DNA from: an uncultured Lachnospiraceae bacterium | GTDB lineage: Bacteria; Bacillota; Clostridia; Lachnospirales; Lachnospiraceae | DNA: 64,000 nt | Direction: 5' to 3' | NCBI GenBank assembly: GCA_949878435.1 | Contig: CATLAK010000005.1 | Location: 62,001 to 126,000, forward strand | Part shown: piece by piece, positions 1-64,000 of the stretch | Position numbering within the stretch: the stretch's first letter is position 1 | Layout: the number at the start of each line of letters is the position of its first letter | Made by a program: the position numbers and the translations under genes | Notes under the pieces: model-generated | Database searches by the model: none | What the model saw: the letters and a program-made list of their open reading frames with translations, nothing else | Told to the model about the DNA's origin: nothing

Positions 1-1645
1 CTGCCTTTGCACCAAAGATAAAGGTAAGAGGTCTTGCCGGTTTCTTGCCATTTTTAATTTCCAGATATTTATGAATGATGTAAAGCGCATTCATCTGCTG
101 GCGCTTATACTCATGGAGTCTCTTTACCTGAATGTCAAATACTGCTTCAGGATTTAAGGTAACGCCTTCTGCTTCTTTTACGTATTCTGCCAAATCTTTC
201 TTGCGGTTCATCTTGATTTCTGCCAAACGGTCGAGCACAGCCTGGTCATCCTTGTGCTCAAGAAGCTTTTCAAGCTTATCTGCATCTTTCTTGAAACCGT
301 CGCCGATGGTCTGTGCCAAGAAGCCGGCAAGCTCGCGGTTACAGCTAAGGAGCCATCTTCTAAATGTAATACCGTTGGTCTTATTGTTGAACTTCTCAGG
401 ATAAATCTTGTAGAACGCATTTAACTCTGAATCCTTTAAGATTTCTGTATGAATGGCAGCAACGCCATTTACAGAAAATCCGTAATGGATGTCGATATGA
501 GCCATATGCACTCTTCCGCTCTCATCAATAATCTGTACCTTCGGATCGTCATACTTAGCAGCAATTCTCTTATCCAGCTCCTTAATATACGGAACAAGCT
601 GAGGAACTACCTTCTCAAGGTATGCAAGCGGCCATTTTTCCAATGCTTCTGCAAGGATGGTATGGTTGGTGTAAGCACAGGTCTTGCTTACCACTTCAAT
701 TGCCTCATCCATGGTAAATGCTTTTTCCTCAACCAGAACACGTATCAATTCAGGAATGACCATGGTAGGATGGGTATCGTTGATCTGAATAACAGCATGC
801 TCATACATCTTACGCAAATCATATTTCTTTTCTTTCATCTCGCGCAGAATCAGCTGAGCTGCATTACATACCATGAAATACTGCTGATAAATACGCAGCA
901 GGTTGCCTGCCTCGTCAGAGTCATCGGGATATAAGAACAATGTAAGGTTCTTTTCAATCTGCTCCTTGTCAAAGCTGATGCCATCCTTTACAAGGCTTTC
1001 ATCAAGTGATTCGATATCGAACAGTCTCAATTTATTGACACCACTGTCATAACCGGCAACGTCAATGTCGTAAAGACGTGATGTAACTTTTCTCTTACCA
1101 AAGAATACATCAAATGTAACATCTGTCTTGGTAAGCCATGAATTTTCTTCAATCCAGTCATTCTTTTCAGCTGTCTGTACTTTATCCTTAAATACCTGCT
1201 TGAACAATCCATAGTGATAGTTAAGACCAATACCCTCTCCGGGAAGTCCAAGTGTTGCGATGGAATCCAAGAAGCATGCTGCCAGTCTTCCCAATCCACC
1301 GTTTCCAAGTGAAGGTTCGGGTTCGATTTCTTCGATTACGGAAAGGCTCTTTCCCTTACTCTTTAAAATCTGGTCAATCTTATCATAAATGCCCAGATTG
1401 ATTAAGTTGTTGGATAAAAGCTTTCCGATGAGGAACTCTGCGGAGATATAGTAAATCTTCTTCTCCCCCTCATTCGTGTCTGAAACAGCCATGATTCTCT
1501 TTGCATACACCAGTACCACATAATAGGTCTCCTGGTCAGAAAGTTCGGCTACTGTCTTGCCAAACATCTCTTTTGCAACTTCTTCAAGCTGCTGTTCCAT
1601 GTTCAAAACCAATACGTCCTTTTGTAAATTTGTTTGTGCTGCCAT
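1..1645 (-). CDS. glgP: Glycogen/maltodextrin phosphorylase (GT35), C-terminus cut by window edge
   Basis: This enzyme releases glucose-1-phosphate from alpha-1,4-glucans by phosphorolysis in the cytoplasm, using pyridoxal phosphate. About 548 N-terminal residues are visible of a family length near 750-820, so the catalytic C-terminal part lies outside the window. Translating the minus strand gives family motifs: [47 protein letters not shown], then [10 protein letters not shown] and [10 protein letters not shown] near the cut. The ATG at 1645 is preceded by AGGAGG (1651-1656). A LacI-type gene lies immediately upstream in the same direction with a 12-bp palindrome between them, so LacI control is likely (inference). 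I cannot tell a glycogen-specific (GlgP) from a maltodextrin-specific (MalP) enzyme. Confidence 0.95.
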
Positions 1646-1740
1646 AGTCTCCTCCTGATTTTTAAAAATATATTAATTTTCAATTATCTTCACTCTATTA
1701 TGCCAAAATTTTCCCGCTCACATACTGTAGTGTAACACAA

Positions 1741-1752
1741 GAAAACGTTTTC
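1741..1752. promoter_or_regulatory. LacI-type operator palindrome upstream of glgP
   Basis: GAAAACGTTTTC is a perfect 12-bp palindrome with the central CG typical of LacI-family operators. It lies about 95 bp upstream of the glgP start and 44 bp after the LacI stop codon. On the minus strand an extended -10 like element (TGGCATAAT, about 1705-1697) lies closer to the gene, so the palindrome would be upstream of the promoter core. Function is inferred. Confidence 0.6.
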
Positions 1753-1795
1753 CGCAAGAGCAAATTTAAAAACCTTTCATTTTTCCTAAATTCCT

Positions 1796-2785
1796 TTAGC
1801 AAATGATATCCATATACTTCATTCGAACCAGCGTATACGGCATTGTGACATTGCGCCCTGGCGCCCCATCCATCAGATAATGCAGTTCCTCCATTGCTTT
1901 TGCCGAAATCCCTGCAAAATCCTGACGCACGGTATTCATCTGCTTTCCTACATATCCCATCAGTACAATCCCGTCAAACCCGCAGACCGGTCTGAAAATA
2001 TCCATTTCCGTCAAGGCCTTCATGGCTCCGATTGCCATCAGATCGGACGCGCAGATTACCACGTCCTTATTCTTGCCATATCTCATCGTAATATTACGTG
2101 CCTGCAGCTCGGAAAATTCCCCTTTTCTAACCAGCATGGTGAGCCCCATTTCCTTGACCAAATCCTCCATGCCCTGCAATCTCTCTTCTGTAACGTAACC
2201 GTTCTTCTTTCCCTGAATGTACAAAATACGCCTGCAGTTATTCTCCTCCACCGTCTTCTTTGCCACATCATACTGCGCTTTCCGGTTGTCAATCCAGATA
2301 GAGGAAGTATTTTCATTGACAATCGGCGCATCCACCACCACACACTTAAACTTCTGCTCGTCGATTAGTTTATGCAGTATCTTGTCCTCTTTTGAAAGAC
2401 CATAAATGATGATTCCTGTAATACTCTGTGACTGCAGATATCTCGTCAATTCTTCACTGGTGCGGTCTTTAAACATGGAAAAGAATAAAGTGATCACATC
2501 CAGATTCAGTTCCATTGCCTTGGTGATTGCTCCCTGAATATACTGCATATCGATCTCATCAATCGCCTGGGTCTGCACATTTAAATTCACGAACAGGGCA
2601 ACACGTCCTGCCTTCTTGGATGATAGCGCCGCTGCAACGGAATTGGGAACGAAGTTCAATTCATCCACTGCTTTATTCACTTTTATTTTTGTCTCTTCAC
2701 TGACATTCGGATAATTATTCAATACTTTTGAAACAGTAGAAATTGCAACGCCTGCGTGCCTTGCCACATCCTTAATCGATACCAT
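1796..2785 (-). CDS. LacI-family transcriptional regulator
   Basis: A 329-residue LacI/GalR-type repressor. The N-terminal helix-turn-helix reads IKDVARHAGVAISTVSKVLN (about residues 4-23) with the hinge at VPNSVAAALSS, followed by a periplasmic-binding-protein-like effector domain to the end. The ATG at 2785 is preceded by GGAGG at good spacing. It sits upstream of glycogen phosphorylase in the same direction and palindromes of LacI type flank it on both sides, so it probably controls alpha-glucan use and itself. The effector sugar cannot be read from the sequence. Confidence 0.93.
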   Translation of the reverse strand: MVSIKDVARHAGVAISTVSKVLNNYPNVSEETKIKVNKAVDELNFVPNSVAAALSSKKAGRVALFVNLNVQTQAIDEIDMQYIQGAITKAMELNLDVITLFFSMFKDRTSEELTRYLQSQSITGIIIYGLSKEDKILHKLIDEQKFKCVVVDAPIVNENTSSIWIDNRKAQYDVAKKTVEENNCRRILYIQGKKNGYVTEERLQGMEDLVKEMGLTMLVRKGEFSELQARNITMRYGKNKDVVICASDLMAIGAMKALTEMDIFRPVCGFDGIVLMGYVGKQMNTVRQDFAGISAKAMEELHYLMDGAPGRNVTMPYTLVRMKYMDIIC

Positions 2786-2807
2786 TTGACGCCTCCAGTA
2801 GTATGGT

Positions 2808-2821
2808 GGAAAACGATTTCC
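2808..2821. promoter_or_regulatory. Second LacI-type operator, upstream of the LacI gene
   Basis: GGAAAACGATTTCC is a near palindrome (one mismatched pair) sharing the GAAAACG half-site with the operator at 1741-1752. It lies 23 bp upstream of the LacI start, a position suited to autoregulation. Binding is inferred. Confidence 0.5.
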
Positions 2822-2897
2822 TTTTTCATCATACCTAATTCCGCTTAAGAATGCAAGGGATTTTTATTTTGGGGATTGGATGGTTTCCCATGGGTCC

Positions 2898-3195
2898 GGG
2901 AAGGACGGCAGGAAGGACAGGGATGATTGGAGCAGCCGGCAGTGTGTATTGGGTTTCAAGGCTCGTCTTCAAATCGGATTTCACTAACAGAATGTGTGTA
3001 GGTGTTTCAAGTCGGTCGGGTCGGAGCCAAGACGGCATCCGTGCCGTTTGGCTCCTAAAATCGCCATCCATGGCGATTTTGCCCTGGTCTTTCCAACATT
3101 CTGTAAGTGAAATTGCCGATTTTCGCCAGAGCCTTGAAACCCAATACACACTGCCGGCTGCTCCAATCATCTCTGTCCTTCCTGCCGTCCTTCCC
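2898..3195. repeat. Long palindromic element, copy A (67-bp arms, 164-nt core)
   Basis: The left arm 2898-2964 and right arm 3129-3195 are inverted repeats of each other over 67 bp with one transition. The core 2965-3128 begins with AAATCGGATTTCACTAACAG and ends with its near complement (CTGTAAGTGAAATTGCCGAT). Inside are two hairpins: 3023-3055 (GGAGCCAA/TTGGCTCC with an inner ACGGCA/TGCCGT stem) and 3057-3080 (AAAATCGCCA/TGGCGATTTT, loop TCCA). The core recurs at 20144-20308 and 54677-54839, while the arms do not. No protein is supported: open frames here read the same peptide on both strands because the DNA is palindromic. With 3222-3272 it fills most of the 511-bp gap between genes. Confidence 0.9.
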
Positions 3196-3221
3196 TCATT
3201 CACAGGTAAAAGTAAATCATC

Positions 3222-3272
3222 AAAATAAGCTGTTATTATGACCGGATTTTGGGTCATGGTAACAGCTTATTT
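3222..3272 (-). terminator. Terminator hairpin after the cheY-like gene
   Basis: AAAATAAGCTGTTA (3222-3235) pairs with TAACAGCTTATTTT (3259-3272), with a further TGACC/GGGTCA stem inside. It begins 24 bp after the stop codon of the response-regulator gene, and the A/T ends would let it work in both directions. Confidence 0.65.
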
Positions 3273-3296
3273 TAGTCGTTTATTGTATGTTAGATG

Positions 3297-3668
3297 TTAT
3301 GTGTTTTGTAATTTCAATACTTTGTTGATAGCTTGTTTTACGTCCTCGCTGTCGTAGGGTTTGGCTATAAATTCGGATGCGCCGTATTTAATTGCCTGGA
3401 TCATTTTTTCTTTCTGGCTGGCGGCTGTGATCATAATGACTTTGGCATCTTCATCGCTCTTGATGATCAGCTGGAGGGCTTCGAGTCCATCCAGTTTCGG
3501 CATTGTGATGTCCATCGTGACGAGGTCCGGTTTAAGTTCTTTGTATTTCAGGTATCCTTCTTCACCATTTGAGCATTCTTCAACTACTGTATGTCCGGCA
3601 TCTTCTATCATCTTCCGCAGAACCTTGCGCGATGTCCTTGAATCATCCACAATCAATATATTTGCCAT
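3297..3668 (-). CDS. CheY-like single-domain response regulator
   Basis: A 123-residue stand-alone receiver domain with no output domain. The acidic pair follows ILIVDD (D8, D9), the phosphorylation Asp is in LVTMDITMP (about residue 53), the switch Thr is in IMITAAS and the conserved Lys in FIAKPYD. This is the layout of CheY-type phosphorelay proteins, which act by binding partners. It starts 2 bp after the stop of the CheX-like gene, so the two are co-transcribed and probably form a phosphatase/receiver pair. Whether it speaks to the flagellar switch or another target is unknown; no che operon is present in this window. Confidence 0.92.
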   Translation of the reverse strand: MANILIVDDSRTSRKVLRKMIEDAGHTVVEECSNGEEGYLKYKELKPDLVTMDITMPKLDGLEALQLIIKSDEDAKVIMITAASQKEKMIQAIKYGASEFIAKPYDSEDVKQAINKVLKLQNT

Positions 3669-3670
3669 CT

Positions 3671-4567
3671 CTAAGCCTCCCGCTTCATTTCTATTTTGTT
3701 TTCCATTGCAACCGCAAAATGAATCTTTTGTCCTTTGATATATAGGGGCAGCACCAGCATTTCATCACAGGTAATCCCGCTTATATCCGTCGAATACTCA
3801 GGTGGATAAAGTTCCACGCAGACACCGCCCCGGCTGATGCCATTTGCATATAGCCCGCTGATGCAGTTTAAGAGTTCTCCGATTGCGTCCAGTGCATCCT
3901 CATTCATTTCCTGAAACTCTTCTTTTCCAAATGCACAGGCAACCGGCAAAAGTGCCTGTCCCCTGCCAATCATTCCGTAAGTTAACCTGCGCTCACCGTC
4001 TATATATTGAATAGCGCCGTTCTCGCCCTCACATTCCGATGCCACATACGCTTTTTCGAGGTAAATTTCCGTGTCCACACACCGCAGGATTGTACGAAGC
4101 GCTGTACCCATGGTATCTAGGTACTTTTCCTGTCCAGCCGGGATGTAAAGGGGCAGAATCCTGTCCACATCATCGCTTTTTATATCTTCCATATCAGAAA
4201 ACGTCATCTGATTTTCCACCTGGAAGTCCATCATACATTGTTCTAATTGTTCTACCGTCATCAGCTGCTGATCCTCCAGTGCCTGCGCAAATTTCAGATA
4301 AGCATTTCCCTGTTCTTTGAGAAGGGCTTCCACTTCTCCTTCCGTCAGATATCCCTGTTCGATGGCAATATCTCCAAACCTCTTATCCATTGCTGCCTGC
4401 ATTCCATTTATTTTATCGGCTTCCTCCTGCGTCATCAACCCTTCTGCAACGGCAATCAGCCCAAGCTTCACATGAACCTTGCGCTGTTGTAATAGCAGAT
4501 TCTCGAGCTGGTCATAGGTAAGAAGTCCTTTTTTCTGTAAATATGTACCCAATATAATTGCAACCAT
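3671..4567 (-). CDS. MshEN-like repeats fused to a CheX-type phosphatase domain
   Basis: A 298-residue protein of two parts. Residues 5-116 hold four repeats of the pattern LGxxLxxxGLLTxxQLxxLLxxQ (about 5-28, 34-57, 63-86, 92-116), which resembles the MshEN domain of type II secretion ATPases, a known c-di-GMP binder. Residues 130-298 look like CheX/CheC: LDAIGELLNCISG gives D227, E231 and N234, matching the ExxN motif that dephosphorylates CheY-P. It is coupled to a CheY-like gene 2 bp downstream. The ATG at 4567 follows AAGGGGG. The CheX call rests on the motif and the partner; the c-di-GMP idea is inference from the repeat pattern. Confidence 0.7.
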   Translation of the reverse strand: MVAIILGTYLQKKGLLTYDQLENLLLQQRKVHVKLGLIAVAEGLMTQEEADKINGMQAAMDKRFGDIAIEQGYLTEGEVEALLKEQGNAYLKFAQALEDQQLMTVEQLEQCMMDFQVENQMTFSDMEDIKSDDVDRILPLYIPAGQEKYLDTMGTALRTILRCVDTEIYLEKAYVASECEGENGAIQYIDGERRLTYGMIGRGQALLPVACAFGKEEFQEMNEDALDAIGELLNCISGLYANGISRGGVCVELYPPEYSTDISGITCDEMLVLPLYIKGQKIHFAVAMENKIEMKREA

Positions 4568-4640
4568 AATGTACCCCCTTCCCCTCCTGCCATACTACTA
4601 GAATAATATATTTTGATGTTGAAGTCAATGGAGAACCGAC

Positions 4641-4668
4641 AAAAACGGCTGACCATAAAGGTCAGCCG
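4641..4668 (-). terminator. Rho-independent terminator of the PFK gene
   Basis: CGGCTGACC/GGTCAGCCG stem with a 5-nt loop (4646-4668). On the minus strand it is followed by TTTTTG, starting 16 bp after the phosphofructokinase stop codon. Confidence 0.85.
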
Positions 4669-4684
4669 CCCATTTTTTGATTGA

Positions 4685-5914
4685 CTATTTTCTTACCAGA
4701 TGACGGGGAAGTCCGTTTACGAAAAGGGGTGTCAACTCGCCCATGATAAGAGGTCTTGCATATTTGACATAGCCGTCATTTAAGCCGCATCCATCTTCTG
4801 TGATCCACTCTGCCGGAACAGGTCTTTCCACGTTTGCAATGGCATGGATATCATATGCGCTTGTCCCGCACTGATAAGGATCATCACCATTTCTGTCTAA
4901 GGTGATCATCATGCCTGTCTTGCCCTCTTCTGCTGCCATAACGGCATCATGACCAACCTGGAATGCCTCATTGATATCTGTGAGGGAAGCAAGGTGGGTA
5001 GCTGCACGCTGGAGTGTTGAAAATTCAACAGCTCTGGTCTTTAATCCTGTTTCAGCCGCAATTGCCTGTGCCAGATAAGCTGCTGTACCGGACATCTGCT
5101 TGTGTCCAAATGCATCCACTGCAACATTTTCATTAGCCAGTTCGCACACGTAGCGACCGTCGGCAATGTGAATTCCTTCAGATACTGCGATTACAACGGA
5201 AGACTTGGTTGCTGCCAGATGTTTAACCTTTTCCATGAAAGCGTCCATGTCAAATACCTTTTCAGGCAGGTAGATTGCATCTGCACCAGTACAGTCATCG
5301 CCCTTTGCAAGCGCTGCCGCTGCTGTCAGCCATCCTGCATTACGTCCCATGATCTCTACGATACAGATGGTAGGCTTCTTTGCACCAAAGGACTCGTTGT
5401 CGCGGATGATTTCTTTTAAGCTGGCTGCAATGTACTTTGCTGCTGATCCATAGCCAGGGCAGTGATCGGTAACAGGAAGATCGTTGTCAATGGTCTTAGG
5501 AACGCCCATAAATCTCTGTGATTTTCCATGTGCTGCTGCGTAATCGGACAGCATCTTGACGGTATCCATGGAGTCATTTCCGCCTGCATAGAACAGACAT
5601 TCAATGTCATGCTTTTCCATAATCTCAAAAACTTTTTCGTAGACATCCTCATGCCCTTCAATCTTGGGCATTTTAAAACGGCAGGAACCCAAAAATGCAG
5701 AAGGTGTCCTCTTTAACAATTCGATTCCTGTGGGATCGTCAAGATACTCTTCCAATTCGATCATCTTGTCCTCTAAGAATCCCTCGATACCGTGAACCAT
5801 ACCGTACACTTTTTTAACACCCAGTTCCTTTGCTGCTGCGTACACACCAGCTACAGATGAGTTGATTACGGCTGTGGGGCCGCCGGACTGTCCTACAACA
5901 ATATTACCCTTCAT
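4685..5914 (-). CDS. 6-phosphofructokinase, pyrophosphate-dependent type
   Basis: A 409-residue phosphofructokinase catalysing the fructose-6-phosphate to fructose-1,6-bisphosphate step. The N-terminus has VGQSGGPTAVIN. The motif at 111-118 is GGNDSMDT, and 139-145 reads PKTIDND. An Asp in the first motif and Lys140 in the second are the marks of PPi-dependent enzymes; ATP-dependent PfkA has GGDGS and PGTIDND. The length also fits the PPi-type group rather than the 320-residue PfkA. It has its own terminator and is probably monocistronic. The phosphoryl donor is inferred from these residues. Confidence 0.9.
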   Translation of the reverse strand: MKGNIVVGQSGGPTAVINSSVAGVYAAAKELGVKKVYGMVHGIEGFLEDKMIELEEYLDDPTGIELLKRTPSAFLGSCRFKMPKIEGHEDVYEKVFEIMEKHDIECLFYAGGNDSMDTVKMLSDYAAAHGKSQRFMGVPKTIDNDLPVTDHCPGYGSAAKYIAASLKEIIRDNESFGAKKPTICIVEIMGRNAGWLTAAAALAKGDDCTGADAIYLPEKVFDMDAFMEKVKHLAATKSSVVIAVSEGIHIADGRYVCELANENVAVDAFGHKQMSGTAAYLAQAIAAETGLKTRAVEFSTLQRAATHLASLTDINEAFQVGHDAVMAAEEGKTGMMITLDRNGDDPYQCGTSAYDIHAIANVERPVPAEWITEDGCGLNDGYVKYARPLIMGELTPLFVNGLPRHLVRK

Positions 5915-6010
5915 TCTAATCTCTCCTTTTTATTCATTTATTATATTTTTAGCTCATTCCATAAGAAGTATAGCAGATTCCATTTTTTCTGACAAGGGTC
6001 ATTGCCATTT

Positions 6011-6949
6011 TTAGACAAAGGATGCTATGCAATATACGCCGTAAATGCCAAGGAGCGCAATGCCCTGAAGCCGTGAGGATTTCTTTCTTATTAAAATAGG
6101 AACGATAAGGACCGCCATGACAAGGCAGGCAAGAGGCATATCCACCATCACCGTGGAGCGTTCCAAGGAAATGCCTGCAATTGCTGACGGGATGCCTATT
6201 ACCAAGAGCAAGTTGAGCAGATTCGCACCGATCACATTTCCAAGTCCTACATTCCCGTATCCCTTGATTAAAGACATAACAGATGTCATAAGTTCGGGAA
6301 GGGATGTTCCAAGTGCGATAAATGTCACTGCAATGACACGCTCAGGCACGCCTACTGCTTCTGCAATCAGGATTCCGTTGTCTACCAAAAGATTTGCCCC
6401 CACAAAAAGACATGCTGCGCAGACTGCAAGTATGATGATCTGAACCGGAATAGATATTTCTTTCGCGTCCTCCTTCTTCTCCTCATCACCGCCCTCCGAA
6501 GAGGCACGTATCACATTTAAATATGCATACACAATAAACAATAATAGCAGTACGATCCCTATCGGTCTGCCAAAAGCTCCTGTTAAAAATCCGCATATGT
6601 TGAGTGCAGTCAAAACAATGAAAAAGAAAATCCCCCGCCACGACAGAGAAGATGCTTCCACCTGCTTCGTGGGACGTATGGTCTGGGTCAGCCCCGCAAT
6701 AAGTGCAGTATTGCAAATGATGGAACCAAATGCATTTCCTGCTGCGATTGCCGCAGAACCGTTAAATGCCGCCGTAGTGGAGACCAATATCTCCGGCAGT
6801 GTGGTTCCCAGGCTTACAATGGTAGCACCTACCACAATCTGAGGAATGCCAAGTTTCTTGGCGATTGCCACCGCCGCGTCCACCAGACGGTCGCCGCCTA
6901 AACATATCAAAATAAGACCTACTACAAATAAAATTACTACTTTTACCAT
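6011..6949 (-). CDS. Calcium/sodium antiporter family (YrbG-like) membrane exchanger
   Basis: A 312-residue inner-membrane protein made of two inverted halves, each with an alpha-repeat: GATIVSLGTTLPEILVS near residue 42 and AVTFIALGTSLPELMTS near 200, followed by GNVIGANLLNLLL. These are the ion-binding repeats of the CaCA superfamily (K+-independent Na+/Ca2+ exchangers). A charged loop (GGDEEKKEDAKE) joins the halves. The leader upstream reads as a yybP-ykoY element, which in other bacteria controls Mn2+ export or homeostasis genes, so this exchanger may move Mn2+ rather than, or as well as, Ca2+ (inference). The ATG at 6949 follows an AAGGAAAGAGGG purine tract. Confidence 0.88.
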   Translation of the reverse strand: MVKVVILFVVGLILICLGGDRLVDAAVAIAKKLGIPQIVVGATIVSLGTTLPEILVSTTAAFNGSAAIAAGNAFGSIICNTALIAGLTQTIRPTKQVEASSLSWRGIFFFIVLTALNICGFLTGAFGRPIGIVLLLLFIVYAYLNVIRASSEGGDEEKKEDAKEISIPVQIIILAVCAACLFVGANLLVDNGILIAEAVGVPERVIAVTFIALGTSLPELMTSVMSLIKGYGNVGLGNVIGANLLNLLLVIGIPSAIAGISLERSTVMVDMPLACLVMAVLIVPILIRKKSSRLQGIALLGIYGVYCIASFV

Positions 6950-7013
6950 TTCCCTCTTCCTTTCTTCTTAAGTATTCCACTTTCTATTTTGATATAAACC
7001 GTCTCTGCGGCAT

Positions 7014-7055
7014 AAAAAAAGACCTATGACCCACAGATACGTGTGTCAAAAGTCT
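7014..7055 (-). terminator. Riboswitch expression-platform terminator
   Basis: On the minus strand, AGACUUUUGACACAC pairs with GUGGGUCAUAGGUCU (a few mismatches), followed by seven U residues (7020-7014). The first bases of this stem are also the 3' side of the riboswitch closing helix, so the two folds are mutually exclusive. Confidence 0.7.
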
Positions 7056-7136
7056 CGTACTTCCGCATTGCAGAAGTGTACAGCCACAGCTTCATGCCGG
7101 GGATTGTTGGCTGGACCCTTTTTACTACTCCCTTTT
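7048..7136 (-). ncRNA. yybP-ykoY (manganese) riboswitch aptamer
   Basis: Read on the minus strand, the segment starts AAAAGGGAGUAGU and ends ACGAGACUUUU, matching the two conserved ends of the yybP-ykoY class. Between them are two paired arms, including CAGCC/GGCUG and a CUUCUGCAAUGCGGAAGU hairpin. A terminator overlaps the 3' closing strand, so ligand binding should favour read-through. The downstream gene is a cation exchanger, which fits the class (known members control MntP, P-type ATPases and other metal transporters). Identified by eye; a covariance-model search was not possible. Confidence 0.72.
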
Positions 7137-7195
7137 AACTAATATGACTTTATCAGAAATTAGAGGTTCTGTCAAACATATTTTCTCCTGGTAAT

Positions 7196-8293
7196 CTATT
7201 TTATGGTATCGCTGTGATTCAGTATGAGTGTGCTGTATAAGAACAGTACATCGCATCCTTCAAAATCCAAAAAAGTATCCAAATGATCGGGGTGGATATA
7301 TCGGATATCCACCAGTGTGATTTGTTCGTATCCACTAATCAATAAAGGTGCAAGGCTTGATCCAAAAGAATCCCTGAATAGGATGAGTTTTTTATCTGTC
7401 CGGGCGTTGGGATTATTGATTGTGAGGAGGGATAAGGAGCCTGACAGGAACATTTCGTAAGGATCTCTTCCCACTGCTTTATCCATGTCATAGACTGGTA
7501 TTTCTCTTCCATTCTGCCAGTCATAAACGGTGCATCCATCGATATCCGCACCTGTTACATACTGAATCTTCTCCGGTGCAAGGGGCAGTGCCGCCTGTCC
7601 GTAATACACGCCGTAAAAATCTGATTCTAATGTATGGATTTCATAATCCTGGGAAAGCGTTGTTCCCATTGCCTGCGCCAGCCGTTCTGCCACATCTGTA
7701 ATTTTTTCCTGACGCCAGTGGGTATCTGTTTTATAATAATCGTCTCTTTCCAGAAGGTCGGAGACAGAAATGTATTCTGCAAAGTCTGCTCTCTGCGCCA
7801 TTTGCCGCTCGAATTCTTCATAGTTCATGGATGGATGTCCGCTCTCCTTTGCAAGAAAGCAGTTTTTATCAGGAATCACGCAGAGGTAAACTTTATTTTC
7901 CTCTGTGAGATATTTCCCGCAGACATGGGAAAACCGCTCCACCGCCCGCCCAAGGGAAGCCTCGTTCATTGGATATTCCAAAGCGGATAAAAATCCATCT
8001 GACACATAAACCCCATGATTGTCCTGCCTTGCAAAAATCCCCAGCGCCGTCAGTGCTTTTGCTTCCCGAAAAGAGTCCCGAAAGGGAAAGTTATCCACCG
8101 CATAGCTTTCAAATTCGGACATAAAACGACCGCTCCATATTCCCTGTGCCGACCACTCCGGCATAGGGGAAAGCATCCGCCGTTCGCTCTTTGAATAATC
8201 TTCTTTTGGCAAAAACACACAGAGCAGGAACCCAGAGACAAGCAGAAGCAAAAATATCATGCATAGAGCCATATCTTTCTTTTTCTCACTCAT
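7196..8293 (-). CDS. DHHW/AlgX-like cell-surface acylation partner protein
   Basis: A 365-residue protein with one N-terminal membrane anchor (about residues 10-31), the rest predicted outside the cell. DTHW (within YYKTDTHWRQEK) matches the catalytic Asp-His signature of AlgJ/AlgX/DHHW proteins, and LFRDSFGSSL near the C-terminus supplies the SGNH-type Ser block. Such proteins act with an MBOAT acyltransferase to O-acylate surface polymers. The MBOAT gene ends 15 bp upstream and a lipoprotein gene precedes that, so the three form an operon. The polymer modified here is unknown. Confidence 0.82.
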   Translation of the reverse strand: MSEKKKDMALCMIFLLLLVSGFLLCVFLPKEDYSKSERRMLSPMPEWSAQGIWSGRFMSEFESYAVDNFPFRDSFREAKALTALGIFARQDNHGVYVSDGFLSALEYPMNEASLGRAVERFSHVCGKYLTEENKVYLCVIPDKNCFLAKESGHPSMNYEEFERQMAQRADFAEYISVSDLLERDDYYKTDTHWRQEKITDVAERLAQAMGTTLSQDYEIHTLESDFYGVYYGQAALPLAPEKIQYVTGADIDGCTVYDWQNGREIPVYDMDKAVGRDPYEMFLSGSLSLLTINNPNARTDKKLILFRDSFGSSLAPLLISGYEQITLVDIRYIHPDHLDTFLDFEGCDVLFLYSTLILNHSDTIK

Positions 8294-8308
8294 AGAAGCA
8301 CACTCTCC

Positions 8309-9706
8309 TTAAAATCGAAAATACAGGAAGGGATTAAAAGAGCCATCCACCAGATAGGCTGTCATGACCAGCATCAGCACCGTCAGCACAACAGGCTCCA
8401 ACACGTTCAGGAGTTTATTGCCTGCAGCTTTTCCTGATATCCGCCTTACAAAATCACGAGCCGCCGGAGTTGCGCCTATGATTCCCGCAAACAGAACAAT
8501 CTTAAAGCTAGAGAGGCAGTATAAAGCTTCCTGTGAAACAAGGGGAATCCCTCCCCCGCCAAAAAGACCTGCTATATCAGAGAACGCCTGTCCTAAAGTC
8601 TCCCCATTAAAAATCACGAAGCTCAGCATAACGAAGAACAAAGTATAAATATGAGACAATAACCGGCTTTCTTCCAATCTCTTAAGAAGCCACAATTTTT
8701 CTACCGTCAAAAGCACCGCAAAGAGTACACCCCACAAAATGAAATTCCAAGCCGCACCATGCCAAAAACCGGTAAGCATCCATACCACCAGAATATTGAA
8801 AAGCTGTCTTCCTCTCCCCTTACGGTTTCCGCCCAGCGGAATATAGACATAATCCCGGAACCAGGTTCCCAGGGAAATATGCCAGCGGCGCCAGAATTCC
8901 GTTATGCTGGAAGAAATATAAGGGTAATTGAAATTCTCCTGAAAATGAAATCCAAGCACGCGTCCCAGTCCAATCGCCATATCACTGTAGCCGGAAAAGT
9001 CAAAGTAAATCTGCAGGGTAAAGGCAATGGCATACATCCAGCAAAACAGCACCGACTTTTCCTGTGATGCCCTAAATGCACTGCATAATTCTCCCAGCTG
9101 ATTTGCAATCAGAATCTTTTTCGCCAGACCGATCACAAAACGCCGGATTCCCCACGCACTTTTCTGCCATGTGCATTTCCTATCCGCCAGCTGCCCTGCA
9201 ATATCAGCATACCGCACAATCGGTCCCGCAATCAGCTGGGGAAACATGGCAATGTAAGTCGCTAAGTGAATCAAATTCCTTTGCGCCCGCTCGCCTTTAT
9301 ACACGTCCACAGTGTAGCTGATCATCTGAAATGTATAAAAGCTAATGCCGATGGGCAGCGCCAGCCTCAAAAGGGAAAGCTGCAGCCCCGTTACAGCATT
9401 TACATTTTGGATAAAAAAATCTGCATATTTAAAGTACACCAGAAAGGCAAGGCTTATTCCCACTGAAAGTGCACAGATTGCCTTTCCAGCTCTTTTTTCT
9501 CTGTATTTTTCCACCAACAGCCCAAACCCATATCCCAGCAGAATGGAAAGTGCCATCAATATCACATATTTGGGTTCTCCCCACCCATAAAATAAAAGGC
9601 TCGCCAGAAGAAGGACGGTATTCTTGAATGCCTTAGGAACCGCAAAATATAGGACCAGCGTCAGGGGCAAAAAATAGTATAAAAAAGAAATACTCGAAAA
9701 CAGCAT
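8309..9706 (-). CDS. MBOAT-family O-acyltransferase (AlgI/DltB-like)
   Basis: A 465-residue multi-pass membrane protein that moves acyl groups across the membrane onto a surface polymer. It starts MLFSSISFLYYFLPL, typical of AlgI-type MBOATs. The catalytic region shows FWRRWHISLGTWFRDYVYIP, PLGGNRKG and LTGFWHGAAWNFILWG, the last holding the conserved His. It lies between the lipoprotein and DHHW genes with 14- and 15-bp gaps. The polymer (capsule, teichoic acid or peptidoglycan) is not shown by the sequence. Confidence 0.93.
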   Translation of the reverse strand: MLFSSISFLYYFLPLTLVLYFAVPKAFKNTVLLLASLLFYGWGEPKYVILMALSILLGYGFGLLVEKYREKRAGKAICALSVGISLAFLVYFKYADFFIQNVNAVTGLQLSLLRLALPIGISFYTFQMISYTVDVYKGERAQRNLIHLATYIAMFPQLIAGPIVRYADIAGQLADRKCTWQKSAWGIRRFVIGLAKKILIANQLGELCSAFRASQEKSVLFCWMYAIAFTLQIYFDFSGYSDMAIGLGRVLGFHFQENFNYPYISSSITEFWRRWHISLGTWFRDYVYIPLGGNRKGRGRQLFNILVVWMLTGFWHGAAWNFILWGVLFAVLLTVEKLWLLKRLEESRLLSHIYTLFFVMLSFVIFNGETLGQAFSDIAGLFGGGGIPLVSQEALYCLSSFKIVLFAGIIGATPAARDFVRRISGKAAGNKLLNVLEPVVLTVLMLVMTAYLVDGSFNPFLYFRF

Positions 9707-9720
9707 AATGCGCAGCCTCT

Positions 9721-10302
9721 TTACGCAATAGGCGTTTCTGTGATTATTTTTGCACCGCCAAGAACAGATAATGCATGATCCTTAAAGACTTCCATCAGTT
9801 CCGCTGCGCCATAAGCCGTTATCACATATCTGCCGTCCACATCGATAATAACCAGCGTATCCGGCTGCCCGCACACCCACTGTTTTGCTAAAACGCAGGA
9901 TTTCACGGAATCTGCAAAGGCATTCATATCCACGCCCTCCTTCAGCCTGTAAGCTGCGCCGGTAAAGGTATTTGCATTCATTAAATGCACCATAGTCGCC
10001 CCGTCTTCAATATTGGAAACCTGCTCCGCAGGCAGACCATACGTAAATTCCAATTCTTCTGTTTTGCTGATATCAAACTTCCCCGGCGCATCCATTACCG
10101 CATTTTCCTGATTTCCGCCATACATGGCAAACAGCTCTTCTTCGCCGTAGGCTTCCACTATCTTGTTAAGCACTTCAAGGGATTCTGCGTATTCAGATTC
10201 TGTACTTTCCTGCTCCGCCTGAGCGTCATCCTGCTTCCTGCCACAACCGGGCAGGGTAAAGATTGCAATTGTCGTTAATAATAATATCATTGCTTTTTTC
10301 AT
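9721..10302 (-). CDS. DUF4358-like lipoprotein of the MBOAT operon
   Basis: A 193-residue lipoprotein: MKKAMILLLTTIAIFTLPGC gives a signal peptide and lipobox with Cys at residue 20. The mature part resembles DUF4358, with the run YGLPAEQVSNIEDGATMVHL and a C-terminal DGRYVITAYG strand. I chose the ATG at 10302 because AAGAGGAG precedes it and it puts the signal peptide first; a longer reading frame adds 19 unlikely residues. It is first in the operon with MBOAT and DHHW genes, a pairing I recall from other Lachnospiraceae, so it probably helps surface acylation. Its molecular role is unknown. Confidence 0.72.
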   Translation of the reverse strand: MKKAMILLLTTIAIFTLPGCGRKQDDAQAEQESTESEYAESLEVLNKIVEAYGEEELFAMYGGNQENAVMDAPGKFDISKTEELEFTYGLPAEQVSNIEDGATMVHLMNANTFTGAAYRLKEGVDMNAFADSVKSCVLAKQWVCGQPDTLVIIDVDGRYVITAYGAAELMEVFKDHALSVLGGAKIITETPIA

Positions 10303-10403
10303 GGTTATTCTCCTCTTAAATCTGGATTTTTCAGGATATGCTGTAATTCCCATATCCATTTACTGGATTTATTATACACAAAATGTATTTATTTATCAAT
10401 TTA

Positions 10404-10943
10404 CTACATTTCAACTACTTTTCTAACAGTATTTGCTGTCCTAATCGTTAATTTGCTGCTTATACTCGTATTTGCTGTTTTTGCCCACCAGTTTGTTTTC
10501 TGATAATCTTTTCGGCTAAAAGACCAGAATATTGCTTTCCCGCAACTCTGTATCTTTTCTAATCCTTCTTTCGGTTCTCCAATTTCATTAAATACATCGG
10601 TGAATGCAGCAGGCGGCATAATAAAAATAAGATTATCGTAAACTTCCTTATCTTCATTCCCCCACCAGTCGGGAGCGTTGCATAAGATGTTCGCAAGTTC
10701 TTCTTTTGCTATAACAAAGACCGGAATGTCTAAAACAAACTGATTTTTTATCATCATTTCAATCTGTTTTGTAACACTCTCTATGTTATTTTCATCACTC
10801 AAGAACATTACATTGCCGCTGTTTTGATATGTCTTAACTTTTCGATACCCCAATCTTTCAAAGCCTATTTTCAATTCAGCCATGGGCACCTTGTTTTTGC
10901 CACTTATATTAACGCCACGTAAAAAGGCAATATATTGTACCAT
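10404..10943 (-). CDS. DUF1697 family protein
   Basis: A 179-residue cytoplasmic protein with the DUF1697 signature: YIAFLRGVNISGKNKVPM at the N-terminus, then LGYRKVKTYQNSGNVMF, a central PDWWGNEDKEVYDNLIF, and WAKTANTSISSKLTIRTANT near the end. The ATG at 10943 is chosen because AAGGAG lies 9 bp upstream; a TTG six codons earlier overlaps that ribosome site. The family is widespread and uncharacterised. It stands alone between the MBOAT operon and a tRNA-Leu gene. Confidence 0.85.
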   Translation of the reverse strand: MVQYIAFLRGVNISGKNKVPMAELKIGFERLGYRKVKTYQNSGNVMFLSDENNIESVTKQIEMMIKNQFVLDIPVFVIAKEELANILCNAPDWWGNEDKEVYDNLIFIMPPAAFTDVFNEIGEPKEGLEKIQSCGKAIFWSFSRKDYQKTNWWAKTANTSISSKLTIRTANTVRKVVEM

Positions 10944-11024
10944 ATCCACTGACTCCTTCAAATAAAAAGCCGAAAATACACGGTTTTACTAAGCACCCAT
11001 TGTATTTTCGGTCTTATTTCCTCC

Positions 11025-11104
11025 TGCGGGTAACAGGACTTGAACCTGCACGGTCTCCCACCAGAACCTAAATCTGGCGCGTCTGCCAATTCCGCCATAC
11101 CCGC
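11025..11104 (-). tRNA. tRNA-Leu (anticodon UAG)
   Basis: Cloverleaf by eye: acceptor GCGGGTA/TACCCGC, anticodon stem CCAGA/TCTGG with loop TTTAGGT, long variable arm as in class II tRNAs, T-arm GGTTCAAGTCC. CCA is not encoded. Confidence 0.95.
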
Positions 11105-11195
11105 TCATGCAAGTCTGTCGCACAAACCTGCTATGCTCATGTAGACTATCTTATCATCCGCTAAAGTTGCTGTCAACTTTTTCTTAATTCTCTAC

Positions 11196-11669
11196 CTAAA
11201 AGCACCCCTGTCCATAAGCCGCCTTCACCTTCTCAAATGACTTAATAAAAGGTTTTGCACCATCCGGCAAATGGAAATAAATTTTTTCTTTTTTACCCTG
11301 CTCCGTATGATATTTGATTACTATATATTTCTCCTTCACCGCCCTGTTCGGTTTTCCGATGGGTACGGAAAACATGACGCTGCACCAATAGGTTAATATG
11401 GCTGCAAAGACAGGCAGATTCTCCTTACTGTCCTTTCCGGTGGAAATCTGCTCCCACGTTTCAATTTCGATGCCGTCGATCCTGCTTAGCACAAATTCAA
11501 AATGCATCTCATATGTTCCGTCAAAATTATCCTCCAGCACGTATAAGTGCCGGTTTGTCAGCATAAGCAGGCAGATGCAGTCAGGGTAATGAGAATCAGG
11601 CGGCAGAAGCTTTGCCGAAAGTTGTGTGACGATTTTTTCTCCTCTGTACTCCTTTAACCTTCCCCTCAT
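11196..11669 (-). CDS. Hypothetical protein, possible PH-like (GRAM/bPH) domain
   Basis: A 157-residue protein with no recognised family. An early strand pair (CLLMLTNRHLYVLEDN, about residues 33-48) followed by FVLSRIDGIEIET resembles bacterial PH-like folds, in which a 'LTNxRLYV' turn is common. A hydrophobic stretch LPVFAAILTYWCSVMFSV (about 85-102) may be one membrane segment. GGGGAG precedes the ATG. It lies 49 bp downstream of the ABC-type membrane protein, in the same direction. Function unknown. Confidence 0.6.
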   Translation of the reverse strand: MRGRLKEYRGEKIVTQLSAKLLPPDSHYPDCICLLMLTNRHLYVLEDNFDGTYEMHFEFVLSRIDGIEIETWEQISTGKDSKENLPVFAAILTYWCSVMFSVPIGKPNRAVKEKYIVIKYHTEQGKKEKIYFHLPDGAKPFIKSFEKVKAAYGQGCF

Positions 11670-11718
11670 TTTCCTGTTCTCCCCTTCTTCAAGCGCCTGC
11701 CCAAAGCACTCTCCTTCT

Positions 11719-13695
11719 TTATCTCAAAAGTTCCTTCAGCACTTCGTTCCCCGCCGGATCCGCCTGCGCCCTGCACTTTACAGCATCTATCGTTCTTCCG
11801 TCCGAATCCCGGTAATACACGGTAAATTCCATTTGAAGATTCTTCTCATTGAGCTGATAGTCCTCGCAAAATTCCTCACAGTAAAGGACTTCGGACAATG
11901 TCTCTATCGCTGACGCATCCGTAATCGTCTTTTCCCATTCCAGGGAATTAACCTGATAGAGGAGCCCTTCCGTCAGCAAGTATTTGTCCGCCACGATTTT
12001 AATGATATCATAATCTTTTATCTCTTTTTGCGCTGCAATGCCGTATTCATATAGGAGTGTGCAAGTCCTTTCATAACCGGGATAAATATCTGCCGTCACA
12101 TCCCCTTGGTTTTTCGTAGAAGCAAAGGTGATACGCCCGATAGGCGTCTGCTGCCTGATATCAGAAAACGCCAGCCCTTTTGCATCTTCCCTGTACGCCT
12201 CCCACAATTCCTGCCGCTCCTGTTCTGCCAAATCCAGGGTATAGCTTTCTATGCCGTTGGTCCAGCAGATTTCATAATATTTCATGGAATTAAGGCGAAG
12301 CGCCTGATAGGTTCCTTCCTTAAACCCTTCTCCTGCAAAAATTTCCTCAAAACCATCCAGCGCATACCACGGAAGATGGTATTTGCTATAGGTTTGCCTG
12401 CCGTCTGTCCCCTCGTATTTTACCAGAAATTCATAGCCTGCCGACTCTTCGCCATAATCTTTGTTGACCCAGTCATAGGCTGCCTCCATCGGTTCTCCTG
12501 TAAGCTGCATGTTCTGCAAAACCTGCCCGCTGTCATCTCCGCTTTGAAGCGCCGGCAGTGCAATCGCCATTAAAGCCACATCCTCCTTTACCGGAATCCG
12601 CCGCTCCCATTTTCCCCACAAAGAAAATCCGCCGGTCAGGACCGCCATCAGCAACACCTCAATTAATAAATGCCATTTGCCGGATAGAAATCTCTTCGCA
12701 TCACGGGCAAGTAGAATATTGACAAGTCCATGTATAAGCGGAACACTGATCACGATACCGGCAATCACCGGCGCCCATGAAAAAACGCCAAAGGAGAAAA
12801 CCTGCAAAAGTTCTATAAACCATAACCCTCCAAGAACCACACAGCTATAACGCACAAACCACTCCGCAGCAGGAAAAGCAAATGCCCCCCTTTTAGGTTC
12901 TGCAGGACGTATCCTGAAAAAGAACAGATTGAGCAGAAAGAGAAAGACGACTGCTGCCGCCAGATACAGCAGATATGGCAGATGTGCCGCCATCACCCAG
13001 CCGGAACTGTCCACATATTCTTCGATTCCCGCAGCATTTTTGAGCAGAGAAACAGGAGGCAGATACCCCTTTAACTGCTCCAGCGCTGCCGAGCGATAGA
13101 AAGAGGGTCCAAACATCGCAAGCATCTTTTCCGTCAGCGCAAGCCCTGCCCCCGGTCCTAAAAAAAGCAGCGCCGTAAGACCTGCCACATAAGCGCCGCC
13201 CCTCGCCCAAAGCGCAGCAAGCATGGACAGGCTCATCACAAACAGAAATCCCAGCACAAGAATCAGACATCCCGCCCACACCGACCGGACACTGTCCTCA
13301 TACTTACAGTAACCCATGGAAAGAGAAATACGAAAAAACAAAAGCCTGCATATCACCGCCGGAATACTGAAAATCAAAAAGTTATTCATATATCCCACTG
13401 CAAACAGCTGGCTTCTTGAAAAGGGAAGGCTAAGGTACAAGTCTGCCTTTTGCTGCGTCTGCAGGTAAGGAAAAGCTCCTATGCCCATCAAAATCCCAAG
13501 CAGGATCATCACTGCAAAAAAAGAGGTGTTCCCCGGTCCCACATAAAGACTCCGCACCTCCCCTTCCGGAATCGTCATTTTTGCCGAAAAAAGCAGACAG
13601 AGCATTCCCATCAGATACCAGACTGCCACGATCATCCACAGCTTGCTCTTTAAATCTTCCCGCCAAAGTCCCAATACTATTTTCGCCCGCTTCAT
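11719..13695 (-). CDS. ABC-2 type transporter membrane subunit with large C-terminal domain
   Basis: A 658-residue membrane protein. The N-terminal two thirds (to about residue 380) are a set of hydrophobic segments in ABC-2 permease style, including a YLSLPFSRSQLFAVGY element in the first cytoplasmic loop. The remainder is a long soluble domain without recognised family (rich in Y, E and W), presumably extracytoplasmic. The ATG at 13695 overlaps the upstream ATPase stop (ATGA) and has GGAGG ahead; a longer frame adds 11 residues without a better start. Paired with the ATPase it forms an exporter or a lipid/peptide-antibiotic resistance pump; substrate unknown. Confidence 0.75.
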   Translation of the reverse strand: MKRAKIVLGLWREDLKSKLWMIVAVWYLMGMLCLLFSAKMTIPEGEVRSLYVGPGNTSFFAVMILLGILMGIGAFPYLQTQQKADLYLSLPFSRSQLFAVGYMNNFLIFSIPAVICRLLFFRISLSMGYCKYEDSVRSVWAGCLILVLGFLFVMSLSMLAALWARGGAYVAGLTALLFLGPGAGLALTEKMLAMFGPSFYRSAALEQLKGYLPPVSLLKNAAGIEEYVDSSGWVMAAHLPYLLYLAAAVVFLFLLNLFFFRIRPAEPKRGAFAFPAAEWFVRYSCVVLGGLWFIELLQVFSFGVFSWAPVIAGIVISVPLIHGLVNILLARDAKRFLSGKWHLLIEVLLMAVLTGGFSLWGKWERRIPVKEDVALMAIALPALQSGDDSGQVLQNMQLTGEPMEAAYDWVNKDYGEESAGYEFLVKYEGTDGRQTYSKYHLPWYALDGFEEIFAGEGFKEGTYQALRLNSMKYYEICWTNGIESYTLDLAEQERQELWEAYREDAKGLAFSDIRQQTPIGRITFASTKNQGDVTADIYPGYERTCTLLYEYGIAAQKEIKDYDIIKIVADKYLLTEGLLYQVNSLEWEKTITDASAIETLSEVLYCEEFCEDYQLNEKNLQMEFTVYYRDSDGRTIDAVKCRAQADPAGNEVLKELLR

Positions 13696-14354
13696 GCTTC
13701 CGCGCCTCCCAGCGCCAGCCTGTCCCATTCCTCCTTGTCAAGAATCCGTCCGCGATGCAGAAATCCCTTCATGCTGCAGATTCTGTCAAGTTCCTCCAGA
13801 TAATGGGACACCATTAGAATCGTCATATTCCTTCCAACTGCCGCACTTTTCAAAAGATCATTTACCGTAATTCTAATCTGTGGATCCAGCCCGTCAAAAA
13901 CCTCATCGCACAAAAGATATCCGGTGTCAGCACAGACCGCCGCCGCAATGAACATCTGCTTTTTCATTCCTTTGGAAAAGGTCTCCACTAATGCGCCCTC
14001 TTCAAGTCCAAACTGCTCCAGCAGATAACGGTATTCCTCCATGGCAAAGGAAGGATAAAAGGTCCTGTAAAAATCCCCTACGGTAAGGGGCGTGGCATTC
14101 TTCTCATAATACTGGTTATCCGGCATGTAAAAGATTTTTTGCTTTGCCGCCACATTCGGAATCTTATCTCCGTCAATTCTAATCTCACCTTCATCCGCTC
14201 GCAGGACACCGGCTATCAGGCGAAGGAGAGTGCTCTTTCCTGCACCGTTCTCCCCAACCAGCCCATAAATCGTTCCGTCGGGAATGGTCATGGACACACG
14301 GTCGAGGCAGATAAATCTTTCAAATTTCTTCGTGACATTTGCTATTTCAATCAT
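13692..14354 (-). CDS. ABC transporter ATP-binding protein
   Basis: A 220-residue ATPase. Walker A is GENGAGKST, Walker B is YLLCDEVFDGLDP with the catalytic Glu, and the H-loop is VSHYLEEL. The signature motif is FSKGMKKQ instead of LSGGQ, as in many ABC-2 exporter ATPases (CcmA/BcrA type). AAGGAG sits 7 bp before the ATG at 14354. The stop overlaps the start of the membrane subunit, so the two genes are translationally coupled. Confidence 0.9.
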   Translation of the reverse strand: MIEIANVTKKFERFICLDRVSMTIPDGTIYGLVGENGAGKSTLLRLIAGVLRADEGEIRIDGDKIPNVAAKQKIFYMPDNQYYEKNATPLTVGDFYRTFYPSFAMEEYRYLLEQFGLEEGALVETFSKGMKKQMFIAAAVCADTGYLLCDEVFDGLDPQIRITVNDLLKSAAVGRNMTILMVSHYLEELDRICSMKGFLHRGRILDKEEWDRLALGGAEA

Positions 14355-14414
14355 CCTTTTTCTCCTTGGCAAAACGCCGGCAGTCACCGCTTTCTCTTAT
14401 CCCTGGCATATCCT

Positions 14415-15806
14415 CTATGTTGATCTCTGCGCTGCGATTTCAGTACCGATATGTTTAATTACCTTATTATATATCCGCACCAAAAAGAAAACAGAAAGCC
14501 CCAGCGACATCAATTCCGCAATCGGAAACGCCAGCCATACATAAGTAACATTTCCCGTCAGGGATAAAAGATATGCTACCGGCAGCAGCACCACAAGCTG
14601 CCTTGCAATGGATACCACCATGCTATACACCCCATTTCCCAACGCCTGGAACATGGTCCCGCAGATAATGCAAAAACCTGCCAGAAGGAAACTGCAGCTG
14701 ATGATGCGCAGCGCCGGAACACCAATTGCAAGCATCGTCTCAGACGCGTCAAACATCAAAAGGAGCTGCGCAGGAAATACCTGAAAGACCACAAATCCAA
14801 CGAACATCAGGCAGATTGCATAAAAAATGCTAAGCTTCACCGTCTTAATCAGCCTGTCCTTCTTGCCTGCGCCGTAATTGTAAGCCACAATCGGCACCAT
14901 GCCATTGTTCAGCCCAAACACTGGCATAAAGATGAAGCTCTGGAGCTTAAAGTATGCACCGAATACCGCCGCCGCAGTGTTGGTAAATCCTAGAAGAATC
15001 TTGTTCATGCCATAGGTCATAACGGAACCGATCGCCTGCATGATAATAGACGGAATCCCCACCTGATAAATCTGTTTGATGATCGAGAAGTCGGGACGAA
15101 ATCCCCGAATCTGTACCTTGATTTCCGTGTTCTTCTTTTCATTAATGATAAGCGCAATCGTACCGGCTATAATCTGCCCGATTACAGTGGCAACTGCCGC
15201 CCCGGCAACACCCATGCGGGGCACACCGAAATATCCGAAGATAAAGATAGGATCCAGAATAATGTTGATGATTGCCCCTGCTCCCTGTGTAATCATTGTG
15301 TAAAAGGTCTTCCCCGTTGACTGCAGGAGCCGCTCATAGACGAACTGTGCATAGATGCCGAAGGAACAGCAGCAGACGATGGTCAAATACGCCTTTCCGT
15401 ATTCCAAAATCTGAGCATCTTTCGTCTGACTTAAGTAAAAAGGACCTGTCACAAACACTCCCACCAACAGGAAAATGACATAATTGACCACCGCAAGAAA
15501 TACTCCATTGGCAGCCGATTTGTTTGCCTTTTCATAATCCTTTTCCCCAAGCGACCGTGACAGAAGGGCATTGATTCCCACTCCTGTTCCTGCACCAAGG
15601 GCAATCATCAAAGTCTGTATGGGAAACGCCAGTGATACTGCTGTCAGGGCATTTTCATTGATTCTGGACACAAAAATACTATCCACAATGTTATAGAGTG
15701 CCTGCACCAGCATGGAAATCATCATGGGCAGGGACATGCTGATAAGCAATTGATTGACCGGCATAATTCCCATTTTGTTTTCTTTTGTTGTTGCTGTAGC
15801 TTCCAT
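14415..15806 (-). CDS. MATE-family multidrug/cation efflux transporter
   Basis: A 463-residue, 12-segment inner-membrane exchanger. Family features: PMMISMLVQALYNIVDSIFV in the first helix, GAGTGVGINALLSRSLG in the first half, and the repeated pattern in the second half (GLNNGMVPIVAYNYGAGKKD). Such proteins expel drugs or metabolites in exchange for Na+ or H+. It lies 60 bp upstream of the ABC ATPase in the same direction, possibly in one transcript. AAGGAAGGAG precedes the ATG. Confidence 0.92.
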   Translation of the reverse strand: MEATATTKENKMGIMPVNQLLISMSLPMMISMLVQALYNIVDSIFVSRINENALTAVSLAFPIQTLMIALGAGTGVGINALLSRSLGEKDYEKANKSAANGVFLAVVNYVIFLLVGVFVTGPFYLSQTKDAQILEYGKAYLTIVCCCSFGIYAQFVYERLLQSTGKTFYTMITQGAGAIINIILDPIFIFGYFGVPRMGVAGAAVATVIGQIIAGTIALIINEKKNTEIKVQIRGFRPDFSIIKQIYQVGIPSIIMQAIGSVMTYGMNKILLGFTNTAAAVFGAYFKLQSFIFMPVFGLNNGMVPIVAYNYGAGKKDRLIKTVKLSIFYAICLMFVGFVVFQVFPAQLLLMFDASETMLAIGVPALRIISCSFLLAGFCIICGTMFQALGNGVYSMVVSIARQLVVLLPVAYLLSLTGNVTYVWLAFPIAELMSLGLSVFFLVRIYNKVIKHIGTEIAAQRST

Positions 15807-15853
15807 ATTGATATAATCTCCTTCCTTTCCTTCTCATTGTTCAACATTTGCGT

Positions 15854-15884
15854 AAAAAAAGAAAACCAGATAAACTGATTTTTC
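15854..15884 (-). terminator. Terminator of the tRNA cluster
   Basis: On the minus strand AAAATCAG/CTGGTTTT with a 5-nt loop is followed by CTTTTTTT, starting 8 bp after the tRNA-Lys 3' end. Confidence 0.75.
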
Positions 15885-15891
15885 TTTCAGA

Positions 15892-15964
15892 TGAGCCACC
15901 GGGGACTCGAACCCCGGACAACTTGATTAAAAGTCAAGTGCTCTACCACCTGAGCTAGTGGCCC
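15892..15964 (-). tRNA. tRNA-Lys (anticodon UUU)
   Basis: Last gene of a six-tRNA cluster. Acceptor GGGCCAC/GTGGCTC, anticodon stem CTTGA/TCAAG around CTTTTAA, T-loop GGGGTTCGAGTCCCC. No encoded CCA. Confidence 0.96.
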
Positions 15965-15978
15965 ATATTTATATGTAA

Positions 15979-16050
15979 CTGGGCTAGCTGGATTCGAACC
16001 AGCGAATGCAGGAGTCAAAGTCCTGTGCCTTACCGCTTGGCGATAGCCCA
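15979..16050 (-). tRNA. tRNA-Gln (anticodon UUG)
   Basis: Acceptor TGGGCTA/TAGCCCA, anticodon arm CAGGACTTTGACTCCTG, T-arm GCTGGTTCGAATCCAGC. No encoded CCA. Confidence 0.96.
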
Positions 16051-16111
16051 ATGAAAACACCAAGCCTGTGCTTTGGACAATAGCCTGTCTTACCAACAAG
16101 CCTTGGCAAAG

Positions 16112-16186
16112 GGTGGATAGAGGGACTCGAACCCTCGGCCTCCAGAGCCACAATCTGGCGCGCTAGCCGACTGCGCCATACCCACC
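16112..16186 (-). tRNA. tRNA-His (anticodon GUG)
   Basis: Acceptor GTGGGTA/TATCCAC with the extra 5' G of His tRNAs opposite C, anticodon arm CCAGATTGTGGCTCTGG, T-arm GAGGGTTCGAGTCCCTC. No encoded CCA. Confidence 0.96.
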
Positions 16187-16217
16187 ATACGTTGATTGAT
16201 ATGACCAGCATATCAAA

Positions 16218-16291
<74 letters not shown>

Positions 16292-16340
16292 ACAGCATAT
16301 GCGAACATGATGTTTCCTACCACGCTTCTGCATATGCAAA

Positions 16341-16411
16341 AGCGGGTGATGGGAATCGAACCCACGTATCCAGCTTGGAAGGCTGGTGTTCTACCATTGA
16401 ACTACACCCGC
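16341..16411 (-). tRNA. tRNA-Gly (anticodon UCC)
   Basis: Acceptor GCGGGTG/CACCCGC, anticodon arm CCAGCCTTCCAAGCTGG, T-arm GTGGGTTCGATTCCCAT. No encoded CCA. Confidence 0.96.
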
Positions 16412-16429
16412 AGATATCATGCGTTAAAG

Positions 16430-16504
16430 TCGGGGTGACAGGATTCGAACCTGCGACCTCCTGGTCCCAAACCAGGCGCTCTAGCCAAGCTGAGCCACAC
16501 CCCG
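16430..16504 (-). tRNA. tRNA-Pro (anticodon UGG)
   Basis: First gene of the cluster in transcription order. Acceptor CGGGGTG/CACCCCG, anticodon arm CCTGGTTTGGGACCAGG, T-arm GCAGGTTCGAATCCTGT. No encoded CCA. Confidence 0.96.
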
Positions 16505-16597
16505 CTGGTTTCCTGTTGCACACTCTTACGCAACGCAAGATATATTATAAGATATGACTTTCCTTCTGTCAACAAGAAACTTTCAAAAAATACATTT

Positions 16598-17077
16598 TTA
16601 TAGATAATTAATCGTAAAATGCGCTTTTCCCTCTCTATCAAGATCCATAATCGCGTAAGAGGGTCTTCTTCCCTCCTGCCTGGGATATGTAAGACTGCCC
16701 GGATTGACCGCGATGAGATCTCTTTCTATATCGATCACCGGTCTGTGGGTATGACCGTACAGCACGATATCCACTCCCCGCATCCTGGCTTCATGTTTCA
16801 GATTTTCATTACTCATGGATACATAATAGTTGTGCCCGTGGGTAAGCCAGATTTTGTATTTTCCCACCATAAATTCTTTTTCTCTGGGAAGATCTGAAAA
16901 AAAGTCGTTGTTCCCCGTGACCATCTGGACCGGGCATCCCGCACTTTCTGCAATCAGATATTCACTGCCTTCGATGTCTCCGCAGTGGATGACCATATCC
17001 ACCGGCGCTACCCTCTCGAGCACTTTTATGTAATTGTCATTTTTGCGATGTGTATCACTGACAATCAATACCTTCAT
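16598..17077 (-). CDS. YfcE/MJ0936-family metallophosphoesterase
   Basis: A 159-residue calcineurin-like phosphoesterase. Metal-binding blocks in order: SDTHRKND (residues 7-14), HCGDIEG, TGNNDFF, LTHGHNYYV and YGHTHRP. This is the short YfcE type, phosphodiesterases of uncertain physiological substrate. It is last in a four-gene operon after rdgB (32-bp gap), a neighbour pair common in Firmicutes. Confidence 0.93.
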   Translation of the reverse strand: MKVLIVSDTHRKNDNYIKVLERVAPVDMVIHCGDIEGSEYLIAESAGCPVQMVTGNNDFFSDLPREKEFMVGKYKIWLTHGHNYYVSMSNENLKHEARMRGVDIVLYGHTHRPVIDIERDLIAVNPGSLTYPRQEGRRPSYAIMDLDREGKAHFTINYL

Positions 17078-17109
17078 ATATGCTTCTCCACATTCCTTCC
17101 ATTTCCATT

Positions 17110-17727
17110 CTATCTGTCAAAATACGCCTGCAGCTTTTCTTTCATTGCGCGCAGCGCCTTGCCTCTGTGGCTGATCTTATTCTTTTCCTCTTCGGTCAGT
17201 TCCGCCGTACTTTTGCCGTAGGAGGGCACCATAAAAATGGGATCATACCCAAATCCGTTTTTCCCTTTTTCCTCATAACCGATTCTGCCTTCTATTGTCG
17301 CCTCCGTCGTAATCTCGCTTCCATCGGGAAGAACGCATGCAATGGCACAGACGAACCTTGCCGTCCTCTCTTCCTCCCTGACGCCCTCAAGACGCTCAAT
17401 TAAATTTTTGTTTTTTTCACTATAAGGAGTGTCTTCCCCCATATATCTTGCCGAATAAATTCCCGGCTCCTTATTCAGATAATCGACTTCCAGACCGGAA
17501 TCGTCTGCCAGCACAATCGCTCCATGTGCCCTTCCTGCAACCGCCCTTGCCTTTATCAGAGCATTTTCCGCAAAGCTCTTTCCATTTTCCTCTATGTCGG
17601 GTTCAGTTCCCGCCTCCTTCATGGAAAGAATCTCCACCTCTTCTCCAGCCGCCTTAAGATCAGACAAAATCATTCTGATTTCTTTCATTTTGCCTGCATT
17701 TCCTGTAGCAAAAATTATTTTTTGCAT
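17110..17727 (-). CDS. rdgB: XTP/dITP diphosphatase (RdgB/HAM1)
   Basis: A 205-residue enzyme that hydrolyses non-canonical purine triphosphates (dITP, XTP) to the monophosphate and keeps them out of DNA and RNA. Family motifs: IIFATGNAGKMKEI at the N-terminus, SFAENALIKARAVA, VLADDSGLEVDYL, GIYSARYMGED, GFGYDPIF and ISHRGKALRAM. Length is normal. The gene is 16 bp downstream of the amidase-like gene in the same operon. Confidence 0.96.
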   Translation of the reverse strand: MQKIIFATGNAGKMKEIRMILSDLKAAGEEVEILSMKEAGTEPDIEENGKSFAENALIKARAVAGRAHGAIVLADDSGLEVDYLNKEPGIYSARYMGEDTPYSEKNKNLIERLEGVREEERTARFVCAIACVLPDGSEITTEATIEGRIGYEEKGKNGFGYDPIFMVPSYGKSTAELTEEEKNKISHRGKALRAMKEKLQAYFDR

Positions 17728-17743
17728 AGTAAATAACTCCTTT

Positions 17744-18784
17744 TTAATCCGTTTCCTCGTAAGCTTTCATGATTGCGTTAAAAATGCCGGAAGCAATTTT
17801 TTCCTGATAGTCGTCTCTTCCTAACAGGTCCGCTTCCTGCTGGTTCGTAATATACCCTGTTTTGATACAAGCCCCGGGAATCGTTACATTCTTAAGGGCA
17901 TATTCCCACGCTCCCGCTTCTTTAAGCCCAAGCGCCTTCCCCCTAATGCTGGTCACGACTTCCCTTTCCAAAAGATCCGCCAGCTCCACATTTCCAAATC
18001 CCGGAATAAAATAGTCTCCATTATACACCACAGTCGTGCCGTAAACCCGGCTGTCGCCATCCGCATCCACCTGAATGCGGATATACATATCGGCGCCGGT
18101 TTCATTGGCAAGCTTCACCCTCTCTTCCTTCGCCGGGTTCACATCATCCATTCTTGTATAATATGCTTTAATATCGGTTCCGTCCAGCTTTTCCTTTAGT
18201 TTCTGGGCAATCCTAAGATTGATTTCCTTTTCAAAAAGCCCATCCTTTACATAGCCGCTGTCCGCTCCCCCACAGGCGGGATCAATCACAATGATTTTGT
18301 CATACAACTCTCCAGGGCTTAAAATACTGACATACAGATCATTATTTTCTAAAATAGTACGGTATTCAAATATGCCTGTCAACATAAATCTGAGCTGTAT
18401 ACCGTCTTCCATCTCTTCGCAGATCCCCTGGCTTATCACCTCGCGATTGCCCGAAATTGCATTTTCCTCATAAAAAGCAGAATCAGCATCGCTGATCAAT
18501 ATGCAAAGTTCCCGATCCATATAATGATTTTCAACAACAATATCCTCCGCCCTGCATTCTTTCGGAAGCGGAATACAAATATAATCGTCTTCTGCCTCTC
18601 CCGACGCAAAGATAAGTCCCTGTTCGCCGGATGCTTCTTCCTGCACATCCCTGCGCACCTCATCCTGCGCCACATCAGAAATCGTTATGACTTTCCCCGC
18701 AGACATATATAGAATCAATCCCATGGCGGCGGCAGCAAAAACAGCGCTGCCTATCGCCGTTTTCTTCATCAAATCAAACTGCAT
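17744..18784 (-). CDS. Amidase_3-fold protein with degenerate active site (pseudo-amidase)
   Basis: A 346-residue protein with an N-terminal membrane anchor (about residues 8-30), an unrecognised domain (about 35-160) and an N-acetylmuramoyl-L-alanine amidase fold (about 162-345). The fold is clear: IIVIDP, EKEINLRIAQKL, AYYTRMDD, RVKLANETGADMYIRI, GACIKTGYITNQQEADLL. The catalytic residues are not. GHGG has become ACGG (C171 for the first zinc His). The SIHxN His is Gln238. The catalytic Glu near the end is Lys308. Only the zinc Glu near 185 remains. Length and reading frame are intact, so it looks like a maintained pseudoenzyme, perhaps a peptidoglycan-binding regulator, rather than a decayed gene. 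Confidence 0.85.
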   Translation of the reverse strand: MQFDLMKKTAIGSAVFAAAAMGLILYMSAGKVITISDVAQDEVRRDVQEEASGEQGLIFASGEAEDDYICIPLPKECRAEDIVVENHYMDRELCILISDADSAFYEENAISGNREVISQGICEEMEDGIQLRFMLTGIFEYRTILENNDLYVSILSPGELYDKIIVIDPACGGADSGYVKDGLFEKEINLRIAQKLKEKLDGTDIKAYYTRMDDVNPAKEERVKLANETGADMYIRIQVDADGDSRVYGTTVVYNGDYFIPGFGNVELADLLEREVVTSIRGKALGLKEAGAWEYALKNVTIPGACIKTGYITNQQEADLLGRDDYQEKIASGIFNAIMKAYEETD

Positions 18785-18796
18785 CGAACACTCCTG

Positions 18797-19942
18797 TTAC
18801 TTTCTCTTCGGCGGTTTTGGTCCCGGGAACTGATAAAAGTAGGTTTTCATCATTCCATTATATATCTTCCTGTTCTTTGCCGCCTTGATCCCAATCATTT
18901 CCTCCGCCTTTTCATACGCAGTAATCAGATACAATGACCAGGAATCCAGTGCCTTAAATCTCTCTCCAATCGCGCCATACAATTCCGGCAGATTCTTCTT
19001 TTCTTCTATACGTTCTCCATAAGGCGGATTGGTAATAATGAAACCATACTTCTTGCTATGACTAAGCTCCCTTAAATCCCTTTTCTGAAAGTGAATCATC
19101 TGATCCACTCCCGCAAGCCTTGCATTTTCCCTTGCTATAGTTACCATCTTTTCATCAATGTCATATCCCTGGATATCCGTATGTACATCCGTGACGATTT
19201 CTTCTCTCGCCTCGTCCACCGCATCATACCACTCCTTTGCCGGAATCATATGCGTCCAGCTCTGGGCGGTAAAGTCTCTCTCCATGCCCGGCGCGATGTT
19301 TGCCGCCATCATGGCAGCTTCAATCGGAAAAGTACCGCTCCCGCAAAAGGGATCCACCAAAATACGGTCTCCTTTCCAGGGCGTGAGCATGATAAGCGCC
19401 GCCGCAAGATTCTCTGCGATGGGCGCCTTTGCAGTGAGTTTGCGATAGCCCCTTTTGTGTAAGGACTCTCCTGTGGTGTCAAGCGCCGCCGTCACTTCAT
19501 CCTTCATCAAAAACACTCTGATGGGAAAGGAAGCGCCGCTTTCCGGAAACCACTCCATATGATGCGCTTCTTTCATCCGCTCCACCATCGCCTTTTTCAT
19601 GACCGACTGAATATCCGAAGGACTGAACAGCTTACTCTTGACGCTTGCCGCCTTGGTGACCCAGAACCTTCCGTCTGAAGGAATCATCTCCTCCCAGGGT
19701 ATGCTTTTCGTCCCCTGGAAAAGTTCCTCGAAGGTCTCTGCGCGGAAGCTTCCCGCTTTAATCAAAATGCGCTCCGCGGTGCGCAGGAAGATATTGGCGC
19801 GGCAGACCGCCTCCGCATCGCCTGCGAAAGTGACTCTGCCGTCTTCTACCTTTGTCACGTCATATCCTAAATCTGTAATTTCACGTTTTAATATAGATTC
19901 CAAGCCAAAATGGCAGGGAGCAATCAGTTCATATCGTTTCAT
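18797..19942 (-). CDS. THUMP-domain class I SAM RNA methyltransferase (RlmL/YpsC type)
   Basis: A 381-residue enzyme predicted to methylate a guanine N2 in 23S rRNA. It has an N-terminal ferredoxin-like/THUMP region (about 1-160) and a Rossmann methyltransferase domain. Motif I is VDPFCGSGTFPIEAA and motif IV is FIITNPPYGERI, typical of base N-methyltransferases. The length fits the single-domain YpsC type rather than the double RlmKL. It is first in an operon with the amidase-like gene (12-bp gap), rdgB and yfcE. Confidence 0.93.
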   Translation of the reverse strand: MKRYELIAPCHFGLESILKREITDLGYDVTKVEDGRVTFAGDAEAVCRANIFLRTAERILIKAGSFRAETFEELFQGTKSIPWEEMIPSDGRFWVTKAASVKSKLFSPSDIQSVMKKAMVERMKEAHHMEWFPESGASFPIRVFLMKDEVTAALDTTGESLHKRGYRKLTAKAPIAENLAAALIMLTPWKGDRILVDPFCGSGTFPIEAAMMAANIAPGMERDFTAQSWTHMIPAKEWYDAVDEAREEIVTDVHTDIQGYDIDEKMVTIARENARLAGVDQMIHFQKRDLRELSHSKKYGFIITNPPYGERIEEKKNLPELYGAIGERFKALDSWSLYLITAYEKAEEMIGIKAAKNRKIYNGMMKTYFYQFPGPKPPKRK

Positions 19943-20043
19943 AAACGCCTCTTTTCCACAAATTTCTTAAGAATTATACCACAATCGCTTTTCTTTGTAT
20001 AGAAAGAGGTTGGCTTTCTTTCAATCGAAATAGGGCTGTGATA

Positions 20044-20408
20044 GGAGGAGGGCAGTATAAGTGGACGGATGGCTTGGTCAGGACGGCGCAGGCGGGGAAC
20101 AGGGGACGGCACAGCGGAAGGCGCATCATCTCTTTTCCAGTCTCCTCTTAAAATCGGATTTCACTAACAGAATGTGTTTATGTGTTTCAAGGCGGTCGGG
20201 TCGAAGTCATGGCGGCATCCATGCCGCTTGACTCCTAAAATCGCCCTCCATGGCGATTTTACCCTAGGGACTTAACATTCTGTAAGTGAAATTGCCGATT
20301 TTTCGCAAAGACTGGAAAAGAGATGATGCGCCTTCCGCTGTGCCATCCCCTGTTCCCCGCCTGCGCCGTCCTGACCAAGCCATCCGTCCACTTATACTGC
20401 CCTCCTCC
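20044..20408. repeat. Long palindromic element, copy B (100-bp arms, 165-nt core)
   Basis: Arms 20044-20143 and 20309-20408 are inverted repeats over 100 bp with only one transition that I can find. The core 20144-20308 starts AAAATCGGATTTCACTAACA and closes with CTGTAAGTGAAATTGCCGAT, with inner hairpins AGTCATGGCGGCA/TGCCGCTTGACT and AAAATCGCC/GGCGATTTT. The core matches copies A and C in order, length and orientation. The arms share only the innermost dozen bases with copy C (CCAGTCT/AGACTGG). With the terminator at 20432-20459 it fills the 528-bp gap between genes. No coding sequence is supported inside. Confidence 0.92.
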
Positions 20409-20431
20409 CCTTACAGGCTAAACTCGTTACG

Positions 20432-20459
20432 AAAAGGCGCCCCCAAGAGGGCGCCTTTT
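20432..20459 (-). terminator. Terminator of the Asn-rich small gene
   Basis: AAAAGGCGCC(C)/(G)GGCGCCTTTT stem, 11 bp after the stop of the 47-residue gene, with T tracts at both ends, so it could act in both directions. Confidence 0.85.
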
Positions 20460-20470
20460 CTACAAATCCA

Positions 20471-20614
20471 TTAAAACTCGTTGTTCTTTTTGTTGTTGTC
20501 TTTGCAGTTAGAAGAATTGGAAGAGCTGTTCTTCTGGCTGTTCTGGCTATTCTGGTTGGATTTGTTTTCCTGATTCTGATTGTTCTGGTTGTTCTGATAA
20601 TCATTCTTAGACAT
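20471..20614 (-). CDS. Small Asn/Gln/Ser-rich protein
   Basis: A 47-residue hydrophilic protein starting MSKNDYQNNQNNQNQENK. The composition is dominated by Asn, Gln, Ser and Lys, with one Cys. AGGAGG lies at ideal spacing before the ATG at 20614, and a strong terminator follows the stop, so it is a real expressed gene. A longer frame upstream (to 20665) lacks a ribosome site. No family recognised; small Asn-rich proteins of this style occur among spore-associated products in Clostridia, but nothing here proves that. Confidence 0.7.
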   Translation of the reverse strand: MSKNDYQNNQNNQNQENKSNQNSQNSQKNSSSNSSNCKDNNKKNNEF

Positions 20615-20744
20615 ATTTGTTTCCTCCTGATTCTTTAGGTTACAGGAGTAGTATTTTCTAAACAAAGAACTTTTATACTTTTTATTTATGGTACTTTAGT
20701 ACTTAACAAAACTTTTTTTACTTCCTCCGACTGTATCAATATCC

Positions 20745-20885
20745 TCATCTTCTCACTTCCATCTTCAACCTCTGGCTTACCACATCTAAGGCTATCCTGA
20801 TGTTCAGACACACAACAATCCTTGTACCAGCAATCACCCAGAAGTGCAAACCTGCGCCCGTATCTTCTGTCCATAAATATTTCAT
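20745..20885 (-). pseudogene. Probable N-terminal remnant, starts MKYLWTEDTGAG
   Basis: A 46-codon frame with GAGGAG before its ATG and starting 1 bp after the stop of the small ATPase gene. The start MKYLWTEDTGAGLHFW resembles, from memory, the N-terminus of a larger Firmicutes protein. After residue 16 the sequence loses protein character and stops. An overlapping 62-codon frame (20686-20874) has no ribosome site. I read this as a truncated or frameshifted third member of the cluster at 20.7-21.7 kb; family unnamed. Confidence 0.45.
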
Positions 20886-20886
20886 A

Positions 20887-21288
20887 TCACAACTCCTCTT
20901 CCAGTGTTATCCTGTTATTATCAAGCTTTAATACCTTAAAACTCTTATCAGATACATTGAGTCCATCACAATTTCTTAAAAAAAGCATGTATTGATTGGA
21001 AAATTCAAAATTGATAAATCTTCTGATTTCATCATTAATTAAAATATCTGCGTTGTCAATTACAATAAAACTTCCTCTGCACTGCTTTATCGCTTCTAAT
21101 AGATTGTCTGATTTATAATTAAATAATTTAACAGCCTTATATTCGTCAGTTAATCTTAAGTCTTCCAGCATTTCATAGAGAACTGTTTTACCTGTACCAC
21201 TATCTCCGCCAACGAGAGTTATTCTATCATCGAACACTAAATTGTATGAAAATGGATCTGCTTTAAATGTAATATTTTTATAAATCAT
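20887..21288 (-). CDS. Small P-loop ATPase-like protein
   Basis: A 133-residue protein with Walker A GGDSGTGKT (about residues 27-35) and Walker B SFIVIDNADIL (about 67-77). It has no further AAA or ABC motifs and is far shorter than usual ATPases. The ATG at 21288 is preferred because GGAG lies 8 bp upstream; the longer frame adds six residues overlapping the previous gene. It overlaps the upstream DUF4869-like gene by 11 bp and the remnant starting MKYLWTED follows directly, so the three were one operon. Function unknown; the context suggests an accessory island. Confidence 0.7.
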   Translation of the reverse strand: MIYKNITFKADPFSYNLVFDDRITLVGGDSGTGKTVLYEMLEDLRLTDEYKAVKLFNYKSDNLLEAIKQCRGSFIVIDNADILINDEIRRFINFEFSNQYMLFLRNCDGLNVSDKSFKVLKLDNNRITLEEEL

Positions 21289-21730
21289 CTGCTTCTCTCC
21301 GTTCATACTCCTTCCCCCACCAGTTATTATATCCTGCGCTTCCAGTCACTATATCTGAATCATTGAATCTGATTTGCGCATCATCCGGTATATCTACAAA
21401 CGATGGTCTCGACATATAAATCTTTATGTTATCCATTGTAAAAATAATTTTAAGCACATTGGGACCACATTCCTCTACACACACCACTTTATCAGGATGC
21501 TTTACAATATTAAGTAATGTTTTACAGCCAGATGACAAATTACGGATTGTACCTAATCCGTATTTTGTTTCAATGTGCTTATCCGATGTCAACTTTGCCT
21601 CATCCACTTGCCAAATGAGATTTATTTCATTTAGGGACATTTCTTCATTACTTGTATTCAAATTGAAGTACAAGTCGTTTTGAAATACCCAATCTTTCGA
21701 ATCTTTTTTCTCTGTATATATATCAATCAT
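21278..21730 (-). CDS. DUF4869-like protein
   Basis: A 150-residue protein. The N-terminal two thirds follow the pattern I associate with DUF4869: a short IDIYTEKK strand, DLYFNLN, an LSSGCKTLLNIVKHPDKV helix and a Cys-containing NVLKIIF strand. The C-terminal 30 residues are unique (GYNNWWGKEYERREADDL). The ATG at 21730 has GGAG 9 bp upstream. It is first of a small operon with the P-loop protein. No function is known for the family. Confidence 0.6.
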   Translation of the reverse strand: MIDIYTEKKDSKDWVFQNDLYFNLNTSNEEMSLNEINLIWQVDEAKLTSDKHIETKYGLGTIRNLSSGCKTLLNIVKHPDKVVCVEECGPNVLKIIFTMDNIKIYMSRPSFVDIPDDAQIRFNDSDIVTGSAGYNNWWGKEYERREADDL

Positions 21731-21764
21731 TTGGTGCCACTCCATTTAACAGACTTCATTCTTA

Positions 21765-21880
21765 ATTATCGGTAATTTCCCTTGCGTTCTTTTCCAATTC
21801 CTGTATCAGTTTAGGGGCTGCAATCAGGCTTCCCGTCGTAATTTCTATAATCGGCTTTACTCCCTGCACAATTTAAGCTC
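21765..21880 (-). pseudogene. Possible C-terminal gene fragment
   Basis: On the minus strand a short open stretch reads VKPIIEITTGSLIAAPKLIQ and runs on through an Glu/Lys-rich helix to a stop near 21768. It has the look of the end of a real protein but has no start or ribosome site, and an in-frame stop lies just upstream. I think it is a decayed remnant; the parent family is not recognised. Confidence 0.3.
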
Positions 21881-21910
21881 CTTGAATTGTAACCGCCCGA
21901 TAAACTGAAT

Positions 21911-22402
21911 TTATAAAGCCGTCCAATGATATGCAATTCTCGGAGTTCCATCAGTAACATGGATAATACCGCATTTAGTGAATCCACTCTTTTCAATTAG
22001 CTTTTGCATTATCAGATTATCGGCATGGGTATCCACTCTGATATTTCGAGAAACGCTTTTACAGTAACTTATAGCACATTGAAACAAACCATGCACCTGT
22101 CCATCACCGGCGAGTCTGTGAATAATAATATAAGGTTCATCGTTCAGCCAATTTCCATTTTCAATATGCTTATATGTGGGTTCCGGACTTTCAAACAGTG
22201 CAAACACCCCATGTATGCCATTTTCATCATATATTACTTTGCAGGCATTTTGACAAATATCGGATTTAATCAAAACTGCATCCGGATAGAAATGTCCCCA
22301 TTGTCTGCAGTTCCCAGACATAATCATATAATCCTGTGCATATTTGTAGATTTTCATAACCTGCTCAAAATCTGCATCAGCTGCATTTTTCAAATTAAGC
22401 AT
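21911..22402 (-). CDS. GNAT-family N-acetyltransferase
   Basis: A 163-residue acetyl-CoA dependent acyltransferase. The N-terminus LKNAADADFEQVMKIYKYA is a usual GNAT first helix. The C-terminal half shows IIIHRLAGDG (motif A strand) and RVDTHADNLIMQKLIEKSGF (motif B). AAGGAG precedes the ATG. Substrate unknown. A 170-bp hairpin begins 21 bp upstream of its start. Confidence 0.83.
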   Translation of the reverse strand: MLNLKNAADADFEQVMKIYKYAQDYMIMSGNCRQWGHFYPDAVLIKSDICQNACKVIYDENGIHGVFALFESPEPTYKHIENGNWLNDEPYIIIHRLAGDGQVHGLFQCAISYCKSVSRNIRVDTHADNLIMQKLIEKSGFTKCGIIHVTDGTPRIAYHWTAL

Positions 22403-22423
22403 ATATTTCTCCTTTAAATTTCC

Positions 22424-22593
22424 AATGTCATTAAGTTTAGAGGGGAGCGCGTGCAGGACAGCAGTGACACGGAGCGGAGAGCGGATCAGGTACAGGGGAA
22501 GCGATTGTATATACGCTCCCCCTGTACCTGGTTCGCTCTCCGCTCCGTGTCACTGCTGTCCTGCACGCGCTCCCCTCTGAACTTAATGACATT
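22424..22593. repeat. Coreless long hairpin (80-bp arms, 10-nt loop), element E
   Basis: Arms 22424-22503 and 22514-22593 are inverted repeats, 76 of 80 positions matching, all four differences being transitions; the loop is ATTGTATATA. The arm shares GGTACAGGGGA(A)GCG and GGACAGC words with the arm of copy C (54603) but there is no conserved core. It lies 27 bp after the stop of the DUF1700-like gene's upstream neighbour region and directly before the GNAT gene start, in the same inter-gene position as the other elements. Confidence 0.9.
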
Positions 22594-22620
22594 GCTTCCC
22601 GCCTAGTCCTCGGGCAGTTT

Positions 22621-22965
22621 TTATAATTCTTTAAACCAAACTTTTGCCTTATCCACAGCATTTAATCCCAGTTCTGCGCAGCGTCTGCCGGCTTTTACTC
22701 CAAATTTCAAAAGCTGTGTTCCATATTCCAATGCCTTTTCACCATAGGAATTTCCATGTTTCTTCTGTTCTGCCAGATCGGCAATATTTTTGGCAATCAG
22801 TCTTGGGCTTCCAAGTTCGCCGATTACCTCTTCTTCCGGTCTGCCGTGGCGCACTTCGATTTCAATATATTCTTGGTAATATGCCACATGCGGCGCCGCC
22901 TGTTCGCTTCCTAATCTTCCGTTCAAGGCTCTCTGCAGCTCCGTCATAAATTCTGATTTTGTCAT
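22621..22965 (-). CDS. DUF1700-like small protein
   Basis: A 114-residue protein. The N-terminal MTKSEFMTELQRALNGRL followed by YYQEYIEIEVRHGRPEEEVI and ELGSPRLIAKNI matches the N-terminal domain of DUF1700 proteins. Those usually continue with membrane segments, but this one ends in a short amphipathic helix and has none, so it is a short form. GGAGG precedes the ATG. It follows a hypothetical gene by 29 bp in the same direction. Confidence 0.75.
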   Translation of the reverse strand: MTKSEFMTELQRALNGRLGSEQAAPHVAYYQEYIEIEVRHGRPEEEVIGELGSPRLIAKNIADLAEQKKHGNSYGEKALEYGTQLLKFGVKAGRRCAELGLNAVDKAKVWFKEL

Positions 22966-22994
22966 GCTCCCTCCGCGGTCCTCTTCTATACAGA

Positions 22995-23381
22995 TTACAG
23001 TTTATCCATTCCCTGCCCATAATCCAGCTTTCTTTGCCCTTCCTCTGGATTTGCCATCAAATCCGCCATGGTCCTAAATGCCTGCATCGCCATCTTTTCT
23101 TTGTTGCAGGTTCGGGAGTTCTTTCCGGTATCTTTAATCAGATTGTACCGATTCATCTGCCACACATACAGATCGCAGAGCGTATAGCCGCACACTTTTA
23201 ATTGATCCATAAACGTATGATGCTCGATATAGTATATGAGTTCTTCATAGATCTGTTTTCGGGACAAAATGTCCTTCCACAGCGCATCCGCCCATTCTCT
23301 GGAAAGTTCCGCGTAATCGCAGATTTCATAAAACGCCTGACATACCTTTATTTTGGTTGCATCATACACAATTCCCTGCAT
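22995..23381 (-). CDS. Conserved hypothetical protein
   Basis: A 128-residue mostly helical cytoplasmic protein beginning MQGIVYDATKIKVCQAFYEI. It has five Cys residues, in no obvious metal-binding spacing. No family recognised. AGGAAG precedes the ATG. It sits 59 bp downstream of the esterase gene and 29 bp upstream of the DUF1700-like gene, possibly one transcript. Confidence 0.6.
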   Translation of the reverse strand: MQGIVYDATKIKVCQAFYEICDYAELSREWADALWKDILSRKQIYEELIYYIEHHTFMDQLKVCGYTLCDLYVWQMNRYNLIKDTGKNSRTCNKEKMAMQAFRTMADLMANPEEGQRKLDYGQGMDKL

Positions 23382-23440
23382 GGGATCACTTCCTGTTCAA
23401 AAATTTTCTGCATTCAGCATATCCCTTTTTTTCTGAGAAG

Positions 23441-24580
23441 TCAACCGCCTTGCTTTTCAAAAAATGCAAGCATTTCTTCACTCCATTTGCTGCAGGAAAG
23501 GGTATATCCAAGCCCCACTCCGTGATCTCCCGATGGATAAATCTGGCACAAGTGGGGAACCCCCGCTTTTTGCAGCGCCGCTTCAAGACGGACCGTATTG
23601 CTCGCCGGTACGCATCCGTCGTCCTCGTTTGCAAAGGCGTAAGTCTTCGGGTAATCAGCGGTAATATGGCATTCCACCGACAGCTTTTTTCTAAGTTCCT
23701 CTCTCCTATTTGTAAGGCTCGCATAGCTCCCCTCATGATACTCTGACAAGAAACTGATCACCGGATACAAAAGCCCGATTCCATCCGGGCGGGCGGAAAC
23801 AGCGCAGTACCGGCTCTTGTCTTCTTTAAGTGGCTGCCCAAGTATCTCCTGTTTCAATTCCTCGTGCAGATATGCCTGGCTGGCGCAAAGATGTCCTCCT
23901 GCAGATGCCCCCACCGTAATCACCCTTTGGGGATCGATGCCAAATTCCTCTGCATGCACCCGCACATACAGGACCGCCATGGCAAGGTCCCGCTGGGGAA
24001 GGGGATAGGCATTGGGCTTCATTCTGTAATTGAGTATAAACGCCTTATAACCGCCGTCCCGCTCCATGCGCTGGGCAAGCTCGATTCCCTCTGAATAAGC
24101 GGAAAGCATTTCATATCCCCCGCCGGGACAGAGGATCACCGCCGGGCGGTCAGCGGTCCTTTTTCGTTTTTCTGGCAGCACTGCATGGGATTCATAAGGC
24201 GGCAGCGAGCCGCCTGCCGGAAGATGTGCAAATGCCGTGTTATCCACCTTAGGATTTCCTGTCAAAAGATACACGCTCTCTTCCCTGTTTAAATCCGCAT
24301 CAGGTATCCATCCGAAGGGCTGCTCCTTCCACAGAGGCAAAAAGCAGAACCGCTGCTTTTCGTAAGCCTCCATCAGCACATTTGCACACAGGACAAACGC
24401 CTCCGAAAGAAACGGCGCTCCCCACTCCATCCGGTCCTTCGCTGCAATTTTCCACATAGGATCGTCCCCATGTTCGGGGGCAATCCGCGCGCGCCAGCAG
24501 GACGGAAACAGATTGCCAATAGCCCTTCCAATCGGTTCCGTGCGCATAATTTCGTTATAGGTATGATTTACAGTAAACAC
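23441..24580 (-). CDS. Alpha/beta-hydrolase, acetyl-xylan-esterase-like
   Basis: A 379-residue cytoplasmic hydrolase of the BD-FAE/hormone-sensitive-lipase-like group. The oxyanion segment is CPGGGYEMLS, the nucleophile elbow GASAGGH, the acid is in ANEDDGCVP and the His in GDHGVGLGY. An unusual N-terminal extension of about 130 residues precedes the hydrolase fold. It lies just downstream of a sugar ABC importer, so it may remove acetyl groups from imported oligosaccharides (inference). A hairpin and terminator separate it from the importer genes, so it may be transcribed on its own. Confidence 0.85.
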   Translation of the reverse strand: MFTVNHTYNEIMRTEPIGRAIGNLFPSCWRARIAPEHGDDPMWKIAAKDRMEWGAPFLSEAFVLCANVLMEAYEKQRFCFLPLWKEQPFGWIPDADLNREESVYLLTGNPKVDNTAFAHLPAGGSLPPYESHAVLPEKRKRTADRPAVILCPGGGYEMLSAYSEGIELAQRMERDGGYKAFILNYRMKPNAYPLPQRDLAMAVLYVRVHAEEFGIDPQRVITVGASAGGHLCASQAYLHEELKQEILGQPLKEDKSRYCAVSARPDGIGLLYPVISFLSEYHEGSYASLTNRREELRKKLSVECHITADYPKTYAFANEDDGCVPASNTVRLEAALQKAGVPHLCQIYPSGDHGVGLGYTLSCSKWSEEMLAFFEKQGG

Positions 24581-24678
24581 GCTTTATCTATCTTCCTTTC
24601 CTGCATCCGTCCACCCTCACCTCTCCTTTCATTTTATAATACGTTTTTTTAAAGCGTCAACTTTTTTTGCGCCTGCGA

Positions 24679-24745
24679 AAGCGTCATTTTGCAAGCTGCG
24701 TCTTTCCCATGATGCGGCTTGCAAAATGACGCTTCCCCCCCCCCC
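24679..24745. repeat. Perfect 18-bp hairpin followed by an 11-nt C run
   Basis: AAGCGTCATTTTGCAAGC (24679-24696) pairs perfectly with 24717-24734 across a 20-nt loop. Directly after it is a run of 11 C (24735-24745), by far the longest homopolymer of its kind in the window. It lies between the importer terminator and the esterase start. Confidence 0.8.
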
Positions 24746-24746
24746 A

Positions 24747-24774
24747 CGAAAAGAGCCGGCAGACCACCGGCTCT
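24747..24774 (-). terminator. Terminator of the sugar ABC importer operon
   Basis: AGAGCCGG/CCGGCTCT stem (24752-24774) followed on the minus strand by TTTTCG, 14 bp after the stop of the MalG-like permease gene. Confidence 0.7.
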
Positions 24775-24788
24775 AATAAAACAACTCC

Positions 24789-25667
24789 TCACCCTTTTAC
24801 GCTCCCCATCGCCACGCCCTGCACGATATATTTCGAGAGGAACATATAGATGAGAATAATCGGCAGGATAGAAAATACAATCATCACATACACCTGCCCC
24901 ATATCAAACTTCAGCCAGTCTGTGGACCGCAGCTGTGCAATCAAGATCGGCAAAGTCTTCTTTTTATCCGTATGCAGAATCAACGCAGGTGTAAAATAAT
25001 TATTCCAGCTGGAAACGAACGTGAAGATTGCCTGCACTGCAATCGCCGGTTTCATCAGCGGAAGCACAATGGAATTGAACGTCCGAAATTCCCCCGACCC
25101 GTCAATGCGCGCCGCTTCTATAAGCGATAATGGCAGCGAACTTTCCATATACTGTTTCATGTAAAAGAAAGTGATCGGCGCCGCGATGGAGGGCACAATC
25201 AGCGGAATAAAAGAGTCGTCCAGTTTCATCTTTCCTACCAGCTGCAAAAATCCTAACGCAGTCACCTGGGTGGGGATCATCATGATCATAAGGATAAAAG
25301 TAAACATAAATTTTTTCAATTTGAATTCATAAGCATGAATCGCATACGCCGTCATCGTGGAAAAGTAGGTGCACAGAGCCGCGCTGAGCGTGGATATGAA
25401 AAAGCTGTTAAACAAGCCATACCATATAGGCAATGCACTTGCCGCCCTGCCGGCGCTCAAATTCTTCCAATTCGTCCACAGATTAGAACCCGGAATCGGT
25501 GTAAATCCTTTGGTCAGTTCCGCATGCGTCCTGGTTGCATTGATGAACAATACGTAAAACCAGAACAGACACAGAAAGGAAATCAAAACCAGTACGATAT
25601 AAGCGATGGTCCTTCTCGCTTTTACATTCATGCCCTTTTTCAGCTTTGTTTTCTTATTGTTTCCCAT
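24789..25667 (-). CDS. Sugar ABC importer permease, MalG-like
   Basis: A 292-residue inner-membrane subunit of a CUT1-type carbohydrate importer with six predicted segments. The coupling EAA motif reads SLIEAARIDGSGEFRTFNSI (about residues 178-197), and the C-terminus GVAMGSVKG is typical of MalG. AGGAGG precedes the ATG. Third gene in the order binding protein, MalF-like, MalG-like; no ATPase is encoded here, so a shared MsmK-type ATPase elsewhere is expected. Confidence 0.94.
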   Translation of the reverse strand: MGNNKKTKLKKGMNVKARRTIAYIVLVLISFLCLFWFYVLFINATRTHAELTKGFTPIPGSNLWTNWKNLSAGRAASALPIWYGLFNSFFISTLSAALCTYFSTMTAYAIHAYEFKLKKFMFTFILMIMMIPTQVTALGFLQLVGKMKLDDSFIPLIVPSIAAPITFFYMKQYMESSLPLSLIEAARIDGSGEFRTFNSIVLPLMKPAIAVQAIFTFVSSWNNYFTPALILHTDKKKTLPILIAQLRSTDWLKFDMGQVYVMIVFSILPIILIYMFLSKYIVQGVAMGSVKG

Positions 25668-25678
25668 ACCATCACCTC

Positions 25679-26590
25679 CTAGTCCACCTTCTTATTTGTA
25701 AACTTATATACAATCATGCTCAGGATAGCCGTGACAATGAACATTACCACCGAAAGCGCGCCGCCCAATCCATAATTCTTACTGTACAAATGTTTATTCA
25801 GATACATGATAAGTGTCATGGTAGAACGCATGGGATCGCCGGTGGCATTGGTCAGAATCTGGGGAACATCGAACATCTGCAAACCGCCGATCAGGGAGGT
25901 AATCATCACATAGACCAAAATAGGACGAAGGAGCGGAATCGTAATTTTGAAAAATGCCTGGGTGGAAGTTGCCCCATCCACTTCCGCCGCTTCAAAAAGA
26001 GCTGTATCGATTCCCATCATACCTGCCATCAATAAAATTGTTGTATTGCCGAACCACATCAGAAAATTCATGAAAGCAACTAAAGTTCTGGCACTCCACA
26101 CGTTCGACATGAATTTGTAGGGCTGATCCAATATGCCCATCTGCATCAAGATGGAGTTGACCGGTCCGCCGTCCGCAAACAATGTGAAAAACAGCATTGC
26201 AAATGCAGATGCCATGATCAGATTGGGCAGATAAATGACCGTTTTAAAGAATCTCTGTCCCTTAAGCCTTAAGCTGGGATTGGAAAACCATGCTGCCAGA
26301 AGGAGCGATACAATTATCTGCGGTATAAATCCCATCACCCACATGATCAGCGTATTTTGCGCATATGTAATCAGATCCCCGTTCACCACAATGGTTTTGT
26401 AATTTTCAAATCCCACAAAATTAGGACCGATCTGCGTAAGACCAGAACGGTAATTTTCAAAAAAGCTGTTATAGATTGTACTTGCCAGAGGGATAAACTG
26501 AAAAATCAGATACACTGATACAAACGGAATCAGAAAAATATACCCCCATTTATTGTAGCTTACAACCTTTCCTCTTCTTGCAGCCTTCAT
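25679..26590 (-). CDS. Sugar ABC importer permease, MalF-like
   Basis: A 303-residue CUT1 permease. The EAA motif is ALFEAAEVDGATSTQAFFKI. The ATG at 26590 is chosen over an upstream one (26665) because GGAGG lies 8 bp before it and family members start with a short basic stretch before KWGYIFLIPF. It ends 11 bp before the MalG-like gene. It works with the lipoprotein encoded upstream to bring oligosaccharides into the cell. Confidence 0.93.
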   Translation of the reverse strand: MKAARRGKVVSYNKWGYIFLIPFVSVYLIFQFIPLASTIYNSFFENYRSGLTQIGPNFVGFENYKTIVVNGDLITYAQNTLIMWVMGFIPQIIVSLLLAAWFSNPSLRLKGQRFFKTVIYLPNLIMASAFAMLFFTLFADGGPVNSILMQMGILDQPYKFMSNVWSARTLVAFMNFLMWFGNTTILLMAGMMGIDTALFEAAEVDGATSTQAFFKITIPLLRPILVYVMITSLIGGLQMFDVPQILTNATGDPMRSTMTLIMYLNKHLYSKNYGLGGALSVVMFIVTAILSMIVYKFTNKKVD

Positions 26591-26716
26591 AACAACCACC
26601 TCCGCGTATTGATGATCTTCCAGTTTATGCTTTACCCTTTTTAAAAGCCATGCCTGCCTGTTCAATCAGGCAGGCACAGCCGTAAGCAGGTGACTTCTAT
26701 AAAAATTTGTCCACGA

Positions 26717-28144
26717 TCAATATGTTAAATCAGGATATTTTTCTACTACTGCTTTGTAGAATAAATCTAATGCCCCATCCAAATCTGTATTGCCGTCAAA
26801 GTAGTTTTTCATCGCATTCTGGAATTCTTCGTTACATCCCTGATCGTAAATGGACAGGTTACTTAAATCAAGACCTTCAACGCCTGCGCAGTACATACCC
26901 AGAGGATTCTGTCCGCCGAGAATCTTGCTGGAATAACCCGGATCAGCTGCCATTCCTTCCATAGCCGGCTTATTGTTTACGAAGTCATCATCAGCCACTA
27001 CGATTTCCTTCATGATCTCTTCGTTGCATGTCATTTGAAGCATGATATCCTTAATCAGGCTTGCGTTGTCTGTACCTGTTGCTGCACAAATCCATGTACC
27101 GCCCCAGAAGAATCCTTGAGGACCTTCCGTTGCTGCCCATCCGCCAGCGTTTCCGATACTGCCTTCAGCATCTGCTGCCATGGAGAAATTAATGAACCAC
27201 GCGGGACCAAAGTAGCTGAAAACCTTGCCTTCGGGATAAAAGCCTTTGCTCCAGTCATCGCTCCACAATTCGTATGTGCTTGTTTCGCCTGCGTCTACCA
27301 GCGCCTTGGAATCTTCCACCCACTTCATGATGTTGTCGTCGATATTGATTTTTCCGTCCTCTACCCACTTGGAGGTTACATTGTTAGAGTATACACGATA
27401 GCTGTCATTTACAGAAGAAATAATGGAATATCCTGCATCCTTAAGTGTTGCAGCAGTCTCGGTAAAGGTATCCCAGTCGGCAACATATTTCTGCACTTCT
27501 GCCGGATCGTCTGTACCGAATACTTCTTTGGCAGCCTCACGGCTATAGAACATTGCGCCAGGGCAGCCCTGCCATGAGACACCTTTCAGTACGCCGTTTG
27601 AATCTGTAACGATGTCCTTGGTATACTGATACTGATTTGCAAGATCTGCATCTGTAATGCCAAGATCCGCAACCGGCATGGTGAACTCTGTGTCTACATA
27701 TTTCAATGCATAGTCAGCTTCCACAAGGAAGATATCAATCTTATCGTCCACTGCTGCATCTGCCTGTTTTAGCAAAGTTTCATCCAGATTGTTCTGGTAA
27801 GCATTATCATCATTGGGTGTGATATTCCAAACAACCGTAACATCGCCTATGGTTCCTTTGGTGGCATCGCTGGCATCAGCTGTATAGCCGGGATAGTGAT
27901 CCTGAATACGTCTCTTAAATTCATCATTCCAGCAATAAATATTGAGCACTTTTCCTTCATCCGCTGCCCCTGCTGCCTCTACTTGCGCAGGCGCTTCCTC
28001 CTCGGGCGCTGCCGCATCCTGTTGCTGTTCCTGCGCTGCCGTCCCGGGATCTGCACTGGTTTCATCCTTGGCGCCGCCGCATCCTGCCAGTAAACTGGCG
28101 GTCATTGCTGTAATAAGCATTGCACTGAGTAATTTCTTCTTCAT
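26717..28144 (-). CDS. Extracellular sugar-binding lipoprotein of ABC importer
   Basis: A 475-residue solute-binding protein. MKKKLLSAMLITAMTASLLA followed by GCGG gives a lipoprotein signal with Cys at residue 22. A Gln/Glu/Ala-rich linker follows, then the binding domain starting near VLNIYCWNDEF. Trp-rich stretches (GGWAATEGPQGFFWGGTW) suggest a carbohydrate site. First gene of the importer operon. Neighbouring cellobiose phosphorylase suggests beta-glucan oligosaccharides (cellodextrins) as the ligand, an inference from context. Confidence 0.92.
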   Translation of the reverse strand: MKKKLLSAMLITAMTASLLAGCGGAKDETSADPGTAAQEQQQDAAAPEEEAPAQVEAAGAADEGKVLNIYCWNDEFKRRIQDHYPGYTADASDATKGTIGDVTVVWNITPNDDNAYQNNLDETLLKQADAAVDDKIDIFLVEADYALKYVDTEFTMPVADLGITDADLANQYQYTKDIVTDSNGVLKGVSWQGCPGAMFYSREAAKEVFGTDDPAEVQKYVADWDTFTETAATLKDAGYSIISSVNDSYRVYSNNVTSKWVEDGKINIDDNIMKWVEDSKALVDAGETSTYELWSDDWSKGFYPEGKVFSYFGPAWFINFSMAADAEGSIGNAGGWAATEGPQGFFWGGTWICAATGTDNASLIKDIMLQMTCNEEIMKEIVVADDDFVNNKPAMEGMAADPGYSSKILGGQNPLGMYCAGVEGLDLSNLSIYDQGCNEEFQNAMKNYFDGNTDLDGALDLFYKAVVEKYPDLTY

Positions 28145-28253
28145 GGTTTATCCTCCCTTTTTATTTTAAAATAATATTTACTAGCTGCTGCATTTATATT
28201 GAGAAGAAACAGACCTTGGCAAATCTATTCTTCTAAATGCCATTACGCAAAAC

Positions 28254-29264
28254 TTAAATTTGTTTCACCGAAGTTCCGGGGATCACTTCCCCCGTCACAA
28301 CGATCTGCTCGATTAAGGTGGTCTTCGGTCTTTCAATAAGATTGATAAGCTTCTCCGCAGCCAGACTTCCAAGCTGTTTGGTATCCTGTTTCAAAGTGGT
28401 AAGCTGCGGTTCAAAGTGCCTTGCGATCCTTGCCCCGTCATATCCTGCAATCGAGATGTCTTCCGGTATCTTCATCCCTCTTGCATAAATGGCGTTGATT
28501 CCTCCCAGACAGGCGAAATCATCTGGATATAAGATACAGGTAGGCGGATTCTTAAGTGCAAGAAGTTTTTCCGTCTCCTCATAAGTCCCCTTGGTGTCGC
28601 GATAAGGCGCCTCCCTTACATACTGTGCCGGAACCTCGATTCCAAGTTCCTCGCAGGTATGGTGGAAAGAAGAGAGCCTGCTCTGCGTAACCGCCGAATC
28701 AGCGCCGTGTATGTACGCAATCTTCCGATGTCCCATGTCATATACGTAATGCACCAGATCTCTCATCCCCTTAATGTTATCCGAAATGATGGCACATCGG
28801 TTGTGAAAAAGATGATCGATGGTCACTACCGGTATCTCGCTTCTGACCAGTTCCTCGACTTCCGGATCATAGAAGTCGACACAGGCGATCACGACTCCAT
28901 CAAAACCGCGGTATCTGCTATGTTCCAGATAGGACATTCTTCCGGTCCGCTTTTTGCAGCAGTTGATGAATGTGATATCATACCCATTCTCCTCCACCGT
29001 ATTCTTAAAACTGTCCAGCACATGGGAAAAGTAATCATGGGTAAGTCCGCTCATGGCTTCATCCGCAAAAAGCACCCCTAAATTGTAGGTTCTGTTGGTT
29101 TTTAGCGACTTCGCCGCGGCATTGGGTGAATAGCCCAATTCTTTTGCCACCTGTCTGATATGTGCTTTTGTATCTTCTCCTATGTCCTTGTGGTCATTCA
29201 GCGCCTTGCTCACCGTTGCTACGGATACACCGCAGAGTGCCGAAATATCTTTCATCGATACCAT
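28254..29264 (-). CDS. LacI-family regulator of the cellodextrin locus
   Basis: A 336-residue repressor: helix-turn-helix MKDISALCGVSVATVSKALN (about residues 4-23), hinge YSPNAAAKSLKT, then a sugar-binding domain. I use the ATG at 29264 because family members start MVSMKDI or MKDI; upstream codons lengthen the frame to 29396 but add an AT-rich, non-homologous leader. It lies between the importer operon (same strand, 109 bp away) and the divergent cellobiose phosphorylase gene, so it probably controls both. Confidence 0.92.
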   Translation of the reverse strand: MVSMKDISALCGVSVATVSKALNDHKDIGEDTKAHIRQVAKELGYSPNAAAKSLKTNRTYNLGVLFADEAMSGLTHDYFSHVLDSFKNTVEENGYDITFINCCKKRTGRMSYLEHSRYRGFDGVVIACVDFYDPEVEELVRSEIPVVTIDHLFHNRCAIISDNIKGMRDLVHYVYDMGHRKIAYIHGADSAVTQSRLSSFHHTCEELGIEVPAQYVREAPYRDTKGTYEETEKLLALKNPPTCILYPDDFACLGGINAIYARGMKIPEDISIAGYDGARIARHFEPQLTTLKQDTKQLGSLAAEKLINLIERPKTTLIEQIVVTGEVIPGTSVKQI

Positions 29265-29553
29265 GTTTTCTTTACCCTTATCCCTTAACCGCTTACTTAA
29301 TCGTTTTCGTATGTTAAGCATATAATATTTTTTACAGTTTTGCAAGGTAATTTTTAATTTTTTTATGCAAATATTATAATTTTGGCAATTATGCACATAT
29401 TCTGCTCTAATTTTTTACACTTTCCGCGCTTGTTTTATGTCGTTTTTACTTAAAAATTACTAAATCTCTCTTTTTTATTCGTTCTGTGTCCTGTTCCATT
29501 GCTATTGCTATATGTTTTTCCATTTATTTTTATATAAAATGTATATTTATTGC

Positions 29554-29616
29554 TTGCATATGCATGAAATCTTATGTATAATTCTGATTATATCAATTAC
29601 TTAAACGTTTTCTTAA
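29554..29616 (+). promoter_or_regulatory. Promoter and operator of cellobiose phosphorylase
   Basis: TTGCAT (29554-29559), 17 bp, TATAAT (29577-29582) makes a sigma-A promoter. An operator-like CTTAAACGTTTTCTTAA (29600-29616, core AAACGTTT) lies just after the expected start point, where LacI-type repressors commonly bind. The rest of the 440-bp gap 29265-29704 is AT-rich with no other feature that I can support. Confidence 0.6.
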
Positions 29617-29704
29617 ATGTATTGCAAATTAAAGCACCAGGTAAAATGACGCAAAGACACTTTCAATAAACAAATACATAAATCAAGAAAAGGAGAATAT
29701 CATT

Positions 29705-32140
29705 ATGAAATATGGCTATTTCGATGATTCAAGCCGCGAATACGTAATCACCACCCCGCGGACGCCGCTTCCCTGGATCAATTATTTAGGCTGCCGGGAC
29801 TTCTTCAGCCTGATTTCCAACACCTGCGGCGGCTATTCTTTTTATAAAGATGCGAAATTGCTTCGCCTGACCCGCTACCGCTACAACAACATACCAGCAG
29901 ATACAGACGGTATGTATTTTTATATAAAGGAAGGGGATACCGTCTGGAACCCCGGGTGGCAGCCCGCGCAGACCCCCCTTGATTCCTATGAATGCCGCCA
30001 CGGCATTGGATACAGCCGCTTTACTTCGTCCAAAAATGACTTGAAGGCATCTCTTCTCACCTTTGTGCCCATGGAGGATGCCTGCGAGATCAATCGTCTG
30101 AAACTGACCAATGAATCTGATTTGGTCAAGACCGTCTCCCTCTTTTCCTATGTGGAATGGTGCCTGTGGAATGCCGACGACGATATGAAGAATTTCCAGC
30201 GGAATCTAAATACCGGAGAAGTAGAAATCGTTGATTCTGCAATTTTCCACAAAACAGAATACCGGGAGCGCCGCAATCACTATGCGGTATACTCCGTCAA
30301 TGCCGAAATAAGCGGGTTTGATACAGACCGAGATGCTTTTCTTGGCGCCTACAGAGGAAACAGCTTACCCGAGGCAGTGGAAAAAGGCGCCTGCACCAAT
30401 TCCGTTGCAAGCGGCTGGTCTCCCATTGCTTCCCACCAGATCGACTTAACCCTTGCACCCGGCGAGACCAAGTCCTTCGTCTTTGTATTAGGCTACATAG
30501 AAGTCCCGGAAGAAAACAAATGGGAAGACCACGGCGTCATCAATAAAGCGCCCGCCTTTGCTCTGCTTCAAAAGTACCGCACCGATGAAGATGTGGAGCA
30601 GGCATTTGCCGGTCTAAATGCCTACTGGAGGGATCTCTTGTCCAAGTTTTCCCTTAAATCTTCCAACGAAAAGGTGGACCGCATGGTCAATACCTGGCAT
30701 CAGTACCAGTGTATGGTAACTTTCAACATGTCACGCTCCGCTTCGTACTACGAATCAGGCATTGGAAGAGGCATGGGCTTTCGGGATTCCTGCCAGGATC
30801 TGCTGGGCTTCGTACACCTCATTCCGGACCGGGCAAGGGAACGGATTATCGACATTGCTTCCACGCAATTTCCTGACGGCAGCGCTTACCACCAGTATCA
30901 GCCGCTCACCAAAAAGGGCAATTCCGATATCGGAAGCGGCTTCAACGATGATCCTCTATGGCTCATTGCCTGTACCAGCGCCTACATACGAGAGACCGGC
31001 GACACCTCGATTCTTGATGTGCAGGTTCCTTTTGACTGCGACGAAGGCACAAGCGCTCCCCTTATGGAACATTTAAAACGTTCCTTCAACTACACCCTGA
31101 CCCACAAAGGTCCCCATCTGCTTCCGCTGATTGGGCGTGCCGACTGGAATGACTGTCTGAATCTGAACTGCTTCTCCGCGCATCCCGGTGAGTCCTTTCA
31201 GACCTTCGGACCTAGTGAAGGTCCTGTTGCCGAATCTGTTTTCATTGCAGGCATGTTCGTCAAATACGGAGAAGAATACGCCCAGCTCTGCGAACTTACC
31301 GGAAATCAAGAAGAAGCAGACCGGGCACGTCAGGAAGTACATGCAATGTACAATGCGGTTTTAAAAGACGGGTGGGACGGAGAATGGTTCCTGCGTGCAT
31401 ATGATGCCTATGGTCAAAAAATAGGCTCCAAGGAATGTGAAGAAGGTCAGATTTTCATTGAGCCCCAAGGTTTTTGTGTCCTTGCCGGAATCGGCATAAA
31501 AGAGGGGCTTGCCGAAAAAGCCCTTGACGCTGTCAAAGAAAAACTGGATACCCAATATGGCATCATGATTCTCCAGCCTGCCTACACCAGATACCATTTA
31601 GAACTCGGCGAAGTCACCTCTTATCCCCCCGGATACAAGGAAAACGCCGGGATCTTCTGTCATAACAATCCCTGGGTCTCCATTGCGGAAACGGTGATCG
31701 GGCGGGGGAACCGCGCTTTTGAAATTTACCGCAAGACCTGCCCTGCTTACCTTGAAGAAATCAGCGAAATTCACCGTACAGAGCCCTATGCCTACTCACA
31801 GATGATTGCAGGAAGGGATGCCAAAACTCATGGAGAAGCAAAGAACAGCTGGCTCACCGGCACCGCAGCATGGACTTTCGTCAACATCTCCCAGTATATC
31901 CTGGGCGTATATCCCACTCACAGAGGCTTAAGCATAGCCCCCTGTGTTCCCAAGGGATTCGGCGATTTTGAAATCACAAGGAAATTCCGGGAGGGCGTCT
32001 ACCACATCAAAGTGGTAAATCCCGGAAATGTAGAAAAGCGCGTTAAGAGCATCCACGTGGACGGCAGCCCCATCGACGGCTGCATCATCCCATACGTGCC
32101 AGGAAAAGCATCTTATGAAATCCTTGTCACCATGAGCTGA
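29705..32140 (+). CDS. Cellobiose phosphorylase (GH94)
   Basis: An 811-residue cytoplasmic enzyme that splits cellobiose with phosphate into glucose-1-phosphate and glucose, saving ATP. The N-terminus [20 protein letters not shown] and the run [18 protein letters not shown] are close to what I recall for clostridial cellobiose phosphorylases, which are also about 811 residues. The catalytic acid lies in [12 protein letters not shown] (about residue 480), and the phosphate region includes [23 protein letters not shown] precedes the ATG. It is divergent from LacI and the importer genes, completing an import-and-phosphorolysis route. Cellobiose rather than longer chains is inferred from length and motifs. 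Confidence 0.93.
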
Positions 32141-32176
32141 CACCTATGTCCCCTATTCAGACGGCTGAACTAAAGT

Positions 32177-32228
32177 AAAAAACGGCGGTGTTCCATAGCC
32201 TTTCAGGTTCATGAAATACCGCCGTTTT
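32177..32228. terminator. Bidirectional terminator between GH94 and cardiolipin synthase
   Basis: AAAACGGCGGT (32179-32189) pairs with ACCGCCGTTTT (32218-32228). It lies between the ends of convergent genes and carries A/T tracts on both sides. Confidence 0.8.
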
Positions 32229-32244
32229 CCTTACCTGACAAGTT

Positions 32245-33792
32245 CTACAAAAGCGGCGCCAGCAATCTCGACACCCGCCCCACGATCTTCTGGTAAAGAG
32301 GGAGCTTCTTATAATAATCTGCAGTGACCTTCTGGCACTTGCACAATGTATTCTGAAAGTCTTCTTCCACCTTTGCCACCACAGAATGATCATAAAAATA
32401 AACACCGCATTCAAAATGATGGTAAAAGCTCCGGTAATCTAAATTAATCGTTCCTACTGCAGCACTGATATCATCCGAGACAAATGCTTTGGCATGGATA
32501 AACCCGGGCGTATATTCATATACATTGATTCCCGCCTCAAGCAGTTCCGGATAAAAGGTCCTTGCGATATAATAGACCACCTTCTTATCCGGAATATGTG
32601 GAAGAATCATGGACACTTCCACACCTCTGCGCGCTGCATACCGCATGCTGTCCAAAAACTCTCTGTCAACAATGAAATATGGCGTCATGATATGCACATA
32701 CTTTATTGCGCTCTCGATCATGGATTCATAAACCGTCTTTGCGACTTCCGTGCTTCTGGTCGGCGTCTCTCCATAAGGTATCACGAAGCCATCATGGTAA
32801 AACGGCTTTTCAAAGACAATATCCTTCAGATAACTCTCATAATCTTCACTGCCCTTTTCCGATACGTTCCACATCTGAAGGTACATCACCGTGAAACTCC
32901 TGACCGCATCTCCGGTGATTTTGACCGCTACGTCTTTCCAATGACCAAACCGCTCCACCTGATTGATATACTCATCTGCCAGATTCACGCCGCCCGTAAA
33001 AGCAACTTTTCCGTCAATCACCACTATCTTCCTATGATCGCGGTTATTCTGGCTGGTGGATAAAAATGGGACAATGGGGGCGAACATTTTGGCTTTGATT
33101 CCATGCCTGCGCAATTCTTCAGGATATCTGTAAGGCAAAAGCAAAATGGAGCACATCCCGTCATACATCACTCTGACCTCCACGCCTTCCTTCACCTTTT
33201 CCTTCAGAATATCCAGCACGGCATTCCACATAATCCCCCGCTCTACGATAAAATACTCTAAGAAAATAAATTTTTCCGCCTTTTGCAGCTCCGCCAAAAG
33301 ATCGGCAAACTTATCCTCCCCTACCGGATAATACACCGCACCAGATTCATGGTAGGCAGGGAAGCCTGCCGTATGCTCCATATAATGGGCAAATCCTTTC
33401 AGCTGGGCAGACCGTTCTTTGATTGCTTCTTTCGTCTCCTTTGTGGTATAAAGAAGTCCTTTCGTTTCCTTCATGCGCCTGCCTAATTTGGTCTTTAAGC
33501 CAATCCCGCTGAAATTTCCAACCACGAAAATATAGATCAACGCCCCCAGCACGGGAAAAAGACAAAGAGGAATGATCCAGCTCATTTTAAACTCCGCCGG
33601 TTCATCCCTATTGACAATAAAAATGATCAAAAATGCACCCAGCACATTCATGCTCTCCCATATAAAAGGGAAAAAACTGCGAAGCTCAAGAAAACTTCCA
33701 ATCAGAACAAACATCTGCAGCAGCACCATTACAATAATGATCAGCGTGCGTCCAAATACAATTTTATACAGGCAATTAATAAATCGTTTCAT
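32245..33792 (-). CDS. cls: Cardiolipin synthase (phospholipase D superfamily)
   Basis: A 515-residue membrane enzyme that joins two phosphatidylglycerol molecules into cardiolipin. Two N-terminal membrane segments (about 13-60) precede two HKD motifs: HRKIVVIDGKVAFTGGVN and HAKAFVSDDISAAVGTIN. The second has Asp-Asp in the expected place, so both active-site halves are present. It starts 9 bp after the pyridoxamine kinase-like gene, so the two form an operon. Confidence 0.93.
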   Translation of the reverse strand: MKRFINCLYKIVFGRTLIIIVMVLLQMFVLIGSFLELRSFFPFIWESMNVLGAFLIIFIVNRDEPAEFKMSWIIPLCLFPVLGALIYIFVVGNFSGIGLKTKLGRRMKETKGLLYTTKETKEAIKERSAQLKGFAHYMEHTAGFPAYHESGAVYYPVGEDKFADLLAELQKAEKFIFLEYFIVERGIMWNAVLDILKEKVKEGVEVRVMYDGMCSILLLPYRYPEELRRHGIKAKMFAPIVPFLSTSQNNRDHRKIVVIDGKVAFTGGVNLADEYINQVERFGHWKDVAVKITGDAVRSFTVMYLQMWNVSEKGSEDYESYLKDIVFEKPFYHDGFVIPYGETPTRSTEVAKTVYESMIESAIKYVHIMTPYFIVDREFLDSMRYAARRGVEVSMILPHIPDKKVVYYIARTFYPELLEAGINVYEYTPGFIHAKAFVSDDISAAVGTINLDYRSFYHHFECGVYFYDHSVVAKVEEDFQNTLCKCQKVTADYYKKLPLYQKIVGRVSRLLAPLL

Positions 33793-33801
33793 ATTTCCTC
33801 A

Positions 33802-34635
33802 TCATCTTTTCAACAGGTGAAGTATTTCCTCAAAGCAGACTCCGTTTTTTGACTCGATTCCCATCTCTATCGACTTCACCATACACTTCTTGACAAACTG
33901 CGACGCTTTTTTGACCGATTCCACAAAAGGCACTCCATTCACCGCATCCGCCGCTATGATTGCAGCAAACAGATCCCCTGTACCGCAGCGCTCATTTCCT
34001 TCCCTATAAGTCCTAAACAGCACAGATTCCTCCTGTTCCTGATACATATAGTTTGCTATAAACTTCCCCTGAGGTATACCTGTAATCACAATTTTTTCCG
34101 GTCCCATATCATGCAGCTTTTCCGTCATGGCAGACAGCTCCGCCCTCCTCCAGCCCCTTTCCCGATAGGGGGTGTCCGTCAATTTGCATGCCTCCGTCAG
34201 GTTCGGCGTAATGATGTCTGCAAGCGACACCAGCCTGCGCATTCTGCGGCACATCTCCTCCGTATATGTTTCTGCAATTTTCCCGTGATCACCCATCACG
34301 GGATCGATAACAACAATCGTCCCTTCCGCTGAAAATTGCTCCACAAACGTCTCAACCAGCGTAATCTGCTCCTCTGACCCAAGAAATCCAGACATAATAC
34401 CGTCAAACTTCAAATCCAGCTTTTTCCACATGGCAAAGTATTCCGGCAGCTTTGCCGTATAATCATCGAAGAAATACTCCGGATAACCCACATGATTGGA
34501 TAAAATAGACGTCGGCACTGGGCAGCACTGAATTTTCAGATGAGAAATAACCGGCATCGATACCGCCAGTGCACATCTGCCAAATCCAGTCAGATCATTA
34601 ATCGCTGCAATTTTCTTCTGTCTTCTTTCTTCCAT
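33802..34635 (-). CDS. Pyridoxamine/pyridoxal kinase (PdxY-like)
   Basis: A 277-residue ribokinase-fold kinase of the pyridoxal type. Features: VPTSILSNHVGYPEYFF near the N-terminus, VVIDPVMGDHGKI, ITPNLTEACKLT and the anion hole GTGDLFAAII with catalytic Asp. Predicted to phosphorylate vitamin B6 vitamers at the 5' position to give the PLP cofactor used by dapL and glycogen phosphorylase in this window, though no direct link is shown. Upstream of cls in one transcript. Confidence 0.9.
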   Translation of the reverse strand: MEERRQKKIAAINDLTGFGRCALAVSMPVISHLKIQCCPVPTSILSNHVGYPEYFFDDYTAKLPEYFAMWKKLDLKFDGIMSGFLGSEEQITLVETFVEQFSAEGTIVVIDPVMGDHGKIAETYTEEMCRRMRRLVSLADIITPNLTEACKLTDTPYRERGWRRAELSAMTEKLHDMGPEKIVITGIPQGKFIANYMYQEQEESVLFRTYREGNERCGTGDLFAAIIAADAVNGVPFVESVKKASQFVKKCMVKSIEMGIESKNGVCFEEILHLLKR

Positions 34636-34747
34636 TATTTTCCTTCCTTATGTTAAAAAAAGTGTACACGTATATCACATGCACACCATTCCTCTGCTCT
34701 GCGCAAACTCCATCCGCAGACCGCAGGCACCTTATGGGATTTCGAAA

Positions 34748-34821
34748 CGTGCGTTAGAGGATTCGAACCCCCGACCTTTTGGTCCGTAGCCAAACGCTCT
34801 ATCCAGCTGAGCTAAACGCAC
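34748..34821 (-). tRNA. tRNA-Arg (anticodon ACG)
   Basis: Acceptor GTGCGTT/AACGCAC, anticodon arm TTTGGCTACGGACCAAA, T-arm GGGGGTTCGAATCCTCT. No encoded CCA. The ACG anticodon needs TadA deamination to read CGU/CGC/CGA. Stands alone between the kinase and J-domain genes. Confidence 0.96.
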
Positions 34822-34908
34822 ATCCATTGCTATTATCTGCAACAAAAAACATTTTATTATAAGCCAGCCGCTTTGTCAAGGGAATTTCCATTTTTTGTTT
34901 TTATATTG

Positions 34909-34950
34909 GTAGCAGTTCAGCCCGCAAGTACAGGAGGGCTGAGCTGTTAC
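34909..34950. repeat. Mini palindromic element G
   Basis: GTAGCAGTTCAGCCC (34909-34923) and GGGCTGAGCTGTTAC (34936-34950) form a 15-bp stem with transitions only, 16 bp after the J-domain stop codon. Its left half plus loop (GCAAGTACAGGAG) matches the end of element F at 39633, so the two are the same family. Confidence 0.7.
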
Positions 34951-34966
34951 TTTACAGTTGCAAACC

Positions 34967-35656
34967 TTAATATCGATAATAGGGACCCCCTCCGCAGCAT
35001 AGTCCGCCTCCTCCGCAGCAGAGATTGCAAAGCATATTCGCAATACATAATTTCAGGCAAAAGCTGTTCCCGCCTGTATACGGCTGTCCATAGGTGTACT
35101 GTCTTTGCCGATACCAGGTACCTCCGTTTTCAAACTGATATACCAGATTGCTGTAGTCCCAGTTATCCGGTTCTAATGCCTGCGCCCGTCTGGCATGTTC
35201 CAGGGCAGATACCTGATTGCCAAGCCCAGCGTGTGCCAATGCGCTGTAATAATACCATCTGGCACTGCGGGTGCTCTCCTCCATGCCATCCAGCACGGTT
35301 CTTGCTTCCTTGTAATAGCCGTTTCTCACATAATTGCCTGCTGCGCGAAGATGACTGTCCTCTTCATAGCCTGTTCCTGTGTTGCTATATCCGCCGAAAC
35401 CTCCAAAGTCCCTGTAAGTTCCTCCATACCCCCCGGACGAACTGCTGCCCTGATAGCCGCAGCCTTCCGTGCGTTCCTTCATAATCTGCTGATAAGCCTG
35501 CTGTATCTCCTTGAACCGCTCTTCCGCCTCTTCCTTACGGGGATTGTTAATGTTAGCATCAGGATGATATTTTCTGCTGAGCGCCTTGTATGCTTTTTTA
35601 ATCTCTTCCTCTGTGGCAGTTCTGGGAATCCCCAGAACCTCATACGGATCTCTCAT
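34967..35656 (-). CDS. J-domain protein with Cys/Gly-rich C-terminus
   Basis: A 229-residue co-chaperone-like protein. Residues 1-65 are a J-domain ([20 protein letters not shown], then YHPDAN with the HPD motif). A Gly/Ser/Tyr-rich linker (70-100) and a helical repeat region (about 105-185, TPR-like, [15 protein letters not shown]) follow. The end carries [20 protein letters not shown], a Cys-rich tail that could bind metal or be lipidated. It overlaps the DUF5685 gene by 17 bp and follows a zinc-ribbon membrane protein, so the three act together. It presumably recruits DnaK to a task set by the other two. Confidence 0.85.
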
Positions 35657-36488
35657 TTTTCCTCTCCGCTTCCCTTTTCTGCCTCACCATTTCATACCGG
35701 TACCAGATACCGGAATACAAAATGTTTCTTAATATTTCCAGATTTTCTATAATGGGGAGTTTTTCAAATTCCCTGCAGCATCCAGCCATCATCATGGTAA
35801 GAAGCGTCTTTACTTCCTCTTCAAAATCCGGATCATGATATTTTTTAAAAAGAGGGTTATACCGCTGCTCCTTTATATCCTCTTCCAAATCCTCATAGGC
35901 ATCCAGAAGATAAATGAACTTTCCAAGATAATTGCCCATAATTTTTAAGTTTTCCTGCCATTCATCCTCCCGCACGGCAAGGACCTCTCCCATAATATTC
36001 CCAAAAATTCCTGCCATATGGTCGATATCCTGATTTTGTTTCTTCTCTTCTGCGGAAAACTCTCTCATAAAAGATGCAATTCTTCTTGCCTTATCCCCAT
36101 ACTTGACACAGACTCTCCTGCATGAACGCTTCAACAGCTTTCCATATGCCAGACGGGTGATCTTTTTTTCATCCTCCCAGTCATCCCTGCATTTATAGTA
36201 GGCAAAAAGCACATTCATATCTGCCCCATATTCCGAAAACTCATTGGTTCTGATCCTATGCTTTTCCAAAGGATGGGCAATGCATTTTGCTTCCCACACT
36301 TTCGTTTCCGGCTCATACAAGCTGCCTAACAGCATCACCAAAAAGGTCATATCATAGGTCAGGCTCAGCTGTCCCGCTCTTCCATAAAGCTCCTTTAAGG
36401 TATGGCAAAGCCCGCAGTAATAGGAATGATAAATATCAAACTCTTTAAATTTCATATCCCCCTTGTTGACAATGATGTATCCGAACAT
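35640..36488 (-). CDS. DUF5685 family protein
   Basis: A 282-residue helical protein. The N-terminus [20 protein letters not shown], then [14 protein letters not shown], fits DUF5685, whose members often neighbour J-domain genes in Clostridia. The helical core [20 protein letters not shown] recalls the polyprenyl-synthase-like helices of that family. The Cys pair in YYCGLCH may bind metal or a cofactor. It lies between the zinc-ribbon membrane gene (27-bp gap) and the J-domain gene (17-bp overlap). No function is established. Confidence 0.8.
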
Positions 36489-36515
36489 GGCATTCTCCTG
36501 TCTGACTTTAAATCC

Positions 36516-36908
36516 CTAACTCTTTTTAATAAAGGTCTGACCGCATTTGGGGCATCTGATCTCAATCTTACCCTTGCCCCTGGGAATCCTTATCTTCTGT
36601 CTGCAGGATGGACATTTGTAAATATGGTGTGTTCTGCGCTGCTGCATATCCCTTTTCCATGTGGCAAAGGTCTGCCGCACTTTATATGTGTAACGCAGAT
36701 ACGCAGTATTTTCCGCCCGCCGCTTATAAACATTTTTAGAGAGCATCCTGAAATAGGCATATACCATAAGTGCTGCTCCAATCAGGTAAAATACGCTTCC
36801 GCCAAGCAGCGATACAGCAAAGCAGACCAGGACCACCACCATCAAAAAACGATTCAGCTGGTCTGTTCCATATCTGCCCTGCATGAACCGGTATATTTTT
36901 TCTCTCAT
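36516..36908 (-). CDS. Membrane protein with C-terminal zinc ribbon
   Basis: A 130-residue protein with two hydrophobic segments (about residues 21-50) and a C-terminal zinc ribbon, CPSCRQKIRIPRGKGKIEIR followed by CPKCGQ. AAAGGATGTG precedes the ATG. It is first of the operon with DUF5685 and J-domain genes. The C4 ribbon after a short membrane anchor is common in Clostridia with no assigned role. Confidence 0.8.
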   Translation of the reverse strand: MREKIYRFMQGRYGTDQLNRFLMVVVLVCFAVSLLGGSVFYLIGAALMVYAYFRMLSKNVYKRRAENTAYLRYTYKVRQTFATWKRDMQQRRTHHIYKCPSCRQKIRIPRGKGKIEIRCPKCGQTFIKKS

Positions 36909-37004
36909 TTACAGTCACATCCTTTAATTTTATTCTGTTTTATATCCTACTTCTTTCTATGTCATAAATCAATTAACGCAATATAAAGGAATCTAAATAA
37001 TTTC

Positions 37005-37055
37005 TTAAAAAATCCTGCTTACCGGAAATCCAGAAGATTCCCTGGTAAGCAGGAT
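37005..37055 (-). terminator. Terminator of the chemoreceptor gene
   Basis: AATCCTGCTTACC (37011-37023) pairs with GGTAAGCAGGATT (37043-37055); on the minus strand TTTTTTAAG follows. It begins 21 bp after the stop codon. Confidence 0.85.
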
Positions 37056-37076
37056 TCACCTGTAAGAAAAATCAAT

Positions 37077-39191
37077 TTAAACCTTAAATACCTCCAGCAG
37101 TTCTGACAGTTCTCTCGATCTCTTTTCAAGTATTTCAGCCGCCTTGTCTAATTCCTCCACTGAAATCAGCTGCTGCTTCGCCGTATCGTAAACGTTCTCT
37201 GATCCCGCCGCTGTCTGTGCCGAAACGGCTGAAATCGCAGATATGGCAGACAACGTCGCACTGCGGTCTTCCTCCATATTGGCAACACTGTCATTGATCA
37301 GATTAAGTGCCTCTAAAAGTTCTGATACCTGTTCGCCTATGCGGTCGAAGGAAGCGGTGGTCAAAGAAACTGCCTTCTGCTGTTCATCCACAATGCCCTC
37401 TGCCTGTTTTGCCACCCCTGCCGCCTCTTTCGTCTGATTTTCAATTTCCTCCACGATCCGGGCAATCTGTGCTGAAGATGAAATAGATTCATCCGCCAGC
37501 TTCTTGATTTCCTGTGCCACCACAGCAAATCCTTTGCCGGCGCTTCCCGCCCTTGCCGCTTCAATAGATGCATTCAGGGATAAAAGGTTCGTCTGCTCGG
37601 CAATCTCATTGATTGCTTCTATAATCGTGCCGATCGATCTTGACTTATTTTCCAAATTTTCAATCGACTCAATGATATTGGAGGTTATCGTAATGGTCGA
37701 CCCGGTACTGTCCTTAAGCTGCGTCACGGAATCCATGCCTGTTTCGATCACCTGCTCCGCCCCTTTTGCCAGAACATTGATCTGGCTGGAGTTCTCTGCC
37801 ACTTCTCCGATTCTGCCAGATAATGCATCCATCTGTTTCAGACAGTCTTCTGATTCATCGTCCATCTTTCCGATTCCCTGCCGCATTTCTGAGATCTCCA
37901 GCTGAATATCTCTGGAAGATTTCACAAAGCTGTCAGAAGCAGCCGACATCCCGCTTACCGCTCCGGTAAGTTCCCCGTTGACATCCTTAACGCTGGTGAC
38001 AAGTTTCTTCATATGGGTAGTCATATCTGTGATTCCCTCTGCAAGCAGATTAAATTCATCCCTGCGTCTGGTTCTCACCTCAACGGTAAGATCGCCTTCT
38101 GATACCTTTTTCAGTTTACGTATCATATCATAGATAGCGCCCCCATACTGCCCTGCCAGAATAGAACCCAGCAAAATGGCAATCAAGCTGGCAAGCACCA
38201 CCAGAAAAATTGAAAATTGCTGTATATCTGCCGTCTGTCCAATAATCGTCTCCCTTGGAATCAGGGCACAGATCAACGCATTCCTGCCTTCAATCGCAGA
38301 ATACAGGAATAAATATGTATTATCCTCCACGTAGGAAAACCCGCTGGACTCTTCGCTTGCAAAAGCCGCATCCACATAAGACTTGCCAACAAAGACACTT
38401 CCCTCGGTTCCGCCGGACGCGGAAGAAATATACTCCGTTCCGTCACAGGTGACAAAGCCCGTCACGCTTCCCTCCCCCGCATCCAAAGAAGCAATCGTAT
38501 CTTCTATCACGCTCTTGCTGATATCCACCACCAGCACCGCCCGTTCATTGTTGAAATATCTTGCCATCCTTGCCCCATACTGGCCAGAGTCGGTCCTCAA
38601 TTGTTCGTCAATTTCGCACTGGTTGCCAAACAAGAAGAATTTATACTGATCTTCATATACCATCTGCCCCTGGGGCGTCTCTATAAACGCTGAATACAAG
38701 TTAGGCTCCGACGACTGCGTGGTCGTAATGGATGCCTGGGTATCAGACAGCATATAAATATTGGAAACCAGCGCATCCCCGGTAGCCGCCTTGCTGAATG
38801 TATCCCGGTATTCCACGGGAACATGGGAATGCTTTACATTATCGTTATCATAAAGTCCTCTGTAGAACTGTTTAAGCGTATCATCGTTCAAATATTCTTT
38901 ATACTTTGTCTGCACCGTGTCAAATGCAAGGGACAGATACTGATTCATCATCCCTACCGTCTGCTCTGCCGACATTTCATAACTCGATATGATCTGGCTG
39001 GATGCCTTCTGATAAGAAACCACCCCCAGCACAATGATAAAGATAACCGGTATCAGGAAGGACGTAATCAGTTTAAAGCGGATCCTTCTAAAGAAGAGAA
39101 TCGGATTTTTCCCTTTCTTTTTCTGCTCCTTCGGTGCTTTTTCAGGCGCTTTCACCGCCTGTTTCTTTTTATCCATGCCTTTTTTCTTCAC
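37077..39191 (-). CDS. Methyl-accepting chemotaxis protein
   Basis: A 704-residue transmembrane chemoreceptor. A Lys-rich N-tail (about 1-40) leads to the first membrane segment ([20 protein letters not shown]), a dCache/Cache-like sensor region, a second segment near [22 protein letters not shown], and the signalling domain with hairpin tip [21 protein letters not shown] prefer the GTG at 39191: GGGAGG lies 8 bp upstream and downstream ATG 39176 has no such site. It ends with its own terminator. Only the CheX/CheY-like pair at 3.3-4.6 kb could connect it to phosphorelay in this window. Confidence 0.93.
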
Positions 39192-39379
39192 TCTGTCATC
39201 CTCCCATGTCCCTGTCATATTTACAACACCATTTTATAACATTTTACCAGATTTCATTTTCATTTTCCACCTATTTATGTGCAAAAAAAGCAAAAATCAC
39301 TCGTGCCAAATTCAACAGCATGCAAAACAACCTTATACCAACGAACGCCGCCACGCTTTGCGAGCCGGCTTATCGTAAC

Positions 39380-39403
39380 AAAAAAGGCAGGTTTTCACCT
39401 GCC
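39380..39403 (-). terminator. Terminator of the 37-residue membrane-protein gene
   Basis: GGCAGGT/ACCTGCC stem with a TTTC loop (39386-39403), followed on the minus strand by TTTTTTG. It begins 16 bp after the stop. Confidence 0.85.
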
Positions 39404-39419
39404 CTTAGAATCTGCTGTA

Positions 39420-39533
39420 TTAGTCCTCTATGTCCTGATCTGCCGCTACAGCTGAAACCACGGAAGACACCACCGAAACAACCACCGCTATGATAATAAC
39501 AAGCAATCCTCCTGCCAATAACATGAATTCCAT
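39420..39533 (-). CDS. 37-residue single-pass membrane protein
   Basis: Starts MEFMLLAGGLLVIIIAVVVS, one helix to about residue 30, then an acidic tail (ADQDIED). AAGGAG lies 8 bp before the ATG at 39533, and a strong terminator follows the stop, so a real gene is likely. No family recognised. It may act as a regulatory peptide of a larger membrane complex or as a toxin-like peptide; neither is shown. Confidence 0.65.
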   Translation of the reverse strand: MEFMLLAGGLLVIIIAVVVSVVSSVVSAVAADQDIED

Positions 39534-39632
39534 CTCTGCATCTCCTTTGCATCGCATTTGCACTAATATATTTATTGTACTAAATAGACAGCCGTTTTTC
39601 AACCATAAAATCTATAAAATATTCCATTCTTA

Positions 39633-39728
39633 GTAACAGCTCAGCCTGCAAGTACAGGAGAGCAGCTTGGAAAGCGGACGGCTCGGCGCAGATGGCGGCA
39701 CACCTGTACTTGCAGGCTGAGCTGTTAC
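39633..39728. repeat. Mini palindromic element F
   Basis: Perfect 26-bp inverted arms, 39633-39658 and 39703-39728, with a 44-nt middle. It begins 6 bp after the HD-GYP stop codon. The middle has GCAGCTTGGAAAGCGGAC, close to the arm of copy C (CAGCTGCTTGAAAAGCGGAC), and the arm word GCAAGTACAGGAG recurs in element G. Confidence 0.85.
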
Positions 39729-39734
39729 CCATTC

Positions 39735-40784
39735 TTACTCTAGGACCTGTTCAATAAAGATAGTCCTTTCTTTTGAAAGATCTACGATCTTGGTCTCGGT
39801 AATCGGGCGGTTCGTCCGATTGAAGAACACTTTCACGATGGGTCTGGGACCCTGGTTCTTCCGGATATTGGCGACAATTCCAACTTCCCCGTTAGAAAGC
39901 CTTACCATGACCCCCAAAGGATAAACCGGAATATTATTTACAAACGCCTGCACTACATCGTTGTTGAAGAACAGACCGCCGGAACCGTAGATTTCTTCTA
40001 TTGCAATATAAGGCGGCATATTCTGAACCGTAACATGATCGTCATAATATGCACAAAGTCCCACTATCTGCGCGCACAGCGGAATATCTGTACCCTGTTT
40101 GATCTTCGGGAACCCCGATCCATCCCATCTTTCATGGTGATACAGAATGATTTCGCAGATTTCCTGCGGAATTTCTTTTTGTTTGGCGAAGTAATATCCA
40201 TAAGTGGGATGCTCTTCCCAGAGTTGTTGCTGCTGGGCATTGCGCTCCTTGGTTCCCAGCACCAGCGGCATTTCACAGATGCCCACATCATGGAGCAGCC
40301 CGCCCACCACTGCCGTCAGGATTTCCTCCTCCGATTGTCCCATAGCGCCAGCCACCATGCCTGACAATACGGCTGTATGCACGCTGTGCTGGTATAATCG
40401 CAGGTTATCCACCAGCTTCAGCTGCACACAAAACTCCATCACTGTCTCCTGACGGCAGACTCTCGGAATCATGTCTTCAAGCATGTCCGCGATTCTTACC
40501 ATATTATCATTCTTATTCGCCTCTGCCTGTCTGGGAGATATCTTTCTTAGGTATAACAGAAAATCCTGCTCCAGATTCTCCGTCATTTTGTCAATGGGGG
40601 TGACAAATAAAGAGTTTCTGTCAACGATCTCAACCGTTTCGATGTTCAGCTCCCTGATTTTCTGTATCCCCTTAATTGTGAGGGCATGTCCCTCCTTAAG
40701 CAGCAATGTGGTGCTATCCGGCACCATGACTGCTGCTGCCAGTACCATTCCAGGCCTTATATCTTCTACCTTAACCTGTCCCAT
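39735..40784 (-). CDS. HD-GYP domain cyclic-di-GMP phosphodiesterase
   Basis: A 349-residue cytoplasmic protein predicted to hydrolyse c-di-GMP to GMP. The N-terminal part (1-60) resembles the small leader domain of many clostridial HD-GYP proteins (VEDIRPGMVLAAAV). The catalytic core has HSVHTAVLSGMVAG, GGLLHDVG, HPTYGYYF and HHERWDGSGFP; GYP reads GFP here. No receiver or PAS domain is present, so its input is unknown. Together with the MshEN-like protein at 3671 it suggests c-di-GMP signalling in this organism. Confidence 0.9.
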   Translation of the reverse strand: MGQVKVEDIRPGMVLAAAVMVPDSTTLLLKEGHALTIKGIQKIRELNIETVEIVDRNSLFVTPIDKMTENLEQDFLLYLRKISPRQAEANKNDNMVRIADMLEDMIPRVCRQETVMEFCVQLKLVDNLRLYQHSVHTAVLSGMVAGAMGQSEEEILTAVVGGLLHDVGICEMPLVLGTKERNAQQQQLWEEHPTYGYYFAKQKEIPQEICEIILYHHERWDGSGFPKIKQGTDIPLCAQIVGLCAYYDDHVTVQNMPPYIAIEEIYGSGGLFFNNDVVQAFVNNIPVYPLGVMVRLSNGEVGIVANIRKNQGPRPIVKVFFNRTNRPITETKIVDLSKERTIFIEQVLE

Positions 40785-40869
40785 AACAATCCCTTTCCGT
40801 TCAAAATTAATATACCCAATGCTGACATTATAACGTATTTCTCCCGGAAAGCCTAGTAGGTATTTTAGC

Positions 40870-42867
40870 TTATTTATGCTGCCGCCTAAACTGCACAGGC
40901 GTCATTCCATAAGACTTCTTAAAGAGCCTGTTAAAGTGCTCCACCGTCTCGTATCCCACACTTGCCGCAATGCTTTCTACCGTCTGATTCGTCTCTCTTA
41001 ACATGGCTCTTGCCTTTTTCATTCTCGCCTTTTTAACTGCCTCCTGAAATGTTGCCCCCGTATGTTCCTTAATGTACTTAGAAAGATAGGGACTGGAAAG
41101 ATGAAAGTTCTCAGAAAGATTCTCTAATGTCACGTCTTTATAATGGTTCTGCACATAACGCATGATATCCACGATCCGCTCTTCTCTTCCTTCTCTTACA
41201 TTTTCTCCCCGTGCCGTCTTGTTCCCTGCTGAAACCAGCGCAGCAATTGAGCTCTTGATGATGTCCTCATCGATCCCTACGCCCCAGTACATTTTTCCAT
41301 TGCATAAAATCCCCACATAGGCAGCCGCTTTGGACGAGGATCCTCTTGACACGGCATGCTCCTCATAGACTGACAGTTCATAGCTGATGCCAAAGTAAAG
41401 CTTAATGGCATTGCTGACTGCATCCAGCCTGCCGTTTCCCGATGTCTCTATCACTCTGCGCTCTTTATTCTGTTCAATGGTCACTTCCGCAACGATTCCA
41501 TCCTCCACCTGTCTGAAATGACATTCAGGAATATCAAAGATTTCTCGCTGGTTGATGTAATGATCCTCAAAGATACGGTAGATATCCTCCGGTAAAAGTT
41601 CCTTGTGCCTTTGATCCGAAATGCCTTTCATCAGATATCCCACTTCTTCCTTCATCTTATCAGGCAGACCTATTCCAAAATTCTGCTTCAAGATAAAAGC
41701 AATGCCGCCTTTGCCCGACTGGCTGTTAATCCGGATTACATCCGATTCATATTCTCTTCCTAAATCTTCCGGGTCAATAGGAAGATAGGGCACATCCCAC
41801 CTTTTCCCGCTTTTTCCAGCATTGCGCCATGCCATTCCCTTGGAAATGGCGTCCTGATGAGACCCTGAAAAAGCCGTAAAGACAAGATCTCCGGCATAAG
41901 GCATCCTCTCGTAGACTTTCATTCCGGTGAGCAGTTCATACGTTTCTCTCACTTTAGTGATATTGCTAAAGTCAAGTAAAGGCGCCACCCCATGGCACAC
42001 CATATTCATCGCCAATGTGACGATGTCCACATTGCCGGTCCTTTCTCCATTTCCAAAGAGCGTGCCTTCCACTCGGTCCGCCCCCGCCAGCACGCCAAAC
42101 TCCGCATCGCTTATGCCGCACCCTCTGTCATTGTGGGGATGTACGCTTAATACCACTGCATCCCTGTATTTCAAGTGCTTGTGGATATATTCTACCTGAC
42201 AGGCAAATACATGGGGCATAGCAATCTGCACCGTAGTTGGAATATTGATGATCGCCTTGTGGTCTTGATCCGGCTGCCATACATCCAGCACTGCATTGCA
42301 GACCTCCACAGCATAGTCGACTTCCGTTCCCGGAAAACTTTCCGGACTGTATTCAAAGGTATAGTTTCCCTTTGTTTCCTCTGCAATTTCCCGAAGCAGT
42401 CTCGCCCCGTCCACAGCCAGCTGCTTTACTTCTTCCTTTGATTTTTTAAATACCTGCTCCCTTTGCGCCACAGAAGTAGAGTTGTACAGATGGACGACTG
42501 CCGAGGGCGCGCCCTCTAAAGCCTCGAAAGTTTTTCTGATGATGTGTTCCCTCGCCTGGGTCAGTACCTGAATGGTCACATCCTCCGGTATCATTCCACG
42601 CTCTATGAGCGCACGCACAAATTGATATTCTGTATCGGATGCCGCCGGAAACCCCACTTCAATCTCCTTAAATCCAATCTGTACCAGCATCCTGAAAAAT
42701 TCTAATTTTTCCTCAAGTCCCATAGGCTCTATAAGCGCCTGGTTCCCATCCCTCAAATCCACACTGCACCAGATGGGCGGTATATCGATAGTATCCTTCT
42801 TCACCCAGTCATAAGTCACCTCAGGGGGCATAAAATATGATCTTCCGTACTTTTCTGCTGCGTTCAT
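40870..42867 (-). CDS. leuA: 2-isopropylmalate synthase fused to AraC-type DNA-binding domain
   Basis: A 665-residue chimera. Residues 1 to about 548 are a full 2-isopropylmalate synthase (acetyl-CoA plus 2-ketoisovalerate, first step of leucine synthesis): [15 protein letters not shown] (D37, R39, D40), [12 protein letters not shown] (H243, H245), [10 protein letters not shown], and a C-terminal LeuA dimer domain (from about 445), the usual site for leucine feedback. Residues 563-665 are a complete AraC-family [39 protein letters not shown], then [20 protein letters not shown] and [14 protein letters not shown]. One open frame spans both parts without a stop or frameshift. The ATG at 42867 has GGAGG 7 bp upstream. 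The layout suggests a leucine-responsive regulator that is also an enzyme. Confidence 0.93.
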
Positions 42868-42963
42868 AACCATTCCTCCGTCTCTCATCCCTTTTATGCA
42901 CATAACCATATGAGACTTAAACCTTATCATAAGTCGGCTGCTCCTCACAAGGTATACTTTTAA

Positions 42964-42976
42964 TCAATTTCATTGA
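42964..42976. promoter_or_regulatory. Inverted repeat in the leuA upstream region
   Basis: TCAATTTCATTGA forms a 5-bp half-site pair with 3-nt spacer, about 97 bp before the leuA start and in the divergent promoter region shared with the flavodiiron gene. It could be an operator for the AraC domain of the fusion; there is no direct support. Confidence 0.3.
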
Positions 42977-43012
42977 CTTTTTTTATCTCATTACTTTTTT
43001 TTACAGTTCTCC

Positions 43013-43041
43013 ATGACATCTATTGCTTTTTTGTGTATAAT
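43013..43041 (+). promoter_or_regulatory. Sigma-A promoter of the flavodiiron gene
   Basis: ATGACA (43013-43018; 5 of 6 matches to TTGACA), 17-bp spacer, TATAAT (43036-43041). It gives a leader of about 90 nt before the ATG at 43138. Confidence 0.7.
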
Positions 43042-43137
43042 GATGCTTGAATTGGTCATTTATATAGTATTCTGGGCACGAAAACTGTGTTTTACAGGTT
43101 ATGCTCATATGAAAATTTAAAAATTGGAGGTATCCAC

Positions 43138-44295
43138 ATGATTACAGATGACATTCTCTACATTGGCGTAAATGATAAGGAAATTGACCTTTTTGAAGGA
43201 CAGTATATGGTTCCCAACGGTATGTCTTATAATTCGTATGTCATACTCGACGAGAAAATTGCAGTAATGGACACCGTTGACCACCGAAAGCAGGACGAAT
43301 ATCTTGCATCTCTCGACGCAGCACTAAACGGCAGGCAGCCCGACTATCTGGTGGTTTCCCATGTAGAGCCTGATCATGCATCCAGCGTCAAGGCATTTCT
43401 TGAAAAATACCCCAGCGTCCAGCTGGTGGGCAATGCCAAGACCTTTCCCATGCTTGCGCAATATTTTGATTTAAATTTCGACACCGCCCTTACGGTAAAA
43501 GAAGGGGATGTTCTCTCTCTTGGGAAACATGAACTTCACTTCCTCATGACCCCCATGGTTCACTGGCCGGAAGTCATGTTCACGTATGACAGCTTCGGCA
43601 AGGTTCTGTTCAGCGCAGATGCCTTCGGCAAATTTGGTTCCTTGGACACAGAAGAGGACTGGACCTGCGAGGCAAGGAGATATTACTTTAACATTGTAGG
43701 AAAATTCGGTGCTCCCGTACAGACTATCCTGAAAAAAGCATCCGCCCTGGACATTCAGATCATCTGTCCGCTCCACGGTCCTGTTTTAAAGGACAACCTG
43801 AGCTTCTACTTGGATAAATACCAGATCTGGAGCAGCTATGAACCGGAATCAGAAGGCGTCTTTATCGCCTACGCTTCCCTTCATGGCAATACCGCCTGCG
43901 CTGCAAATAAATTAAAAGAACTCCTGACTCAAAAAGGCTGCCCTAAAGTTGCCATTGCCGACCTTGCAAGGGACGATATGGCAGAAGCCTTGGAAGATGC
44001 TTTCCGCTACGGAAAGATCGTTCTCGCCGCCTCTTCCTACAACGGCAGCGTTATGCCCTTTATGGAAGACTTCCTGCATCATTTGAAAGGGAAAAATTAT
44101 CAGAAACGAACCGTTGCGCTGATTGAGAACGGCTCTTGGGCGCCTTCTGCCAACCGGACCATGACAGAACTTCTTACCCAGATGCGGGAGATTTCTATTC
44201 TGGATCTTTCCGTGACGATCCGGGGCGCGCTTAAAGACGAAGATGTGAACGTACTTTCCGATCTGGCAGATGCGCTGATCAAAAAAGATAATTGA
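43138..44295 (+). CDS. FprA-type flavodiiron protein
   Basis: A 385-residue cytoplasmic enzyme that reduces O2 to water or NO to N2O. The N-terminal beta-lactamase-like domain has the diiron ligands HVEPDHASS (about residues 79-87) and later H/D sites (MVHWPEVMF, SADAFGKFG, CPLHGP). The C-terminal flavodoxin domain starts FIAYASLHGNTACAANKL and binds FMN. GGAGG precedes the ATG at 43138, which family alignment also supports over an earlier in-frame ATG (43087). In an anaerobe it protects against oxygen. Convergent and overlapping by 17 bp with the TauE gene. Confidence 0.94.
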   Translation: MITDDILYIGVNDKEIDLFEGQYMVPNGMSYNSYVILDEKIAVMDTVDHRKQDEYLASLDAALNGRQPDYLVVSHVEPDHASSVKAFLEKYPSVQLVGNAKTFPMLAQYFDLNFDTALTVKEGDVLSLGKHELHFLMTPMVHWPEVMFTYDSFGKVLFSADAFGKFGSLDTEEDWTCEARRYYFNIVGKFGAPVQTILKKASALDIQIICPLHGPVLKDNLSFYLDKYQIWSSYEPESEGVFIAYASLHGNTACAANKLKELLTQKGCPKVAIADLARDDMAEALEDAFRYGKIVLAASSYNGSVMPFMEDFLHHLKGKNYQKRTVALIENGSWAPSANRTMTELLTQMREISILDLSVTIRGALKDEDVNVLSDLADALIKKDN

Positions 44296-45055
44296 CTGCC
44301 AGGATCACGCTTCCAAGAACCGCTAAAATTACACCGGTTGCCCGGTTTAACGTAATCGCGGATGCCTTATTGGCGAACCTGGCTGCAATCCTTGCCCACA
44401 GCAGAGTGAAAAATACACATAGAACCAAAATCATTATATCCGGTGCACCGCCGATTGCAAAATGCGAAAGTGCACCGGTAAATGCTGTAAATGCCATAAT
44501 GAACACACTAGTTCCCACTGCCGTCTTTAATTCATATCCCAATACCGATGTCAAGATCAGAAGCATCATCATTCCTCCGCCAGCCCCCACGAAACCACAG
44601 ATAAATCCAATCAAACATCCGCATATAATAGACTGTATCACACGCTTTTGGGCTGATACTGCTTCCATTGCCTCCTTAGTCGTCATAACTGGTCTTAAAA
44701 TAAACTTGATTCCTAAAAGCAGTGTCATAAATACTGAAAAGCTTCCCATAGTCGTGTTCGGAACCAGACTGGACACATAGCTTCCAACCATGGTGAACGC
44801 CAAAACGGTCACCATCATCACCAGTCCGTTCTTGATATCCAGATTCTTATTTTTGCCGTAGGTATATGCGGAAACCGCGCTGGCAAGCACATCGGAAGCT
44901 AACGCGATGCCTACCGCCTCGTAAGCCGGCATGCCTAAGAAGGTAATCAACATAGGCGAGATTACCGCCGCCGCGCTCATTCCCGCAAAGCCCGTGCCAA
45001 GACCTGCGCCCATGCCTGCAAAGAAACATACCAGTATTTTTATCAATAGCTGCAT
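44279..45055 (-). CDS. TauE/SafE-family membrane transporter
   Basis: A 258-residue protein of the sulfite/organosulfonate exporter family, with about eight membrane segments in two halves. Family features include the GAGLGTGFAGMSAAAVISPM opening and CGFVGAGGGMMMLLILTSVL in the second half. Substrate unknown. The 3' end overlaps that of the plus-strand flavodiiron gene. Confidence 0.9.
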   Translation of the reverse strand: MQLLIKILVCFFAGMGAGLGTGFAGMSAAAVISPMLITFLGMPAYEAVGIALASDVLASAVSAYTYGKNKNLDIKNGLVMMVTVLAFTMVGSYVSSLVPNTTMGSFSVFMTLLLGIKFILRPVMTTKEAMEAVSAQKRVIQSIICGCLIGFICGFVGAGGGMMMLLILTSVLGYELKTAVGTSVFIMAFTAFTGALSHFAIGGAPDIMILVLCVFFTLLWARIAARFANKASAITLNRATGVILAVLGSVILAVNYLF

Positions 45056-45088
45056 CCTTTTACCTCTTTTCTGTGTAATGTAATTCAG

Positions 45089-46000
45089 CTATTGTACCTC
45101 TTTTTCTGCCGGGAGGCAACCCTCTGCCCTACAATTCTCGTATATTTTCTCATAGTCATAAGGAGGGTCTGCTTCAAATGCCTGCTCATAAATCGGACGT
45201 ACCACTTCCAAAGCTTCCTCTAATTCCTCTGAAATTTCTTCCAAGCTTTTATTCTTCTCTATTTTTTTACATATTTGCTTGATCAATCTTATTATTTCAC
45301 CCTTAGACATCCCTTCTTGCTTTGCATATGCGATTTCTTCCCATCTTTGCATATATTTCACCCCTATCTTTTCTGATGCCTTGATTTTCCTGACATTTTC
45401 ATGAATCTGCCGAATACGGGCGCTTTCAATTGTTTCTGCCGTCTCATCCGTCGAAGATGTAATGTATCCCATAAAATCCAGAAATTCCTGTGAAAACGCT
45501 TCCCTGTTCTTTCCCTTTGTATTGATAAATACTCTGACAGCTCCATCGCCAATCTTAAGTTCAGGGCACTCCCGGCATACCCCTTCAAATGTATACCGAT
45601 AGAGTCCTTTTCCAAAAATATCAAATGGCGCTATCATAATAAAGCAACTGTCATTGAGCAAATTAAAGTCTGTGCTCCCCGGTTCTAGCAGTGATACGTC
45701 CAATTGGGCCTGATAATAACGGCTTCTCTTTTTTAGATTACCTGTATTCTTCTGCTGCATTTCTGTATAATAAATTTTCTTTTCCTTGTCCATGCCGATG
45801 ACATCCAGCCGTATCTGCCTAAGCTGCGGAGACACACGAAACTCCTTCTCCGTTTCAGGTCTTTCCAAAATTTCAATTTCGTTCTCAAGCAGGATACGAA
45901 TTACTGCCTGATAGCATTCTGCATCTTCCATCACTTCATCGAACAGAAATTTGTCCATCAGATTCAGCTTGTCAAGCTTTGTTGCCACATTTTTCATCAT
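45089..46000 (-). CDS. Rpn/PD-(D/E)XK nuclease family protein
   Basis: A 303-residue protein of the Rpn (recombination-promoting nuclease) family, also annotated as transposase-like PD-(D/E)XK. Core: LDKLNLMDKFLFDEVM at the start, LRQIRLDVIGMDKEKKIYY, then TEMQQKNTGNLKKRSRYY (nuclease E-x-Q motif). The C-terminal part is charged helix. GGAGG precedes the ATG at 46000. Family members cut DNA in vivo and often move by horizontal transfer. The activity of this one is unknown, and there is no mobile-element end nearby. Confidence 0.85.
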   Translation of the reverse strand: MMKNVATKLDKLNLMDKFLFDEVMEDAECYQAVIRILLENEIEILERPETEKEFRVSPQLRQIRLDVIGMDKEKKIYYTEMQQKNTGNLKKRSRYYQAQLDVSLLEPGSTDFNLLNDSCFIMIAPFDIFGKGLYRYTFEGVCRECPELKIGDGAVRVFINTKGKNREAFSQEFLDFMGYITSSTDETAETIESARIRQIHENVRKIKASEKIGVKYMQRWEEIAYAKQEGMSKGEIIRLIKQICKKIEKNKSLEEISEELEEALEVVRPIYEQAFEADPPYDYEKIYENCRAEGCLPAEKEVQ

Positions 46001-46361
46001 ACACTTTCCTCCTTTATGCAGGGGATGCAGATGAAATGCAGCTATTCTCTATTCCATCAAAAAACGCCTCTGACTTCTATCACCGCTCTTCATCCTGATT
46101 CCTGCCATGTTAAGTTTATTGGATTTCAAAAGCAGGATTTCATAGATTTGAGAACAGATCTGTCCTATAGATACGGCTATACCGCAAACAGGCTTTTGCC
46201 CGAAGAAACCTTTTGCTTTTCATTTACTATATCATATAATAAATTATATAGCAATCTATTTTGTGCTTTTTTTAGTTTTTATAGAATTTTATCCCGCTCC
46301 CCGTACGTTCTGAACTGTGATAACCTTTTTACATTACATGTCATTTTATGCAGAATAAAAA

Positions 46362-46390
46362 TTGACATTATTTCTGTCATTCTATATTAT
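46362..46390 (+). promoter_or_regulatory. Strong promoter of the DUF5684 gene
   Basis: TTGACA (46362-46367), 17-bp spacer, TATTAT (46385-46390). In the transcript leader the palindrome AGGGGCTTAAAGCCCT (46400-46415) forms a small hairpin. The 442-bp gap 46001-46442 holds nothing else that I can support; a 126-codon frame there is AT-rich with no protein character. Confidence 0.75.
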
Positions 46391-46442
46391 AGATAGATAT
46401 AGGGGCTTAAAGCCCTAGTCTTACGAGAGGGAGGAAATCAAA

Positions 46443-46841
46443 ATGAACGCTGGAGACTATTATTACGATTCCTACGATGCGCTGTATGCGACAATCGGCA
46501 CTGGTGTCCTGATATTTTACTGCATTTTCGTGCTTGCAATTCTTGTTATAACCTTAGTTGCACAATGGAAAATATTTGCTAAAGCAGGAAAACCGGGATG
46601 GGCATGTCTGGTACCTTTTTACAGTACGTACTGTCTGTATGACATTGCCATGGGCAGCGGATGGTTATTTCTGCTTGCCTTTATACCCTGCGTCGGTTTT
46701 GTCATGGCAATCATACTGAACATCAAACTTGCGCAAGCCTTTGGCAAAGGCATCGGATTTGCAGTCGGTCTTATCTTCTTACCTATCATCTTTTTACTGA
46801 TTTTAGCATTCAGCAAAGATGAATACATCGGACCGCAGTAA
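46443..46841 (+). CDS. DUF5684 membrane protein
   Basis: A 132-residue protein with three or four membrane segments. The loop KPGWACLVPFYSTYCLYDIA and GSGWLFLLAFIPCVGFVMAI are characteristic of DUF5684. GGGAGG precedes the ATG and a terminator follows the stop. Such proteins are frequent in Firmicutes, often near signal peptidases or peptidases. Role unknown. Confidence 0.88.
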   Translation: MNAGDYYYDSYDALYATIGTGVLIFYCIFVLAILVITLVAQWKIFAKAGKPGWACLVPFYSTYCLYDIAMGSGWLFLLAFIPCVGFVMAIILNIKLAQAFGKGIGFAVGLIFLPIIFLLILAFSKDEYIGPQ

Positions 46842-46865
46842 TATTGTCCAAGAATATCTTAAGTA

Positions 46866-46898
46866 GAAAAACCCTGCAGCTAAGCTGCGGGGTTTTTC
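46866..46898. terminator. Bidirectional terminator
   Basis: GAAAAACCCTGCAGC pairs with GCTGCGGGGTTTTTC (one wobble) between the convergent DUF5684 and anti-sigma genes. Confidence 0.88.
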
Positions 46899-46901
46899 TA
46901 T

Positions 46902-47777
46902 TCACCGAATCACTTTTAATTCAAATGGGTATTTCTCCTTTCCCCTATAAAGCAGGTCGATTTCAAAAGTTTTTCCTTCGATTAATGCAAACGAAGAATA
47001 GGCAGGTAAAAGAATTTCTATCTCTTCTCCTTCTTCCAGACAGCCGGATTCATCCTTGACAACCACTGCAGTATATACGGTCCCTATCGACTGTGCGCTT
47101 TCGCTGCCGTCAAGCCAGCTTGTTCCCTCCAGCACATCAACCGTCACCTTTTCTATGACAGCACCGTCCTCAAGCTCTGCCACCCCACTTTGCTTTGGTG
47201 CAGATGCATATTCGGATGCCGCACTGTCAGAGCTACTTTCCATTTTCTTATCTTCCTCTCTCATGTAGTCCAATACGCTTTCTTCCACAACTGCTGCATT
47301 CTCCAGCGTATCTTCACTACCAGCTTCTCCGGCATCTGCATCAGCCCCGGCTGAGCGAACATCCGCCGCCATATCTGCATCTGCTGCCGTATCTGCTGCG
47401 TTTTCCGCTCCTCCTGCCGCAGCATCAAAAGCAGTTCCGTCCGCCTGTGCTCCTTCGGCTGCTTCCGGTGCACATTCTTCCATCATCCCACCGCTTTCTT
47501 CCGGGGCGCTGCTATCTGCCGCCATTTCATAGTTGCTGCTCTTTTGCCCCTGCTGCCTTAAGAAAACTGCCGCCGGGAGAATCAGCACTACGCAAAGCAC
47601 TGCCGCTGCCATACCCGCATATTTTCTGAAATAAATCTTTTTCTTTTCTTTTGGATGGTGCTCTTCCCTTTTCTCAGGTGCGGATTTTTCCGATAATCCA
47701 GCTTCGATTCTGTCCCACAGATCCGGAGTTTCTCTGTTCGCCAGTTCTTTATATGCCTGTTCAAAATCCTTGCTCAT
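46902..47777 (-). CDS. Putative anti-sigma factor, membrane-anchored
   Basis: A 291-residue protein coupled to an ECF sigma gene. A cytoplasmic N-terminal region (1-50, ELANRETPDLWDRIEAGLSE) leads to one membrane segment (MAAAVLCVVLILPAAVFL). The outer part has a long Ala/Asp/Glu-rich low-complexity stretch (about 85-190) and a C-terminal beta-rich domain with GTSWLDGSESAQ and ILLPAYSSFALIEG. The ATG at 47777 has GGAGG upstream and overlaps the sigma gene end. Anti-sigma role is inferred from pairing and topology; there is no HxxxCxxC zinc motif. Confidence 0.72.
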   Translation of the reverse strand: MSKDFEQAYKELANRETPDLWDRIEAGLSEKSAPEKREEHHPKEKKKIYFRKYAGMAAAVLCVVLILPAAVFLRQQGQKSSNYEMAADSSAPEESGGMMEECAPEAAEGAQADGTAFDAAAGGAENAADTAADADMAADVRSAGADADAGEAGSEDTLENAAVVEESVLDYMREEDKKMESSSDSAASEYASAPKQSGVAELEDGAVIEKVTVDVLEGTSWLDGSESAQSIGTVYTAVVVKDESGCLEEGEEIEILLPAYSSFALIEGKTFEIDLLYRGKEKYPFELKVIR

Positions 47778-48342
47778 ATCCACACCTCCTTAACTTCTTA
47801 ATCGCATTCTGATATTTCCATGTCACAGTTCCCATGGGAATCTCCATGCACTGCGCAATTTCTTTAAATGTAAGTTCTCCTAAAATTTTGAGGCTGACGA
47901 TCTGACGTTCCGAAGGCTTTAGGGTATCAAGCGCCTGCTTGACAGTCATGCTTTCAACTACCTCCTGCTCCACACTGCTGCCTGTATCTGCTGGGGAAAG
48001 TTTCACTCCCTGCCGCTTTTCTTCCTCCGCATCTGCACCCAAATCCTGCATCAGTGCCGTCAGTTCCTCTTTCTTGTGTTTCCTCAAAAAATCAATTGCC
48101 ATATTTCTCGCCATAACGGCAAGATAGCCTTTGTGACCGCTGCCGGGCTTAAACTGCTCTGCCTTGTCCCAGAGTCTTATAAAAAAATCGCTGGTCACAT
48201 CCTCCGCATTTTCTTTACTTTGCAGCACCTCAAAAATAATCCGGTAAATATATCCCACATAGTTCTCATAGATTTCCTTTAAACCTGATTTGTCTCCCCG
48301 GACCATTCGTGCCACAGCTTCTTCAAATTGATGTTCGTTCAC
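47761..48342 (-). CDS. ECF-type RNA polymerase sigma factor
   Basis: A 193-residue sigma factor. Region 2 shows ENAEDVTSDFFIRLWDKAEQ and AVMARNMAIDFLRKHK (-10 binding), region 4 shows LKPSERQIVSLKILGELTFK and IPMGTVTWKYQNAIKKLR (-35 binding). The linker between them is long and acidic. Downstream gene overlaps by 17 bp and encodes the likely anti-sigma factor. Signal and regulon unknown. Confidence 0.92.
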   Translation of the reverse strand: MNEHQFEEAVARMVRGDKSGLKEIYENYVGYIYRIIFEVLQSKENAEDVTSDFFIRLWDKAEQFKPGSGHKGYLAVMARNMAIDFLRKHKKEELTALMQDLGADAEEEKRQGVKLSPADTGSSVEQEVVESMTVKQALDTLKPSERQIVSLKILGELTFKEIAQCMEIPMGTVTWKYQNAIKKLRRCGYEQGF

Positions 48343-48432
48343 CTTTGCCTCCCTCTTCTTTGGTACGTATAAAGCCGCGTCATTTTATGGGAACCATTTT
48401 ATTTTAACAATGAATACTTGCACATCTTATAG

Positions 48433-48474
48433 AAAAAGTTGCCGCCGGAAGATTTTCCGGTAACAACTCTTTCT
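48433..48474 (-). terminator. Terminator of dapL
   Basis: AAAGTTGCCGCCGGAA/TTCCGGTAACAACTTT stem with minor mismatches; TTTTTC follows on the minus strand, about 30 bp after the dapL stop codon. Confidence 0.8.
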
Positions 48475-48499
48475 AAGGTCTGTGATCTTCTTTTTATAA

Positions 48500-49714
48500 T
48501 TACAGTGCTTTGATCCTGTCCACTGCCTCCACCGTATTCTCATAGCTTCCAAATGCCGTCAGCCTGAAATAGGTCTCGCCGCTTGGTCCGAATCCCGAAC
48601 CGGGGGTTCCCACCACATTTGCCTTTTCAAGAAGATAGTCAAAGAACTCCCAGCTGGTCATTCCATCAGGCGCTTTCAGCCAGATATAAGGCGCATTCAC
48701 GCCGCCGGATACCGTGTAGCCTGCGCTCTTTAAGCCTTCCAGAATATACTTTGCATTGTTCATATAATAAGCCACCTGCTGCTTTAACTGGGCTTTTCCC
48801 TCTTCGGAATAAACTGCCTCCCCGGCACGCTGTACGATGTACGGCGCTCCGTTGTACTTGGTTCCATGCCTTCTTGCCCATAAGGAGTGCAGGGAAACTT
48901 CTCCGCACTTCAATTCCTTGGGAATCACCGTAAAGCCAAGACGCACCCCTGTAAATCCGGCATTCTTTGAGAAAGAGCGAAGCTCGATTGCACAGCTTTT
49001 TGCACCCTCGCATTCATAAATGGAATGGGGCACATTTTCTTCTGAAATGTATGCCTCATAGGCAGCATCATAAATAATCACTGCACCTGTCTTATTGGCG
49101 TAATCCACCCATTCCTGAAGCTGATCCTTCGTGATGGTAGAACCGGTAGGATTATTAGGGAAGCACAGATAAATCAGATCCGGCGTCTCTTTGGGAAGCT
49201 GGGGCGCAAAATTATTTTCTGCAGTGCAAGGCATATAAATCACATCACTCCATGTCTCCTTGGCACTGTCATAAGTTCCGGTTCTCCCTGCCATGACATT
49301 GGTGTCCACATATACGGGATATACAGGATCACAGACAGCAATCCTGTTATCTGTGCTGAAAATTTCCTGAATATTTCCCGAATCACATTTAGCGCCGTCA
49401 GATACGAAAATCTCATCTGCCGCGATTTCACATCCCCTTGCCTTATAATCATTGTTGGCAATGGCATTTCTAAGGAACTCATACCCGAGGTCAGGGGCAT
49501 ACCCCTTAAAAGTCTCCGCCTTTGCCATTTCATCTACAGCTCCATGAAGCGCTGTGATAATTGCCGGAGCTAAGGGCTGCGTTACATCGCCGATTCCAAG
49601 GCGGATGATCTTCTTATCCGGATTGGCCTGTGCATATGCATTTACCTTTTTCCCAATGGTTGAAAACAGATAACTCCCGGGAAGTTTTAAATAGTTGTCG
49701 TTAATCTTGAACAT
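48500..49714 (-). CDS. dapL: LL-diaminopimelate aminotransferase
   Basis: A 404-residue PLP enzyme that converts tetrahydrodipicolinate directly to LL-diaminopimelate, bypassing the acylase routes of lysine and peptidoglycan precursor synthesis. Features: [20 protein letters not shown] at the start, [28 protein letters not shown], and the PLP lysine in [23 protein letters not shown] precedes the ATG at 49714; the frame runs back to 49732 but overlaps the ribosome site. It follows dapF by 42 bp. Confidence 0.96.
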
Positions 49715-49756
49715 ATTGTTTTCCTCCTGCATCTTCTTTTGGCTTTACGCTTTCCT

Positions 49757-50596
49757 TTATATGGATATTTCACCTTTAAAAACAGTGGCTGCCGGTCCTG
49801 TCATATAAACCACATTTTCCTTCCGGTCCCACTGGATCTGCAAATTTCCTCCTAATAGTTTAACAGTAACCTGTTCCTTCGTCAAACCATTTAATATACA
49901 GGCAACAGTAACAGCGCATGCTCCGGTTCCGCAGGCTAAGGTCTCCCCGGTTCCTCTTTCCCATACACGCATTTCCACATGCTCTTCATCCAGCACTTTT
50001 ACAAATTCCGTATTGATGCGCTTGGGAAAGCGCACGTGATTTTCAAAAAGAGGACCTATTTTGTCGAGAGGAAGAGTTGACACATCGTCCATAAAAATGA
50101 CAGCGTGGGGATTTCCCATTGACACACATGTCATTTCGTAAATCTGATCTTCCACCTCTATCCGTTCCCCAATGACCTCATCTCCGCTTGCAATCACAGG
50201 AATATCCGTTGCTTTCAGGATGGGAGTTCCCATGTTGACCCTCACAGTCGACACCTTCCCATCCTCCAAAAACAAGTCAAGATACTTGATTTTCCCGCAG
50301 CTGACCACACTGATGGAAGTCTGATCCGTAAGCCCTTCGTCATAGACGAATTTCGCCACACAGCGAATGCCGTTCCCGCACATTTCCGCCCTGGAGCCGT
50401 CCATATTGTACATTTCCATCTCAAAGTCAGCTTCCGTAGACGGATTGATAAAAATAACGCCGTCTCCGCCAATACCGAAATGCCTGTCACTTAAGCGCTT
50501 TACGATTTCCGGCTTTAAATCCTGCGGAATCTGTTCCTTAGAACCGTCTACATAAATATAGTCGTTTCCGCATCCATGCATTTTTGTGAACTTCAT
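49757..50596 (-). CDS. dapF: Diaminopimelate epimerase
   Basis: A 279-residue enzyme that interconverts LL- and meso-diaminopimelate. Catalytic Cys pairs are in MCGNGIRCVAKF (about residue 73) and TLACGTGACAVTVA (about 217). The N-terminus MKFTKMHGCGNDYIYVDG is typical. Followed by dapL, giving the last two steps to meso-DAP in one transcript. Confidence 0.97.
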   Translation of the reverse strand: MKFTKMHGCGNDYIYVDGSKEQIPQDLKPEIVKRLSDRHFGIGGDGVIFINPSTEADFEMEMYNMDGSRAEMCGNGIRCVAKFVYDEGLTDQTSISVVSCGKIKYLDLFLEDGKVSTVRVNMGTPILKATDIPVIASGDEVIGERIEVEDQIYEMTCVSMGNPHAVIFMDDVSTLPLDKIGPLFENHVRFPKRINTEFVKVLDEEHVEMRVWERGTGETLACGTGACAVTVACILNGLTKEQVTVKLLGGNLQIQWDRKENVVYMTGPAATVFKGEISI

Positions 50597-50787
50597 ATTT
50601 TTCCTCCATTCCGAAGCGTTTTACGCTGATGAGACGGGCGAAATGTCAAACTTCGCTCTGCCATCATAGAATTTGTGACGCTTCAGCACAAATTCGTGAT
50701 TTTTGCTCTGTTGATGCTTATTATAGCACAACTTTATGCATAGTATCATGGCTTTCTATGCCATATGATGTGCAAAAGATGCTTCCT

Positions 50788-50997
50788 CGTTACAGTTCAA
50801 ACCATACGGGGCGGGATAAGATAAGGACAGGGAGCGATACGGCATCCGGGGCGACGCCTACTTTATCTTTGCAAGGCTCTGGCGAAAAATCGGCAATTTC
50901 ACTTACAGAATGTGGAAATGCCAGGGTGAAATCGCCCTGGATGCCGTATTACCCCCGCCCCTATCTTATCCCGCCCCGCACGGTTTGAATTGTAACG
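50788..50997. repeat. Palindromic element copy D (half core, opposite orientation)
   Basis: Outer arms about 50788-50847 and 50938-50997 are inverted repeats of about 60 nt with several mismatches (CGTTACA...TGTAACG at the tips). The middle holds GGCGAAAAATCGGCAATTTC and ACTTACAGAATGT (50881-50913), the same as the right half of cores A-C but on the opposite strand. A CCAGGG/CCCTGG hairpin follows. The other half of the core is missing. It starts 11 bp after the stop of the transglutaminase gene and fills most of a 412-bp gap. Confidence 0.85.
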
Positions 50998-51008
50998 CTT
51001 CCCTTTGT

Positions 51009-52616
51009 CTATTTAAGCCGCACCGTATGCGTGACCAGATATCTGTCGCCGGCAAGTTCCTCAATTCTTAAATCCATTTCACAGGAGGATGCCAAAACGG
51101 CTTCCATTGCAGGTTCTAAGTATCCTTGTTTATAGCCTTCGTTCCGATATGCCGCATCTACTTCCTGGGCAAGGGACTGTCCTTCAATCACATTTGAAAA
51201 TTCGTAGTTTCCCCTTCCAATTGCCGTGATTTGGCTATAACAGTTGTTAAAGTAATCGGAGAGGCTGTACAAGATATCTGACTCTGACATGCCTGTCTCT
51301 TTAAGGCTCCTTCGCCCCTGCATTCCTCCCTGCGCTGGCGTAAGAGTCTGGTCACGGTAGCGCTGTCCGTTGCAGGGCGGAAGGTATACGGCAAGTTCCT
51401 GCCGCACATGAGTGTCTGCATAGTCCTGATCTGTTTTGTTAAAGTAGGCATACGCGCCGCCTTCTGTGTCGTCCCATGTAAGATCCACATTGTAATAGCC
51501 ATCCTCCAGCTCCACAATGTTCCAGGCATGATTCTCCCCGGCATATCCAGTACAGTAATAGCAGGGAATCCCCAGCTGCTGCAGCAGGTACTGGAATGCC
51601 CTTGCGTACCCGGCACAGACCGTCTGCCCGTTCACCAACGCCCCATAAGCGCTCTGGTTCATCTCCGCCCGCAGATTATAATTTAATCTCTCAAGAAGGG
51701 TGTCGTGGATAAACTTCTCCTTTTCAAAGTCGCTTGCAAGATAATAAGCCTGATTTAAAATAGCGTTTGCGTTTTCTGCAAAAAGTTCTTTTGCCTGCTC
51801 TAAGTCCTTCGCTGTGCGGTTAAATTTCAGATTGATCTCTACGCACTGGCCGTCCCGTCTGTATTTACAATTATAAACCGTCTCCATCCAGAAAAGCTCA
51901 GGATGGTCGTTATAGACCGCTGCAAAAATATTTCTAAGCTGAGAAGCCTGAATCGGCTCCACCGGTGCAAACGACGCCTGAAGGGCATTGGCATTAGCAT
52001 AAATCTGCCGGTAAAGATGGCGTCCCTTTTCATCCAGCATCCCGTAATAGGGATAATAGACGGAATCAAAAATAAGACCATCCCCGGTTTCACCCACTCC
52101 CAGCTGGTTCTCCAGCGCTTTTGCCGCTTCGTCCTCAATCTGTTCTCTTTCGTCCTGAACCTGCTGATAACCATTCCGCCCCGATACATTCTCCGGTATC
52201 AACATGTCGGACTGTTCAGGTGCAATGTATTGAGGATTGATATCTGTTGTCAATCCCGCCCCCGCATTTTCCGCTTCTGACGGCTCCGCAGCGCTTTCCT
52301 GACCAGCCTCATTTCCCTGTGAAGACACACCTTCATTCTTATACGCATCTTCCTGCTGCGGCGTGTCTGCCTGCCAGTCGTCTTCCATCCCACTTTCTGC
52401 ATCTTGGGGCGTTCCCATCCCCAAGGCATCCTTGCCATCTTGTCCTGTATCATCTCTTACATTGATTACCGTAACTGTTCCCTGATTCCTGTCAGGATAC
52501 AAAACCTGGGCAAGCGCTTCCGTAACATCCGGTCTGAATGCGCAGAGCAGAACCAGACTTGAAAACAACACCAGCAACAATAGAAAGAAAGTACCTATCT
52601 TCTTTAAAACCTTCAT
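51009..52616 (-). CDS. Transglutaminase-like domain protein, membrane-anchored
   Basis: A 535-residue protein. Residues 5-28 are an N-terminal membrane anchor (FFLLLLVLFSSLVLLCAF). A long acidic, Gln/Glu-rich low-complexity stretch (about 60-170) follows, then a transglutaminase-like fold: TVCAGYARAF (catalytic Cys), GENHAWNIVEL (His) and YYNVDLTWDDTEG (Asp). The triad looks intact, so a peptidase or cross-linking activity outside the cell is possible. It follows recQ by 27 bp. Substrate unknown. Confidence 0.87.
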   Translation of the reverse strand: MKVLKKIGTFFLLLLVLFSSLVLLCAFRPDVTEALAQVLYPDRNQGTVTVINVRDDTGQDGKDALGMGTPQDAESGMEDDWQADTPQQEDAYKNEGVSSQGNEAGQESAAEPSEAENAGAGLTTDINPQYIAPEQSDMLIPENVSGRNGYQQVQDEREQIEDEAAKALENQLGVGETGDGLIFDSVYYPYYGMLDEKGRHLYRQIYANANALQASFAPVEPIQASQLRNIFAAVYNDHPELFWMETVYNCKYRRDGQCVEINLKFNRTAKDLEQAKELFAENANAILNQAYYLASDFEKEKFIHDTLLERLNYNLRAEMNQSAYGALVNGQTVCAGYARAFQYLLQQLGIPCYYCTGYAGENHAWNIVELEDGYYNVDLTWDDTEGGAYAYFNKTDQDYADTHVRQELAVYLPPCNGQRYRDQTLTPAQGGMQGRRSLKETGMSESDILYSLSDYFNNCYSQITAIGRGNYEFSNVIEGQSLAQEVDAAYRNEGYKQGYLEPAMEAVLASSCEMDLRIEELAGDRYLVTHTVRLK

Positions 52617-52643
52617 AGCCTGCCTTCCTCAATTACACTTCAT

Positions 52644-54500
52644 TTATGCACGCAACGCTTCGCTTATGCATGCAAGGAATCTTTCCCCGTACTTCTCGTA
52701 CTTGTATTCACCTACACCGGAAACAGTAAGCATCTCTGCCCTGTCCGTTGGCTTCACCATGCACATATGGGTCAGCGATTTGTCTGAAAAGACAATGTAG
52801 GGAGGCACCTTTTCTTCCCTTGCGATTTCCATTCTAAGCGCCCTTAACTTTTCAAACAAAAGCTCCTCTTCCTGCGAGAACTCTCTGCCAGGCATGGAGA
52901 GCCCTTTCCCGTTCTTCTTTCTCTTATCTGATCTTACCTTTGCCGGATGCTCCTGTTCCTTTGCCATCTTCATTGAAATGGTTTCCTGACCTCCTATAAC
53001 CGCCGCCGACTTTTGCGTCAATTTCGCAATGGCATACTCGTCATTGGTCAGCGCCAGATATCCTTCCATCTGAAGAAAATTCATGATCTGCCGGAGTTTA
53101 TAGGCAGGAACTTCCTTCAGGCTTCCGTAAAAGGAATTGTTGTTCATCCGGTAGCCTCTGATCTTCGCCGTGTTCGCCCCGTGGACCGTATCGATGATGA
53201 CGTTCACCCCATATCTCTGGCGGCATTCCTCCACACATCCAAGCAATGCTTTTGCCGCCTCAGTCACGTCCACCGTTTCAAACTGGCTCAGGCAGTTTGA
53301 ACAGTTCCCGCAATAATTGCTGCCATACTCTCCGAAATACCGCAGAATATAATCCCGCAGGCAGTCATTGGTAAAACAGTAAAAGGTCATCATGCGCAGC
53401 CTTTCCCGGTCCCGCTCCATGACAATCTGCCTTGTAACCGGGTCAAGTTCCTGATTGTCCTGATTATTTTCTATAAAAAACTGATTGGTGATTACATCCT
53501 GACCGCTGTACATAAGAATGCACTCTGCCGGCTGACCGTCCCTTCCGCCTCTTCCGGCTTCCTGATAATAGGACTCCAGATTTTTGGGCATGCCATAGTG
53601 AAGGACGAAACGCACATTCGACTTGTCGATTCCCATGCCAAAGGCATTGGTCGCCACCATCACCGGCTTCTTGTCATAGATAAAATCTTCCTGATTCCTT
53701 TTTCGCTCCACATCTGCAAGTCCTGCATGATATTTCGTGACGGCAAAACCGTCCTCCATAAGCTTCTCGCACACCTCTTCCACCATTTTTCTGGTAAGGC
53801 AGTAAACAATTCCGCTCTCATGAGGATGGCATTCCAGATAATTTTTGATTGCTCCGTACCTGTCCTTTGGCGACATCACGCCAAAATACAAATTCTTTCT
53901 ATCAAACCCTGTGGTGATAAGCGCAGGTTCCCGAAGCATTAAAATATCTATGATGTCTTCCTTGACCTCTTTCGTTGCGGTCGCCGTAAACGCCGCCACC
54001 ACCGGTCTTGCCGGAAGCCTGTCTATAAACTCTGTGATTTTTAAATAACTGGGTCTGAAATCCTGCCCCCACTGGGAAACACAGTGGGCTTCATCCACCG
54101 CCACCATTGCAATGCGCGTATACATGGCAAATTCCAGAAATTCTTCCGTCACGAGCCGCTCAGGCGCCACGTAAATAATCGGGTATCTGCCTTCTTTTGC
54201 ATAGGAAAGGGCTTTTCGATACTGCCCCATTGTCAGAGAACTGTTCAGATATGCCGCATGGATTCCCGCCTGATTCAGACCTTCCACCTGATCCTTCATC
54301 AGGGAAATAAGCGGGGAAATGACAAGAGTGATGCCCTCCAGCATAAGCGCCGGAATCTGATAACACAGAGACTTTCCTGCGCCGGTGGGCATAATGCCCA
54401 GCACATCCTTTCCCTCTAAAATGCTGTCGATCAGATATTCCTGCCCTTCCCGGAAGGAATCGTACCCAAAGTACTGTTTTAATAGCTTTTGTTTTTCCAA
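52644..54500 (-). CDS. recQ: ATP-dependent DNA helicase RecQ
   Basis: A 618-residue 3'-5' helicase for recombination and repair. Walker A is [16 protein letters not shown], the DExH box [15 protein letters not shown], motif [12 protein letters not shown]. The RQC zinc site is [18 protein letters not shown] with CGNCSNC. An HRDC domain ends the protein (about residues 545-618, [15 protein letters not shown]). Length is normal. A long palindromic element lies upstream of its start. Confidence 0.97.
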
Positions 54501-54602
54501 TTCATTTTCCTCTCACGGTCTCTTCGGTCTTATCATTATATGCCAGAAATGGGCTTTAGGCAATGCAGGATTTTGAAAATTATGCTGTCGGCGTAACCGT
54601 TT

Positions 54603-54913
54603 GGCCTGCAAGGGAAGGACAGCTGCTTGAAAAGCGGACCGGTACAGGGGAGCGCATACCATATCATTTCTAGTCTCCTCTCAAAATCGGATTTCACTAA
54701 CAGAATGTGTTTAGGTGTTCCAGGGCGGACGGGTCGGAGTCAGCAGCATCCGTGCCGCGCGACTCCTGAAATCGCCATCCATGGCGATTTCCCCCTAGGA
54801 ATCTAACATTCTGCAAGTGAAATTACCGATTTTTCGCAAAGACTGGAAATGATATGGTATGCGCTCCCCTGTACCGGTCCGCTTTTCAAGCAGCTGTCCT
54901 TCCCTTGCAGACC
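54603..54913. repeat. Long palindromic element, copy C (74-bp arms, 163-nt core)
   Basis: Arms 54603-54676 and 54840-54913 are inverted repeats over 74 bp with two transitions that I see. The core 54677-54839 starts AAAATCGGATTTCACTAACA and closes with CTGCAAGTGAAATTACCGAT. The hairpin GAAATCGCCA/TGGCGATTTC has a G-C pair where A and B have A-T, and GGAGTC/GACTCC replaces GGAGCC/GGCTCC of copy A: paired changes that keep the stems. The element fills most of the 499-bp gap between recQ and the DUF2182 gene. Confidence 0.92.
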
Positions 54914-54999
54914 AAACTCCCTTCCGATATAAAAACCATTGGGAAACTTCATAATCAATGACTCTATGACACAAAAAGAGACCGCTTTTAAAACTATTG

Positions 55000-55833
55000 C
55001 TAAATCAACGCCATAACACCTCCTAAGATCATGAGCATGATGCCTGCAATCAGCAGCAGCCACCCCACAATTTTTGACAGCAATGTACCGAACCTGGAGT
55101 TTTTTTCAAAAAACATAATCAGGGTAAATAGACCCATCCAAAATAAATTCATCATCCCCAAAGGAAAAAGGACAATCATAAGGGCCCAGCAGCAGCCAAT
55201 GCACTCCATGCCATGTTTCATTCCCATAAGCAAGGCGCCGCCTGCTCCCGCCTTCCAATTATGCATGATAAATGACAGCGGATGCTGGCATCCTCTCATG
55301 CATGCATCTTTGAACGGACTTAATTGATAAATCCCAGCAATTAAGAAAACAGCTGCCACCCCCCAGAGCGTATGTATCCAGCTGGTAAACCGGTTCCCTA
55401 TAAGAAGCATGATTCCTTCCCCTGCCAGCCAGCATATTACGCCAAATAATGCCCACAAAAGTATGTAGCCGCCAATAAACAAATAACTGGAAGAATTGCC
55501 AAATCCCTGCTTTCTACGGCGTTTGCTGATGGTATCAAATGCAAAAATCATAGGCACTGCGGTAGGAAGCATCATGCCGATACACATGACCACCCACATA
55601 GGCACGAACATCGAAAAAGGTAACATGACCGGTTTCCATGCTGCTTCTGTTAAACGCCCTGCCATCTGTGCATCCATTTCCGGATCTACTGCCCCTGTCA
55701 TATCCATTGACATGCCGCTGCCAGATACCGAAGCCCTTGCTGTATAAATCCATGACGCCATGGTAAGTATAACGATAATGATAAATACCACAGCCTGCTC
55801 TTTATCAAAATATTTTTTTCTTTTTTGATCCAT
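55000..55833 (-). CDS. DUF2182 integral membrane protein
   Basis: A 277-residue protein of about seven membrane segments. GMKHGMECIGCCWALMIVLF followed by GMMNLFWMGLFT is the conserved His/Cys/Met-rich core of DUF2182, annotated in databases as predicted metal-binding. Met-rich outer loops (GSGMSMDMTGAV, MDAQMAGRL) also suggest metal contact. Last gene of a five-gene operon that also holds DUF1326. Function unknown; copper or another soft metal is a guess from the Met, Cys and His residues. Confidence 0.85.
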   Translation of the reverse strand: MDQKRKKYFDKEQAVVFIIIVILTMASWIYTARASVSGSGMSMDMTGAVDPEMDAQMAGRLTEAAWKPVMLPFSMFVPMWVVMCIGMMLPTAVPMIFAFDTISKRRRKQGFGNSSSYLFIGGYILLWALFGVICWLAGEGIMLLIGNRFTSWIHTLWGVAAVFLIAGIYQLSPFKDACMRGCQHPLSFIMHNWKAGAGGALLMGMKHGMECIGCCWALMIVLFPLGMMNLFWMGLFTLIMFFEKNSRFGTLLSKIVGWLLLIAGIMLMILGGVMALI

Positions 55834-55849
55834 AATACTTCCTCAATCG

Positions 55850-56542
55850 CTATCCCTTTTTATATATTTCCATTTCTTCTTCTGTCAGCACCCCGCCGGA
55901 CATTTTTAGTACGCGTTTTCCGTATTTTATATTTTCCAGTTCATGCGTTGCCATCAGAATCGCCGTTCCGTCAGCGCATATTTCAGCAAAAAGTTCCATA
56001 ATACTTCCCGTTGTCTCCTCATCTATATCTGCAGTCGGCTCGTCTGCGAGAAGCAATACCGGATTATTCATCAATGCCCTGGCTATCGCCACACGCTTCA
56101 TCTCCCCGCCAGAAAGTTCTGATGGATATCTGCTTTCATAGCCTTTAAGCCCTACCCTTTCCAGTAATGCTTCAGCACGTTTCACCCCATCTCCCTCTCG
56201 CTTATACAGAAAGTGCGGCAGCCGCACATTATCAATTGCCGTTAGATTGCCCAATAAACTCACACCCTGCGGAATATATCCTAGTTTTGAATTGCGCAAA
56301 AATGCGATTTTTTCCTCTTCGCCCGCCCAGATCTCATTTCCTTCCAATAAGATCGTTCCAGCCGTAGGACGTAAAAGACCCGCAATCATATTCAGTAAAG
56401 TAGACTTTCCGCTGCCTGATTTTCCTATAATACTTATAAAATCATCCTTGTTAACATCAAAGCCTGCATCCTTTACAGCCGTACACAAAACCTTCCCTTT
56501 TCGTTCATATCGCCTCGTTACCTGTATACATTGCAATAACAT
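55850..56542 (-). CDS. ABC transporter ATPase (MacB/LolD type)
   Basis: A 230-residue ATPase with Walker A GKSGSGKST, Q-loop YIPQGVSL, signature LSGGEMKRVAIARAL, Walker B LLLADEPTADID and H-loop MATHELENI. This type pairs with FtsX-like permeases. It overlaps the permease end by one base and precedes the DUF2182 gene by 16 bp. Confidence 0.94.
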   Translation of the reverse strand: MLLQCIQVTRRYERKGKVLCTAVKDAGFDVNKDDFISIIGKSGSGKSTLLNMIAGLLRPTAGTILLEGNEIWAGEEEKIAFLRNSKLGYIPQGVSLLGNLTAIDNVRLPHFLYKREGDGVKRAEALLERVGLKGYESRYPSELSGGEMKRVAIARALMNNPVLLLADEPTADIDEETTGSIMELFAEICADGTAILMATHELENIKYGKRVLKMSGGVLTEEEMEIYKKG

Positions 56543-57747
56543 TATTCATTCTCCCTCAAAATAAAATAGGTATCTATTTTACTCATGCGCATGGCTGAGT
56601 AAAAGCAGGCAATGGGTCCCATACTGATTGAAATTGCCACGCTCACAAACAGATTCTTTATGATTGTCACAAAGTCTGGTATCAAATAAGGAAGTTCCAT
56701 AGAAACGGATATCAATGTTTGAAACGGGAACAAAATCAAGCCTGTAATAAAGATTCCGCAGATTGTACCCGCTGCCGCGATCATCAATGATTCACACATA
56801 ATGACACCAGCAATTTTCTTCCGGTCAGCGCCCAGAACAGCCAATAGGGCAAATTCCCTTTTACGCTCGTGAAAAGAAATTGAAAAAACAAATAGCAAAA
56901 CCAAAATAGCCGCAATCCACAAGAAAATAGTCACCACAAAGGTAATTCCACTTGTTTTATTGAGCTTGTCTGAAATATTGCTCATAAACTCATCCGATAT
57001 CACTACTTCTACGTTATGACAGCTTTGGGTAATCCGATCTGCTGTCTGATGCAAATCCGTATCATTTTTAACCTTTAAAAAGACAGCGGAAATCAACCCT
57101 TTTGAATCACCTGCCGGATGCACAGCCCGTTCGCCAGATAAGTCGATCATATGTTGTGCTGTATCTGCCGTCATAAAAATGGAGGAATCAAATCCCATTC
57201 CAGTCTTATCCAATTTAGCTGCCACATGAAAAGGCTGCCCATAAAAAATAACCTCGTCACCCGGCTCTGCCAGCACAAGATTCCCCACAACAACATCCCC
57301 AAATGAAAGTTCTCCCGTCATACTGTTCATCATCCAAGGCTTTATGATAAAATCCGTTTCAGGATCATAACCGATGAGTTGAACAGGTTCCGTACAGCAT
57401 GCTGCGTCGAGCGACGCTATAAAAAGCTGATAAGATGCCTTTTCAACATCCTCCATCTCCGCAAGGCTGCCCACAATGTTATCTTCCATATAGAATGTAC
57501 TTGGTTCACTGCGCAGTAATGAGTTTTCTAAATTTTTATCTGCACCCTCCGGGACTACCATCAAGTCTGCCCCAAGCCGGTCTGCCATATGATCTATTCC
57601 GGTCTTTAAACTGGCATTCAGCATATTCCCGGCAAAAATAACAAAGGCAAAAACAGCGACAATCACGATAAGCCCTATTGCCCGCACTGGTCTATGGACT
57701 ATATTTAAAAAAGCTAACCGTAAAACATGCAAACGTTTTGCGCCCAT
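56542..57747 (-). CDS. FtsX/MacB-type ABC permease
   Basis: A 401-residue permease with one N-terminal segment (about 21-45), a large outer domain (about 50-265, including DAACCTEPVQLIGYD with a Cys pair) and three C-terminal segments (FtsX domain, FSISFHERKREFALLAVLGA). Such mechanotransducing ABC systems move lipoproteins or peptides, or pull on partners, rather than import solutes. It starts 2 bp after the DUF4418 gene. Confidence 0.9.
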   Translation of the reverse strand: MGAKRLHVLRLAFLNIVHRPVRAIGLIVIVAVFAFVIFAGNMLNASLKTGIDHMADRLGADLMVVPEGADKNLENSLLRSEPSTFYMEDNIVGSLAEMEDVEKASYQLFIASLDAACCTEPVQLIGYDPETDFIIKPWMMNSMTGELSFGDVVVGNLVLAEPGDEVIFYGQPFHVAAKLDKTGMGFDSSIFMTADTAQHMIDLSGERAVHPAGDSKGLISAVFLKVKNDTDLHQTADRITQSCHNVEVVISDEFMSNISDKLNKTSGITFVVTIFLWIAAILVLLFVFSISFHERKREFALLAVLGADRKKIAGVIMCESLMIAAAGTICGIFITGLILFPFQTLISVSMELPYLIPDFVTIIKNLFVSVAISISMGPIACFYSAMRMSKIDTYFILRENE

Positions 57748-57749
57748 AC

Positions 57750-58175
57750 TCAGCTCCCTTTCCTTTTTTCTTTTAATCCCCTAAATACCCCTGCGGTACC
57801 AACGATTATAATCAATACACATAGCAGAAGGACAGCGGGCCGTGTTCCCATGCGGCATGGCATTTTTGCATTTTTACATGTACCAATAACACCGACTGAC
57901 ACTATGACAGTAGCCAGAGAATCCACCACAGACTGTATTCCTAATACTACTGCTGCAGCAGCGCTGTGCATCAAAGCCATAAAAATTCCGGTAAACGCAG
58001 TCAATAGACCTCCCATTGTAACAACCACCCCCATGTAATGGCATCCCATCGGTGCGGTCTTTCCATTTGATAATTCAACCATCGTATCACATACCGGCAA
58101 AATATACCACGGTACAAGTGCAAGGAAAATGCCAAGAACGGAAAGGATAATTCCTGCTGTCATTATTTTTTTCAT
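57750..58175 (-). CDS. DUF4418 membrane protein
   Basis: A 141-residue protein with four membrane segments. MKKIMTAGIILSVLGIFLAL, then PWYILPVCDTM, MGCHYMGVVVTMGG and a C-terminal CVLIIIVGTAGVF fit DUF4418. Cys and His lie in the outer loops. The family often neighbours MacB-type ABC transporters. It precedes the permease by 2 bp. Function unknown. Confidence 0.82.
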   Translation of the reverse strand: MKKIMTAGIILSVLGIFLALVPWYILPVCDTMVELSNGKTAPMGCHYMGVVVTMGGLLTAFTGIFMALMHSAAAAVVLGIQSVVDSLATVIVSVGVIGTCKNAKMPCRMGTRPAVLLLCVLIIIVGTAGVFRGLKEKRKGS

Positions 58176-58261
58176 AGTTTATCAGCTCCTATTAAATAAA
58201 CACTGCTATGCCAAGCATTGGTTCAGCATAGCAGCATCCATTTTTTTATATGTTTCCCGTT

Positions 58262-58939
58262 CTATTTTTCATACCGATCATATTTTATACCAATCGGAGA
58301 ATCAGGAACCCACACATAACGTCCATAAAAGGCATTGCGTCCCGTATTGTTCATCACCTTCATATTGTCGTTGTACCTTACATCTGTGCCATAGGACTGT
58401 GTAACAACATACGCAATATCACTGGCATTTTCATAAACAATCGGCATATTATCATGCTGCCCTATCTTCGCCTTAATCTTAACTTTCATGATACCCGGTA
58501 TTTCAGCTTCTCTTCCATATATATCCGGACGTTCATAGCTGATATCTACTAATTTGACCCCATAATTTTCCTCGGTGTGATCTGCCATCCCAGCAGTCGG
58601 ACCGCCTACTTGGCCTGTTACAATTTTGGTAAGCGCCGCTTGCTGCTCTGCTGTCTTTGCATCAATATAGTAAGCAGTCGTCCAGTTTTTCAGGCACATC
58701 TCCCGAGGTGTGGAAAACGCTACCACAAATTTACATCCGTCTAATACCACATCTTCAAAGTGACCTTTATCAATAATAAAACTCAGTATTACATCACAAG
58801 GAAGATAATCTGGCAGTATTGTATTATGCGCCTGCGCACTTACAAGACATGGGCAGCTTACGTCACAGCTACAGCTTTCTATATATTCACCATCCAATTT
58901 CCAATCCGGCCATTGTGTATTCAACTTTTCTTTACTCAT
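58262..58939 (-). CDS. DUF1326 family protein
   Basis: A 225-residue soluble protein starting WPDWKLDGEYIESCSCDVSC, then PC: the C-x-C-x3-C-x-C cluster that defines DUF1326. Further Cys at DYLPCDVI, DGCKFVV and EMCLKNW could add ligands. AAGGAG precedes the ATG at 58939. It starts the DUF4418/ABC/DUF2182 operon, 45 bp after the ribose-type binding-protein gene with no terminator seen between. DUF1326 and DUF2182 occur together in other phyla too, which argues for a common, still unnamed, job, probably with a thiophilic metal. Confidence 0.85.
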   Translation of the reverse strand: MSKEKLNTQWPDWKLDGEYIESCSCDVSCPCLVSAQAHNTILPDYLPCDVILSFIIDKGHFEDVVLDGCKFVVAFSTPREMCLKNWTTAYYIDAKTAEQQAALTKIVTGQVGGPTAGMADHTEENYGVKLVDISYERPDIYGREAEIPGIMKVKIKAKIGQHDNMPIVYENASDIAYVVTQSYGTDVRYNDNMKVMNNTGRNAFYGRYVWVPDSPIGIKYDRYEK

Positions 58940-58984
58940 CCTATGCTCCTTCCTATCAATCAAAATACCATCTTCTATACCGCT

Positions 58985-60010
58985 TTACTCAAAATAATCC
59001 GCCATATTCTCCTTTGTGACCAATTCAAATGGAATCCATGTCTCACCACCTACATCTTCCCCATTTACCAGCCCAAAAGCCACTTCCACCGCCTTAAATC
59101 CCTGTCCGTAGCCATCCTGGAAAACATCTGCATACATTTTGCCGCTTTCAAGATACTCCTTTGATTCCGGGATCAAATCAATGCCTGATACCAAAATTTT
59201 CCCTGTCAGCCCTGCATTTTCCAATGCATTGCAAGTTCCAATTGCCATCTCGTCATTTTGGCAGAATATTGCATCTAAACCTTCTTCTCCATATTTCTGA
59301 ATCCAGTTCTCCGTCAATGTCATGGCGCCATCCCTAGTCCAGCTTCCGGTATCTTCTACCACTAATTCAACATCAGGATATTTTTCAGAAAGAAGCCTTT
59401 TGGTCGCTTCCCCACGAATCACTTCCGACGATTGACCTGCAACACCACTAATCATACCGATTTTCCCTTCGCCGCCTAATGCCTCGCACAAAGCTGACAC
59501 TGCCAGTTCTGCTGACTGATTGTCATTGGATCCCACAAATCCGTCGGGCTGCAGATCCCCGCTAAAAGTATTGCATACACCAACTACCGGAATGTTTGCC
59601 GCATTACATTTTTCAATAATGGGAACACATGCTTCCGCGTCAGCCGCCGTCACGATAATTGCATCAACCTGCTGGCTGATCATGCTTTCTGCCTGGGAAA
59701 TCTGCTTTGCCGGATCCATGTCAGAATCATTCACAATAAGTTTAATTCCAAGCTCATCGCACTTATCTTGGGTCCCCTGAATAAGATCCAGCATGAATGC
59801 CGTCCGTTCATTGCAGATAAGATAACCAAAGGTCATTCCCTCTGTCGTTTCCTCTTCCTTTGTCTCCTCCTGCGCTGCCTCTGATGGCGCTTCCACAGTT
59901 TCCTGCGCTGTCGTTTCAGCCGGAGCCGGCGTTTCTTCCGCTTTCTGCCCGCAGCCGGCAAACATTGCTACTGTTGCCCCTACCACCATCGCTGCTAATA
60001 ATTTTTTCAT
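58985..60010 (-). CDS. Ribose-type ABC sugar-binding lipoprotein
   Basis: A 341-residue periplasmic-binding-like lipoprotein of the CUT2 (RbsB) class. Signal: MKKLLAAMVVGATVAMFAGC, Cys at residue 20, then an Ala/Glu/Thr linker. The binding fold starts TFGYLICNERTAFMLDLIQG and includes VGSNDNQSAELAVSALCEAL and FCQNDEMAIGTCNAL. Third gene of the operon ATPase, permease, binding protein. The sugar is not known; a carbohydrate polyol or pentose is possible. Confidence 0.92.
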   Translation of the reverse strand: MKKLLAAMVVGATVAMFAGCGQKAEETPAPAETTAQETVEAPSEAAQEETKEEETTEGMTFGYLICNERTAFMLDLIQGTQDKCDELGIKLIVNDSDMDPAKQISQAESMISQQVDAIIVTAADAEACVPIIEKCNAANIPVVGVCNTFSGDLQPDGFVGSNDNQSAELAVSALCEALGGEGKIGMISGVAGQSSEVIRGEATKRLLSEKYPDVELVVEDTGSWTRDGAMTLTENWIQKYGEEGLDAIFCQNDEMAIGTCNALENAGLTGKILVSGIDLIPESKEYLESGKMYADVFQDGYGQGFKAVEVAFGLVNGEDVGGETWIPFELVTKENMADYFE

Positions 60011-60080
60011 TTACTTTTCCTCCTATGTTTTTTATTTAAAATTACAGAACCAATCATCCTGTAATCTTATAACGATACCA

Positions 60081-61061
60081 TTATTTCTTATCTGCACGAT
60101 CCAGCAGCACTGCGGCTATGATGATAATTCCGCTGATTACTTTTTGCCAGTACGAAGACACGCCTAAAAGGTCAAGACCATTGCCTAAGACACCAATAAT
60201 AAATGCGCCTACAATTGTTCCCCACATTTTTCCGATTCCGCCGGAAAGTGCAGTGCCGCCAATCACAACTGCTGAAATCGCTTGTAATTCATAACCCTCG
60301 CCTGCATTCGGCTGCCCGACCACGACACGGCAAGCCTGCATAATCCCCGATAAACCTGCCATAAAACCACAAATTATGTATACCATCATTTTTACATTCG
60401 ATGCAGGTATCCCGGAGGCCCTGGCAGCCTCTTCATTTCCTCCTACTGCATAAATATATCTGCCAAACTTTGTTTTCCCTAATAGGAATATGGCTATCAC
60501 AGATACCATGATCATGATTATTACAAGATATGGAATGCCTCCAATACTGCCGCTCCCAAAGCTTTTAAATACAGAAGACATTCCCGAAACAGGACGTCCA
60601 TCTGCTACGATAAGTGCTATCCCCCTGGAAATGGTCATGGTTCCTAAAGTCACGATAAAAGGAGCCACTTTTGCCTTTGCAACAATCAGTCCATTCAGCA
60701 GACCGAACAGCAATCCAGTAAAGATTCCTGCAAGGACAGCCAAAGCGGGCGGGAATAATGCTTCCCCATTAGCATCCACTTTTGCAATCATTGCAAACGC
60801 TACCCCTGACACCGCCAGCATGGAACCGACAGATAAATCAATTCCACCTGTCAATATTACAAAAGTAACGCCGATTGCCAATATGGCATTAATTGAAGTT
60901 TGCGTCAAAATCGTTATAAAATTTGTGAATGTAAAAAATCTGTCTGAAATGACGGAAAGTACTGCTATTAAGATAATCAGTGCAAATACAATCGCATATT
61001 TCCGAAAAATAATTTTCATTGTTTCTCCTGCACCTGCCTTTGAGAAATTGTTCTTATTCAT
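60081..61061 (-). CDS. Ribose-type ABC permease (RbsC-like)
   Basis: A 326-residue permease with about ten segments. Markers: ILTGGIDLSVGSMLAVSGV, the coupling region AVGGNEEAARASGIPASNVK, and VIGGTALSGGIGKMWGTIVG. It lies 23 bp after the ATPase and 70 bp before the binding protein gene. Confidence 0.95.
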   Translation of the reverse strand: MNKNNFSKAGAGETMKIIFRKYAIVFALIILIAVLSVISDRFFTFTNFITILTQTSINAILAIGVTFVILTGGIDLSVGSMLAVSGVAFAMIAKVDANGEALFPPALAVLAGIFTGLLFGLLNGLIVAKAKVAPFIVTLGTMTISRGIALIVADGRPVSGMSSVFKSFGSGSIGGIPYLVIIMIMVSVIAIFLLGKTKFGRYIYAVGGNEEAARASGIPASNVKMMVYIICGFMAGLSGIMQACRVVVGQPNAGEGYELQAISAVVIGGTALSGGIGKMWGTIVGAFIIGVLGNGLDLLGVSSYWQKVISGIIIIAAVLLDRADKK

Positions 61062-61084
61062 TATTTTTCCACCTCTCTGTTCTT

Positions 61085-62578
61085 CTATTGTTTCATAACA
61101 TATTCCATGATTTTCTCTTGGGTTATATCCTGCTTTTGATCGATTTTTCCAACAAGTTTTCCTTCGTGCATGATTACGATCCGATCTGAGAGACCAATCA
61201 GTTCCGGCATTTCCGAAGAAATCACGATGACCGCTTTCCCATTTTTGACAAAATCATTTATCAACTGATAAATCTCCACCTTAGCCCCCACATCAATTCC
61301 TCTCGTAGGTTCGTCCATAATCAATATTTCCGATTCATCCAGCATGACTTTTCCCAAAACAACCTTTTGTTGATTGCCGCCTGAAAGATTGCGCACCGGA
61401 TAATTTCTCCCTGGTGTCTTAATATGTAATTCCTTAATCTCTTTATCAGCAAGTTCATTCTCTTTCCTGTTAACCAACAGCGGAGTTTTAAAATATTTAT
61501 TTAAATTTGAGAGGGTCAGATTATGCTTAACAGATAAAGGCAGAACCAGCCCGACCCCTTTTCGGTCCTCATTAATCAGTCCAATCCCGTTCGTAATTGC
61601 GTCCTTAGGTGTCCGAATCCTCGCTTCTTTACCATTTACATAAATCTCCCCCTTGTCATATTTATCTAATCCACAGACACATCGCATAACTTCCGTTCTT
61701 CCGGCGCCCATCAGTCCCGCAACCCCCAGCACTTCTCCCCGCCGTACCGCAAAAGATACATCTTCAAAAACCCCTTTTCTTGTCAGTCCATCAATCCGCA
61801 GCATCTCTTCTCCAGGCTCCACGCTCCTTTTCGGAAAAACATCTGTCAATTTGCGTCCTACCATTGCGATAATGATCTGATCGATGTCTACTTCATCTGA
61901 CTGAAACGTATCCACCAGACATCCATCACGGAATACCGTAACTCTGTCGCTGATCCTCAAAATTTCATCCATTTTATGGGATATGTAAATGATGCCGACC
62001 CCCTTTGCTTTCAAATCTGCAATTACTTTAAAAAGGTTCTCTACTTCCCTGTCTGTGATTGCCGAGGTCGGCTCATCCATAACAATAATATTGGCATCGT
62101 ACGATATTGCCTTTGCAATTTCCACCATCTGCTGTTCTGATACCATCAGGCTCTTCATAAGCCTCTTCGGATTTAAATCCACCCCTACATTTGCCAGCCA
62201 CTGTGCCGCCTTCTCATTCATTTCCTTTTGATGTAAGACTCCATGATGAACAATTTCCCTTCCAAGAAATAGGTTCTCCGCAATCGTTAAATGCGGAACA
62301 TATGACAATTCCTGATGGATAATTGCTACCCCCATGGAAAGCATGAATTTCTCATCTCTTTTTTCAAGGATTTCGCCTTTATATACGATATCACCTGAAT
62401 CCTGTTTATAGGTTCCTGTTAAGATTTTCATCAATGTAGATTTGCCAGCACCATTTTCCCCCATTAATGCATGTACTTCTCCCTCATGCAAATCAAAAGA
62501 AACATCGTTTAGCGCAACCACTCCAGGAAATGCTTTGCATATATGCTTCATTTCAAGCAACTGTTTTCCATTACCCAC
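61085..62578 (-). CDS. Ribose-type ABC ATPase with two nucleotide domains (RbsA-like)
   Basis: A 497-residue tandem ATPase. The first domain has Walker A GENGAGKST and MVSEQQMVEIAKAI; the second has a degenerate Walker A (GLMGAGRTEV), signature LSGGNQQKVVLGKVM and LIMDEPTRGIDVGAK. This asymmetric pair is normal for CUT2 importers. First gene of the operon, divergent from its likely LacI regulator with shared operator words between them. Confidence 0.95.
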   Translation of the reverse strand: MGNGKQLLEMKHICKAFPGVVALNDVSFDLHEGEVHALMGENGAGKSTLMKILTGTYKQDSGDIVYKGEILEKRDEKFMLSMGVAIIHQELSYVPHLTIAENLFLGREIVHHGVLHQKEMNEKAAQWLANVGVDLNPKRLMKSLMVSEQQMVEIAKAISYDANIIVMDEPTSAITDREVENLFKVIADLKAKGVGIIYISHKMDEILRISDRVTVFRDGCLVDTFQSDEVDIDQIIIAMVGRKLTDVFPKRSVEPGEEMLRIDGLTRKGVFEDVSFAVRRGEVLGVAGLMGAGRTEVMRCVCGLDKYDKGEIYVNGKEARIRTPKDAITNGIGLINEDRKGVGLVLPLSVKHNLTLSNLNKYFKTPLLVNRKENELADKEIKELHIKTPGRNYPVRNLSGGNQQKVVLGKVMLDESEILIMDEPTRGIDVGAKVEIYQLINDFVKNGKAVIVISSEMPELIGLSDRIVIMHEGKLVGKIDQKQDITQEKIMEYVMKQ

Positions 62579-62612
62579 TCACAACACTCCTCATTCTTCT
62601 TTATTCCGCGCG

Positions 62613-62796
62613 TTCACGTGCACATTTTTTATAAAAAGGATAATACAATATTTATATATTTCTGTAAATGTAAGTATATTTTTTATAGTGTTTTTTCACA
62701 TGGCATAGAGAGTAAATGAATTATTTTTTGGTCAAAATGTCTATTTCAAATATTTATGCGGTTTTTATCATGAATATTTTTTGTATGTGCACGTGC
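62613..62796. promoter_or_regulatory. Paired operators ATGTGCACGTG between rbsA-like and LacI genes
   Basis: The word ATGTGCACGTG appears twice in the 382-bp divergent region: on the minus strand at about 62614-62624 near the ATPase gene and on the plus strand at 62786-62796 near the regulator gene. Each contains the CACGTG core. LacI-type repressors bind such paired palindromes, so one site per gene is a fitting arrangement. The rest of the gap is AT-rich. Confidence 0.55.
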
Positions 62797-62960
62797 CCTT
62801 ATCTGTTTGACTATTACACATTTTCATGCTATTTTAATAAATATAGGACGTGAAACAAATTGAGCCGCCAAATATCTATGAGATGCTTCGCCTCTCTATT
62901 GCACGTCTACTTGGCTTGTTGCCCCGCGGGAATAAATGCAGAAAGTGTAGGAAGTATTAT

Positions 62961-63986
62961 ATGATTACATCAAAAGAAATTGCTGCTTTGGCAGGCGTAT
63001 CCAGGGGAACTGTTGACCGTGTTCTCAACCACCGCGGTGCTGTAAAACCTGAAACAGAACAACGTGTCCGTGAAATTGCACGTGAATTGAACTACCAGCC
63101 AAATAAAGCGGGTATGGCATTAGCTGCCCAAAAAAAGAAAATTACAATCGGAATCTTACTTCTTGGTGCAAATAGTAACAACCTTTTCTGGAATGATGTT
63201 ATGGATGGTGTTACCTACCAGCAGCGTAACCTGTCAGGATATGGCTGCCGCATTCTTGTAAGGCAATCGTCCTTTGATGACCAGGAGCAGATTGATATCA
63301 TTGACGAGTTTGTAAAAGACGGTATCAACGGTCTGATTATCGCTCCCTGCAATACCCCCAAAATAGCCCGTAAAATTGATGAATTATTTGAAATGGGAAT
63401 TCCCACTGCTACCACGAATACAGATATTCAAAATTCAAAAAGACTATTTTATGTTGGGAGCAACTATTATGAAAGCGGTTGTGTTGCTGGAGGATTTATG
63501 GGGCTGATTACAGGCGGATCAACTAAGGCTGGCATTGTCACTGGTTCTTCTATGGTATTTTGCCACACCGAACGCATCGACGGATTTTTAAATACAATTT
63601 CGGAGCGCTACCCTCACATAGAGCTCCTTGAAATTGTAGAAAATCATGACGATGAACTTAGAAGTTATCATGTTACCTGCCAGCTTCTTGAAAAATATCC
63701 TGATCTGAACGCTTTATGTTTCACCGCTGCCGGCGTACATGCAGGGTGTCAGGCGGTTCTGGACTTAAAGCGTGAAAAAGACATGAAAATTATTTGTTTT
63801 GATGTGAATAAGCCTGTCAAGGAATTAATACGTCAGGGAGTCATATCTGCTACGATATGTCAGCAGCCTTTTCAACAAGGCTCCAAACCAATCAAGCTTT
63901 TATTCAACTACCTCACTACAGGAATTGCACCGGAAAATCCGCTGCTCTACACAAACGCATCTATTAAGATATATGAAAATCTATAA
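62961..63986 (+). CDS. LacI-family regulator of the ribose-type transporter
   Basis: A 341-residue regulator with HTH ITSKEIAALAGVSRGTVDRV (about residues 2-21) and a sugar-binding domain of the RbsB type (Peripla_BP_4-like), as in regulators of CUT2 importers. The ATG at 62961 is preferred: AGGAAG lies 6 bp upstream and the HTH begins there. The longer frame from 62850 adds a leader that is not homologous to the family. It is divergent from the transporter operon and is likely its repressor or inducer-sensing regulator. Confidence 0.92.
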   Translation: MITSKEIAALAGVSRGTVDRVLNHRGAVKPETEQRVREIARELNYQPNKAGMALAAQKKKITIGILLLGANSNNLFWNDVMDGVTYQQRNLSGYGCRILVRQSSFDDQEQIDIIDEFVKDGINGLIIAPCNTPKIARKIDELFEMGIPTATTNTDIQNSKRLFYVGSNYYESGCVAGGFMGLITGGSTKAGIVTGSSMVFCHTERIDGFLNTISERYPHIELLEIVENHDDELRSYHVTCQLLEKYPDLNALCFTAAGVHAGCQAVLDLKREKDMKIICFDVNKPVKELIRQGVISATICQQPFQQGSKPIKLLFNYLTTGIAPENPLLYTNASIKIYENL

Positions 63987-64000
63987 ACACAAGCTTTGTC

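Follow-up and report, generated by a model that had tools for sequence, protein, structure and literature searches.

TwoAYGGAY (Rfam RF01731) is described, in those parts of the literature available to us, as an RNA alone. Its Rfam type label is 'Cis-reg'; the table of the discovery paper, in the portion accessible, has the entry 'n' for cis-regulatory, and the external stem of the RNA is called 'not well conserved' in the available text of a study of this family (PMC4333381). Among insertion sequences, ISDge4, a member of the ISBst12 group of the IS66 family, has GTAACTGCTCAGCA/GTGACTACTCAGCA as its ends, together with a direct repeat of 8 bp, according to the excerpt available (PMC12898284). 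In yeast, template switching between inverted repeats homogenises the arms and inverts the spacers, the repeats being short and the inverted spacers very short in the accessible part of that work (PMC8604942).

We analysed a 64,000-nucleotide stretch of DNA from an uncultured Lachnospiraceae bacterium (the window), which contains three long palindromes, copies A, B and C. Their cores match the whole TwoAYGGAY model well above its cut-off, and to the RNA as described they add long arms, high copy number and apparent mobility. The GTAACAGTTCAGCC ends and 8-bp duplications seen here resemble the ends and repeat reported for ISDge4, but the elements are a great deal shorter than that insertion sequence, and none was seen to carry a transposase gene. 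With yeast template switching, as partially available to us, they have in common arms made identical and an inverted spacer; here, however, the arms span about 33–200 bp, the spacer is about 165 nt and many sites per genome are involved. In REPINs the ends are conserved and the middle varies, whereas these elements are conserved in the middle and variable in the arms. The likeness to REPINs and other bacterial MITEs (PMC3116915) lies in being non-autonomous, palindromic and of high copy number.

We propose that the palindromes are probably copies of a high-copy, non-coding, transposable-like element with IS66/ISBst12-like ends, a TwoAYGGAY RNA at its centre and arms homogenised by copying. The sequences themselves show many copies, a core with inverted arms, arm families shared between sites, 8-bp target duplications in a few copies, concerted change, core inversion and deletion derivatives. 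The RNA and its proposed link to CsrA are known, and the palindromic, mobile-looking, arm-copying setting appears to be new; no published account of a mobile, self-copying TwoAYGGAY setting was found among the titles and opening lines of abstracts consulted. An RNA family of unproven function thereby gains a natural setting, a mobile-looking palindrome, and a single genome provides dozens of natural replicates for the copying, flipping and deletion of long inverted repeats in bacteria. There is also a warning for draft assemblies: such palindromes break them and may misorient them.

TwoAYGGAY cores and their inverted arms

All three cores in the window are matches to the whole RF01731 covariance model (80.7–84.7 bits; cut-off 43), which bears out the structured RNA suspected in the initial annotation. 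The accompanying statement that no named family resembles the core was wrong, its membership of an Rfam family being an outcome that the annotation had listed in advance as contrary to its claim. As it had also noted, the copies share a conserved core in one orientation. The cores are all on the minus strand and 163–166 nt in length, and the arms directly abut them on both sides (Table 1). The arms measure 66, 108 and 78 bp rather than the 67, 100 and 74 bp first given, and the one or two mismatches claimed per arm pair hold for A (one) and C (two) but not for B (four). AYGGAY occupies both loops of copies A and C, and one loop of copy B reads ATGGAG. An end similar to the possible relic beside copy B is present at the same site in genome G007 and, less clearly, in G021. 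The window further contains a core-less derivative and a decayed copy, the latter not reported by Rfam at its cut-off.

Table 1. Positions of the palindromic copies and remnants in the window
Feature	Position	Strand	Details
Copy A, TwoAYGGAY core	2964..3129	-	RF01731, 84.7 bits, 166 nt
Copy A, 5' (RNA-strand) arm, G/A-rich	3130..3195	-	66 bp, 65/66 matching other arm
Copy A, 3' arm	2898..2963	-	outward alignment of both sides
Copy A, GGA hairpin loop 1, ATGGAT, C-G closed	3066..3071	-	hairpin scan
Copy A, GGA hairpin loop 2, ACGGAT, C-G closed	3037..3042	-	hairpin scan
Copy B, TwoAYGGAY core	20144..20308	-	RF01731, 80.7 bits, 165 nt
Copy B, 5' arm	20309..20416	-	108 bp, 104/108 matching
Copy B, 3' arm	20036..20143	-	outward alignment of both sides
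Copy B, possible remnant of an outer end of the GTAAC-GTTCAGCC type	20409..20431	-	by eye
Copy C, TwoAYGGAY core	54677..54839	-	RF01731, 81.1 bits, 163 nt
Copy C, 5' arm	54840..54917	-	78 bp, 76/78 matching
Copy C, 3' arm	54599..54676	-	outward alignment of both sides
Copy C, outer end GTAACCGTTTGGCC	54593..54606	+	11/14 vs GTAACAGTTCAGCC
Core-less derivative, 10-bp loop between two 81-bp arms	22423..22594	.	95% arm identity with full copy T48
Decayed copy, GTTACAGTTCAAACC-like ends on outer arms, truncated core	50788..50997	.	core by eye

The assembly to which the window belongs (G000; 3.4 Mb in 51 contigs, 86% complete) contains 78 TwoAYGGAY matches, 77 of them over the cut-off. Across the genus, 17 of 37 genomes gave matches, over the cut-off in 16, with numbers ranging from none to at least about 50; this genus-wide pass gave at least 53 for G000, compared with the full count of 78. 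The genomes compared are drafts or metagenome bins, in which palindromes may break or flip on assembly. Contigs C15, C20, C37, C80 and C94 of G007 begin or end within palindromes, so copy counts from draft genomes are probably too low.

Inverted arms of about 33–200 bp abut the core in 75 of the 78 G000 copies (alignment score >30), and outward alignment of the two sides leaves T24, T77 and T78 without arms. When the left side of one copy was aligned with the right side of another (list shift 17), 4 of 78 pairs scored above 30, all of them formed by copies with related arms. The arms have a median length of 91 bp and a median identity of 97.6%, and are perfect in 8 of 75 copies. In G009 and G011, 69 of the 70 copies examined, out of 88 matches listed, are armed. 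Many copies with self-matched arms had been anticipated, and both data sets agree with this.

The arms had been thought to differ almost entirely between copies. This is true of 27 of 74 left arms in G000, for which less than 30% of the length or none is matched in a paralogous arm, but it is not universal: 25 match a paralogue over at least 60% of their length, and 22 over 30–60%. Of the best matches, 23 cover only part of the arm, and every one of these extends to its core end; single-linkage grouping yields groups of 19, 9 and 4 copies.

The cores are of two types, a main type comprising most copies and a TATG type comprising nine copies plus the long copy T16; the TATG type has a similar architecture and AGGAN in its first loop. 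A simple scan showed at least two GGA-loop hairpins in 123 of 148 cores, one in 24 and none in 1, and the loops are spaced 28–30 nt apart in 92 of the 96 cores with exactly two such hairpins. Neighbouring cores no more than 700 bp apart are divergent in 21 of 22 pairs (166 hits in G000, G009 and G011), these counts not being independent, as some loci are common to G009 and G011. The sole non-divergent pair includes an element that is flipped relative to its ortholog. Since paired neighbours are often of different types, they look like separate insertions. In a Treponema bin (Gx481_bin104; L312, L319, L322 and L329), an exact 22-base hairpin of the main core adjoins Rfam Flavo-1 matches, and no TwoAYGGAY match was reported at these hairpin loci.

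Outer ends, target duplications and site histories

Ends of the form GTAACnnTTCAGCC are retained in a minority of elements. The motif GTAACAGTTCAGCC, which was originally derived from these copies, is found at 11/14 or better in 20 of 150 arm ends, compared with 0 of 750 control windows, leaving 130 ends without it at 11/14. T30 and T42 both belong to the group with GTAACAGTTCAGCC ends; the former carries the motif at 14/14 at both ends and TCAAACCG on both flanks, and the latter is flanked by CTTTTATA/CTTTTATG. Exact 8-mer target duplications occur in 4 of 75 copies against 0.3 expected, T52 being off-register and T50 possibly an eroded end, and near matches at 7 of 8 positions are at chance level (4 vs 3.9). 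Ends of this type resemble those of a 1,824-bp IS66-type insertion sequence in G028, which terminates on either side in GTAACTATTCAGCC and shows the duplication AGGAATTA.

No IS66 transposase with matching ends was found in G000 (86% complete), where the one hit lies near a contig end at a locus without such ends, and no IS66 transposase hit was obtained in G011 (99% complete). Given these results, the many ends without the motif and the chance level of near-match duplications, we call the elements IS66-like and do not file them as members of the family. On the strength of their ends and duplications they resemble non-autonomous IS66/ISBst12-type transposons, which an IS66-type transposase would move in trans. 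In line with the earlier suggestion of a mobile element, the element looks mobile, given the number of copies, the presence of arm families at different sites and the 8-bp duplications of a few copies. Carriage by phages or plasmids was considered and rejected, as core B has no match in phage or plasmid collections and viral contigs gave no exact 22-mer match. Absence of SbcCD was likewise rejected as the reason that long palindromes survive, since SbcD scored above its cut-off in 34 of 37 genomes, G000 among them.

Related genomes record the history of several sites. At site D, an element stands at the same place in G009, G000 and G021, with arms that can scarcely be aligned across species but are paired within G000 (77/77) and G009 (81/84); in G011 it appears to have been lost between short direct repeats. 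In G021 site A has no element, and all that G007 shows there is a sequence resembling one arm end. At site B, only the outer ends are retained in G007, and G026 (L174:1024-1490) contains a coreless palindrome of 467 bp that matches itself at 76% over nearly its whole length, with GTAACTGTTCAGCC (a GTAAC end) at one end and a clear 8-bp target duplication, TTCGAAAA. This palindrome is absent from G022, which has a single clean copy of the G026 target. The genus-wide pass over 37 genomes found no TwoAYGGAY match in G026, which raises the possibility of a broader class of palindromic elements.

Other sites show replacement or loss of parts. Where G000 has T52, G007 carries another core, oppositely oriented and set between different arms. 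One G009 site has kept its arms and lost the core, the full element being present there in G011, and the core-less feature of the window parallels this site and looks like a deletion derivative. Some element-free sites look like losses. G011:C41:31560 is a single core with unmatched arms, compared with two elements, G009:C15:40733 and 41133; this arrangement would be consistent with two divergent elements having recombined and a deletion having followed.

The initial annotation had supposed that the arms are made anew, and one form of this idea is that each insertion produces its own arms, the core priming a snap-back copy of the flanking DNA. The 27 arms that match no other arm over 30% of their length are in keeping with such a process, as is the lone stretch like one arm end at site A of G007. 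Arms and flanks differ in composition, however (44% G in the left arm vs 16% G in the left flank), and arms are common to copies at different sites, a few of which have target duplications. The claim is not supported, given these shared arm families and the concerted drift of orthologous arms in place, described below, and we regard snap-back copying as highly improbable.

Concerted change of the arms and inversion of the core

G009 and G011, which are 94% identical at one locus, were compared at 13 orthologous pairs of elements, hand-picked from flank matches, non-exhaustively and in some cases on one flank. One pair was dropped from the counts because its G011 arm no longer pairs. Of the 880 aligned arm positions in the remaining 12 pairs, 60 changed in concert, 45 in a single arm and 30 in other ways, compared with about 0.1 concerted columns expected under independence. 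A further 134 paired gap columns, which include large differences in arm length, were kept out of this evidence; paired multi-base and indel changes do occur in orthologous arms. In the clearest pair (G009:C39:76131 and G011:C12:79738), the arms have diverged by 34% and the cores by 8%, and both arm versions are self-complementary.

If the shared copies are older than the split and their arms have aged independently, the difference between the arms of one copy is expected to be at least as large as that between species. The pooled data for the 12 pairs show otherwise, with an arm divergence of 0.107 between species and 0.054 between the arms within a copy. Pair by pair, the within-copy difference is the smaller in 7 of 12, the larger in 4 and equal in 1. 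The pooled core divergence between species is 0.052, or 0.036 minus one outlier. Ten of the 12 pairs have arms more diverged than the core (paired test p 0.017), and in 2 the core is the more diverged. The concerted columns support the earlier claim that the arms are kept alike by copying, and the arms seem to be homogenised in place, both drifting together. The slower change of the core may reflect selection on its RNA or on recognition of the element.

Paired changes as plentiful as these, and arms that outpace the core in 10 of 12 pairs, could also arise if the arms formed a functional RNA helix, free in sequence, in which selection on the transcript keeps the pairing by compensatory mutations. 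In that case, residual mismatches should lean to G-U on the transcribed strand. The arms contain 70 G-T vs 100 A-C mismatches in G000 and 78 vs 89 in G009 and G011 (148 vs 189 in all), unlike the core stems of 65 main-type copies, with 34 G-U-type mismatches vs 16. T16, T76, T77 and T78 were left out of the core count, and the nine TATG-type cores, counted separately, gave 2 vs 2. The contrast between arms and cores is significant (Fisher p ~0.001), with the caveat that the core structure was predicted on the very alignment counted, and this biases the count towards G-U. With no G-U excess in the arms and an excess in the core stems, copying at the DNA level fits better than RNA selection. The pairing of multi-base and indel changes, the flipping of the core relative to its surroundings and the lack of a promoter excess towards the element (34/142 vs ~32, below) also count against the helix, which we consider unlikely.

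The core is inverted between the same arms in 3 of the 13 ortholog pairs. In one of these, the longest perfect repeat is 33 bp in G009 and 54 bp in G011, so short that an assembler would be expected to resolve the inversion. The G021 core is likewise inverted relative to that of G000 at site B and relative to those of G009 and G000 at site D. Under the copying model, both arm homogenisation and core inversion would result from template switching between the arms (or from conversion or recombination), and the switching may take place when the palindrome folds during replication.

Core inversion in place also bears on the possibility that TwoAYGGAY is a cis-regulatory leader, lying between repeats by chance, as its Rfam label would allow. 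A leader agrees poorly with such flips and with the mixed orientation of the 78 G000 cores relative to neighbouring open frames (by rough gene calls, sense to both in 27, antisense to both in 27 and other in 24), as well as with the 'n' in the available table of the discovery paper. This explanation is barely plausible to us.

Expression and the proposed link to CsrA

A promoter in the left flank driving the RNA was considered and rejected, since sites directed towards the element (score ≥8) were found in 34 of 142 cases, compared with about 32 in shuffled sequences. Promoter-like sites pointing away are present in 62 of 142 right flanks and 47 of 142 left flanks; because such outward sites are commoner than inward ones, many elements may sit upstream of the promoters of neighbouring genes. 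An intrinsic terminator was also rejected: a run of five T within 14 nt past the arm occurs in 2 of 75 copies on the RNA strand and 1 of 75 on the other, compared with 5 of 75 on each strand at a greater distance.

GGA hairpins are the CsrA motif. A proposal of 2014 that connects TwoAYGGAY with CsrA is reportedly the work of Gardner and Eldai. In its available text, TwoAYGGAY is proposed to sequester CsrA (PMC4333381). It has been predicted in print that the two GGA loops bind CsrA, and the sequences described here fit this. A CsrA domain is encoded in 33 of the 37 genomes and was not found in G000, G005, G012 and G018, the assemblies of G000 and G005 being incomplete. With so many genomes carrying CsrA, its presence is uninformative as a correlate of the elements and was set aside. 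G000 and G005 carry 78 and at least 34 TwoAYGGAY matches, respectively. The fliW-csrA flagellar block of G007 (genes assigned by eye) gave no DNA match in these two incomplete assemblies, in a search run without a positive control. More speculatively, and with a small chance of being right, TwoAYGGAY could form the conserved centre of a palindromic, selfish transposon by which dozens of genes for CsrA-decoy RNAs are spread through a genome, each within a shell of self-copying, drifting arms, so that a mobile element would tune a global regulator of its host.

The 5' arm on the RNA strand is purine-rich in 74 of 74 G000 copies, with more G than C in 72; this G-over-C bias is weaker in G009 and G011 (53 of 64).
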